DNA from: a virus
DNA: 39,630 nt
Virus record (IMG/VR): IMGVR_UViG_3300032893_000150
Coordinates: 1 to 39,630 of that record
Direction: 5' to 3' (one strand)
Both the position numbers and the translations under genes were made by a program. A model generated the notes under the pieces. That model saw nothing but the letters and a program-made list of their open reading frames with translations. It was not told the origin of the DNA and made no database searches. Positions 1 through 39,630 of this stretch are shown here, piece by piece; position 1 is the first letter of the stretch; the number at the start of each line of letters is the position of its first letter.

Positions 1-111
1 TGCTTGAAATCTTTGGTGGGCGCACAAGGACTCGAACCTTGGACCCGCTGATTAAGAGTTAACGCCGTCAGCAGCTCTATCAATGGGTTACGTGTCTCAT
101 TCCGGCGGTTT
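1..111. repeat. 111-bp exact terminal direct repeat, left copy (circular overlap)
   Basis: Bases 1-111 are identical to bases 39520-39630. The repeat contains phage sequence on both sides of a tRNA 3' half, which is not what attL and attR of an integrated prophage share (only the core). The simplest reading is a circular or circularly permuted genome of 39,519 bp whose assembly ends overlap; a real terminal repeat is the alternative. Confidence 0.93.
14..58 (-). other. attP: attP core: 3' half of tRNA-Lys(CTT)
   Basis: Read on the minus strand, these 45 bases run from the anticodon loop CTCTTAA (anticodon CTT) through the variable region, T-arm (CAAGG, GGTTCGAGTCC, CCTTG), acceptor strand TGCGCCC, discriminator A and CCA. 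There is no matching 5' acceptor strand, so it is not a functional tRNA. Many phage tyrosine integrases recombine into tRNA genes, with the phage restoring the 3' half; this is the likely crossover region, ending about 220 bp from the integrase stop. The same core recurs at 39533-39577 in the overlapping end. Confidence 0.88.
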
Positions 112-285
112 CCGCGGATCTCCGGCGGTTTCCGGGGCGCTGAAAAGCTTCCGCCAATTCATTTCCCACAACACCTGATCGCGCAAATACCAGGTGTCAC
201 CGCCGGCGATTTCTTGGTCATACAGGGACTGCTCATAGTCTAGCAGTGCTTCGTCGGACCAATCCGCGTAGGGGCGATCGCTCAT
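97..285 (-). CDS. Small hypothetical protein downstream of integrase
   Basis: A 62-residue acidic protein, last gene of the leftward operon. Its ATG overlaps the integrase stop by four bases (ATGA), suggesting translational coupling, and its stop lies within the attP repeat about 40 bp from the tRNA core. The sequence is rich in Trp, Tyr and Asp/Glu (it begins MSDRPYADWSDEALLDYE) with no transmembrane segment and no domain I recognise. Its position next to int suggests a role in, or regulation with, integration, but that is inference from context only. Confidence 0.6.
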   Translation of the reverse strand: MSDRPYADWSDEALLDYEQSLYDQEIAGGDTWYLRDQVLWEMNWRKLFSAPETAGDPRKPPE

Positions 286-1547
286 ACCGCGATCCCCTCG
301 CGCGCCATCCAGGCGACCAGCTTCTCGATGCCGCTGTCGGCGAGCGCGGCCTGGTCGCCGAGATAATGCTTGATGATGGTCTGCGCCGATTGCAGCGAGT
401 GGCCGGAGATCGCGCAGATCTCCGGCAAGGTGTTGTCGGCGCGCGCCAGCCAGGTCACGCCGGTGTCGCGCAGATCCTGATCGCGCTTGCCGGCGAGCGA
501 CGGCATGTCTTTGGCGGCATGCGCGCGGACTTCGCCGAACACATGGCGATAGGTGTCCTGCTTGTAGGTGTCGCCGGTCGTCTCATCGACCACGATGGTT
601 TCCGGCCGGGTGCCGAGTTTCAGCTTGATCGCGGCGACGCGCGCCCGCGCCGCTTCGAGGCGCGCGGCGAGCTGCGGCGTTTCTTTGATCGGCACAAGCT
701 TGCGGTTGGTTTTGCTCTGGCGGAATTGCCGGCGGCCGTCGACCAGGCCTTCGTCTTTGAGGAACACGCGATCGCGCTGGCGCTGGCATGTGAACAGGCC
801 GAGCATCACGGCGTCGCCGATCGACGGCCGGCCGATCGCGTCGGCCGCGGCGATCAGCGCGCGGATCTCGGCATCGGAATAGATCACGATGCGGCCTTCC
901 GGCCGCGGCAGCTCGATCTGATGCCGCGGATTGGCGCCGAGCCGCCAGCGCCGATCGAGGCCGCCCCACGTGTAGGCGGCCGAGAACGCGGCGATCGCCG
1001 CCTGCGCCATGTGATGCCCGCGAACGCGCTTCAAATAAGTGAACAGATCCTTGAGCACGATCTTGTCGACGGCGGCGACGCGCGCGGTTGCAAATTCTTC
1101 CTTCGGCCGCGCCGGCGTATCGAGGCCGAGCGTTTCGGCGGCGCGTTCCTTCTCGATGCGCTTCTTGCGCTGCGCTCGGCTCTCCGGCTTGAATTGCAGC
1201 GCGATCGCGGCCTTGGCATAGGAGCTGATTGTGTCGGGCGAAAGCTGCGTGTCGGGATCCTTGTCGGCTCTCAACGCTTCGAGCCAATCCTCTAACAGAT
1301 CCTCGACCGTGCCGCCGGCGGAACGCAGCGCCGGCGCCGGCTTGAATTTCTTGCCGCTCTCGCGCGTTTGTTTGATCGCTGTCAGCATGCGCTCGCTCTC
1401 GGCGCGCGCTTCATCGAGCGTGAACCATCGGCCATCGGCGTGTTTGAGATCGCGACCCTTGAAGCCGATCTTCTGCTCGCGCGATGACGGCTGAAAGCGC
1501 GGCCGGCCGTCACGCCAAATGACGTAGGGAAGCTTGATGTCTGCCAT
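282..1547 (-). CDS. int: Tyrosine recombinase, phage integrase
   Basis: 421 residues from the ATG at 1547, which is preceded by GAGGA; an in-frame GTG three codons upstream is less likely. The N-terminal part has the usual arm-binding and core-binding features (basic, helical). The C-terminal catalytic domain shows the family's late motifs: LRDTG near residue 363, a GHS box (ISGHSLQSAQ) and the nucleophile Tyr in IKHYLGD. The first catalytic Arg is probably in the CQRQRDRV stretch. It would catalyse recombination between attP (14-58) and the host tRNA-Lys gene. The length (about 420) is normal for a heterobivalent phage integrase. It lies in a leftward operon with an Xis-like gene. Confidence 0.95.
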   Translation of the reverse strand: MADIKLPYVIWRDGRPRFQPSSREQKIGFKGRDLKHADGRWFTLDEARAESERMLTAIKQTRESGKKFKPAPALRSAGGTVEDLLEDWLEALRADKDPDTQLSPDTISSYAKAAIALQFKPESRAQRKKRIEKERAAETLGLDTPARPKEEFATARVAAVDKIVLKDLFTYLKRVRGHHMAQAAIAAFSAAYTWGGLDRRWRLGANPRHQIELPRPEGRIVIYSDAEIRALIAAADAIGRPSIGDAVMLGLFTCQRQRDRVFLKDEGLVDGRRQFRQSKTNRKLVPIKETPQLAARLEAARARVAAIKLKLGTRPETIVVDETTGDTYKQDTYRHVFGEVRAHAAKDMPSLAGKRDQDLRDTGVTWLARADNTLPEICAISGHSLQSAQTIIKHYLGDQAALADSGIEKLVAWMAREGIAV

Positions 1548-1580
1548 TGTCCTCACCCCGTTCCGAAGGGCGGCGAAAGT

Positions 1581-1814
1581 CTAGGCCATCTGATCGTCGA
1601 AATATAGCTCGGCCATTTCGTCGATCAGCTCCTGCTTGGTCCAGCCTTCCCAACGGATCGTTCGTGCGTCGATCTTGAGATAGCGCCAGGCCAAGACTGT
1701 CAGCTCGCGCATGTTGAGCTTTGCCAGCAGCGCTGCCGCCATGCCGATATCGGCCATGCGTTCTTGGTGCTCGGATTGGATGACGAAATCCAGATAGGCA
1801 TCATCGTAGCGCAT
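1581..1814 (-). CDS. Small hypothetical protein
   Basis: 77 residues from the ATG at 1814, which overlaps the stop of the upstream gene (TGATG). Upstream in-frame codons exist but lie inside the neighbouring gene, so the short form is chosen. The protein is mainly helical and acidic at its C-terminus (ELIDEMAELYFDDQMA). No recognised domain. It is cotranscribed with the Xis-like gene and int; such small genes between xis and int are common in lambdoid-style modules, but no function can be assigned. Confidence 0.6.
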   Translation of the reverse strand: MRYDDAYLDFVIQSEHQERMADIGMAAALLAKLNMRELTVLAWRYLKIDARTIRWEGWTKQELIDEMAELYFDDQMA

Positions 1815-2128
1815 CAGCCGCGGCCTTGCGTTGGAAGGTGGCGCAAGCCGAACTCTTGGATGAAGCGTTTTAGCTCGGCGTCGATCAGGTTCATGCGATT
1901 GAGATCCTGCTCGGTCGGTTCTTCGCCGGGATCGAGCGAGATCATGATGCTGGCAAACAAATGCTGCGCGCCGGCAAAGAACGCATTCCGCATTTCTTGA
2001 AGCTGATCGGCTGGCGCGTCGATCAGATTGCAGGCGACGCGAAGGCCGACCCATCCGGCTTCGATGAGCTTGCCGCTATTCGCAAGCTCCTTGTGCAGTC
2101 GTTCCAGGTGTGCGCGATCGGCCATCAT
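1814..2128 (-). CDS. Small hypothetical helical protein
   Basis: 104 residues from the ATG at 2128 (preceded by GGAG at 4 nt); a second ATG follows immediately. The start overlaps the stop of the Xis-like gene and the stop overlaps the start of the next gene, so the three read as one coupled unit. The sequence looks all-helical with no Cys, transmembrane span or catalytic motif. I do not recognise the family. Confidence 0.6.
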   Translation of the reverse strand: MMADRAHLERLHKELANSGKLIEAGWVGLRVACNLIDAPADQLQEMRNAFFAGAQHLFASIMISLDPGEEPTEQDLNRMNLIDAELKRFIQEFGLRHLPTQGRG

Positions 2129-2406
2129 GCAGCTCCATAAATCCGCGCGAGCTGGTCGCGCTCTTGCTCGATCGAGGGCGCCAGTGGCGCGTCGTCGTTG
2201 GCGATCGGCGCCGAGATCTCGCGGCGGCCGGCGAGCCACGCATCCATGCGCGCGCGGTGAAAGCGATAGCGGCCGAAATTGACCAGGCGCGCCGGCATGC
2301 CTTCTTCCGACACCAGGCGCACATAGTTGTTGTAGAACCAATCGACGCGATGCCCCATCGCGCGCGCGATCTCGGCAGCGGTGTAGGGGTGGTTAGATGC
2401 GGCCAC
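2125..2406 (-). CDS. Xis/AlpA-like helix-turn-helix protein
   Basis: 93 residues from a GTG start. Residues 8-60 fit a winged-HTH of the excisionase/AlpA (MerR-like) type: a helix TAAEIARAMG, a recognition-like segment, then a short wing ending in FGRYRFHRARMDAWL, where the Arg and His plus the final helix ending in WL are typical. The tail is acidic. Excisionases bend att DNA and steer the integrase toward excision, and the location in the leftward operon upstream of int fits. The alternative is a transcriptional regulator of the same fold. It overlaps its upstream neighbour by 14 bases. Confidence 0.6.
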   Translation of the reverse strand: MAASNHPYTAAEIARAMGHRVDWFYNNYVRLVSEEGMPARLVNFGRYRFHRARMDAWLAGRREISAPIANDDAPLAPSIEQERDQLARIYGAA

Positions 2407-2599
2407 TTTGGATCTCGCGCGATGCGGCTTCGATCAACGCGGATGGCACGGCTTCGGCAGTGGTCAGGATGGTGATGGTGCGGCCGTCGCCGAGATCGGC
2501 CAGGTGCGCGAATTTCACGCCGAGGAAATCGCGAGCGTCGGGCGCAGCCGGTCGTGTCAAAATTTGGGGGGACAGTCCGACTGCGCCCGTGCCGCTCAT
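2393..2599 (-). CDS. Small hypothetical protein, first gene of leftward operon
   Basis: 68 residues, ATG at 2599 with a strong Shine-Dalgarno GGAGG six bases upstream. It contains a segment GRTITILTTAEAVPSALIEAA that looks like a short beta-strand followed by a helix. No recognised domain. It is the first gene of the xis-int operon, so its ribosome site and the AT-rich DNA at 2600-2720 mark where leftward transcription probably begins. Confidence 0.6.
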   Translation of the reverse strand: MSGTGAVGLSPQILTRPAAPDARDFLGVKFAHLADLGDGRTITILTTAEAVPSALIEAASREIQSGRI

Positions 2600-2791
2600 G
2601 CTTGGCCTCCTTTGCGCCGGGAAAGGGCAGCGAAGGACCGGCGCAAATCAGCTTGTAAGGCGAGTTGCGCTTAAATGCAATATTGTGCGTGCATAAACGC
2701 AATTAATCATTGCAAACAAGCGTTTCACGTGAAACGCAAATGCACGTTTTCCACGGCTTTTGCTGTTTGAAATGCGGCGATGCAGAAGGCA
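2600..2791. promoter_or_regulatory. Intergenic control region of the leftward int operon
   Basis: 192 bp between the leftward operon and the repressor stop. It is much richer in A+T than its surroundings, with repeated TTGC/GCAA elements (for example CAATATTG and ATTGCAA). A minus-strand promoter for the xis-int operon very likely lies here, but I cannot choose single -35 and -10 boxes. It also holds the parS-like palindrome listed separately. Confidence 0.5.
2720..2737. promoter_or_regulatory. parS: parS-like ParB-binding palindrome
   Basis: A perfect 18-bp palindrome whose inner 14 bases, GTTTCACGTGAAAC (2722-2735), equal the core of the bacterial chromosomal parS consensus (TGTTTCACGTGAAACA); only the outermost bases differ (C and G in place of T and A). 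ParB-family CTPases load at this site and spread on DNA. No ParA or ParB homologue is visible in the window, so host ParB would be the reader. The site sits in a regulatory gap, so an operator role is also possible. Confidence 0.7.
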
Positions 2792-3451
2792 TCAGCCTTC
2801 GGCGCGCGGCTCGGAGCGCAGCCGATGCGGCAGCAGCACGCCCTTTACGATGACGCGCTCGCCATCGACTACGAGCGGCGCGAAGCTCTGATCGCTCGAT
2901 CGCGCCACCAGCAGCGTGACCGGCGGCACCGGCCGATAGATCCGCATGATGGTTTCGGCCTTCATCCGCGGCCAATCGTAAACCTGGGCGCAAACCGCGT
3001 CCCCGGCCCGCGGAGAGGCGTTGAGATCGACCAGCACTATATCGCCCGGCAGAAAGCCGGCCATATCCAGGGCCCCGCTACGCAGCCGGAAGGGCGCTAT
3101 AGCGTTGGCGGCGCCAACCAGCGCCCTCACGGCAGCCGCAACTGGATCGCCCGGCGTGATCGTGAACGGGACCGCGTCCTCGCTGAAACCGTGTGCGAGG
3201 CCCCGCGGCGGCGGTCCCGTTATATCTGTCGGCGCAGCAACCCCTGTAGCAGCAACGATCTTCGCGATCGTATTGGCGTGAAGCGTCGACGTTCCATCGT
3301 CACCCTCGCTTACTGGACGCGTCAGGGTCGAGGGTGAAACCTTAATTTCTCGCGCTAGAGCTGTGAGCTTTTTGCCGGTCAGGGAGGGGAGGCGCTTTAA
3401 CCAGTCCCGGTGCAGGCGGGCAGTCGCTTCGTCACCGCGTGGCAAGTGCAT
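2792..3451 (-). CDS. CI-type phage repressor with degenerate S24 peptidase domain
   Basis: 219 residues from the ATG at 3451, chosen because it leaves a 109-bp divergent control region; the frame stays open upstream to 3640. The N-terminal third is an HTH (LTALAREIKVSPSTLTRPV). The C-terminal part is a LexA/CI S24 fold (FLPGDIVLVDLNASPRAGDAV, then a VKGVLL end). The nucleophile box, normally G-D-S-M-x-P, reads GALDMAG with no Ser, and the lysine usually found in the T-V-K-R segment is Met (ETIMRIYR). It therefore probably cannot self-cleave, so induction would need another trigger. It would silence the early operon in the lysogen. Confidence 0.85.
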   Translation of the reverse strand: MHLPRGDEATARLHRDWLKRLPSLTGKKLTALAREIKVSPSTLTRPVSEGDDGTSTLHANTIAKIVAATGVAAPTDITGPPPRGLAHGFSEDAVPFTITPGDPVAAAVRALVGAANAIAPFRLRSGALDMAGFLPGDIVLVDLNASPRAGDAVCAQVYDWPRMKAETIMRIYRPVPPVTLLVARSSDQSFAPLVVDGERVIVKGVLLPHRLRSEPRAEG

Positions 3452-3560
3452 CTCTCCGGTCGCGCAAACGCGACCGCTAGTATGCACTGCACCCATATCC
3501 ACATCAGCTTGTAACATTTCGCTTGCACAGTTTGCGCAAATCAGTCTTTCGGTTGCAACT
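3452..3560. promoter_or_regulatory. Divergent operator/promoter region between repressor and Cro-like gene
   Basis: 109 bp containing three dyads: a perfect inverted repeat with 8-bp arms (CGGTCGCG and CGCGACCG around CAAA) at 3457-3476, TTTGCGCAAA at 3531-3540, and GTTGCA-N4-TGCAAC at 3552-3567, which overlaps the rightward ATG. The layout matches a lysis/lysogeny switch. The three dyads differ in sequence, so the repressor and the Cro-like protein may use different sites. Confidence 0.6.
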
Positions 3561-3815
3561 ATGCAACATTTCCTCGACATTAGCCAGATCAAGGCCCGCG
3601 CAACCGCCATCAACCTCACGCTAAAGCGCCTGGCGCGCATGGCGGGGGTCGATCCCGCGACCGCCTACCGCGCCGAGAAGGGCGTCACCGATCCGCGCGC
3701 CTCGACGCTGCGCAAGCTGACGGAGTGCGTCGAGCGCCAAGAGGCGAAGGTCGCCGAGAACTTGAAATCGCTGTCGCGCAACGCCGGCGGCCGGCAACCG
3801 GAGCTGTTCAAATGA
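3561..3815 (+). CDS. Cro-like XRE-family HTH regulator
   Basis: 84 residues from the ATG at 3561, which lies inside the inverted repeat GTTGCA-N4-TGCAAC, so the protein or the repressor could block its own translation start or promoter. Residues 19-52 form a classical HTH (LKRLARMAGVDPATAYRAEKG, then TLRKL). First gene of the rightward early operon and divergent from the repressor, the usual place of cro. The C-terminus (RQPELFK) is short and charged. It overlaps the next gene by four bases (ATGA). Confidence 0.8.
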   Translation: MQHFLDISQIKARATAINLTLKRLARMAGVDPATAYRAEKGVTDPRASTLRKLTECVERQEAKVAENLKSLSRNAGGRQPELFK

Positions 3816-4033
3816 GCCCGCGCGCCGAAGATCAATGGACGCCGCCGCGTGACGCCACGCTGCTTTCGCTGGTGCTGCAGAAAATGAAATTCAGCGCGAT
3901 CGGCGCGTTGCTCGGCGTCACCAGGAACGCGGCGATCGGCCGCTACCATCGCATCCTCAAAGCCGAAGAACGCGAACGCCGCGACATGATCGCGCGCGCG
4001 AAGGCCAATCTGAAAAAGGCGGGCGCGCGATGA
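3812..4033 (+). CDS. GcrA-like DNA-binding protein
   Basis: 73 residues. Residues 9-50 follow the N-terminal HTH of the alphaproteobacterial cell-cycle regulator GcrA: a WT near the start, a helix, then VTRNAAIGRYHRIL, closely matching the family signature V-T-R-N-A-V-I-G-K-V-H-R-L. GcrA proper is about 170 residues, has a C-terminal sigma70-interacting domain and prefers promoters with CcrM-methylated GANTC; only the DNA-binding half is present here, ending in a basic tail. It could act as a competitor of host GcrA or as an early phage regulator. It starts inside the stop of the Cro-like gene. Confidence 0.75.
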   Translation: MSPRAEDQWTPPRDATLLSLVLQKMKFSAIGALLGVTRNAAIGRYHRILKAEERERRDMIARAKANLKKAGAR

Positions 4034-4248
4034 GCATCAGGCCCGACAGCTTGATGCCGCCGCGCGAGGATACGCGGCACACGCCGGTGACAGCGTCGGT
4101 CGATGTCGAGTTCATCGCCACATGCGTCGCGCTGTTCGATGCGGGCTTCGACACGCAGCAGATCGCGCTGCGTCTGTTCGAGCGCGAGTGCGCCGTTGCG
4201 ATCGCGCTGCGGATCGGACGCGAAGCGCTGCGTCAGGAGGGAACATGA
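4030..4248 (+). CDS. Small hypothetical protein
   Basis: 72 residues, ATG overlapping the previous stop by four bases. The middle and end read as two or three helices (EFIATCVALFDAGFDTQQIALRL, ALRIGREALRQ) with an HTH-like flavour (DAGFDTQQIALRLF), so a small DNA-binding protein is possible. No confident family. Part of the coupled early operon. Confidence 0.6.
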   Translation: MSIRPDSLMPPREDTRHTPVTASVDVEFIATCVALFDAGFDTQQIALRLFERECAVAIALRIGREALRQEGT

Positions 4249-4343
4249 AACGCGAAGCCGCGGAAGCGCGCGATGTCGTCATTGCCGCCGTGGCGGCGGC
4301 GATCTTTCTTTCGATGTGGGCAATATGGAGCTTCATCACGTGA
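4245..4343 (+). CDS. 32-residue single-pass membrane peptide
   Basis: ATG at 4245 with AGGAGG just upstream; start and stop both overlap neighbouring genes by four bases, which supports that this tiny gene is real. The peptide has a charged N-terminus (MKREAAEARD) and one hydrophobic span VVIAAVAAAIFLSMWAIW. Small early membrane peptides of phages often modify host membrane functions or block superinfection, but nothing here identifies a target. Confidence 0.6.
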   Translation: MKREAAEARDVVIAAVAAAIFLSMWAIWSFIT

Positions 4344-4663
4344 GCGAACAAACCTGCACGCTGCCCCGCAAGCCGCAAATCGTCGATCTGCATCCGTGGG
4401 AAACCGTGCTCGATATCGAGCAGTGCGATCGCACCGAATTTTTTCTCACGCTGCACGAGCACGAAGCCAAGAAGCCGGACCTGGCGCTGCGGCCGGACAC
4501 CTGGCCGGATGATGTGGTGCGGCGGATCTACAATCACATGGCCGAATGGATCGAACGCCATCCGCAGCGCTCGCCGAAGGCCGTCACCTACGGGATCCTG
4601 CAGCACGAAAGTTTCGGCAAGTGCTGCGTCGCAGTTCTTCATCACGCTCCGAAGAAGGTGTGA
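4340..4663 (+). CDS. Hypothetical early protein
   Basis: 107 residues from GTG at 4340, whose last bases form the previous stop (GTGA). In-frame codons continue upstream but would overlap two other genes. The protein is soluble and rich in His, Glu and Trp (LHPWETVLDIEQCDRTEF; MAEWIERHPQ), with three Cys including an adjacent pair near the end. Not recognised. Confidence 0.6.
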   Translation: MSEQTCTLPRKPQIVDLHPWETVLDIEQCDRTEFFLTLHEHEAKKPDLALRPDTWPDDVVRRIYNHMAEWIERHPQRSPKAVTYGILQHESFGKCCVAVLHHAPKKV

Positions 4664-4664
4664 C

Positions 4665-5063
4665 ATGGCGCTCGATCTGCAGAAGCCCGACGATGTCAAG
4701 CCGGCGCAGCCAGACGTGCCGAAGCCGGATCCTTCGACGCTGCTCAAACAACTCATCGACACCGCCGATCGCGTGTTCAATCGCAACGCACTGCCGAACG
4801 AACATTTCGGCACGCTCGCGCTCGCGATCGCCAGCGAGCGCGGCATGACGTCGAGCTATATCGGCGACGAGGCGATGATGCTGGTGACGGCAACGCGCAA
4901 TTGCGCCTATGGCGGCACCAGCCAAAAAAAGGATTGGGCGATGATCGGCGGCGCGTTGCTGCCGATGGTGCGCGACGCGCTCGGCCGTCTGATCGAAGAT
5001 CGCCGCGCGGCCTCGGTGCGGTCGGATCCGGAAGCGCAGCCCAAATATGGTCGGAGGGATTGA
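4665..5063 (+). CDS. Hypothetical early protein
   Basis: 132 residues from ATG 4665. The first 28 residues are Pro/Lys/Asp-rich and probably disordered (DDVKPAQPDVPKPDPSTLLK), followed by a helical domain with NRNALPNEHFGTLALAIASERG. It ends in TGATG with the initiator-like gene. No family recognised; its place immediately before the replication genes suggests a replication accessory role. Confidence 0.6.
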   Translation: MALDLQKPDDVKPAQPDVPKPDPSTLLKQLIDTADRVFNRNALPNEHFGTLALAIASERGMTSSYIGDEAMMLVTATRNCAYGGTSQKKDWAMIGGALLPMVRDALGRLIEDRRAASVRSDPEAQPKYGRRD

Positions 5064-5731
5064 TGGCCGCCGACGATCCGAAAAACCGGCCCTATTTGTC
5101 AACCGTGGGCGGCCCCGAAAATAGGGCTGATTTGTCAATCGTCGCGGCGCTCAAAAATAGGGCCGATTTGTCAATCGTCGATGGCCCTGAAAATAGGGCT
5201 GATTTGTCAATCGACAAGATTGATGCACGCCGCAAGAAGCTGCGTCTGTCGATCGCGCGGTTGCTCAACGAAGCTTGCGTTCATCGCCAGACCTGGGCCG
5301 ATGCCAAAGCGCGGCCCGATCGCGTGCGCAAGGCGACGCTGGAACGCCTCGATCGCGCGCTCGATCGGCTGGACAATGGCGAGCGCGCGCCAATCCAGCC
5401 CGCGGCGATCGCCAAGCTTTATCTATTCGCCGCTTGCATGGTTGCGGCGCGCTGCGGCGCCGACGTCGCCGCCATTCGCGCGATGGCGCTCGATTTCGGC
5501 AATGAGAAGCCGAACGAGGAAGCCTGGCTGTTCGGCGCCCGCGTGCGCCGCGTCGCGATGTATCTCGTTGCCTGCGAATGGGAGCTAGGCAAGGCCGCGC
5601 TCGCCAACGCCATCGGCTGCTCGCGCCAAAATCTGTTCCAGGCGGTGAAGTCGATCGAGGAATTGCGCGAAGCCGAGCCCGCGCTCGATGCGCTGATCGT
5701 GCAGCTCGCGGCCTGCGGAAAGGTGGCGTGA
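5063..5731 (+). CDS. Replication-initiator-like protein with DnaA domain IV-like HTH
   Basis: 222 residues from ATG 5063 (GGAGGG upstream; start overlaps the previous stop). Residues 8-54 are four tandem 12-residue repeats (NRADLSI core) encoded by the iteron DNA described separately. Residues 55-120 are helical and basic. The C-terminal part (about 150-215) has the look of DnaA domain IV: a helix ARVRRVAMYLVACEW, then an HTH ALANAIGCSRQNLFQAVKSIEE. It lies just upstream of primase and helicase genes. Lambda O is the analogy: an initiator whose own gene contains the iterons it binds. The initiator role is inference. Confidence 0.65.
   Translation: MAADDPKNRPYLSTVGGPENRADLSIVAALKNRADLSIVDGPENRADLSIDKIDARRKKLRLSIARLLNEACVHRQTWADAKARPDRVRKATLERLDRALDRLDNGERAPIQPAAIAKLYLFAACMVAARCGADVAAIRAMALDFGNEKPNEEAWLFGARVRRVAMYLVACEWELGKAALANAIGCSRQNLFQAVKSIEELREAEPALDALIVQLAACGKVA
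5081..5213. repeat. Four iterons with exact 36-bp period: candidate replication origin
   Basis: 25-bp units start at 5081 (diverged), 5117, 5153 and 5189. The shared part is A-TAGGGCTGATTTGTCAATCG with only one or two changes among the last three. GCCC and GGGC flanks around GAAAATA give each unit a short hairpin potential. The units use codons rare in this genome (AGG, TTG, TCA) unchanged, which favours selection on DNA and not only on the encoded peptide. The placement inside an initiator gene resembles lambda ori. Confidence 0.7.
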
Positions 5732-6135
5732 TGGCGAACGGTCACGGTCTGCCGCTCATTCAAAATCTGATCCGCGAACGCGCCTATCAGCAGGAGCTGG
5801 TCGAGCTGATGTGCTCGCTGACGCAGGAGGACGCCAACGGCCGCGTCACGGCCGCCAAGACGGCGCCGGCGGCGATCGACGCCATCATTGCGTTTCGCCG
5901 CAAGCACGGCCTGGCCATCCTCGATTGCGATCCGGCGTTTTATTTGATCGCGATGCACCGCGCCATCATCCGCCATCCGAAGCTGAAAGAGCGTGCCGAC
6001 AAGATGCCGCCGGACGAAGACGCGATGCGCGCGCGCGGCGTCATCAATTGGTCCGAGCATTGGCTGATCCGCAACGGCTACGGAACCGATGTCGATACCG
6101 AGTTCAATCCGAAGCCGGTCAAGGTGACGCAATGA
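5731..6135 (+). CDS. Hypothetical early protein
   Basis: 134 residues, ATG overlapping the previous stop (TGATG). Helical and soluble, with a conserved-looking segment AIIAFRRKHGLAILDCDPAFYLIAMHRAIIRHP. I do not recognise the fold. Located between the initiator-like gene and the primase, so probably part of the replication module. Confidence 0.6.
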   Translation: MANGHGLPLIQNLIRERAYQQELVELMCSLTQEDANGRVTAAKTAPAAIDAIIAFRRKHGLAILDCDPAFYLIAMHRAIIRHPKLKERADKMPPDEDAMRARGVINWSEHWLIRNGYGTDVDTEFNPKPVKVTQ

Positions 6136-6449
6136 CGCCAGAACAGCGAATTGCAGAACTTGAAGCCGAAGTCGCAGTGCTGCGGGAAATCCTCAATACG
6201 CCCGTAGTGGAACCGTTCATGTTGGCGGCCGTGACCGAAGCTAAGCATCAACGCGCGCGATGGGGCGATGAGCAGGACGCCAAGAAAGATGCGTTCGATT
6301 GGTTTTGGACGCTCGGTTATCTCGGGGGGAAGGCCGCTCGATCCGCGAATGACGGCGATATTGCGAAAGCGCTGCACCATACCGTGACGGCCGCAGCGCT
6401 GCTGGCGAATTGGCATCGTCATTTAATTTTTCGGCGTGACAAAAAATGA
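6132..6449 (+). CDS. Hypothetical protein with coiled coil and MazG-like helical segment
   Basis: 105 residues. Residues 1-22 are a short coiled coil (MTPEQRIAELEAEVAVLREI). The rest resembles a common phage family with a pattern E-A-x-H-Q-R-x-x-W-G-D-E-Q-D then W..LGYLGGKA and a final helix ALHHTVTAAALLANWHRHL; such proteins are often placed near all-alpha (MazG-like) nucleotide pyrophosphatases, though the metal-binding E-E-x-x-D motif is not evident here. Function therefore unassigned. Overlaps both neighbours by four bases. Confidence 0.6.
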   Translation: MTPEQRIAELEAEVAVLREILNTPVVEPFMLAAVTEAKHQRARWGDEQDAKKDAFDWFWTLGYLGGKAARSANDGDIAKALHHTVTAAALLANWHRHLIFRRDKK

Positions 6450-7549
6450 ACCGCCGGCGCCCGACGCTCGAAGAAATCAAGGCCGCGGCGAATGCGCGGC
6501 CCTATGACGTGCTGCATGCGCTCGGCATCAATGAGCGTCCACGATCGGGCGGCTATATCTCGATGTGCAATCCGGTCGAGAAAGACCGCCATCCAAGCTT
6601 CACCATCTGGCCCGATCGCGGCGGCATTCTCACGTTCAAGGATCATCGCGGCAACGCGCAAGGCGATATCATCGACCTGGTCGCCTACATCAAGGGCTGG
6701 TCTGACGGCGCGCGCAAAGGCCGCGCCGAAGCGCTGCGCTTTCTGTCCGATCTGCTCGGCCTCGAACGCCTCACGCCGGAGCAACGCCAGGCCGATCAGT
6801 CGCGCTCGATCGCGCGCGCGCAGCGCGAGCAAAAGCGCGCCGGCGAGGATCTGGCGACCAAACAGGCGCGGGCCTATGAGCTATTTATTCATGCCTCGGC
6901 GCAACAGGCCGGCGGCGTCGCCGATCTCTATCTGAAAGCCAGGGGCATTGATCTGGAAAGCCTGCCGCGCGGGGCGCGCGGCGGCATCCGCTGGCCTCAT
7001 TCAATCCGGCAAATCCATTCCTGCCCGCATCTGGAAAGCGGGCGCGAATTTCCGTGCATGATCGCAAGCTGCACGGATACGGGCACGCGCGATATCCTCG
7101 CCGTGCATCGAACCTGGCTGCAGCTCGGCCAAGGCTCGATCGTGAAAGCTAACGTGACGCCGAACCGGAAAGTGTGGCCGGATTTCCGCGGCCTGGTGAT
7201 CCCGCTCTGGCGCGGCGAAAGCGGCCTCTCGATCAAAGAAGCGATTGCGGCGGGCTTGCGTGAAACGCTGGTGCTCGCCGAAGGCATTGAGACGGCGCTG
7301 AGCGCGGCGATCGCGGCGCCGGCGTTCCGCACCTGGGCTTTTATCTCGCTGTCCAATCTGCAGAACGTCGTGCTGCCGGAGTGCATCGACAGCGTCATGC
7401 TCCATCGCGAAAACGATTTCGGCAACCGCGCCGCGGAGCTGGCGTTCGCGCGCGGCAAGGCGGCGCTGGAAAAACAAGGCCGGCCGGTCGCCGAGATAGC
7501 GGCGCTAGGCGGCAAGGATCTCAACGATACGCTAAGGGGGGCGGCATGA
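6446..7549 (+). CDS. DNA primase with CHC2-like and Toprim domains
   Basis: 367 residues. Residues 15-105 follow the DnaG/gp4-type zinc-binding region in outline (YISMCNPVEKDRHPSFTIW, then FKDHRGNAQGDIIDLVAYIKG), but only one Cys of the zinc set remains. Residues 275-365 are a Toprim domain (LVLAEGIETALSA with catalytic Glu279, then SLSNLQNVVLP). The usual D-x-D is reduced to HREND, with one Asp (324), so activity may differ from DnaG. It would synthesise primers for phage replication together with the helicase gene downstream. Confidence 0.8.
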   Translation: MNRRRPTLEEIKAAANARPYDVLHALGINERPRSGGYISMCNPVEKDRHPSFTIWPDRGGILTFKDHRGNAQGDIIDLVAYIKGWSDGARKGRAEALRFLSDLLGLERLTPEQRQADQSRSIARAQREQKRAGEDLATKQARAYELFIHASAQQAGGVADLYLKARGIDLESLPRGARGGIRWPHSIRQIHSCPHLESGREFPCMIASCTDTGTRDILAVHRTWLQLGQGSIVKANVTPNRKVWPDFRGLVIPLWRGESGLSIKEAIAAGLRETLVLAEGIETALSAAIAAPAFRTWAFISLSNLQNVVLPECIDSVMLHRENDFGNRAAELAFARGKAALEKQGRPVAEIAALGGKDLNDTLRGAA

Positions 7550-7833
7550 GCGCGCGGCTAACGCCATTGGAAGCAATCAACATCGCAATGCGAACGGCGC
7601 CCGATGATCTGCGCGCCACGGCCGCTGCCAGCCTTGCACTGATGGCGCTCGAACTCTGCGGCTACAAGATCGTGGCGGCCGATGAAGTCGCACTGGCGGA
7701 CGCGGCGCCGGCGAGCACCGTGCCGAAAGTGAAAATGCCGGAGAAATGGCCAAAGCAATGCGCGCGCTGCAACAAGATCAGAAACGATCGCGCGCACGCC
7801 GATGAATGCGACGATACGGCTTGCCCGATCTAG
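7546..7833 (+). CDS. Small protein with C-terminal zinc-ribbon-like motif
   Basis: 95 residues, ATG overlapping the primase stop. The first half is helical (LEAINIAMRTAPDDLRATAAASLALMALELCGY). The C-terminus has four Cys and a His in CARCNKIRNDRAHADECDDTAC, which could bind zinc. Not otherwise recognised; located between primase and helicase. Confidence 0.6.
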   Translation: MSARLTPLEAINIAMRTAPDDLRATAAASLALMALELCGYKIVAADEVALADAAPASTVPKVKMPEKWPKQCARCNKIRNDRAHADECDDTACPI

Positions 7834-7851
7834 CTTTGCGAGGGGGAAAAA

Positions 7852-8364
7852 ATGTCTAGACCAGTCACGCAAGATTGGGTTCATGATCTTCCGTTCATGC
7901 AGCAATCGGTGCTGCTGACGGCCGTTCGAGGCCCTGACGCCGTCCCGAAATATCACGCCTCTAAATACATCGTGCGCTGGTGTCGGCGCGCGATTTTAAT
8001 TTCCAGCTTCGCGCGCCGCCCAATCCTCAATCCCTATGAGGCCGATGGAGGATCGTTCTACGGGCCAAGCTGCGCCGAGCCACCAGATGGGCTTTGGGAA
8101 CCGCTGATGGACGTGCGAGCCGACGAATACGTGCGGTCGCTCGACGAGCTGCCGCACCATTTTCAAATGCACCTGATGCACGCTGCCGAGATCATCGGCT
8201 ATAAGCACTCGAACGCTCGCGTGCAAAAATGGTGGCACGGCTTTTATGTTCGCCTTGTCGCCGACATGCACCTTTTTCCGGAAAGCATGGTCGACCTCGA
8301 CACGCGGCTCGGCGATCGCCGCGATGGTTGGCTTGCGCGGGCTGACGTCGCGACGGTTGAATAG
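7852..8364 (+). CDS. Conserved-type phage hypothetical protein
   Basis: 170 residues, with a good ribosome site (GAGGGGG) before ATG 7852. Features: an N-terminal DWVHDLPFMQQSVLLTAVRGPD, an aromatic centre, and a helix LPHHFQMHLMHAAEIIGYKH followed by WWHGFYVRLVADMHLFPESM. The pattern looks familiar from phage genomes, but no function is known to me. It lies between primase and helicase genes, so a role in replication or nucleotide metabolism is a guess only. Confidence 0.65.
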   Translation: MSRPVTQDWVHDLPFMQQSVLLTAVRGPDAVPKYHASKYIVRWCRRAILISSFARRPILNPYEADGGSFYGPSCAEPPDGLWEPLMDVRADEYVRSLDELPHHFQMHLMHAAEIIGYKHSNARVQKWWHGFYVRLVADMHLFPESMVDLDTRLGDRRDGWLARADVATVE

Positions 8365-8382
8365 AGCGGCGACTTGGCTTCG

Positions 8383-10278
8383 ATGGCTGAAAAAAGAGAA
8401 ACGGCTGACGGCAAGGCGGCGGTCGCGGCTTCGATCAACGATGCGCGGCGCAAGCTGGCCAGGCGCAAAAAGTACGATGATCCGCCGCCGCATCAGGCGC
8501 GCGATGACGCGCTGCCGGGCAAGTGGACGAAGAACGATCTCGGCCTGCCGGTCGAAAGCAAATGCCCGGTCGAGCCGCTCGGCCGCGAGGGCGCGTTCTA
8601 TCACTTGATGGACAGCGCCGGACAATTCCGATCGTTCACCGCGTCCGATTTTTCTCATTCCGGCATCCAAGACCTGTTCGCGCGCGCGCCGAATTGGCCG
8701 AAATGGTGCGCGCCGCGCTTCGGCCGCGCGCCGGCGGCGAAGGAAGGCGAGCCGCCGCCGCCGCCGCCGATCAAGAGTTTTCAAGACGACGATATCCGCG
8801 AAATGCTGATGAAGGCGTGCAGCGACGTCGGGCAATTCTCGGCCGACAACAAGCTGCGCGGGCGCGGCGCCTGGCGGCTGCGCGACGGCGGCCTGATCTA
8901 TCACGCCGGCGAAGAACTGTGGCGCTGCGAGCTGCGCGCCGGCGTGCCGTTCTGGCGCTGCGAACCTACCGGCATGATCGAAAACCAGCTCTATCCGCTG
9001 TTGCCCGAAATTCCCGCGCCCTGGGATCAGCCGATGAGCGCGGCCGATAATCCCGCCGGCGCGCTGCTCGAAACATTCCGCAAATGGAATTTCGAGAAGC
9101 CCGACGTCGATCCGGTCTTGCTGCTCGGCTGGCTCGGGACGGCGTTCCTTGGCGGCGCGCTCGATTGGCGATCGGCGATCTTGCTGGTGGGCGACAAAGG
9201 CACCGGCAAATCGACGCTGCAGGATGGCTTGAAAGCGCTGTTCGGCGATGCGCTGTTTCACTCGGCCGACACCACGGCCGCCGGCATCTATCAGAAGATG
9301 GCGCATGACGCGCGGCCGGTCGCGGTCGATGAGCTGGAAGCCGGCGCCGACAATCGCAAGGTCAATGCCGTGATCCAGCTCATGCGCGCGGCATCATCGG
9401 GCGCGCTCGCCTCGCGCGGCGGCGCCGATCATCACGGCGTCGAATTCCAGATGCGTTCGGCGTTCCTGTTCTCGGCGATCAACAATCCGCTGCAGTCATC
9501 GCAAGACCTGTCGCGCGTCGCGATCTTGCGGCTGCGCCCGCTGGACAAAGACCAGGCGATGCCGCCGCCGATCGACGCCGACACCGCGGGGCGCAAAATC
9601 CTGGCGCGCTTGATGGCGCAATGGCCGCGCTTCCAAGAGATTTACGAAGTCTATGCCGGCGCGCTGTCGAGTGGCGGCCATGACGCGCGCGGCCAGAAAA
9701 CCTACGGCACGCTGCTCGCCTGCGCCGATCTCATGCTCGGCCCGGAGCTGGCGGCGCAGCTCGATGTACCATTGACGGAAGACCCGGCCTATTGGGCCGA
9801 CAAGCTTGCCGCCGACAAGCTGCCGGAGGTCGAAGACGCGATGCAGAACTGGCGCGCGTGCTTGACCTGGCTGCTGACGGCGCAAGTGCAGCAATGGCGC
9901 AACGGCGCGCGCACGACAGTCGGCAAATTGCTGTCCGATCTCGAAGCGCAGAAGGACGATTTCGATTATCACAAGGCGAAGGATGAGCTGGCGCTTACCG
10001 GGCTGGGCCTCTTGGTGCCCGGCGACGTCGCCGATATGAAACTCGGCTATGTGCTGGCCGTGCCGAACAGCTCGCCGCTGGTCGCCAAGCTTTTCGAGGG
10101 CACGCAATGGGGCGGATCGCCCGGCGCCGGCGGCCCCTGGAAAGATGCGCTGCGCCAGGCGCCGGCGAATGTCGCGATCAGCGATAAGAAATTGAACCGC
10201 ATCACGATTGGCGGCGTGCAAACGCGCTGCACCCTGATCGTGCTCAAAAATTTCCACGAAGCGCCGGAGCGCGGATGA
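8383..10278 (+). CDS. P-loop replicative helicase (D5/VirE-like primase-helicase)
   Basis: 631 residues from ATG 8383; an in-frame TTG at 8374 is less likely. The N-terminal region is basic and Pro-rich (a run of eight Pro around residue 126). The ATPase core begins near residue 240: Walker A GDKGTGKST at 270-278, Walker B PVAVDELEAG about 40 residues on, and a sensor-like FLFSAINNPL with following Arg residues. This matches phage superfamily 3/D5-type helicases seen beside Toprim primases. The overall length is normal. Its stop overlaps the methylase start by four bases. Confidence 0.8.
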   Translation: MAEKRETADGKAAVAASINDARRKLARRKKYDDPPPHQARDDALPGKWTKNDLGLPVESKCPVEPLGREGAFYHLMDSAGQFRSFTASDFSHSGIQDLFARAPNWPKWCAPRFGRAPAAKEGEPPPPPPIKSFQDDDIREMLMKACSDVGQFSADNKLRGRGAWRLRDGGLIYHAGEELWRCELRAGVPFWRCEPTGMIENQLYPLLPEIPAPWDQPMSAADNPAGALLETFRKWNFEKPDVDPVLLLGWLGTAFLGGALDWRSAILLVGDKGTGKSTLQDGLKALFGDALFHSADTTAAGIYQKMAHDARPVAVDELEAGADNRKVNAVIQLMRAASSGALASRGGADHHGVEFQMRSAFLFSAINNPLQSSQDLSRVAILRLRPLDKDQAMPPPIDADTAGRKILARLMAQWPRFQEIYEVYAGALSSGGHDARGQKTYGTLLACADLMLGPELAAQLDVPLTEDPAYWADKLAADKLPEVEDAMQNWRACLTWLLTAQVQQWRNGARTTVGKLLSDLEAQKDDFDYHKAKDELALTGLGLLVPGDVADMKLGYVLAVPNSSPLVAKLFEGTQWGGSPGAGGPWKDALRQAPANVAISDKKLNRITIGGVQTRCTLIVLKNFHEAPERG

Positions 10279-11114
10279 ACATCGAAGTTCGCAGGCCGGT
10301 GATGCGCTACCACGGCGGCAAGTTTCGGCTTGCGCCGCGGATCATTGAGCATTTCCCGATGCACCGGATTTACGTCGAGCCGTTCGGCGGCGCGGGCTCC
10401 GTCTTGATGCGCAAGGAACGTTCTTTCGCCGAAGTCTATAACGACCTGGACGGCGAAGTGGTCAACGTGTTTCGCGTGCTGCGCGATCCGGAGAAGGGCG
10501 AGCGGCTGCGCCAATTGCTCGAGCTGACGCCATGGGCGCGCGAAGAATTTAAACTCACCTACGAGCCTGCGGACGATCCTGTGGAGCAAGCCAGGCGCAC
10601 GATCGCGCGCGGCTTCATGGCGCACGGCTCGACGTCGGTGCGGCTCAATAGGACGGGCTTTCGCGCGAAGAATTATCGCCGCAATCAGACCGGCGCCGGC
10701 GATTGGAAAAGCTATCCCGATGCGGTCCCGGCCTTCGTCGAACGGCTGCAGGGCGTCACGATCGAGTGCCGGCCGGCGCTCGAAATCATCACGCAACAGG
10801 ACAGCCCGGAAACCCTGTTTTTTTGCGATCCGCCTTACGTGCATGCGACGCGCTCGGCGCTGGCGCACAAGGGCGGCCCGAACGATTGCTGCTATCGCCA
10901 CGAATTGAGCGACGACGATCACCGCGCGCTCTTGCTAAAGCTTCGCGACGTCGCCGGCATGGTGATCCTGTGTGGCTACGAGAACGAAATCTATGCCGAC
11001 CTGGTCGGCGATTGGGATCTGCGCAAATTGGATGCGACCGCTGACGGCGGCATCAGCCGCACGGAATGCCTCTGGCTCAATCCGCCGGCCGCGCGCGCCG
11101 GCCGCCTGCTCTAG
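10275..11114 (+). CDS. D12-class DNA adenine N6-methyltransferase
   Basis: 279 residues. Conserved motifs are in place: RYHGGK at 11-16, VEPFGGAGS (motif I, AdoMet binding) at 34-42, YNDLDGEVVNVFRVLR, and the catalytic DPPY at 185-188 (FFCDPPYVHA). This is the Dam/M.DpnII-type family, usually methylating adenine in GATC. GATC is common in this genome while GANTC is almost missing, so GATC is the likelier target. No cognate restriction enzyme is adjacent, so it is an orphan enzyme for self-protection or regulation. Last gene of the early operon. Confidence 0.9.
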   Translation: MNIEVRRPVMRYHGGKFRLAPRIIEHFPMHRIYVEPFGGAGSVLMRKERSFAEVYNDLDGEVVNVFRVLRDPEKGERLRQLLELTPWAREEFKLTYEPADDPVEQARRTIARGFMAHGSTSVRLNRTGFRAKNYRRNQTGAGDWKSYPDAVPAFVERLQGVTIECRPALEIITQQDSPETLFFCDPPYVHATRSALAHKGGPNDCCYRHELSDDDHRALLLKLRDVAGMVILCGYENEIYADLVGDWDLRKLDATADGGISRTECLWLNPPAARAGRLL

Positions 11115-11333
11115 CTCTCCCGCTTTCATCTGTTTGATCGAGATCGGTGCGCCGATTGTGCATTCTCGTTTTTGCGTTCTCCCGCACCCGCGCCCTTTTG
11201 GGGTCGAAAAGAAATCCGGGCGCCGCTGATCGCGGCGAAAGGCTGATTTCCTATTGCGAGCAACGATTGACGCACTTGCGGCCGTGCCAGCGTCACGCGG
11301 TCTTGCGCTCGAAGCGGCGGGCGCGGGGTGGGG

Positions 11334-11575
11334 AGACACCGATCAAGCGTGGTGTCTTCGGCGGTGTCTAAGCCGCAAAGCGCTGATTTCTCGGCACAAT
11401 TCGGATGAAAAGACACGCTAGACACCTAGACACCGAAGAAGCCTTCGCGCGCGCGCGCGCGCGCGCGTCACGAGAGCATGAGGTGTCTAGGTGTCTGAGG
11501 TGTCTAAAATCAGAAAGAGGCGCGGCCGATCAATCGCTTGGCGTTAGACACCTTGCCAGACACCGCCAAGACACC
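11334..11575. repeat. Cluster of AGACACC / GGTGTCT heptamers
   Basis: Eleven exact copies plus one with a single mismatch (11411-11417) in 242 bp. Minus orientation (AGACACC): 11334, 11420, 11428, 11546, 11558, 11569. Plus orientation (GGTGTCT): 11351, 11363, 11482, 11490, 11499. They come in runs of same-orientation triplets spaced 8-12 bp, alternating in direction. About five copies would be expected by chance in the whole genome. A multimeric DNA-binding protein, such as TerS at a pac site or a late activator, is the likely reader. Confidence 0.8.
11446..11467. repeat. 22-bp uninterrupted CG alternation
   Basis: Eleven CG dinucleotides in a row, between inverted groups of the heptamer cluster. 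Alternating purine-pyrimidine DNA of this kind can adopt Z-form under negative supercoiling. It is also prone to length variation. Confidence 0.85.
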
Positions 11576-11619
11576 GCGCGAAGCGAATTAAATATTGCCG
11601 TTTATTCGCCGGGTGCCGC

Positions 11620-12195
11620 ATGAGCGCGAACGATGGCGCGCGCGGCGTGGTCGCCGATGCGATTTCAGGGGCGGCTGCGGGGATTGCGGAGGCCGAAAAA
11701 TCCGCGGCCGGCGAGCAACTGCCGATGTTCGAGGTTCCGACGCGCCACACGGGCGCGCGCGCGGCCGAGCTGCAGCGCGCGATCGAGCACAAGCGCGAGC
11801 GCGGCAGGCCGCCAGGCGCGACCAACAAGGCGACGGCGCAGATGCGCGAGTATCTGCTCGGCCGCGGCATCAATCCGCTGCAGGCGATGATGCAATGGGC
11901 GCTGCACACGCCGACGTCGCTCGCGGCCGAGCTGGGCTGCACCAGGTTGGAAGCGTTCGATCGGCTGCGGGATCTGTGGGCCGAGCTGGCGCCTTACTTC
12001 TCGCCGAAAATGGTGCCGCTCGACGGCGATGGCCGGCCAATTCCGACGTTCCTGATGCAGTTCGGAGCGTTCGGAGCGACGCCGCAAGCCGGCGGACGCG
12101 CCCCGTGGAATTACCTGGAGGATCAACAGGTTATCGACGCCACGCCGCAAGTGTCTCACGGCGCTGTGTCTCACGAAGGCGAGAAACCCGCATGA
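11620..12195 (+). CDS. terS: Terminase small subunit candidate
   Basis: 191 residues. A flexible N-terminus is followed by a basic segment with an AT-hook-like RGRPPGATNK (about 64-73) and then helices (MREYLLGRGINPLQAMMQWAL; LAAELGCTRLEAFDRLRDLW) of HTH character. It is assigned from position: directly before terL and directly after a repeat cluster that could be its binding site. TerS proteins are poorly conserved and I cannot confirm the family from sequence. The 3' end contains two GTGTCTCAC words (12151, 12166) that are also found beside attP. Confidence 0.6.
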   Translation: MSANDGARGVVADAISGAAAGIAEAEKSAAGEQLPMFEVPTRHTGARAAELQRAIEHKRERGRPPGATNKATAQMREYLLGRGINPLQAMMQWALHTPTSLAAELGCTRLEAFDRLRDLWAELAPYFSPKMVPLDGDGRPIPTFLMQFGAFGATPQAGGRAPWNYLEDQQVIDATPQVSHGAVSHEGEKPA

Positions 12196-12506
12196 AATGG
12201 GGCTTTCTCGCGTGCCATCCAGCTAATCCGAAATCACCGGCCAGGCGCTGCGCCTTGGGCTGCGCGCGCGATGTCCCGGCGCGCGGCCGTTCCGCTCGGC
12301 GCTGCCTGGCTGTGATGGTGCCCCCCCGGTCCCGCCGGGGGGGCATACCCCCAAAGTCCGCCCTCGCGCCCGCCGCCGGGTGTCTGCAAACATTCTCCAG
12401 ACCGATCGGAGATGGACGCAGGCGCGCGATCAAAAAAAATTCGCGACAGGGGCGCGGGGAAGCCGCGCGCGCGAGCAAACAAAAACGCCGTCAGGTTTCC
12501 CCATGA
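12192..12506 (+). CDS. Possible small gene filling the terS-terL gap (doubtful)
   Basis: 104 codons that start in ATGA overlap with the terS stop and end in ATGA overlap with the terL start, exactly as the other coupled genes here do. Against it: the product is extremely Arg/Ala/Pro/Ser-rich with no clear fold, and a very stable hairpin (12319-12345) lies in the middle. It could be a genuine short coupled ORF, or non-coding leader DNA whose reading frame is accidental. Confidence 0.25.
   Translation: MKWGFLACHPANPKSPARRCALGCARDVPARGRSARRCLAVMVPPRSRRGGIPPKSALAPAAGCLQTFSRPIGDGRRRAIKKNSRQGRGEAARASKQKRRQVSP
12319..12345. other. Very stable GC hairpin between terS and terL
   Basis: Perfect 11-bp arms TGCCCCCCCGG and CCGGGGGGGCA around a 5-base loop TCCCG. 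No T-run follows (the next bases are TACCCCC), so it is not a standard intrinsic terminator. It may set the TerS:TerL ratio by attenuation or protect RNA ends, or it may be part of the packaging site. The remaining 12196-12502 stretch otherwise shows only the doubtful ORF and one GGTGTCT at 12379. Confidence 0.8.
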
Positions 12507-14119
12507 CGGCGCAGCAACAAATAGATTTTGGCTCGCTCAACGATCATCTGCGCGCCTGCGATCCTGGGGAAAACCTGGCGCGATCGCTCGCGAGCAATGC
12601 CGCGGACGATGAGTTGCGATCGGAGTTCAGAAAAACCGCGGCCAGCGGCTCGATCGACATGACGCAAAGCGCCGGGCCGATCTCGGATGCGTATATTCTC
12701 TCAACGGCGCCGGTGTCGCTGATAACCGGGCCTGGCGGCTCGGCAAAAACGACATCATCGGTCAAGAAGTCGTTGCTTGAGACTGCCCGCATCTACCCCG
12801 GTTCCGACGGAGTGCGCCGCTATGTGCTCGGCGCCTTTCGCCAGAACTACAAAAATTTGTGGTCGGCGACAATCCCTCAGTGGTGGAAAATTCTGCCGCA
12901 GGATCTGCCGGGCTCGACCTGGACCGGCGCCAAGCCGCGGCCGGCCGAGCACATCATCAATTTTGAAGATAACTGGGGGCGGTGCCAGCTCATCGCGCGC
13001 TTCGAGGCGTTCGGCGACATGGCGGATCCGGAAGATCTGCTCGGCAAGGAATTTACCGACGTCTATCTCAACGAAATGAGCACGTTTGAAAAAATGTTGC
13101 TCATCGGTTTGATTGATCGTGTCGGCCGCGATCCGCCGCGCGCTGTGATCCGCCGCAGCGGCAGGATCTTCGGCGATGCCAATGCGCCCGACGTGCTGAA
13201 TTATTGCTACACGGATTTTTACGAAGCGACCAACAGCTCTGGCCCTGGCGTGTTCAGCGCGCCGAATGGTTACACGCTATTCCGGCAACCTGGCGGCCTC
13301 GATCCCGGCGCCGAGAATATCCGCATTGTCGGCCGCGAATATTATTTGAACACTGTGCGGACGCTCGGCGCGAACCATTGGCGCGTCAAGCGCATGGTGC
13401 ATGCGCGGCCCGGCTTCACGCGCGACAACGATCCCGTTTATGAGGAATGGGACGATGAGCGCAACGTGTCGCCGCAACCACTCGAAGCGACAAAACATTT
13501 ACCGATCGTCGTTGGCGAGGATGGCGGCTTCACGCCGAGCGCGGTCTATATGCAATTCGTCGGCCGCCAGTTGCGCATTCTCGATGAGATCGCGATGGAG
13601 CGCGGCGGCATGGAAGAATTGGGCGACGCGATGCTCGAACTCGAAGCGCGGCGCTTTCGCGGCTGCGAATTTTTCGATAGCTGCGATCCGTCGATGGCCG
13701 CCGGCGAAGATCTCGAAAAGGGTTCCGATCGGCGACGTCTCGGCGAGCGCATCGGCCGCGAAGTGCATTGCGCGCCGACCAACGATTTCGGCCGCCGGCG
13801 CGAGGCGGTGCGGATCTATCTCACGCGCACGCTCGACGGCGGCCGGCCCGGCCTGTTGCTCGATCCGCGCTGCAAAGGGCTGCGCCGCGGCTTCAATCAG
13901 ACTTATCATTTCGCGCGCACCAAGGGCACCAACGATCTCTCGCGCGTCGAAAAGACGCCGGATAGTCATCCGCACGACGGTTTGCAATACGGCGCGCTGC
14001 AGAGCGGCACCGACGAAGCGACCAAGCGGCAGTCGGAACGCGATCGCGACCAGCAACAGCGCCGCAACGAAGCGCGCGAGCAGCCGCGACGCAATCCTTT
14101 GGCGAGGGCGCGGCGATGA
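12503..14119 (+). CDS. terL: Terminase large subunit
   Basis: 538 residues from ATG 12503 (an upstream GTG at 12380 is less likely because the intervening region looks non-coding). ATPase: Walker A-like LITGPGGSAKTTSS (residues about 74-87), then VLGAFRQNYKNLWSATIPQW, and Walker B DVYLNEMSTF with the catalytic Glu. The nuclease half shows FDSCDPSM and a late SHPHDGLQYG, giving metal-binding Asp residues. This is the terminase type seen in T7/BPP-1-like podoviruses of proteobacteria. It packages DNA through the portal. The stop overlaps the next gene by four bases. Confidence 0.92.
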   Translation: MTAQQQIDFGSLNDHLRACDPGENLARSLASNAADDELRSEFRKTAASGSIDMTQSAGPISDAYILSTAPVSLITGPGGSAKTTSSVKKSLLETARIYPGSDGVRRYVLGAFRQNYKNLWSATIPQWWKILPQDLPGSTWTGAKPRPAEHIINFEDNWGRCQLIARFEAFGDMADPEDLLGKEFTDVYLNEMSTFEKMLLIGLIDRVGRDPPRAVIRRSGRIFGDANAPDVLNYCYTDFYEATNSSGPGVFSAPNGYTLFRQPGGLDPGAENIRIVGREYYLNTVRTLGANHWRVKRMVHARPGFTRDNDPVYEEWDDERNVSPQPLEATKHLPIVVGEDGGFTPSAVYMQFVGRQLRILDEIAMERGGMEELGDAMLELEARRFRGCEFFDSCDPSMAAGEDLEKGSDRRRLGERIGREVHCAPTNDFGRRREAVRIYLTRTLDGGRPGLLLDPRCKGLRRGFNQTYHFARTKGTNDLSRVEKTPDSHPHDGLQYGALQSGTDEATKRQSERDRDQQQRRNEAREQPRRNPLARARR

Positions 14120-14631
14120 TCGTGCATGCGGCGAGCGAAACGTGCATCCGCCATGTATTTCGGCATCTGCCGCCGGAGCGCGTCGCCGAAATGTCGGCGA
14201 CGTCCTGGCAGGATAACGCCGAACTGATTGGGCAGGATCTGGTGATGCTGTGCCAGGCTTCGGCCCACGAAGGCCGGCCGGTGCCGATGTTCATGCTGCG
14301 CCCGAATGGCGAGCTGCCATGCGCGATCGTTGGCGTGGTGCCGTTCGGTCCAGGCCTCGGCGGCATGATCTGGGCGGCTACGCCGGAATGGCCGGATCTC
14401 GCGATTGCCTCGCATCGCTGGTGGCGCACGTTTTTCCTGCCGAAAGTGCTGCAGCCGGTCTATCGCCGCGTCGAATTTACCGCGCTTGCCGGCGACGATG
14501 CCTCTCGGCGCTGGCTCAAGCTTCTAGGGTTTACGGAAGAAGGCATCGCCTATCGTCAGGGCAAACGCGGCGAGGATTTCGTGCATTGCGCCTGGCTTAA
14601 TCCAGATCCAAAGGTCGGCCTCCATGTGTGA
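14116..14631 (+). CDS. GNAT-fold virion protein, T7 internal protein A-like
   Basis: 171 residues with an acyltransferase-like layout: beta strands around PCAIVGVVPFGPGLGGMIWAAT, then LQPVYRRVEFTALAGDDASRRWLKLLGFTEEG, where the RWLKLLGF helix followed by E-x-x-x-Y is typical of the C-terminal half of GNAT domains. No clear acetyl-CoA R-x-x-G-x-G loop, so catalysis is doubtful. Phages with T7-like heads often carry such a protein next to terL (T7 gp13 type). Confidence 0.6.
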   Translation: MIVHAASETCIRHVFRHLPPERVAEMSATSWQDNAELIGQDLVMLCQASAHEGRPVPMFMLRPNGELPCAIVGVVPFGPGLGGMIWAATPEWPDLAIASHRWWRTFFLPKVLQPVYRRVEFTALAGDDASRRWLKLLGFTEEGIAYRQGKRGEDFVHCAWLNPDPKVGLHV

Positions 14632-14929
14632 CGTCGGCAAAGCGGTCAGCCGCGCCTTCGGCATCGGGCCGTCCGGCGGCGAGATCTCGGCGACGGAGCA
14701 GGCGCAGGCAGAGGCCTTGGACGCCTCGAACACGGCGACTGCGGCGCTCACCAAGGCGATCAACGATGCCACGGCCGCCTCGCTGCCGGTTCTCGACAAT
14801 CCATCCGCGCTCGCGGCCAACAAGCAGCAAATGCAAAAGCTGCTTGGCCAGCAGGGCGCGGCCTGGGCGTTCGGTAACGCGCCGACAGTCGCGCCAACTG
14901 TCGCCACGCGGGCTTTGAGCGGCGCTTAA
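14624..14929 (+). CDS. Hypothetical virion-module protein
   Basis: 101 residues, overlapping the previous gene by eight bases. Ala/Ser/Thr-rich, with a helical stretch (SATEQAQAEALDASNTATAAL) that resembles internal virion or small head proteins; a short MCDVGKAVSRAFGIGPSGG start. No recognised domain. Confidence 0.6.
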   Translation: MCDVGKAVSRAFGIGPSGGEISATEQAQAEALDASNTATAALTKAINDATAASLPVLDNPSALAANKQQMQKLLGQQGAAWAFGNAPTVAPTVATRALSGA

Positions 14930-14943
14930 CCGGAGATCTCATA

Positions 14944-15120
14944 ATGTTCGACAAATTCTCGGATGAAGCGCTGAAAGCGGCGCATGACGCTTTGAGCGAT
15001 CAGGCGCACGCGCGGCCCCCGCTCGAAGTGCTGATGAAAGCGGCGATCCCGCTGATGCGCGAGCTGATCGGCAAGGAGCTGGAAGGCCGCAAGCCCAAAG
15101 GCGATCCTAAAAGTCGCTGA
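14944..15120 (+). CDS. 58-residue hypothetical protein
   Basis: A short gene with a good ribosome site (CCGGAGATCTCATA before ATG 14944). The product is a helical, charged protein (FSDEALKAAHDALSDQ; MRELIGKELEGRKPKGD). It lies between head genes; no family recognised. Confidence 0.55.
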   Translation: MFDKFSDEALKAAHDALSDQAHARPPLEVLMKAAIPLMRELIGKELEGRKPKGDPKSR

Positions 15121-15205
15121 TCCCGTCGTCGTTGTCATGCGCGCGCTGGCGCAACCCTCAGAAGGCTGCGGTGGCGCGCGCGAAATTCCACAGGAGCGGA
15201 ACACT

Positions 15206-15448
15206 ATGGCAGACAAAGCTTTCCAACATGCCGATGGCGGTTTGCGCGAGCAATTGCTCGCCAACGTCGTCAACACCGAGCGGCCGTTCATGGAGCGGTT
15301 CATCTCCGGCGTTGCGCTGATGACCACGCGGGCTGTGCTCGATGAAGTCAACAAGCGCGGCTTGGCGCTGCCCGGCACCGAAGGCCACGATGCGGCGCCG
15401 GCGACCAGTCTCCCGAAGCCGGAAGTGAAACCGGAAGGTGCCAAATGA
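15206..15448 (+). CDS. Hypothetical head-module protein
   Basis: 80 residues from ATG 15206, chosen because GGAGCGG precedes it; an in-frame ATG at 15137 lacks one. Helical centre (LREQLLANVVNTERPFMERFIS), Pro/Lys-rich tail. It overlaps the next gene by four bases. Unknown function. Confidence 0.6.
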   Translation: MADKAFQHADGGLREQLLANVVNTERPFMERFISGVALMTTRAVLDEVNKRGLALPGTEGHDAAPATSLPKPEVKPEGAK

Positions 15449-15783
15449 ACGCGCCGGCGCCCGAACCAAAGTTCAAGAAGCCGGTGCTCGGCAACGATGT
15501 TTATTTCTTCGACGAAACGCGCATGCAACCGCATGCGCCGGGGCCGTGCCCGCCGATCGCCGCGAAGGTGACGGGCTTCGGCTTCGGCGGCCTGGCGCTG
15601 ACGTGCTTCCCGCCTGGCGCCGGCACGCTGCCGGCGGAAAAGGTCAAGCACAAAAGCGAAGTCGAGGGCGACGCTGGCCGCAAGAAGTGGTGGGAATGGC
15701 CGGCGGAATACAACGCGGCGCAGAAAGCCGCCGCCGACGCTGCCGCCGCGAAGGCTGAAGCCGCCAAGACCGCGAAGAAGTGA
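15445..15783 (+). CDS. Hypothetical head-module protein
   Basis: 112 residues. The centre (GNDVYFFDETRMQPHAPGPCPPIAAKVTGFGFGGLALTCFPPG) looks like a small beta-rich SH3-like domain; the end is an Ala/Lys helix (AAADAAAAKAEAAKTAKK). Similar small proteins sit upstream of portal genes in many podoviruses, but no role is known to me. Confidence 0.6.
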   Translation: MNAPAPEPKFKKPVLGNDVYFFDETRMQPHAPGPCPPIAAKVTGFGFGGLALTCFPPGAGTLPAEKVKHKSEVEGDAGRKKWWEWPAEYNAAQKAAADAAAAKAEAAKTAKK

Positions 15784-15786
15784 GCC

Positions 15787-15981
15787 ATGAGCGATAACGT
15801 CGTCAGGTTCCGCGATGTCGAGAAGCGTTCGCGCGAGCCTGACGGCGTTCCCTGCCGCGATCCTGCCGAAGCCGAGATCATCAATCTGCCTGTCGTCCCG
15901 CGCGATCAGGCAATGCGCAAGCCGCCGATCGTGATCCTCGCGCTGCCGGAGAACGAATTTCCGGAGCAAGGCCAGCAATGA
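15787..15981 (+). CDS. Small hypothetical protein
   Basis: 64 residues, with start and stop close to or overlapping its neighbours (the stop overlaps the portal ATG). Charged N-terminus (NVVRFRDVEKRSREPDG), then IVILALPENEFPEQGQQ. No recognised domain. Confidence 0.55.
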   Translation: MSDNVVRFRDVEKRSREPDGVPCRDPAEAEIINLPVVPRDQAMRKPPIVILALPENEFPEQGQQ

Positions 15982-17597
15982 GCGATTATCGCGACGCCAT
16001 CCTCAAGCAGCACGCGATCGACAAGGAAGTGCGCGCGATCGAGGAACCGCATTGGCGCGAAATCGCGGCCTTCCTGCGTCCCGACGATCGCGATTTCGAC
16101 GCGCACGTGCAGCGCCGGCGCGACGACACGCCGATCTTCAACATCGAGCCGATCCTCGCCACCGAAGATTTCGAGGGCGGTTTTTTCTCGACCGCGACCA
16201 ATCCGCAGAACCGTTGGGGCGAGCTGTCGACCGGCGATGAAGATCTCGACAAGTACCAGCCGGTGAAAGCGTGGCTGTGGCGACGCACCAATCAGATCCT
16301 CGCCAGCTTCACGCCGGCGGTGTCGGCGTTCTATTCAGAAATGCCGGATTTTTACGGGCATATCTGCTGCTTTGCCTTCTCCGGATTTTGGTCGACAGAG
16401 GATGTCGGCAAAGGCGCCTTTGTCGATCGCACCATCCCGGTGAACGAGAGCTTCATCCGCACCGACATCAACGGCCGCGTTAACGGCTTCGGCCGCGAGT
16501 TCAATGTGCTCGGCAGCCAGGCGCTGGCAAAGTGGCCCGGCCATCCGGGGCTCAAAGAGGTCAAGGAAACCGATCATTACGTCATCGTGCATGACGTATT
16601 TCCGAACCCGGAATATGAGCCGGGGCGACTAGGTATCCGCGGCATGCCGTTCCGCGCCGGATACGTCTCGCCGGATCTGAAAGATTTTGCCGTCGATGAC
16701 GGCTTTTACGAATTTCCCTATGCCGTCCCGCGCTGGAAGCGGCGATCGGGGCGGCCTTATCCCACCGGCATCGGCCACACGATCCGCGCCGAAGTGGTGA
16801 TGATCAACGAAATGGACCGCAGTAATATCGTTGCGGCGCAGTTCGCGGCCGAGCCAACCTTGCTGATGCACGAAAAAGCCAAGGTGCTTGCCGCCGATGT
16901 CGAGCCGAACGCGATCCTCTATGGCACGATGACGCCGGACGGCAAGAAGCTGGCAGAAACGCTCGATCGGCACCAGGACCTGCCGGTATCGGTCGAGATG
17001 ATGAAATCGCGCATCGAGACATTGCGCAAGGCAACGCGATGGGGCCTGACGCAGCTCATCGCCGCGCGCCCGCAGATGACAGCCACGGAATTTTTGGGCC
17101 TCAAGCAAGCCGATCTCGAATTGATGGGGCCGGGGCTGGTCCGGGTGCAGAACGAAGGTTTGGCCGTGCTGTTTGCGCGCCGCTACAACATGCTCGATCG
17201 CGCCGGGCTGTTTGATGGAGATCCGCCGCCGCCGGAGCTGATCGGCAAGCCACTCGCGATCAAGTTCAAGTCGGAACTGGCGCGTATGCTCAAAGTCGCG
17301 GAAGCGCAAGGCGCACTGCAGATGATGAACGCCGCACTGCCGCTCGCTCAGGTACGGCCTGACGTGCTCGATAATTTCGATCTCGATCAGTGGTCCATCA
17401 TCGTTCATGACGGCTTCATGTCGGATCCGACCGTGTTGATGGATCCGCGCAAGCGCGACGCCATGCGGGCGCAGCGCGCGGCGCAGCAACAGGCAATGGC
17501 GAAGCTGCAGATGGCCGACCAGGCGGCCAATATTCACGCCACCATCGCGCACGCCAATCAGGCGCAGACGCTGGCGAGCGGAAGGGCGCAGCAGTGA
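15978..17597 (+). CDS. Portal (head-tail connector) protein
   Basis: 539 residues, the normal size for T7 gp8-type portals. The opening is typical of the bacteriophage head-to-tail connecting family: an initial helix with W-R-E-I-A-A-F-L-R-P, then IFNIEPILATEDFEGGFFSTATNPQNRW and later RWGLTQLIAARPQMTATEF. The C-terminal 60 residues are Gln/Ala-rich coiled coil. It would form the dodecameric DNA gate to which terminase and tail tubular A dock. It overlaps its upstream and downstream genes by four bases. Confidence 0.9.
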   Translation: MSDYRDAILKQHAIDKEVRAIEEPHWREIAAFLRPDDRDFDAHVQRRRDDTPIFNIEPILATEDFEGGFFSTATNPQNRWGELSTGDEDLDKYQPVKAWLWRRTNQILASFTPAVSAFYSEMPDFYGHICCFAFSGFWSTEDVGKGAFVDRTIPVNESFIRTDINGRVNGFGREFNVLGSQALAKWPGHPGLKEVKETDHYVIVHDVFPNPEYEPGRLGIRGMPFRAGYVSPDLKDFAVDDGFYEFPYAVPRWKRRSGRPYPTGIGHTIRAEVVMINEMDRSNIVAAQFAAEPTLLMHEKAKVLAADVEPNAILYGTMTPDGKKLAETLDRHQDLPVSVEMMKSRIETLRKATRWGLTQLIAARPQMTATEFLGLKQADLELMGPGLVRVQNEGLAVLFARRYNMLDRAGLFDGDPPPPELIGKPLAIKFKSELARMLKVAEAQGALQMMNAALPLAQVRPDVLDNFDLDQWSIIVHDGFMSDPTVLMDPRKRDAMRAQRAAQQQAMAKLQMADQAANIHATIAHANQAQTLASGRAQQ

Positions 17598-17956
17598 AGC
17601 TTGAAAAGCACATTGCGGCCATGCAGCCGGGCGCCGCGCGCGAGCATGTGTTGCCGCCGCCGCCGGCGCGACGCGCTGCAGCGGCGCTCAAAGGCTGGAT
17701 GCTGACATGGTTTCCGGTCGCGTGGCCGGATCGAATGCGCCGCGTCCAGGTCGCCGCGCAATATCGCGATATCGGCAAGGAAGCGCTGGCCGATATCGCC
17801 ATGCGCAATTTCCTGTTTGAGCCGTTCCCGCGCCAGTTCGACCCGCAATACTGCATCGGCCGGCGCGATGCGGCGCTCGAAATTTTCCAGATGGCGCGCG
17901 TCGATCCGCGCGACGTCGGCGATATTTCAGTCACGACACAAGGAGCGGACAAATGA
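17594..17956 (+). CDS. Hypothetical protein between portal and scaffold
   Basis: 120 residues, coupled by overlap to both the portal and scaffold genes. A Pro/Ala-rich N-terminus precedes a helical domain with MLTWFPVAWPDRMRRVQVAAQYRDIGKEALADIAMRN. A gene of this size in this place is seen in related podoviruses; its function is unknown to me. Confidence 0.6.
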   Translation: MKLEKHIAAMQPGAAREHVLPPPPARRAAAALKGWMLTWFPVAWPDRMRRVQVAAQYRDIGKEALADIAMRNFLFEPFPRQFDPQYCIGRRDAALEIFQMARVDPRDVGDISVTTQGADK

Positions 17957-18900
17957 TGCGACGTTTCAGTTTTCAACGGTTGCCGATGTTTGACGGTGCC
18001 GGCGGCGGCAGTGGCGGCGGCGCTGGCGCTGGCGCCGGCGCGGGTGCCGGAGCTGGCGGCGGAGGTGGCGGCGGCGATCCGTGGTGGGAGCCGCTTCGAC
18101 CGCAGCTCGATCCGGACACTCTGGGCTATCTCGACGGCAAAAAATTTCCGTCGCAGCTCGATCAAATCAAGGCCGGCGCACTGTCGGACAAGATGGCGCG
18201 CGATCGCAACGTCATTCCGCGGCCGGATCCGGCGAAGCTCGGCGATTGGGAAGGCCTGCGCCTGCTCGGCTATGATCCTGACGTCGGCAAATACGGCGCC
18301 GCGATCAAGCCGCCGAAGCTGCCGAACAACGGCCAGCATGACGCCGAAATGTTCGATCACATGGTCAAGGCCGCGCACAAGCGTCAAGTCCCGCCGGCGA
18401 TGGTCGAGGGGCTGATGCAGGACATGAACGATTTTGTCGTTGGCCGGCTGTCGGCGCTGGCGAGCAAGGGCATCAACGACGAAAAGGCAATGTGGGACAC
18501 GCTGCGCGGCGAGTGGAAAGAGAATTTCGACGTCAAGAAGGAAAACGCCGCGCGGGCCTTCAAGACGTTCGGCATCGGCGCCGACGACAGCGCCGAGCTG
18601 GAAAAAGTGCTCGGCTCGCCGCGCCTGGTCAAGACCTTCGCCGGCCTGTTCGACAAGTTCAAGATGGGTGAAGGCCAGCTCGAAGGCAACGACGGCCTCG
18701 GCGGTCCTGGCGGCAGCGGCCCGACGCCGGCGGCGGCGGCGGCCGAGATGCGGCGGCTCGAAGCCGATCCGGAGTTCATCAAGGCGTTCACCGATCGGCA
18801 GCATCCGCAGCACGCCGACAAGGCCGCGCAATACAACAAGCTCGCCGATGCCGCCGCCAAGGATCCGGAATGGCAGGCGAAGCTCAAGGGCCGGAAATAA
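17953..18900 (+). CDS. Capsid scaffolding protein
   Basis: 315 residues. An N-terminal Gly/Ala low-complexity linker (residues about 15-41) is followed by W-W-E-P-L and a mainly helical, charged body, with a C-terminal basic helix ending in DPEWQAKLKGRK. Position directly before the major capsid gene and the absence of any enzymatic motif fit scaffold. The Gly/Ala tract is probably length-variable. Confidence 0.75.
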   Translation: MMRRFSFQRLPMFDGAGGGSGGGAGAGAGAGAGAGGGGGGGDPWWEPLRPQLDPDTLGYLDGKKFPSQLDQIKAGALSDKMARDRNVIPRPDPAKLGDWEGLRLLGYDPDVGKYGAAIKPPKLPNNGQHDAEMFDHMVKAAHKRQVPPAMVEGLMQDMNDFVVGRLSALASKGINDEKAMWDTLRGEWKENFDVKKENAARAFKTFGIGADDSAELEKVLGSPRLVKTFAGLFDKFKMGEGQLEGNDGLGGPGGSGPTPAAAAAEMRRLEADPEFIKAFTDRQHPQHADKAAQYNKLADAAAKDPEWQAKLKGRK

Positions 18901-18903
18901 CGA

Positions 18904-18930
18904 TTGACGCGCGGGCAGGGCGGCTAGGGT
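18904..18930 (+). promoter_or_regulatory. Promoter-like motif TTGACG-N15-TAGGGT before capsid gene
   Basis: One of four copies of the same motif and spacing in the genome. It lies four bases after the scaffold stop and would give a transcript with a leader of about 160 nt for the major capsid gene. Confidence 0.55.
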
Positions 18931-18936
18931 CGCTTT

Positions 18937-19096
18937 GCCCGCACCCTTGTCCCGCAAGGCCTGGCTGCTAGGGGGCGAAAGCCGCCCCGCCGATCGCAGG
19001 CTTACCGATAGGCGAGGCCCGCCGGATCCGCACTGAACGGATCTTGGCCGCACCCTCTCCGAATGAACCCGAAAACTCATTCAGGAGGGCACGGCA
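18937..19096 (+). promoter_or_regulatory. Structured 5' leader of the capsid gene
   Basis: Contains GATCCG-N7-CGGATC (19025-19043), a GC-rich hairpin around GGGGGCGAAAGCCGCCCC, and GAATGA-N10-TCATTC (19061-19082) that ends exactly where the strong Shine-Dalgarno AGGAGGG (19083-19089) begins, with ATG at 19097. The hairpins may stabilise the highly expressed capsid mRNA and present the ribosome site. Confidence 0.55.
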
Positions 19097-20071
19097 ATGG
19101 CCGGTCCAGTCTCAGACACCTACAAGCTGACGTACAATCGGCTTGTGCTGCTCGCGACGCAGCAGAAGCAGTCGCGTTTCACGCCGGGGTTCACCTACGC
19201 GCCCGATCTGTCGGGCCGGCAGAAGATGATCCTCGATCTGATCGAGCCCACGGAAGCCATCGTCAACGGCATCCGCGGCGGCGACACCCCGAACATCGAC
19301 GCCAATCATGAGCCGGTTTGGGTCCAGCCGATCCAGCTCGAATGGGGCAAGCTGATCGAGAAGGAAGATTACATCAAGGCGCTCACGGACTACGAAAGCC
19401 CGTATGTGCAGAACGGCGCCGCCGCCATCACCCGCGGCCGTGACCTGGTGTTTGCGACCGCCATTCTCGGCAATCGCATCATCGGCCTCGATGGCACGAC
19501 CGTGTCGGCCTACGGCACCACGTTCGTCAACCAGGCCGGCGGCACGTCGAACCGCTATGTGCCGAACACGGTGGGATCGGCGGACGGCCAGACCGCTGTT
19601 GGCATGAACGTGCGCAAGCTCAATCGCGGCAAGCGCATCATGCAGCAGCAATACGTCGAAACCGACTATGAGGAATTCTGGTTTGTCGGCAACGCGCAGG
19701 CCGGCGAAGAACTGTACAACGACATCATCACCATCAACACCGACTACGCCAAGATGGCGGTGCTCGATCAGCAGGTCAGGACGGTCAAGCGCGTCGCAGA
19801 CACCAACATCGTGCAGTACGAGAACATGCCGGCGACGCCGGCGGTGCCGGGCGATGCCGGCGGCGGCGGCGATTACATCGGCGCCATGTGGTGCAAGTCG
19901 GGTGTGTATTACGGCGATTTCGACCCGCTGACGACGCAGGCCGAGCCGAACCCGGCGAAGAAGTATCGCATCCATCCGTACATGGAAAACTGGTTCGGCG
20001 CGACGCGCGCGGAAGATCAGAAAGTCGTTCTGGTCGGCAACGCGCAGACCCCGCCGGGCATCAACGGCTAA
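19097..20071 (+). CDS. Major capsid protein
   Basis: 324 residues with an excellent ribosome site. The sequence pattern (QQKQSRFTPGF, then RNLVFATAILGNRIIG-like and VGMNVRKLNRGKRIMQQQ, ending with an HPYMENWFGATR motif) is that of the HK97-fold capsids of BPP-1/Bbp17-like podoviruses; I recognise the type, not an exact homologue. Scaffold upstream and tail genes downstream confirm the role. Followed by a GC-rich inverted repeat at about 20087-20111 in the short gap to the next gene. Confidence 0.88.
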   Translation: MAGPVSDTYKLTYNRLVLLATQQKQSRFTPGFTYAPDLSGRQKMILDLIEPTEAIVNGIRGGDTPNIDANHEPVWVQPIQLEWGKLIEKEDYIKALTDYESPYVQNGAAAITRGRDLVFATAILGNRIIGLDGTTVSAYGTTFVNQAGGTSNRYVPNTVGSADGQTAVGMNVRKLNRGKRIMQQQYVETDYEEFWFVGNAQAGEELYNDIITINTDYAKMAVLDQQVRTVKRVADTNIVQYENMPATPAVPGDAGGGGDYIGAMWCKSGVYYGDFDPLTTQAEPNPAKKYRIHPYMENWFGATRAEDQKVVLVGNAQTPPGING

Positions 20072-20140
20072 CCGCGTAATGCGTCGGCGGCGCCGCGCTC
20101 GCGCGGGCCGCCTGTGCCTCTCAATCAGGAGCAAAGCCAA

Positions 20141-20728
20141 ATGCGCAACTTGAAGTCAAAATTGCTGATCGCGGTGGCCGCGGCTGCGCTGTTCGCAGCG
20201 CCGGCGCTCGCCGGCGTCGTCAACACCTTCGGCCAGGGCGACGTCAATCCGAAATCGACGGCGACCAACCCGGTCGCGGTCGAGGAAGTCTTCGCGTCGG
20301 GTCATGTCAAGCAGATCATTTCGACGATCGCTGTCAATTCGACCGATAGCGCGACGTCGATCTATCACATCGGCTTTGTGCCGACGAATGCGGTGCTCGA
20401 TCCGTCGTCGCTGGTCTATGGGTCGGGCATCACCGGCCTGACGTCGATGAGCTGCGGCTTCGGGGCGAACCCGCAGCCGGCCAACTCGCAGATCGGCACC
20501 TGGTCCGCGCTGCCGAATGCGCTGGTCAACGCACAGGATTGGCACACTGCGGCATCGTTCTCGCTGATGTCGGCGGTATCGGTCGCGAACTATGGGCAGA
20601 AGGTCTATCAGATGCTTGGCCTTTCGCTCGATCCCGGCGGCGTGGTCGAAGTCATATGCACCGTGAACACTGGCCCCTCGGCCAATGGCACGCTGCAGTT
20701 CTTTCTCAAGGGCAACAACTTCAACTAA
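20141..20728 (+). CDS. Secretion-signal-bearing protein beside the capsid gene
   Basis: 195 residues from ATG 20141 (AGGAG upstream). The first 24 residues form a textbook Sec signal: basic MRNLKSK, a hydrophobic Ala/Leu core, cleavage after ALA. The mature part is a Ser/Thr/Asn-rich beta-type domain with VNSTDSATSIYHIGFVP, and Cys residues in MSCGFG and EVICTVN. Related domains in virion modules would be head decoration proteins, but a signal peptide is unexpected for a cytoplasmically assembled capsid. A secreted or surface function is the alternative. Confidence 0.65.
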   Translation: MRNLKSKLLIAVAAAALFAAPALAGVVNTFGQGDVNPKSTATNPVAVEEVFASGHVKQIISTIAVNSTDSATSIYHIGFVPTNAVLDPSSLVYGSGITGLTSMSCGFGANPQPANSQIGTWSALPNALVNAQDWHTAASFSLMSAVSVANYGQKVYQMLGLSLDPGGVVEVICTVNTGPSANGTLQFFLKGNNFN

Positions 20729-20743
20729 GCGGGGGACGCCGCA

Positions 20744-21478
20744 ATGCCCTATCGGGCACAAACGGCGCTTGAAGCTGCCAATCTGGCGCTCTCCACGATC
20801 GGGGAGCCGCCGATTGGCAGCTTTCAAGATAGCAGCTCGCGCGCACGCGTGATCCGGGTCTGGTACGGCACGGTGCGCGATCGCACGCAGCGCCAGCATG
20901 ATTGGGGCTTCGGCTCGGCCTGGTTCGTGCCGCCGATGTCGCCGATCGCGTCGCTCGGCCATCTGAAAAACCGCTTCATCATGCCGGAAGATTGTTTGAA
21001 GGTGCGCGACGTGCGGCCTTACCGGCCGAACGTCGCCAACCAGACCGGCATTTCAATTACAGATCCGAACATCATCGCCGAGCTGGAAAGTCTGACGACG
21101 AAGCCGATCGGCTCGCGCGAATGGACGATGGAAGCCGCGAGCGTCGGCCCGCTCGATACCGCGCCGAGCGCGATGGTGTTTGTCACCAACATGCAGGCGC
21201 CGATCGCGAATTATTCGCGGCGCGTCGACAACGTGCGGCTATGGTCGCCGGATTACGTCGAAGCCTTTGTCAAGGATCTGGCCGGCGCGATCGCGCCGGA
21301 GATCGCCAAGGACATCAACGCCGGCGAGAAGAAAGCGGCTGAAGCCGAAGCCATCATCGACGACGCCGCGCGCACCGATAGCCGCGAGCAATCGCCGCGC
21401 CACGTCTCGCGCACAACGTCATGGGTGCGCTCGCGCTTTATCGGCGGTGGCTGGCGCACCGGCCGGCCGCCGTTCTGA
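20744..21478 (+). CDS. Tail tubular protein A (gp11-like)
   Basis: 244 residues; size and order match T7 gp11-type tail adaptors. Characteristic helical start (ALEAANLALSTIGEPPIGSF), then VWYGTVRDRTQRQHDWGF, and a later VEAFVKDLAGAIAPEIAKDI. It forms the ring between portal and nozzle. The C-terminus is basic (WVRSRFIGGGWRTGRPPF). Confidence 0.85.
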   Translation: MPYRAQTALEAANLALSTIGEPPIGSFQDSSSRARVIRVWYGTVRDRTQRQHDWGFGSAWFVPPMSPIASLGHLKNRFIMPEDCLKVRDVRPYRPNVANQTGISITDPNIIAELESLTTKPIGSREWTMEAASVGPLDTAPSAMVFVTNMQAPIANYSRRVDNVRLWSPDYVEAFVKDLAGAIAPEIAKDINAGEKKAAEAEAIIDDAARTDSREQSPRHVSRTTSWVRSRFIGGGWRTGRPPF

Positions 21479-21487
21479 GGCGCGGGC

Positions 21488-24286
21488 ATGGCCTTCTCGG
21501 TCGAAGTCGCAAAAACCACCTTCGCCGCCGGCGAGCTGTCGCCGGAAATGCGTGTGCGCTCGGATCTGGCGAAGAACCAAACCGGCTGCTGGTTTCTGGA
21601 AAACATGGTGGTGCTGCTCGAAGGCGGCGTCACGCGGCGGCCGGGCACGCAAATGGTGATGCCGTACAAGGATCCGACGCAGACGGCGGATTTCGTGCCG
21701 TTCCGTTTTTCCGGATCTGGCTCGAACGCTTATCTGATCGTCATCAATGGCGGCGCTGCTCGCTTCGTGCTCGGAAATGCCGTCGTCGTCATCGGCGGCG
21801 GCAACAACGATCCCTATGAGGTCGCGGTCCCCTATACCGATGCCGATCTCGGCGGCGCCGGCGCCGCGAGCCCCGGCGTGTCGAACCTCTATTCGGCCTA
21901 TGAAGGCAATGTCGTCTGGCTGTTCTGCGACGGCCATGCGCCGAACACGTTGACGCGCAACGCCGACAATTCTTGGACGCTCGCGCCCTATGTGACCCAG
22001 CCATCGGTGCCGTCGCCGCAAGGCGGTTGCATCGCGCCGATCGCGAACGAAAATCTGGACCCGGCGCAGACGATCGGCGCGAGTGCAGTCAGCGGCAATA
22101 TCACGCTCACGGCCTCGGCGGGTTTCTCCGGCGCCGGCGGCACTGTTCCAAACGGCTTTCAGCAAGGGCATGTCGGCTCGGTCTGGCGGCTCGACGAGAG
22201 CAATCTGGCGCTGACGCCGGAATGGTCCGCCGATGAAAACGTGTCGCCGCCGGTGTCGGTCGCGGCCTTGGGTTCGGCCTTCGGCAATATGACCAATAAC
22301 AGCCACGCGATCGACACGGTGGCGGCGGATGCGGCGACGTCGACAACCGGGGCCGGCTATGTCGGCGGCTTGATGACATCGGCGCCGATAGTCTCGGTGT
22401 TGATTGCGCCGCCGACATCGGGTGCGTTCTCATCCGCCGGCGCCGTTGATCTGATCTCGTTTCAGCTTTACGGCAAAAACGGGACGCCGGGCAGCGGCAC
22501 CGATGGCGTACTGCTTGGATCCGGCGCCTGCGCCGGCAACGCCGCGAACATCACCATCAACTCCAACGATGCGATCACCGATTACACCGATGTCTGGGTG
22601 AATTGGGTCAACTCGGTCAGCGGCGCCACGATCTCCATCCACATGACGGTTTCGGTTTCGACGGGCGCCGCCGTGCTACGCCGCTTCAACGGTAACGTCT
22701 ATCAGGCACTGAATGCCGGCAATGCCGGCGCCAATTCGCCTGTTCATACGTCTGGCGAAGTTCTCTCCGGCCAGGGCGGCGTGAACTGGCTCTACGTCCA
22801 TCGCGATCGCGGCTTCGTTTTAATTACCGCCGTTGCCGACAGCCGGCACGCCAGCGCCATCGTGCTCGAACGATTGCCCGACAGCGTCGTTGCGCAAGCC
22901 ACGGCGAACTGGTGGCCCTCCGCCTGGGATGGCATCAACGGCTGGCCCGATCGCGTGCGCGTCATCAACAATTCGCTGTTCACGACGCGGCAGAACAAGT
23001 TCTGGATCACGCAGCCCGGCACCTTCAATAATTTCGACATCACCGACCCTACGTCGGCACAGAGCGCGATCTATGGCACGCTGGTATCGCCGAACGGCTC
23101 GCTGGCCTGGATCGAAGCGATCATGCGCGGGCCTTTCACCGCGGTCCTCACACGCGACGAAGAATGGGTCTTTGCCGGGCAAAATCCGTTCAACGCGACG
23201 ACGATCCAAAATCTAGATCCCTATCCGACCGGGCAAACCGGCTCGGCGCAGCACAAGCCCGACGCCGCCGAAGGCGGCCTTGTCTGCATCAACCGTTCGC
23301 GCGATCGCGCGCTGTTTCGCGAGCTGGATTTCAATGGCGTCATGCCGCGCGTGAAAGAGGAAGAACTGACGATCTCTGCTAGACATATCCTAAAGCGCCG
23401 CGGCGGCGGCGCTTTAGGCGTCTCGCGGCAACAGGATCCGAACAACATCAACTGGTTTTGGTGCGCCAACGGCCTGGTGGTCGGCAACTCGCTGATGAAG
23501 GAGCAGCAAGTCAATGGCTGGCATCGCCATCCGCAGCACGCCGCGACGCAAAGCCAGGTCGAGCGCATGGCGACGATCCCCTCTAACGATGAGGGCGTGA
23601 GCTGGACCTATTTGGCGACCAAGCGAACGATCAACGGCACGTTGGCGCGCTTCGTCGAATTGCTGCAGCCGTTCTTCCTGCCGCCGGCGAGCAATGACGA
23701 GGACAGCCCTGATGACGATGCCACGGCGGAAAATGCCTGGTTTCTCGACTGCGCGCTGCAGTACCAGGGCGTGGCGACGCCGCGGCTCACCGGCCTTAAC
23801 CACCTTGCGAACACGCAAGTCGCCGTGCATGCCGATGGCTGCACGCTGACGCAGGCGAACGGCCAGCCGTTCACGGTCGCTGCCGATGGCTCGCTCGAGC
23901 TGCCGCGGCTCACGACAAACGCAATTGTCGGCCTGCCGATCTCCTACCGCATCCGGCTTCTGCCGCTCGATCTGACCACGCCGAAAGGATCGACCGCCGG
24001 CGCGGCGCAGAAGGCCAATCATTTGTTCCTGCGCGTGGTCAATTCGCGCGGCGGTTATGTCGCGGTCAATCCGCGGGAAGGCGGCCCGGCCGATCGCATC
24101 GAATATCCGGGCGGCGATTTCCAGACCTTCGGCGATCCGATCCCGCTCTATACCGGCGTGATCCGCACGCCTGGCCTGCAGGCGCCGGTGGCCGATGAGT
24201 GCATCGTCGAGATCTCCGGCAGCGACACCATGCCGTTCACGTTGTCGGGCGTCGATCCTGACATCATCGTTGAGGAAAGCGACTAA
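21488..24286 (+). CDS. Tail tubular protein B / tail nozzle (gp12-like)
   Basis: 932 residues. It begins like the family (TTFAAGELSPEMRVRSDLAKNQTGCWFLENMVVLLEGGVTRRPG-type segment) and is long and beta-rich, ending in a region with TPGLQAPVADECIVEISG. T7 gp12 is about 790, so this one carries extra domain material in the middle (about 190-420). It overlaps the next gene by TAATG. Expected role: nozzle at the tail tip. Confidence 0.88.
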   Translation: MAFSVEVAKTTFAAGELSPEMRVRSDLAKNQTGCWFLENMVVLLEGGVTRRPGTQMVMPYKDPTQTADFVPFRFSGSGSNAYLIVINGGAARFVLGNAVVVIGGGNNDPYEVAVPYTDADLGGAGAASPGVSNLYSAYEGNVVWLFCDGHAPNTLTRNADNSWTLAPYVTQPSVPSPQGGCIAPIANENLDPAQTIGASAVSGNITLTASAGFSGAGGTVPNGFQQGHVGSVWRLDESNLALTPEWSADENVSPPVSVAALGSAFGNMTNNSHAIDTVAADAATSTTGAGYVGGLMTSAPIVSVLIAPPTSGAFSSAGAVDLISFQLYGKNGTPGSGTDGVLLGSGACAGNAANITINSNDAITDYTDVWVNWVNSVSGATISIHMTVSVSTGAAVLRRFNGNVYQALNAGNAGANSPVHTSGEVLSGQGGVNWLYVHRDRGFVLITAVADSRHASAIVLERLPDSVVAQATANWWPSAWDGINGWPDRVRVINNSLFTTRQNKFWITQPGTFNNFDITDPTSAQSAIYGTLVSPNGSLAWIEAIMRGPFTAVLTRDEEWVFAGQNPFNATTIQNLDPYPTGQTGSAQHKPDAAEGGLVCINRSRDRALFRELDFNGVMPRVKEEELTISARHILKRRGGGALGVSRQQDPNNINWFWCANGLVVGNSLMKEQQVNGWHRHPQHAATQSQVERMATIPSNDEGVSWTYLATKRTINGTLARFVELLQPFFLPPASNDEDSPDDDATAENAWFLDCALQYQGVATPRLTGLNHLANTQVAVHADGCTLTQANGQPFTVAADGSLELPRLTTNAIVGLPISYRIRLLPLDLTTPKGSTAGAAQKANHLFLRVVNSRGGYVAVNPREGGPADRIEYPGGDFQTFGDPIPLYTGVIRTPGLQAPVADECIVEISGSDTMPFTLSGVDPDIIVEESD

Positions 24287-24912
24287 TGGATCGGCTCACG
24301 ATCATGGCGCTCGGTTCGACGATGCTCACGGCGTTGTCGAAAATCGGCACCGGCTATGCCAATTCTCAGGTCGACAGGCTGCAGCAAGGCATCGCGACCA
24401 ATAATGCTGCGCTGCTGCGGAACAAGGCGAACGCAGAGGCGAGCGAAGGGCAATTATCGCTTGATGAAGCGTCGCTCAATCAAAGCCGCACCATCGTGCA
24501 AGTCAATCGCACGCTCGGCGCTGAAACCGGGAAATTCGCGGCGTCCAATCTCGATCCGACGTCGGGCTCGCCGCTTTTGCTTGAAGGCTTCTCGGCCTCG
24601 CAGGCGGCGACCGATATGGCGCTGATCGGCGCCAAGGGCGAACTCGGCAACGCGCAATCGCTGCTCAATGCAGCCGGCACCATGTCGCAGCGCGCCGGCC
24701 AGGTCGGCCAGGCCGCGGCGTTCGGTGCTAAGGCGACATCGGACATCATGACCGGATATCTCGGGGCCGGGACGTCCTTCCTGTCCGGCCTCGGCGCCAA
24801 TAACGGCGCGCAATGGGGCGCGCTGAAATCGGCGACGAGCGGCATTGCATCCGGCCTCGGCAACTTTGCCGGCAATTTTTTCGTTCCCAGCTTCAGCGCA
24901 TCGCAGAGCTAA
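24286..24912 (+). CDS. Internal virion protein, gp14-like
   Basis: 208 residues. Hydrophobic Gly/Ala/Ser-rich with helical heptad-like stretches (QGIATNNAALLRNKANAEAS; LDEASLNQSRTIVQVNRTLG), resembling T7 gp14 (196 residues), which forms the outer-membrane part of the ejection channel. Position between nozzle and transglycosylase genes supports it. Confidence 0.75.
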   Translation: MDRLTIMALGSTMLTALSKIGTGYANSQVDRLQQGIATNNAALLRNKANAEASEGQLSLDEASLNQSRTIVQVNRTLGAETGKFAASNLDPTSGSPLLLEGFSASQAATDMALIGAKGELGNAQSLLNAAGTMSQRAGQVGQAAAFGAKATSDIMTGYLGAGTSFLSGLGANNGAQWGALKSATSGIASGLGNFAGNFFVPSFSASQS

Positions 24913-24915
24913 AAA

Positions 24916-27636
24916 ATGGCAGGCGAAGCTCCGGCTTATATCGCGCAAGAAAATGTCGGCGGCGCGCCAGGCGTCAATCTGGAGCCGGTCGCGATACCGC
25001 AATTTCAGGATACGGTCGGCCCGGCCGAGCAACAGCTCGGCGAGGCCGGCACAGAGTTTGCCGACAAGCTGCAGCACGCGACGATCGCAGCCAACGCGAC
25101 CAATGCGCTGAGCACCTATCTGACGTCGCTCGATACCGAAAAAATGGCGCGGATCAAGGATCCGGATTGGCAGAACGCGCCAAAAGCCTTCGGCGAAAAC
25201 GTCGCGACGCTGCAGAATGACGCGCTCGGCAAATACAATTTCGATCCGCGCACGGCCGCGTTGCTGAGACTGCACATGACGCATGCCACGATCGCGGCCG
25301 GCGACGAAGTGCAGAAGGCGGCGCTGGCGCGCGGCGCCAACGATTGGGAGAGCGATTATCAGAACCAGGCGCAATATAACCAGAATGCCGCCTCGACGGC
25401 GGGATCTCCGATCGCGCGGCAGACCGCGATCGACCGCAACGACGCGCTGATACAAACCGGCGTCAATGCCGGCTGGATCAGCTCGGCGCGCGCGGCGGAT
25501 CTGCAGCGCAACTTTCAAACCGGGCTGGATCACGCGCAGACGCTGCGCCTGATCTCGTCGGATCCGAAAGCCGCGATCGGTATCCTGTCGAACCCGGACA
25601 ACATGCCGACGCTGACGCCGGTGCAGCGTGAAAGCTATATCGAGCACGCGCAGGAAAAAGTCGATGCCGACGCGACCGAACGCGCGCGCGGCACGGTCGC
25701 TGGCAAGCCCTATGTCGCGAGCCTGGCCGCGGGGCAATTCGTCGACAGCGCTCACGTCGGCGCCCTGTTCGATAACGGCGTTGTGCCGCAGGAAAGCAAC
25801 GGCACCAATCAACCGCCCAACGCGAAGGGCGCTTTCGGGCCGGCGCAGATCACGCCGGCTTTTGCCCGCGACTATGCCGGGCGGCTGCCGGCCGATGAGC
25901 AAGCCGCGCTCGGCGACATCACCAAGCTGTCCGACAAGGAATTGACGGACAAGCTGATGACGCTGCCGAAAGTCTCCACCGATATCGGCCGGCTCGGATT
26001 TCAGGTGCTCGCGGCGCGCTACAATGGCAATCCGGTGCTGGCGATGGCGGCGTACAACGCCGGCACCAAGCCGGCCGATCAATGGCAGGCGAAAGCGCAA
26101 GAACAATTCGGGCCGAACCCGACGCCGGCGCAGATCATGTCGGTGATCGACTATCCGGAAACGCAAAAGTATGTCGCGTCGATCTATGACAAGGCGCATG
26201 CGCCGCTCGATGCCTTCGGCGTGTCGGCCGCCGGCCGCTTCCACATGGGCACCGTGCTCGGCACCGAATTGCAGGAACAGCAAACGCGCGATCAGCACGT
26301 GGTCAATCAGATTGCGTCCGTGCAGGGCGCGAGCGACCCGGTGCCGAAGCTGCTCGATGACGGCCTGGACGTCGGCGCCGATCGGATCTCGGCTTATCGC
26401 AGCGCCCAGCTCCAAGCCGCGCAGGGCGGCGACGTCGAGGCGGCGCGCCGGCTGCACGAATTGGATCTGGCGATCGCGGTCAAGCCGCAAGTCGATCGCC
26501 TTTATCGCCTGCCGTTTCCGGTGATGAGCGGCGCGGTCGATGCCGCGGAAGAACAGGCGCGCCAGCCGGGCGCCAACATCACCGCCGATCAGATGCACGC
26601 GCTCGATGTGATGCAAAAGACGCGCGACGCCATCAACACCGCGCGCATGAACGATCCGACATCGCTGATCGTGCGCGCCGGCCTTGCCAAAGGCGTAAGC
26701 GTCGACACATCGCTTGACGCCAACGATCCGAATTTCCGCAACGCGCTGGTGCAGCGTGGCGGCCAGGCGCTGATGGCGCAGAAGCTCTATGGCGGATCGG
26801 CGCTGGCGCTGACGCCGCAGGAAACGCAAAGCCTCAAGGAGCGCTACAACGCCGGCGTGCCCGATGAGCAGTTCAAGATCCTCAAGTCGCTCGCCGACAC
26901 GCTGCCGGGGCAATCTTATCAAGACACGGTGCGCGCCGTGACCGGCAGCTCGCCGAGCGCTGAGATCATCGGCCGCTTCGCCAAGGATCGCCCGGACCTG
27001 GCGCAACAGATGCTGCAGGGCGCGGCGCTGATGAAGGACAAGGGCACGGCCGACAGCCAGAAGGACACGCGGCCTCTGATCGCCGACCAGCTCAAGACGC
27101 AACTCTATCCGACGCCGGATCAACAAAACGCCGTTGTCGAGGCCGCACTCTATCTCGACACGGCCAGGCGCAACGCGCGCGGCGCGCTTTACGACACCAA
27201 TGACACGTCCGGGCTGTCGCAGGCGATCGAGGACGTCGCCGGCGCGCTCACGTCGCGCAATGGCGTCCAGGTCGCCGCCCCTCCCGGCATGCGCGCCGGG
27301 CAATTCAATGCGGTGCTCGATGGCATCAAGCAGCACGATATCGACGCCGCCGGCGGCGCCTTCGATCGCAGCGGCAATGCCGTGGCGCCGGCGGATCTGT
27401 CGCGCAATGCCGTGCTCAAGCAGACCGCGCCGGGTTCGTCGCGCTACTGGGTCGGCGTGCCGAACGCGAGCACGCGCGACGGCTTCCAGCCGTATTTCAC
27501 CGGCGGCGAGCTGCCGCAGCCGCTGATCTTCGACATGCGCCAGCTCGCCGCGGCAGCGGGCAAGAACCGCGTCACTGACGGCGACACCGCGGCGCAACGG
27601 CTCGCCAAGACCGCAGCCGCATTCGCGGGGCAGTGA
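24916..27636 (+). CDS. Internal virion protein with lytic transglycosylase domain
   Basis: 906 residues. Around residues 285-385 there is a Slt-type lysozyme-like domain: PQESNGTNQPP with catalytic Glu293, GPAQI at 308-312, and AMAAYNAG (AYNAG 379-383). The rest is long helical scaffold, as in T7 gp15/gp16. The protein would be ejected with the DNA and cut peptidoglycan to let the genome cross the periplasm. Its sequence is well formed with no frameshift. Confidence 0.88.
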   Translation: MAGEAPAYIAQENVGGAPGVNLEPVAIPQFQDTVGPAEQQLGEAGTEFADKLQHATIAANATNALSTYLTSLDTEKMARIKDPDWQNAPKAFGENVATLQNDALGKYNFDPRTAALLRLHMTHATIAAGDEVQKAALARGANDWESDYQNQAQYNQNAASTAGSPIARQTAIDRNDALIQTGVNAGWISSARAADLQRNFQTGLDHAQTLRLISSDPKAAIGILSNPDNMPTLTPVQRESYIEHAQEKVDADATERARGTVAGKPYVASLAAGQFVDSAHVGALFDNGVVPQESNGTNQPPNAKGAFGPAQITPAFARDYAGRLPADEQAALGDITKLSDKELTDKLMTLPKVSTDIGRLGFQVLAARYNGNPVLAMAAYNAGTKPADQWQAKAQEQFGPNPTPAQIMSVIDYPETQKYVASIYDKAHAPLDAFGVSAAGRFHMGTVLGTELQEQQTRDQHVVNQIASVQGASDPVPKLLDDGLDVGADRISAYRSAQLQAAQGGDVEAARRLHELDLAIAVKPQVDRLYRLPFPVMSGAVDAAEEQARQPGANITADQMHALDVMQKTRDAINTARMNDPTSLIVRAGLAKGVSVDTSLDANDPNFRNALVQRGGQALMAQKLYGGSALALTPQETQSLKERYNAGVPDEQFKILKSLADTLPGQSYQDTVRAVTGSSPSAEIIGRFAKDRPDLAQQMLQGAALMKDKGTADSQKDTRPLIADQLKTQLYPTPDQQNAVVEAALYLDTARRNARGALYDTNDTSGLSQAIEDVAGALTSRNGVQVAAPPGMRAGQFNAVLDGIKQHDIDAAGGAFDRSGNAVAPADLSRNAVLKQTAPGSSRYWVGVPNASTRDGFQPYFTGGELPQPLIFDMRQLAAAAGKNRVTDGDTAAQRLAKTAAAFAGQ

Positions 27637-29327
27637 TGGCCGATTGGGACGCCGCGGCTGCAGGGTATAACGCGGATCTCGCGGCGCGCCGCGGCGCCGG
27701 CGCGCCGGCGACGCTCGGCGAGATCTGGAACGCGAATTGGTCGGCATCCGGGCTCGATACGCTGACCGGATCGGGCGCGCCGCTGGCGGACGCCTTCAAC
27801 AATCTGGTCGATGCCGCTTCGGCGCATCTCGGCCCGCTGCCGCAAGCCGCGCGCGATCGCGGCCTCGATTATTTCGGCGCGCCCGGCTTTGACGGCAAGG
27901 CCGCGATGATTGGAAAGATGGTCGCGGGCCTGCCCGACGATCAGCAGAAAGCGATCGCGCCGCTGCTCGATATCCGCGGCCGTGCCGCCGATGCCGCCGC
28001 CAAGACTGAAAGCGATGCCGCCGATGTCGCCGGCCGCACCTATGGGCTGTCCGGCATTGCGACGTCCTGGCTCGCTTCGATCGCGCGCCAGGTGGTCGAC
28101 CCGGCCAACGTGGCGCTGATGTTCACCGGCGGTCCTGAAACGGGCGGCGCGCTATCCGTGATCGGCCGCCAGGCGCTCACGGCCGCGGCCGGCCAGGCGA
28201 TCCAAGAGCCGGTCATTCAGGCCAACCGCGCGGATCTCGGCCTCGACAGCGGCATCGGCCGCGCCGCGGCGGATATCGGCGAAGTCGGCGCCGGCGCCGC
28301 GGCGCTGCCGCTGTTGTTCCGCGGCGCCGCCTGGGCCTTGCGCAACACCTACAAGGGCGCGCCGCTGCCGGTATCGGCGAATGATTTTGACGCCGCGGCG
28401 CTGGTCGCGGATCGCGATCGCGTCACCGCGCAAGGCGAGCCTGACCAAATCGAGAGAACGGCATCGGCCACAGAGGTGGGCAAAACGCCGGTCGATGACC
28501 TTCCGGCCATAACGCCGGCACAGATGAGCATCGACGATCGCGGCAACAACAATTTTTTTGTGCGCGCTCCCGATGAACCGCCGAACGACAGTTTCCTGTC
28601 ACTGAAAAAGAAAGACGATGGCATATATGCTGGCATTTCTAGTGTGGCGCAGAGCAGGCGCGGCCAAGGAATTGGAACGGCGCTCTATGAGCGTGCAGTT
28701 CAATTCGCAGATGAGCAGGGCCTCCCTTTCCGTTCCGACATTTCGGTCTCGACAGATGCCGACCACGTCTACGACGCTCTAAAGCGGCGCGGCTATCAGG
28801 TGACTGAGGCGCCCGGTTCCGTTCGCGGCAAGAACGGAATTATGAATGCATCGGAAGGCTACGTGTATGAGGTCCGACCGCCAGCACCTCCTGCGCCGGA
28901 AGCCGATCTCGCCGCACCTACCGAGCCGCTGTCGCGCCGGCCGATCCAGGAAAATCCGCCTGCCGAAAATCCGGAAGCAGGTGCAGCGCCGGAAGGCGAA
29001 GCCGGCGGCGCCGCGGCCGTAGCGAAGCGCATTGCCAGCGACGCCGGCGAAGAAGCGATCGAACGGATGGCCGGCGGCAAGCAGGAGCAAGAAGGGCAAC
29101 AGGTCAAGGCCAGGCCGCTTGGCAATCCGCAGCTCGCGGCGGATGCCGATCGCACGCTCGCCGACGCCGGCGGCGATTTTCAGATCGAAGTCGGCGAAGG
29201 GCCGGAGGCGCGCACGCTGTCGGCGCGCCAGGCGCTGGCCGAAGCGCGCGAGGATGCCGCCGCGGCGCGCGAGCTGGAAGATTGCATCGGCGGCACTTTG
29301 AGCGGAATTGCGGAGGCGGCCGAATGA
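27636..29327 (+). CDS. Internal virion protein carrying an inserted GNAT domain
   Basis: 563 residues from ATG 27636 (a GTG three bases earlier is possible; TGATG overlap). The first 270 residues are Ala-rich helical virion type. Residues about 320-413 are a GNAT acetyltransferase-like domain: ISSVAQSRRGQGIGTALYERA with the acetyl-CoA R-x-x-G-x-G loop, then a helix DADHVYDALKRRGYQVTE. The DNA of this segment (about 28450-28880) uses more A/T-ending codons than its flanks, suggesting a recent insertion. The end is Ala/Glu-rich. Confidence 0.7.
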   Translation: MADWDAAAAGYNADLAARRGAGAPATLGEIWNANWSASGLDTLTGSGAPLADAFNNLVDAASAHLGPLPQAARDRGLDYFGAPGFDGKAAMIGKMVAGLPDDQQKAIAPLLDIRGRAADAAAKTESDAADVAGRTYGLSGIATSWLASIARQVVDPANVALMFTGGPETGGALSVIGRQALTAAAGQAIQEPVIQANRADLGLDSGIGRAAADIGEVGAGAAALPLLFRGAAWALRNTYKGAPLPVSANDFDAAALVADRDRVTAQGEPDQIERTASATEVGKTPVDDLPAITPAQMSIDDRGNNNFFVRAPDEPPNDSFLSLKKKDDGIYAGISSVAQSRRGQGIGTALYERAVQFADEQGLPFRSDISVSTDADHVYDALKRRGYQVTEAPGSVRGKNGIMNASEGYVYEVRPPAPPAPEADLAAPTEPLSRRPIQENPPAENPEAGAAPEGEAGGAAAVAKRIASDAGEEAIERMAGGKQEQEGQQVKARPLGNPQLAADADRTLADAGGDFQIEVGEGPEARTLSARQALAEAREDAAAARELEDCIGGTLSGIAEAAE

Positions 29328-31948
29328 CGGCGAAGCAATGTTTCTCGAACAAGATCCGCGCCGGCAAGGTCGGCGCCCGCGCCGGCAAGGCGATGATGGA
29401 TCTGATCGACCAATTCGAGCGCGAGCACAACGTCAATATCGAGGATGATCCGGTATCGTTGCGCAAGGCGGCGATCCAGGCGGCGATGGAAGCGCCGCAC
29501 CGCGCCGATCGGCAGACCGATCTCGTTGCCGGCTCGATCATCGCGCAAGGCAACGTGCTGCGCGCGGTACGCAGCTATGAAGCCAAGATCGAAGCGCTGC
29601 GCGGCACCAAGGGCGATTTCGGTTTCGGCAACAAGGCGCCGCCGACGCTCGGCAAGGCGACGCAAACGCCGCTCGGCTTTGCGGTGCGATCGCTGCTGGC
29701 GCGAGATCCTTGGGAGATCGCCGATTGGCAGAACGTGCATTACCTGGCGCGCACCATCCGCGCGCAGGCGCATACTGCTTTTGCGGAAGCGGTCGAATAC
29801 CTGCGGCCAAAGGCGCTCGGCCTCAAGAGCGAACACGCGCGGGAGCTGGACGTGCTGCGCGCGCTCTACGGCCGCACCGATGTCAATCCCGATGCGGTCG
29901 CCGCCGCCAAGGCGTTCGGCGCGACGGCGGAAAGCCTGCGCAAGCAATTCGTCGAAGCCGGCGGCGCGCTGCCGGAACGCAAGACCTGGCGCCTGCCCAA
30001 TCCGGATCTCGATCCGGCGAAAGTCAAGGCGATGGGCCGCGACAGTTTCAAGGCCTTTGTCCGCGATCGCGTCGACCGCACCGACATGATCGACTATCTG
30101 ACCAAACAACCGTTGTCCGATGCACGCTTCAACGACATGCTCGATCGCGTCTATGACATCGTGTCCTCGGACGGCGCGCCGTCGACGCTGCCGAGCGGCA
30201 CGCCGGACGTGCCGAGCGGTGCCGTGACCGGCCGCAGCATGCTTGCCAATTCGCGCGACGCCGGCCGCTTCTTTTCGTGGAAGGACGCCGATAGCTGGAT
30301 GCAGGTCGCCGACGCGCTCGGCACGCATCAATCGCCGTTTCACACGATGATGGGCCACATCGGCGGTATGGCCGACGACATCGCCGCCATGCGGATCCTG
30401 GGACCGAACCCGGAAGCGACAAAGCGCTTCATGGGCGCCTTGTTCGATCGCGAAGCGAAACGGCTCTCGGTGCAAGCCGAAAACCAGACGCCGAAGGAGC
30501 TGGCAGCGGCGACGCGGCAGAACCGCTCGATCGAGAACCGCGTGCGCGTCGAGCGCAAATTGACCGATGACCTGTTCGCCGAAGTCCGCGGGCTGAACCG
30601 GATCCCGCAATCGCTGGCGCTGGCGCGCACGCTCGGCGACGCGCGGCATCTGCTCGCTTCGGCGCAGCTCGGATCGGCGATGCTGTCGAAGCTCAACGAC
30701 GTTGGCATGCTGGCGATGACCGCGCGCATGAACGCGCTGCCGATCGCCGGCATCGTCAAGCGCGCGATCGAGCTCGCCGGCGCCAAGGGATCAGAGGTTC
30801 ACCTGGCGCAGATGGGCATGACGGCGGACGCGATGGCGCACATCGCCGGCGAAGCCGATCGCATGATGGGCGAAACCATCCGCGCCGGCACGGCCGCGAA
30901 GCTCTCAGGCGCCGTGATCCGCGCTTCGGGATTGCGGCGCTGGAATGCCGTGCTGCGCGGCGCCTTCGGCCTCGAAATGCAGGCCAAGGTCGCGCGCGAG
31001 CGCGGCACCGCTTACGGCGATCTCGACAAGGAGTTTCGCGGCGCACTCGGCCGCTACGGCATCGCCGAAGATGATTGGAAACGCATTGCCAAGGCGCAGC
31101 CGTTCGAGCCGCGGCAAAACGCGCTGTTCACCAGGCCGGAAGACGTCGCCGCCGGCGGCGCGCCGGAAGATCGCACTGCGGCCGAAAAACTCGCGCGCAT
31201 GATGCACACCGAAATGGATTTCGCGATCATCGAGCACGATCCCGTCGTGCATGCCATGATTGTCGGCGACAGTCGGCCGGGCACGGTGTCGGGCGAGATC
31301 CGCCGCTCGGTGTCGATGTATCGCGGCTTCATTTCGTCGATCCTGTCGTTTCACGGCGCGCGCGCCTTCGCCCGCGGTTGGGACGGCTCGCGCCTCGGCC
31401 ATGCCGGCCTGACGTTCACGCTGATGACGTTGTTCGGCGCGCTGTCGATGCAGGCCAAGGAACTCAATCAGGGCCGCGATCCGCTGTCGCTCGATCCGAC
31501 CACGGCGAAGGGCATGCAGGCCTGGGGCAAGTCGGTGATCCAGGGCGGCGGGCTCGGCGTGTTCGGCGATCTGATGTTCGCCGACAAGACGCGCAGCGAT
31601 AATTCCTGGGCCTCGACGCTCGGCGGCCCGATCATGAGCGCGACCGAGGACGTGCTCGGCAAGTTCCTGATCCGCAATATCCAGCTCGCTGCACAGGGCA
31701 AGCCGACGCATTTCGCTGGCGACGCGCTCTATACCGCCGGCCGCTACGCGCCTGGATCAACGCTTTGGTACACGCGGCTCGCCTTCAACCGCGCCGTGCT
31801 CGACCAGGCGGCGCAGATGATAGATCCGCGCGCGCGCGAGCGCTTCCAGCGCAGCGAGAACGAGGCCCGCAAGGATTACGGCCAGGCCTATTGGTGGCAC
31901 CCCGGCCAGGCCGCGCCGGCGCGCGCGCCGTCTATCGCGGGGCAATGA
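29324..31948 (+). CDS. Large internal virion protein (gp16-like)
   Basis: 874 residues from ATG 29324, overlapping the previous stop. Helical throughout, with phage core-protein character (QFEREHNVNIEDDPVSLRKAA; later AHIAGEADRMMGETIRAGTAAKLSG; SVSMYRGFISSILSFHGARAF). In T7 the third internal core protein is largest and forms part of the ejectosome. A predicted membrane-adjacent hydrophobic stretch occurs near LTFTLMTLFGALSM. No transglycosylase here; that domain lies in the 24916-27636 gene. Confidence 0.7.
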   Translation: MTAKQCFSNKIRAGKVGARAGKAMMDLIDQFEREHNVNIEDDPVSLRKAAIQAAMEAPHRADRQTDLVAGSIIAQGNVLRAVRSYEAKIEALRGTKGDFGFGNKAPPTLGKATQTPLGFAVRSLLARDPWEIADWQNVHYLARTIRAQAHTAFAEAVEYLRPKALGLKSEHARELDVLRALYGRTDVNPDAVAAAKAFGATAESLRKQFVEAGGALPERKTWRLPNPDLDPAKVKAMGRDSFKAFVRDRVDRTDMIDYLTKQPLSDARFNDMLDRVYDIVSSDGAPSTLPSGTPDVPSGAVTGRSMLANSRDAGRFFSWKDADSWMQVADALGTHQSPFHTMMGHIGGMADDIAAMRILGPNPEATKRFMGALFDREAKRLSVQAENQTPKELAAATRQNRSIENRVRVERKLTDDLFAEVRGLNRIPQSLALARTLGDARHLLASAQLGSAMLSKLNDVGMLAMTARMNALPIAGIVKRAIELAGAKGSEVHLAQMGMTADAMAHIAGEADRMMGETIRAGTAAKLSGAVIRASGLRRWNAVLRGAFGLEMQAKVARERGTAYGDLDKEFRGALGRYGIAEDDWKRIAKAQPFEPRQNALFTRPEDVAAGGAPEDRTAAEKLARMMHTEMDFAIIEHDPVVHAMIVGDSRPGTVSGEIRRSVSMYRGFISSILSFHGARAFARGWDGSRLGHAGLTFTLMTLFGALSMQAKELNQGRDPLSLDPTTAKGMQAWGKSVIQGGGLGVFGDLMFADKTRSDNSWASTLGGPIMSATEDVLGKFLIRNIQLAAQGKPTHFAGDALYTAGRYAPGSTLWYTRLAFNRAVLDQAAQMIDPRARERFQRSENEARKDYGQAYWWHPGQAAPARAPSIAGQ

Positions 31949-31975
31949 TTGACGCCGGCGCAGCAAACATAGGAT
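31949..31975 (+). promoter_or_regulatory. Promoter-like TTGACG-N15-TAGGAT, giving a leaderless fibre transcript
   Basis: Starts immediately after the preceding stop codon. The -10-like TAGGAT ends seven bases before the ATG at 31982, so initiation about seven bases downstream of the -10 would put the start codon at the 5' end of the mRNA. No Shine-Dalgarno is visible before that ATG. Confidence 0.6.
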
Positions 31976-31981
31976 CGGCCC

Positions 31982-32920
31982 ATGCCCGTTTTCACCGTGC
32001 CATCGGAAGCCTGCGAGGCGCAGTTCATTTGGACCGGCGTGCAAGGCTCGTTTCCGTGCGGCTTCCCGGCGCTCGAAGCGAGCGATCTTGTCGTCACCTA
32101 TTCGTCCGGCCAGAACGCGGCGTTCCAGGGCCAGATCAACGGCAATGTGCTGACGGTTTCGGCGATGACGTCGGGCGCGCTCGCGGTCGGCTCGGAGATC
32201 TCCGATGGCAGCGTGCATGTGGCCGTGGGCACCGAAATCACCGCGCCCGGAAGCGGCGCCGGCGGCGCCGGAACCTATGTCGTCCAGCCGGCGCAAACCG
32301 TCGCCGCCGAAGCGATGACGGCGACGCCGCAGGCGCAGACCTTGCAGCTCGGCGTGCATTATACGGTCGCGCTCGATGCGCTGTCCGGCAACGCGACCGT
32401 GACGCCGATCGCCATGCCCGACAACGGCCCCGGCACCGTGACCATCACGCGCGCGACATCGGCGGTGCAGGGCCTACAGCTCAATGATCTCGACAGCTAC
32501 GCCGCCGATCCGCTGACGGCCGCCTTTGATCGCGCGATGATGTGCATCGCTGAATTGAAGCGGCGGGCATCGGTGCTCGAAAGCGTAGCCGGCATCAGCA
32601 GCGGGGCCGTAGTTATCAATGCGCTTGGCGGCCGGCCGCAACGCTCGATCACGGCTGCAGGTAATTTGCCGGTGACAGCGGGCGATAGCATCTTGAACAT
32701 CAATGCCGCGGCCGATCTGACGCCGGTTGTGCCGGCCGCTTCGACGCGCAGCGGCGCCCCGTTGACCTTCAAGAATTTGCCAGGCTCGCATCTGCAGACG
32801 CTCGAGCGCGCCAGCACCGACACGTTCGACGGTCAGACGACGTATCAGCTCGCGGCCGGCGCCGAAGTCACACTGACGCCCTATAACGACGGAGTGAACA
32901 GCGGCTATGCGATCGACTAA
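31982..32920 (+). CDS. Tail fibre N-terminal/adaptor protein (T7 gp17 N-domain-like)
   Basis: 312 residues. The beginning (FTVPSEACEAQFIWTGVQGSFPCGFPALEASDLVV) matches the tail-attachment domain of T7-type fibres, with the F-P-F/C-G-F and DLVV pattern, followed by a Gly/Ala-rich spacer and a beta-rich C-terminus (SGAPLTFKNLPGSHLQTL). It would join the tail to the fibre encoded next. It has no ribosome site but has a promoter-like motif immediately upstream. It overlaps the next gene by 14 bases. Confidence 0.75.
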   Translation: MPVFTVPSEACEAQFIWTGVQGSFPCGFPALEASDLVVTYSSGQNAAFQGQINGNVLTVSAMTSGALAVGSEISDGSVHVAVGTEITAPGSGAGGAGTYVVQPAQTVAAEAMTATPQAQTLQLGVHYTVALDALSGNATVTPIAMPDNGPGTVTITRATSAVQGLQLNDLDSYAADPLTAAFDRAMMCIAELKRRASVLESVAGISSGAVVINALGGRPQRSITAAGNLPVTAGDSILNINAAADLTPVVPAASTRSGAPLTFKNLPGSHLQTLERASTDTFDGQTTYQLAAGAEVTLTPYNDGVNSGYAID

Positions 32921-35051
32921 GGCATTTCTCGCGGCGCTGATTTTCTGGACCGGCTGTCTTGTCTCGGCCGCTCTGGCGCAAAATCCCGGCTTTGTCGGCC
33001 CCGGCCAAGTCGGCGCCAATTACGGCGCCGGCTATCGCGGCAACAACTGGCTGTTTCAATCGCCATCATGTCCCAGCTCCACGATCGTTTCGGCTTATCA
33101 GCTCATGGCGCTGACGTCCGGAGCGCCGAGCAGCGTTCCGATCGCAATTTGGGATGGAACACAATGTGTCACAGTCGGGTCGCTGAACGCGAGCGCGCAT
33201 TCCTTTAGCGCAATACCTGGCGGCTCGAACACGCAACTTGAATATAACAATTCCGGAATTTTCGGCGGCGTCAGTGGCTTCACGACGGACGGCACCAATT
33301 TGACCGGCGGCGCCGGCGCACTGTTGAAATTAGCGGCCTCTGCGAGCGGCGGCGCGACATTCAATATTCAGCAAGGCGCGGCGCCGACCAGCCCGAACAA
33401 CGGCGATATCTGGGCGACTTCGACCGGCCTATTCGTCCGCATTGCCGGATCGACTGTCGGGCCTCTATCTGCGGGCGGCAGCGGCGGCTCGCCGGGCGGC
33501 AGTAACACGCAATTACAATTCAACAATAGCGGCGTTTTTGCTGGCACCTCGACGTTAACCTATTCATCGTCGACGCTATTCGACACCGCTAATGCCTTCG
33601 GCTCGCTGCAGATCCAAGACGCTTCGGCGAGCCAGGACAAGATGCTGCTCGGCGTTGCCTCGGCGGGCGCCTGCAGTTTCCTTGGCACGTCAGCTTGCAG
33701 CCAGATCTCCTTCACGCCGAATAGCGTCGGGTCGTTCAAGAATGTCCTCGATATCCGCGCCAATCAAAATAGCGGGCTCGTTTTAGAAAACTTCGGTTCG
33801 GTCGAGGCGCCGAAGCTTTTACTGTCTGGTGAAGACACGGTCCAGATCCCTGATCTTGAAGGCCAGCACGCCGGCGGCGCCTTCGCGGCCTATGCCCGAG
33901 CCGGCAGCGGTCAAATCGCATTCAATTTTATCAATCTCGGCGTGACGACGGGCAGCGGCACGCTCGGCACCTCTGACGGAAGCACGGTAGTTCAGATCGA
34001 GGGTCTGTCGAACGGCGGCAGCAGCCAGAACATGGTCGCGTTCTATCAGGCGCGCGGCACTGTTTGGAACGGGACGCTCACCGCCCTGCAGGCTGGCGAT
34101 CGCATGGGCGAGGTCGCTGGTTTCGCGAGCTATGGCGCGAGCTTCCTGGCGACCGAATGCCCGTCGATGAATTTCTACGCCGATCAGACCGTCACAAGTA
34201 GCGCCAATGGCTCCAATATCATCTTTCGCAATTGCCTGACCGGAACTGCCAGCGAAGTGGTTGTCGGCGGCTTCTTTGCCAATGGCGGCTTCGTGGTCGG
34301 CGCTGCTGCGACCAGCGCCAATGGTTACACGGGCAGTTCCGGTTCGATCACGTTTGTTGATGGCGGCTCCGCAACTTCGACGCCGTCCGGCACGTCGGCT
34401 CTCACCTCGACATCAGGGCGCCCGCAATGGTGGAGCGCGACTGCCGGCAACGGCGCGAACATTGCTTATGAAACCGGGACTTTCACGGCGGCTCACGCGA
34501 TATGCGTCGGCGGCAGCGTCGGCTCGATCGTCGATTGCGGCAGCAGCGGCGGGACCCTTACCAGCGTCACCCTTCACCCTGGAACACCGAGCGCCTTCAC
34601 CAGCGACTGCGTCATCACGAGCAGCGGCACATGCAACCTTCCGGAATATGTGCAGGGCACTTGGACGCCCACCCTCACCACCACTGGCACCGTCGGCACA
34701 CCAGCTTATAATACTCAGTCCGGCAGTTACGAGCAGATCGGCCGACAAATTACGGCGAGGTTTTTTATTGTCATCTCCGGATGGACGGGCAGCCCCACCG
34801 GAAATATCGAGGTTGGACTTCCCGTCACTTCGGCTAACGTCGCGAACGATTACGGCATCTGCTATTACACCGCCTATACCGTGAACGGACTTGCCACCAA
34901 TAATTTCGGCATCGGCGGCTATGTCGCGCCGAATACCGGGGTCGCGACCGTGGTTTCAAATGCCACTGCAAACACTCCTGGCGTTACCGCTGCCCAATTC
35001 GGCTCTGCGAACAACAACGCCATCATGGGCTTTTGCACCTATCACGTCTAA
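32907..35051 (+). CDS. Tail fibre / receptor-binding protein with N-terminal signal sequence
   Basis: 714 residues. The first 24 are a signal-peptide-like segment (MRSTK, hydrophobic core, AALAQN). The body has two copies of a fibre repeat with GGSNTQL and NNSG (about residues 105-125 and 197-215), Gly/Ser/Thr-rich beta-solenoid character, and a C-terminal module beginning TWTPTLTTTG that is common at phage fibre tips. Codon use is more A/T-rich than upstream, typical of horizontally exchanged fibre genes. The signal sequence is anomalous for a virion fibre. Confidence 0.75.
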   Translation: MRSTKAFLAALIFWTGCLVSAALAQNPGFVGPGQVGANYGAGYRGNNWLFQSPSCPSSTIVSAYQLMALTSGAPSSVPIAIWDGTQCVTVGSLNASAHSFSAIPGGSNTQLEYNNSGIFGGVSGFTTDGTNLTGGAGALLKLAASASGGATFNIQQGAAPTSPNNGDIWATSTGLFVRIAGSTVGPLSAGGSGGSPGGSNTQLQFNNSGVFAGTSTLTYSSSTLFDTANAFGSLQIQDASASQDKMLLGVASAGACSFLGTSACSQISFTPNSVGSFKNVLDIRANQNSGLVLENFGSVEAPKLLLSGEDTVQIPDLEGQHAGGAFAAYARAGSGQIAFNFINLGVTTGSGTLGTSDGSTVVQIEGLSNGGSSQNMVAFYQARGTVWNGTLTALQAGDRMGEVAGFASYGASFLATECPSMNFYADQTVTSSANGSNIIFRNCLTGTASEVVVGGFFANGGFVVGAAATSANGYTGSSGSITFVDGGSATSTPSGTSALTSTSGRPQWWSATAGNGANIAYETGTFTAAHAICVGGSVGSIVDCGSSGGTLTSVTLHPGTPSAFTSDCVITSSGTCNLPEYVQGTWTPTLTTTGTVGTPAYNTQSGSYEQIGRQITARFFIVISGWTGSPTGNIEVGLPVTSANVANDYGICYYTAYTVNGLATNNFGIGGYVAPNTGVATVVSNATANTPGVTAAQFGSANNNAIMGFCTYHV

Positions 35052-35064
35052 ACGGGAGATTAAT

Positions 35065-35301
35065 ATGCGGACGATCTTGCTCATCGTGTTCTCGCTGATT
35101 TCCACCGGCGCTTTCGCACAAAGCCCTAGCGATCCTGCGTTCCTCAACAATGCCCTCCAGGTGCTGCAACAGCAGCGCAATCGCGCGCTGGATGAGGCTG
35201 CGGTTTCGCAGGCGCAATATGTCCAGGCGACCAAGGAAATCGAGGTACTCAAAAAACAAATAGCGGATCTCCACAAGCCTGCAGATGCTCCAAAAAAATA
35301 A
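35065..35301 (+). CDS. Secreted coiled-coil protein
   Basis: 78 residues from ATG 35065 with GGGAGATTAAT upstream. Residues 1-18 form a signal peptide (cleavage after AFA), followed by a coiled coil NNALQVLQQQRNRALDEAAV and IEVLKKQIADL. No lipobox Cys, so not a standard o-spanin. It could be a periplasmic fibre chaperone or part of a spanin-like pair with the last gene of the window. Confidence 0.65.
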   Translation: MRTILLIVFSLISTGAFAQSPSDPAFLNNALQVLQQQRNRALDEAAVSQAQYVQATKEIEVLKKQIADLHKPADAPKK

Positions 35302-35370
35302 GCCCGCGATGCGTTGATGGCTGATATCATGGTCCCCGCTCGCAGCAGGCAAAACGGGGAAGCCAAAGAA

Positions 35371-35595
35371 ATGTGGAAACCAACCAACCATCTGCGTATC
35401 AGCCGCACCTCCTGGTGGAGCAGGGGAAAGTTGCAGCAGCAATGGGAGCGCGCGCACTATGGTCATGAAGAATTTGATTTTGAATGGCGCGATGTTCCGC
35501 ATGTGACGTGCAGCCGCGATGAAACGGCGGGCGATAAGCAAAGCAGCGCACTAGCTTTCCTCAAGAGCTTAGTCCCCTCCCGCCGGCATTCGTAA
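35371..35595 (+). CDS. Small basic hypothetical protein
   Basis: 74 residues from ATG 35371 (GGGGAAG at a good distance); 19 more in-frame codons extend to 35314. Trp- and Arg-rich (MWKPTNHLRISRTSWWSRG; EFDFEWRDVPHVTCSRDE). No recognised family. Confidence 0.5.
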   Translation: MWKPTNHLRISRTSWWSRGKLQQQWERAHYGHEEFDFEWRDVPHVTCSRDETAGDKQSSALAFLKSLVPSRRHS

Positions 35596-35598
35596 CGA

Positions 35599-35625
35599 TT
35601 GACGGCCGCCAAGCGCGCCTATGCT
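35599..35625 (+). promoter_or_regulatory. Promoter-like TTGACG-N15-TATGCT before secreted protein gene
   Basis: Third copy of the repeated motif. The -10-like box ends ten bases before ATG 35635, again leaving room for almost no leader. No Shine-Dalgarno is seen. Confidence 0.55.
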
Positions 35626-35634
35626 GGCGGCGTC

Positions 35635-36114
35635 ATGAAGATGTTCGCCAAAAAGAGCCTCCTTAGCACTGTCCGGATCCAGGCGGCCATTGCTGCCGCC
35701 TGGATCTTCTTCTTTCCGGTCGCGGCCTTCGCGCAGGCGACATTCCTCGCCGATCTTGACAGCAACCTGGCCGGCGCCTCGACGCCGATCGCGATCTCGA
35801 CCGCGACCACGACGCAGCTCATTGCCGCGCCCGCCGGCACCGGGCCGGGCGGCGCGACGCAACAGATCTTCGTCACGCATTACGAAGTCGAGGCCGGCGG
35901 CGCCGGCAATATCCAATTCGTCTACGGCACCGGCACCAATTGCGGCACCGGGCAAAATCCGGTCACCGGCACCTATGCGCTCACGGCGCAGGCCCGCGCC
36001 GAAGGCGGCGCCGGCTTCGGCCCGGTTTGGGTGATCCCGCCCGGCAACGCGCTCTGCGCCATCACCAGCGCGGCCGTGGGCATGAACGGCAGCTTGTCCT
36101 ACCGGATCAAGTGA
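35635..36114 (+). CDS. Secreted beta-domain protein
   Basis: 159 residues from ATG 35635. Signal peptide to about residue 34 (hydrophobic WIFFFPVAAFA, cleavage before QAT). The mature part has IQFVYGTGTNCGTGQNPVTG and ends PPGNALCAITSAAV, with two Cys likely to form a disulfide. Similar domains occur in phage structural proteins without signals. Its own promoter-like motif immediately upstream suggests independent, perhaps lysogenic, expression. Confidence 0.65.
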   Translation: MKMFAKKSLLSTVRIQAAIAAAWIFFFPVAAFAQATFLADLDSNLAGASTPIAISTATTTQLIAAPAGTGPGGATQQIFVTHYEVEAGGAGNIQFVYGTGTNCGTGQNPVTGTYALTAQARAEGGAGFGPVWVIPPGNALCAITSAAVGMNGSLSYRIK

Positions 36115-36120
36115 GGGGCC

Positions 36121-36297
36121 ATGAAATATCTCGCAGCCGCATTGTTGCTGTTCGGAGCCGCCCTCATCGCCAGCGTGCCGGCGGCCAGGGCGGCAAATGC
36201 CGGCCAGACCAATGCGGCGTCCCACGCCGTGAAAGAGCGCTGTTTCGACCGCTCCAATTCGCGGCGCTATCACCAGCAATATTGCAGCGGCCTGTAG
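36121..36297 (+). CDS. 58-residue secreted peptide with two cysteines
   Basis: Begins six bases after the previous stop (GAGGGGCC upstream). A signal peptide of about 24 residues (MKYLAAALLLF..., cleavage after ARA) is followed by a 34-residue mature peptide with two Cys (KERCFDRSNSRRYHQQYCSG). Small secreted peptides of this kind may act in the periplasm. No family recognised. Confidence 0.6.
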   Translation: MKYLAAALLLFGAALIASVPAARAANAGQTNAASHAVKERCFDRSNSRRYHQQYCSGL

Positions 36298-36314
36298 CTC
36301 GATCCCTGGAACGG

Positions 36315-36341
36315 TTGACGCGGCCAGGCCGCGCTTAGGAT
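36315..36341 (+). promoter_or_regulatory. Promoter-like TTGACG-N15-TAGGAT
   Basis: Fourth copy of the motif, with the same 15-base spacing as at 31949, lying 39 bp before ATG 36380; here a ribosome site (TAGGAG) exists between the two. Confidence 0.6.
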
Positions 36342-36379
36342 TTCCGGCGGACCACTGACGCCGCTAGGAGATCGCACCG

Positions 36380-36907
36380 ATGAAATCACTTCGCCGCATT
36401 GCTATCGGCTTTACCGCCGTCGCCATGCTCGCCGCCGCACTGTCGGTGTCGGGCCTCATCACGTCCAAGAAGGCCCACGCGCAGGCCGATGTCCTGTCCG
36501 GCATCCTGCAACGCCTCTCGCGCATCGGCGGCTATCCGCCGAACTCGACGCCGGAGATCCAATCGTCGGGCAACGTCGCCAACGCGACCGCTTCCGCGGC
36601 ACTGCCGGCGACGGCCGGCGTTACCAATTTCATCTACGGCTTCGACGTCTACGGCACCGGCGCGACCGCGGCCAGCGTCGTCAATTGCACCGTGGCCGGC
36701 ACGGCTTCGACCGGCACGCCGACCTTTGCGCAGGCGGTGCCGGCCGGCGCCACGACAGCCATCACGCCGACCCTCGTTCGCTTTCCGGAGCCGCTGCCGG
36801 CTTCGGCCGTGAACACGGCGATCACCGTGTCTTGCCCGGCCTTCGGTTCGGGCAACACCAACGCCTCGGTGAACGTCTACGGGTTCCAATCGACCATCGC
36901 GCCGTAA
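36380..36907 (+). CDS. Secreted Ala/Thr-rich protein
   Basis: 175 residues. Signal peptide of about 35 residues ending AHA|QAD. The mature part is beta-rich, Gly/Thr/Ala-rich (TNFIYGFDVYGTGATAASVVNC; ITVSCPAFGSG) with two Cys. Similar in style to the proteins at 20141 and 35635, and perhaps of the same broad family, but I cannot align them with confidence. It is followed by a terminator-like hairpin. Confidence 0.65.
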   Translation: MKSLRRIAIGFTAVAMLAAALSVSGLITSKKAHAQADVLSGILQRLSRIGGYPPNSTPEIQSSGNVANATASAALPATAGVTNFIYGFDVYGTGATAASVVNCTVAGTASTGTPTFAQAVPAGATTAITPTLVRFPEPLPASAVNTAITVSCPAFGSGNTNASVNVYGFQSTIAP

Positions 36908-36929
36908 CCGAGCCTCCCTGTGTAACCTT

Positions 36930-36956
36930 GCCGGGCGCTGCGTCCTCGCGCCCGGC
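36930..36956 (+). terminator. Rho-independent-type hairpin after secreted-protein block
   Basis: Perfect 9-bp GC-rich arms GCCGGGCGC and GCGCCCGGC with a 9-base loop, followed by CGCTTTCC (a weak T-tract). It separates the secreted block from the lysis genes. Confidence 0.6.
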
Positions 36957-36976
36957 CGCTTTCCAGGCCGCCGAAC

Positions 36977-38182
36977 ATGGACGTCAGGACGCTCACCGAA
37001 CTCAATGCCTCGCGCTGGAAGGTCGCGAAGATCGCGCCCGGCCGCGAGCTGGAAGTCGAGCGCGTCGCCGCGGCGATCGCCGCGCCCCATGCGCGCCAGA
37101 TCTACGAGGAAATTTCGCAGCGCGTGTGGAACACGCCAAAGCGTTGGTGGTTTGTCGGCATCGTTCATCATCGCGAGGCGTCGGGCGATTTCTCCAAGAG
37201 CATCGCGCAAGGCGATCCTTGGAACAAAAAATCGGTCAACGTCCCGGTCGGGCTTGGCCCCTTTGCCAGCTTCATCGAGGCCGCGGTTTACACGCTCACG
37301 CGCGTTCCGGTTGGCGGAAAATATATTCCCGCGCACTGGACCGATTGGAGCATCCCCGGCGTGCTCACGCTGTGGATCTTCTACAATGGCACCGGCTATG
37401 AGCAGTACCATCACGAGCCGAGCCCTTACGATTACGGCGCCACGACGATCGAGCAGCGCGGCAAATATGTCGCCGATCATCTGTTCGATGCGAGCACCTG
37501 GGACAAGCAGATCGGTTGCGCGGCGCTGCTGATTGCGCTGATCGCGATCGAGCCGTCGATCGTCGAGGCGCCGGCCGCCAATCAAAACGATACACCCCAG
37601 CCGAAGCCTGAACTGCCGGCGCCGCCGCCTGTCCCGGCGGCGCCGGCGGCCGAGACAAAGACGGTTGTGGTGGTCGATCTCTACGGCCTCGGCGGCTATG
37701 CAACATCGCCGGGCATGAAGACGCTGGCGGAAGAAATCGCGGCGCTCGGCAAGAATTTCATCGTGCTCGGCCCCTATCTGCAGGACGATTGGATCGCCGC
37801 CGGCCAGGCGTTGATCGCCGAGCTGAAAAAGATCGCCGGCCCGGTCGAGATCGTTCTTGTCGGCTACAGCCTCGGCGCCAACAACATCGTGCAGCTCGCC
37901 GCGATGCTCAATGAGCAGATCGCCGACCTCATCGGCGTGCAGGCGTCGGTGTGGGGCGCCGGTTGCTCGCCGCTCTCGCCGGTGATCGCGATCTCGCACA
38001 ACGTCCATGCGGCGCTGTCGATCTACAATCCGGAATTTTTTGCAACCGGCGGCCTCGGCTATGCGCGCTACGGCGCCCCGGCGCAGCTCATGACCACGGC
38101 CGATCTGCATCCCGCCGTCGACAACGACGAAGGCCTGCACGGCGTCATCCTCAATCGGCTGAAAAAGCTCGCGGCTTCGTAA
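36977..38182 (+). CDS. Endolysin: lysozyme domain fused to alpha/beta-hydrolase domain
   Basis: 401 residues, no signal peptide, so export needs the holin. Residues 30-180 are a phage lysozyme-like domain with FVGIVHHREASGDF (probable catalytic Glu67), a GDP near 79 and YNGTGYEQYHHEPSPYDYG plus GKYVADHLFD. A Pro/Ala linker (196-226) leads to a second domain, 227-401, with the hydrolase elbow GYSLGAN (Ser298) following strand EIVLV, and late Asp/His candidates (Asp383/Asp384, His378, His388). The second domain resembles alpha/beta-hydrolases (esterases/lipases), unusual in an endolysin of a Gram-negative host; it may attack outer-membrane lipids or another ester. Confidence 0.8.
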   Translation: MDVRTLTELNASRWKVAKIAPGRELEVERVAAAIAAPHARQIYEEISQRVWNTPKRWWFVGIVHHREASGDFSKSIAQGDPWNKKSVNVPVGLGPFASFIEAAVYTLTRVPVGGKYIPAHWTDWSIPGVLTLWIFYNGTGYEQYHHEPSPYDYGATTIEQRGKYVADHLFDASTWDKQIGCAALLIALIAIEPSIVEAPAANQNDTPQPKPELPAPPPVPAAPAAETKTVVVVDLYGLGGYATSPGMKTLAEEIAALGKNFIVLGPYLQDDWIAAGQALIAELKKIAGPVEIVLVGYSLGANNIVQLAAMLNEQIADLIGVQASVWGAGCSPLSPVIAISHNVHAALSIYNPEFFATGGLGYARYGAPAQLMTTADLHPAVDNDEGLHGVILNRLKKLAAS

Positions 38183-38207
38183 GGCGTACCAACAAAGGAG
38201 CGGAACG

Positions 38208-39137
38208 ATGGACGGCAATATTCTGAGTTTGCTTTTGATGTTTGTGAACACGTCGAAGGTGGCGGGCTGGACCCGCGCCGGCGTCGGCGCCTTGTTCGCG
38301 ATCGCGCTGGCGAAATGGTCGTGGCTCGGCCAGTACGTCGATCCTTCGACGCAGAATTACATCGCGCTTGCCGCGTCGGGTATCGCGGTCGGGATCTGGT
38401 CGCATCTGGCGAAGTGGCTGAGCGCGCAAGCCGCGGCGCAATCGCCGGCGATCGCGGGCTACGGCGCGGACGGCCAGGTGCGCAAGCTGCCGCTCGCCAT
38501 CCTGGCGATCGGCGTCTCGGCGGCGCTGCTCGCGCTCCTGGCGGCGCCGGCCTTCGCTGCCGATGTGCTGCCGACCAAAGCGCCGCCGGCGGCGCCGAGC
38601 TGCACGCTGCAGCAATGCTCCGGCTTCTATGCCGGCATCAACATCGGCGAAAGCGGCTCGAACTTTTCCGGCGGCACCTCGGCCAATCAGTTCGCGCTCG
38701 GCGGCAATGCCGGTTATCAGTTCTGGAACGGCCAATGGTTCATCGCGGCAGAGTTCGATGCGCTCTATGGCCTGACGCAGAACGGCACAGTGCCGGGCGG
38801 CGGCAACTCAGCGCTGTGGGGCATCGGCGGCCTTGCTAAGATCGGCTATTCGCTCTCAAGCGTGTTTGGTGCCGCGGCCAATGCGAGCGCGCAGCCGGTG
38901 CTGCCGTCGAGCCTGCAGAATGCGCTGATCGCGCCTTATGCCATCCTCGGCATTTGGGATCGGCCGTGGGGCGCCGGCTTCGTCTCCGGTGCCGGTGTCG
39001 AGGCGCTGCTCGCCAACAACTGGACCTTCCACGTCGATTATCTGCACGTGAATTACAACAATGCGGCGGTCAACGTGAACGTCAATCAGCAGACCGAGGA
39101 TCTGATCCTCGCCGGCATCGACTATCACTTCAAGTAA
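38208..39137 (+). CDS. Holin fused in frame to an outer-membrane beta-barrel protein
   Basis: 309 residues with a strong ribosome site (AAAGGAGCGG). Residues 1-90 look like a small holin (Pam3-gp28 style): two hydrophobic spans about 21-39 and 50-68, the second ending GIWSHLAKWL. From residue 91 there is an internal signal peptide (VRKLPLAIL..., cleavage AFA|ADV near 117) and a barrel domain with FYAGINIG, ALGGNAGYQFWNGQWFIAAEFD, and a final VDYLHVNYNN / LAGIDYHF, as in Omp25/Omp31-type porins of Hyphomicrobiales. A GTG at 38478 could start the barrel separately. Confidence 0.75.
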   Translation: MDGNILSLLLMFVNTSKVAGWTRAGVGALFAIALAKWSWLGQYVDPSTQNYIALAASGIAVGIWSHLAKWLSAQAAAQSPAIAGYGADGQVRKLPLAILAIGVSAALLALLAAPAFAADVLPTKAPPAAPSCTLQQCSGFYAGINIGESGSNFSGGTSANQFALGGNAGYQFWNGQWFIAAEFDALYGLTQNGTVPGGGNSALWGIGGLAKIGYSLSSVFGAAANASAQPVLPSSLQNALIAPYAILGIWDRPWGAGFVSGAGVEALLANNWTFHVDYLHVNYNNAAVNVNVNQQTEDLILAGIDYHFK

Positions 39138-39159
39138 ACGAGAACGGAGAAGCGCCGTC

Positions 39160-39447
39160 ATGGAAGCAACAGCCTGGATTACCCTTGGCGGCGCCGCCTT
39201 CACCATCGCGGCCACGATCATCGGCGCCGCGGTCAAGCTGACCTGGTGGCTTAGCGATCAGTTTGCCGATCTGAAAAAGACGCAAGCCAATATGCTCGAA
39301 GAGCACGAAGCCAAAGACCAGGAGCGGCACACCGACAATACCGGCCGCTTGAGCACGATGGAGGGCCGCATCGAAACACTCGGCGCCCTTATCCGCAATC
39401 GTGCGCCGCGCCGAAAACCCGCCGCAAGACGCTCCCGCAAGACGTGA
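39160..39447 (+). CDS. Membrane-anchored coiled-coil lysis accessory
   Basis: 95 residues, with GGAGAAG before ATG 39160. One transmembrane span near the N-terminus (residues 6-30) is followed by a coiled coil with FADLKKTQANMLEEHEAKDQ and MEGRIETLGALI, then a basic tail. The layout resembles i-spanins or XhlA-like holin accessories. It is the last gene of the late operon and converges on attP and the integrase operon. Confidence 0.6.
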   Translation: MEATAWITLGGAAFTIAATIIGAAVKLTWWLSDQFADLKKTQANMLEEHEAKDQERHTDNTGRLSTMEGRIETLGALIRNRAPRRKPAARRSRKT

Positions 39448-39489
39448 GACACCGTGAGACACTTTCGGCGTGAGACATGTCTCACGCCG
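39444..39489. repeat. GTGAGACAC repeats and 24-bp palindrome next to attP
   Basis: GTGAGACAC at 39444 and 39454, then a perfect palindrome (39466-39489) with half-site CGGCGTGAGACA. The opposite arm has GTGTCTCAT at 92-100. They could be integrase arm-type sites, or the palindrome may be a bidirectional terminator between the convergent late and int operons; the two options are not exclusive. Confidence 0.65.
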
Positions 39490-39519
39490 TCTTACGTTCG
39501 CAAATGTTCTCGCGCTATC

Positions 39520-39630
39520 TGCTTGAAATCTTTGGTGGGCGCACAAGGACTCGAACCTTGGACCCGCTGATTAAGAGTTAACGCCGTCAGCAGCTCTATC
39601 AATGGGTTACGTGTCTCATTCCGGCGGTTT
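39520..39630. repeat. 111-bp exact terminal direct repeat, right copy
   Basis: Identical to 1-111; includes the second representation of the attP core (39533-39577). See the left copy for interpretation. Confidence 0.93.

Follow-up and report, generated by a model that had tools for sequence, protein, structure and literature searches.

The lysis region of virus record IMGVR_UViG_3300032893_000150 holds a reading frame, P0001 (38208–39137, plus strand, 309 amino acids), in which an N-terminal membrane hairpin, an internal signal peptide and an outer-membrane β-barrel follow one another in a single polypeptide. Judged from its sequence, P0001 is a real, unusual fused frame and a variant of the outer-membrane barrels that phages carry. 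The explanation that we prefer, which as a whole we hold at about an even chance, is that a captured Omp25/31-type gene has been fused to a hairpin, giving a processed protein of two membranes with a role at the cell surface. The fusion is known from a single metagenomic phage and one assembly. Positions refer to the window, that is, the whole stretch of 39,630 bases that was analyzed.

The Phage and Its Likely Host

The virus record of 39,630 bases ends in a 111-bp direct repeat (39520–39630, the same as positions 1–111), and the genome is thus circular as assembled. Inside the repeat, on the minus strand, lies the 3′ half of a tRNA-Lys gene, whose identity was read from the sequence; ARAGORN found no full tRNA at this remnant, and attP is probably located within it. 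The presence of an integrase gene (282–1556, minus strand; phrog_1 integrase, E = 3.4e-13) together with the tRNA-Lys attP makes the virus a temperate phage. Its structural genes, encoding a head-tail connector, capsid and tail proteins, mark it as a podovirus of the epsilon15/phiV10 type. Since the closest prophages located via the virion protein sit in Hyphomicrobiales genomes (53% identity of this protein in L091, from Hyphomicrobiales, and 47% in L092, from Pleomorphomonas), a Rhizobiales bacterium is the likely host.

The genome also shows several features outside the lysis region. Tandem repeats spaced by 36 bp and carrying GATTTGTCAATCG occupy positions 5081–5213 and are possibly iterons or operator sites. 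At 11411–11505, AGACAC/GTGTCT units form a 24-nt inverted repeat around a loop of 47 nt, and similar GAGACAC/GTGTCTC words are found at about 39440–39490, near attP. A D12-class adenine DNA methyltransferase (PF02086) is encoded at 10275–11114, without an obvious restriction partner, and PADLOC gave no match to a defence family.

A Single Reading Frame across the Junction

P0001 reads without interruption from ATG 38208, which is preceded by a strong Shine-Dalgarno sequence, AAAGGAG (38194–38200, plus strand; duplex of −8.5 kcal/mol). Its parts are arranged as a weak hairpin of two helices and a linker (residues 1–90), a signal peptide (91–117), a Pro/Ala-rich stretch (118–138) and a barrel (139–308). 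An earlier note on this DNA had placed a holin-like part, a signal peptide and a barrel in one frame, and had singled out a frameshift or stop between the halves as the point to check. To score the frames, a codon model was trained with the genes of the window except P0001. In every 30-codon segment of P0001 the log-odds were above zero in frame 0 and below zero in the two other frames, and the junction (residues 71–110) scored +13.6 and +17.7 in frame 0. As the coding bias keeps to one frame over the junction, no frameshift divides the two parts; a frameshift or an overlap artefact between the halves is rejected by this scoring, and neither a non-coding stretch nor a separating stop is visible in the assembled sequence. 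The single frame described in the earlier note thus stands.

The N-Terminal Hairpin

Residues 1–90 (38208–38477, plus strand) comprise a weak two-helix membrane hairpin followed by an Ala/Gln-rich linker, and are an orphan sequence. They match nothing in Pfam, PHROGs or NCBIfam, and searched alone they gave chance-level matches in phages and in 397 genomes of the order to which the L091 genome belongs. AlphaFold2 predicts the two helices, with low confidence, at residues 22–40 and 46–77. They are weakly hydrophobic, reaching hydropathy values of 1.47 and 1.64 in windows of 17 residues and staying under the threshold applied in windows of 19 residues, and K36 lies within them. The charges of K17, R23, H66, K69, R92 and K93 are on one side, and D45 is in the loop. 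This pattern would fit an N-in/C-in hairpin with both ends cytoplasmic, a topology in which the signal peptide at residues 91–117 would be correctly oriented.

Compared by eye, the N-terminus resembles the Pam3 gp28 holin (PF23987, Phage_holin_10), sharing a short hairpin, an Asp/Thr loop (Asp-Pro-Ser-Thr) and a second helix that ends in W-S (...IWS), and one member of this family, in L037, comes from a phage related to that of the window. The resemblance differs from membership, however, in lacking a statistical match: the Pfam search gave no match to the family at E ≤ 1, and in a test with 23 family members shuffled sequence scored equally. With regard to the general criteria for holins, the position by the endolysin fits, and the helices are weakly hydrophobic. 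What stood of the "holin-like" segment of 90 residues proposed earlier is therefore a weak two-helix hairpin beside an endolysin gene, from which the term is a guess. The label "holin" itself did not hold, as the segment matches neither PF23987 nor any other family, and the single-TM protein encoded at 39160 is an equally good candidate for the holin.

The Internal Signal Peptide and the GTG Codon at 38478

The second part of P0001 is an internal signal peptide (V91–A117; 38478–38558, plus strand) with a predicted cleavage site at APAFA|AD, which aligns with the signal peptides of the homologues. It was evaluated with our own scoring rather than SignalP, on the basis of a charged n-region, a hydrophobic core and an AxA site, applied to every ATG, GTG or TTG that lies in frame within a gene of the window (n = 383). 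A single internal start passes, and it is GTG 38478 (38478–38480, plus strand; V91), which shows that the internal signal peptide goes beyond what this genome yields by chance. The canonical signal peptide recognized in the earlier reading is thus borne out.

The same reading had suggested that the GTG could express the barrel alone, and this is plausible. Pairing with the anti-Shine-Dalgarno sequence upstream of it is moderate (−5.7 kcal/mol, among the top 6.6% of internal starts), and the own start codons of the Rhizobiales homologues examined align near residues 91–97. Since those starts fall at the junction, GTG 38478 probably marks the start of the captured gene, and as such would be the ancestral start of the barrel gene as well as a possible internal start today.

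These observations bear equally on a simpler view, in which P0001 amounts to two genes, one for a small membrane protein and one for a barrel translated from GTG 38478, and the fusion is a recent stop loss or a sequencing or assembly error with no function of its own. Y85 (TAC) and Q90 (CAG) are each one substitution away from a stop codon, and a single lost stop, real or a sequencing error, would be enough to create the fusion. The alignment of homologue starts at the junction, the moderate ribosome pairing before the GTG and the fact that the relatives found are unfused point the same way. On the other hand, the linker is open with a strong coding bias and the two parts adjoin without a gap. 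Weighing both sides, we give this two-gene explanation roughly one chance in four of being right.

The Outer-Membrane Barrel

The third part of P0001 is predicted to be an eight-stranded β-barrel of the OmpA/NspA/OmpX type (residues 139–308; 38622–39131, plus strand) that ends in ...YHFK. The region matches PF13505 (E = 1.6e-10; 41.8 bits against a cut-off of 28.7, residues 104–291). AlphaFold2, run with 12 phage and viral-contig relatives, places eight strands in residues 139–308 with a pLDDT of about 90 in most of them and near 75 in some, the overall mean being 63. In Foldseek, the best matches among solved folds are NspA, OmpA, Ail, OmpX and OmpW, and several barrels of uncultured phages (BFVD, Caudovirales) are retrieved among viral proteins. 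By our own test, a Sec signal peptide immediately precedes the barrel, in an internal rather than an N-terminal position. A classical porin of 16–18 strands was considered and rejected, because the model has eight strands and P0001 has no match to a porin family. The wording "porin" used earlier was hence mistaken, while the Omp25/31-like barrel itself is well founded.

P0001 matches outer-membrane proteins in 77 of the 397 genomes (E ≤ 1e-5), mostly from residues 90–105 onward. The nearest relatives of the barrel are Rhizobiales Omp25/31-like proteins with 30–37% identity, which share with P0001 a signal peptide ending in AxA|AD, a subsequent Pro/Ala-rich stretch, GFYAG, a small barrel and a C-terminal YHF. 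They differ in being cellular single genes that lack an N-terminal membrane hairpin. As the homologues start near residues 91–97, the phage seems to carry a complete cellular-type gene, start codon included. The capture of a host gene, one of the possibilities raised in the earlier note, is well supported by these cellular homologues and by their starts at the junction. The proposed phylogeny of the barrel against host proteins was built with 36 barrels and did not place the window sequence, which sits on a branch of length 3.71 and belongs to no supported group.

Homology to common Rhizobiales outer-membrane proteins could also mean that the barrel is an ordinary host-type protein for transport or envelope stability, kept as fitness cargo without a phage-specific role. 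Its high divergence (branch of 3.71) and its fusion to a gene of the phage lysis region speak against this, and we regard the cargo explanation as improbable, at about one chance in ten.

The Neighboring Lysis Genes

Flanked by lysis genes, the gene for P0001 is oriented in the late direction, and no promoter-like site of its own was found before it. Upstream, positions 36977–38182 (plus strand) encode an endolysin-type protein with an N-terminal lysozyme-like and a C-terminal α/β-hydrolase-like domain. Residues 1–207, to which the matches of its relatives are confined, are 39–50% identical to endolysin-type proteins of other phages, and the C-terminal part carries the motif GYSLG and a match to Abhydrolase_6 that is under the cut-off (E = 0.0036). 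This layout recalls LysA and LysB in one chain. Downstream, a 95-residue protein (39160–39447, plus strand) combines a single TM segment near its N-terminus with a charged tail that probably forms a coiled coil. It matches phrog_736 (E = 0.0054) and, more weakly, the Rz-like spanin phrog_7686 (E = 0.055), and is a candidate holin or i-spanin. A simple scan of 36801–39630 on both strands revealed no ORF with the lipobox of an Rz1-like lipoprotein, so that the outer-membrane lipoprotein characteristic of two-component and unimolecular spanins was not found in this region. A scan with the neighbor at 36380–36907 gave no match.

Six further phage genes begin with Sec-like signal peptides (20138–20728, 32907–35051, about 35057–35301, 35635–36114, 36121–36297 and 36380–36907), that of the gene at about 35057 being judged by eye. 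Five of the six stand in a row upstream of the endolysin, and one of the five is tail-fibre-like. Signal peptides are likewise present on tail-fibre-like proteins of L002 (4131–5678) and L193/L194 (2862–4856). Exported virion-type proteins would be unusual.

Barrels and Lysis Genes in Other Phages

Pattern scans of viral and genome contigs and tblastn searches in phages and plasmids retrieved no fused relative of P0001, and our literature search found no publication on such a hairpin-barrel fusion. Relatives of the phage were located through the virion protein, and none of the loci examined at that stage gave a P0001 homologue; L091 and L092, the closest prophages with a lysis region, both lack the barrel. 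The same three elements do occur, in the same order as in the window, in an unrelated phage known from two assemblies with 99.98% identity (L150/L151). There, a hairpin (ATG 5774, strong Shine-Dalgarno), a barrel (6067–6735) and a TM/coiled-coil protein (6747–7112) are encoded consecutively, but by three separate genes, the hairpin and the barrel with their own ribosome-binding sites.

Other arrangements were chosen by eye among about 20 barrel-bearing contigs. The barrel adjoins a phage lysozyme in L193/L194, lies near a spanin-like gene in L195/L196, and in L182 has endolysin and tail-fibre genes close by, though in divergent orientation. In Agrobacterium phage Rivra, the barrel (gp27) is beside lysis genes on the opposite strand, with a methyltransferase and a glycosyltransferase on the strand of the barrel. 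An Omp25-like barrel gene in L152 (1142–1816) adjoins, in opposite orientation, genes resembling a gene-transfer-agent or phage tail cluster. Lom of phage lambda is a phage-borne outer-membrane barrel. Like Lom, the BFVD Caudovirales proteins and Rivra gp27, P0001 would be a small phage-encoded barrel that probably alters the cell surface; those barrels are, however, free-standing, with an N-terminal signal peptide in the ones that were read, whereas P0001 is fused and located in the lysis region.

The genomic setting invites the alternative that P0001 is a lysis factor, its barrel half being an outer-membrane component that replaces an o-spanin and works with the hairpin and the TM/coiled-coil protein at 39160. 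P0001 sits between the endolysin and TM/coiled-coil genes, the order of hairpin, barrel and TM/coiled-coil protein recurs in the unrelated L150/L151 phage, and the lipobox scan yielded no Rz1-like lipoprotein. Against it, the related prophages L091 and L092 presumably lyse without a barrel, in other phages the barrel gene often diverges from the lysis genes, and cleavage of the signal peptide would free the barrel from the inner membrane. We also know of no spanin that is a β-barrel. This lysis-factor alternative is in our judgment unlikely, with a chance of perhaps one in eight.

A Proposed Route from Gene Capture to the Cell Surface

The preferred explanation, that of a captured and fused barrel gene with a surface role, can be laid out in steps. 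The temperate podovirus of a Rhizobiales-like host would have acquired a complete Omp25/31-type gene, signal peptide included, beside its lysis genes, and a small membrane gene upstream would then have fused in frame to it. Translation would begin at ATG 38208, and residues 1–90 may insert into the inner membrane as a hairpin whose two ends face the cytoplasm. The Arg-Lys pair and the hydrophobic stretch within residues 91–117 would act as an internal signal sequence, leading to export of the barrel by Sec and to cleavage by signal peptidase after APAFA. Folding of the barrel in the outer membrane would fall to BAM; the hairpin would remain in the inner membrane, where it may have holin activity. 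GTG 38478 may add some barrel alone. One gene would thus probably serve two membranes. A bacterial precedent is the fbcH gene of Bradyrhizobium, whose cytochrome b/c1 precursor contains an inner-membrane part and an exported part that signal peptidase splits; it differs in being a respiratory protein rather than a phage gene and in having no outer-membrane barrel.

As to function, the barrel probably serves surface conversion or exclusion, changing the surface of the cell during infection or lysogeny through receptor masking, exclusion or lysogenic conversion. Two observations favor this role: in several other phages the barrel gene stands away from the lysis operon or diverges from it, and lysis genes are also present in related prophages that lack the barrel; a part of the barrel in lysis is less likely. 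The late direction amid lysis genes and the lack of a promoter-like site of its own would fit expression at the time of lysis better than expression in the lysogen. Its position there and the failure to find an Rz1-like lipoprotein speak for this less likely role in lysis.

A different product would result if P0001 stayed uncut. An inner-membrane hairpin linked to an outer-membrane barrel by a joint of about 20 residues could form a double-membrane lysis protein that pulls the membranes together after digestion of the wall. We consider this very improbable; if true, P0001 would be a barrel-based unimolecular spanin and a holin in one, and to our knowledge no such kind has been described so far.

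A single polypeptide that uses an internal signal peptide to serve two membranes is well known in animal viruses and rare in bacteria. If real, P0001 would be a phage gene that serves two membranes in this manner. Beyond this one gene, phages of alphaproteobacteria seem repeatedly to carry Omp25-like barrels next to their lysis genes, a testable lead either for surface exclusion or for a missing outer-membrane lysis factor.
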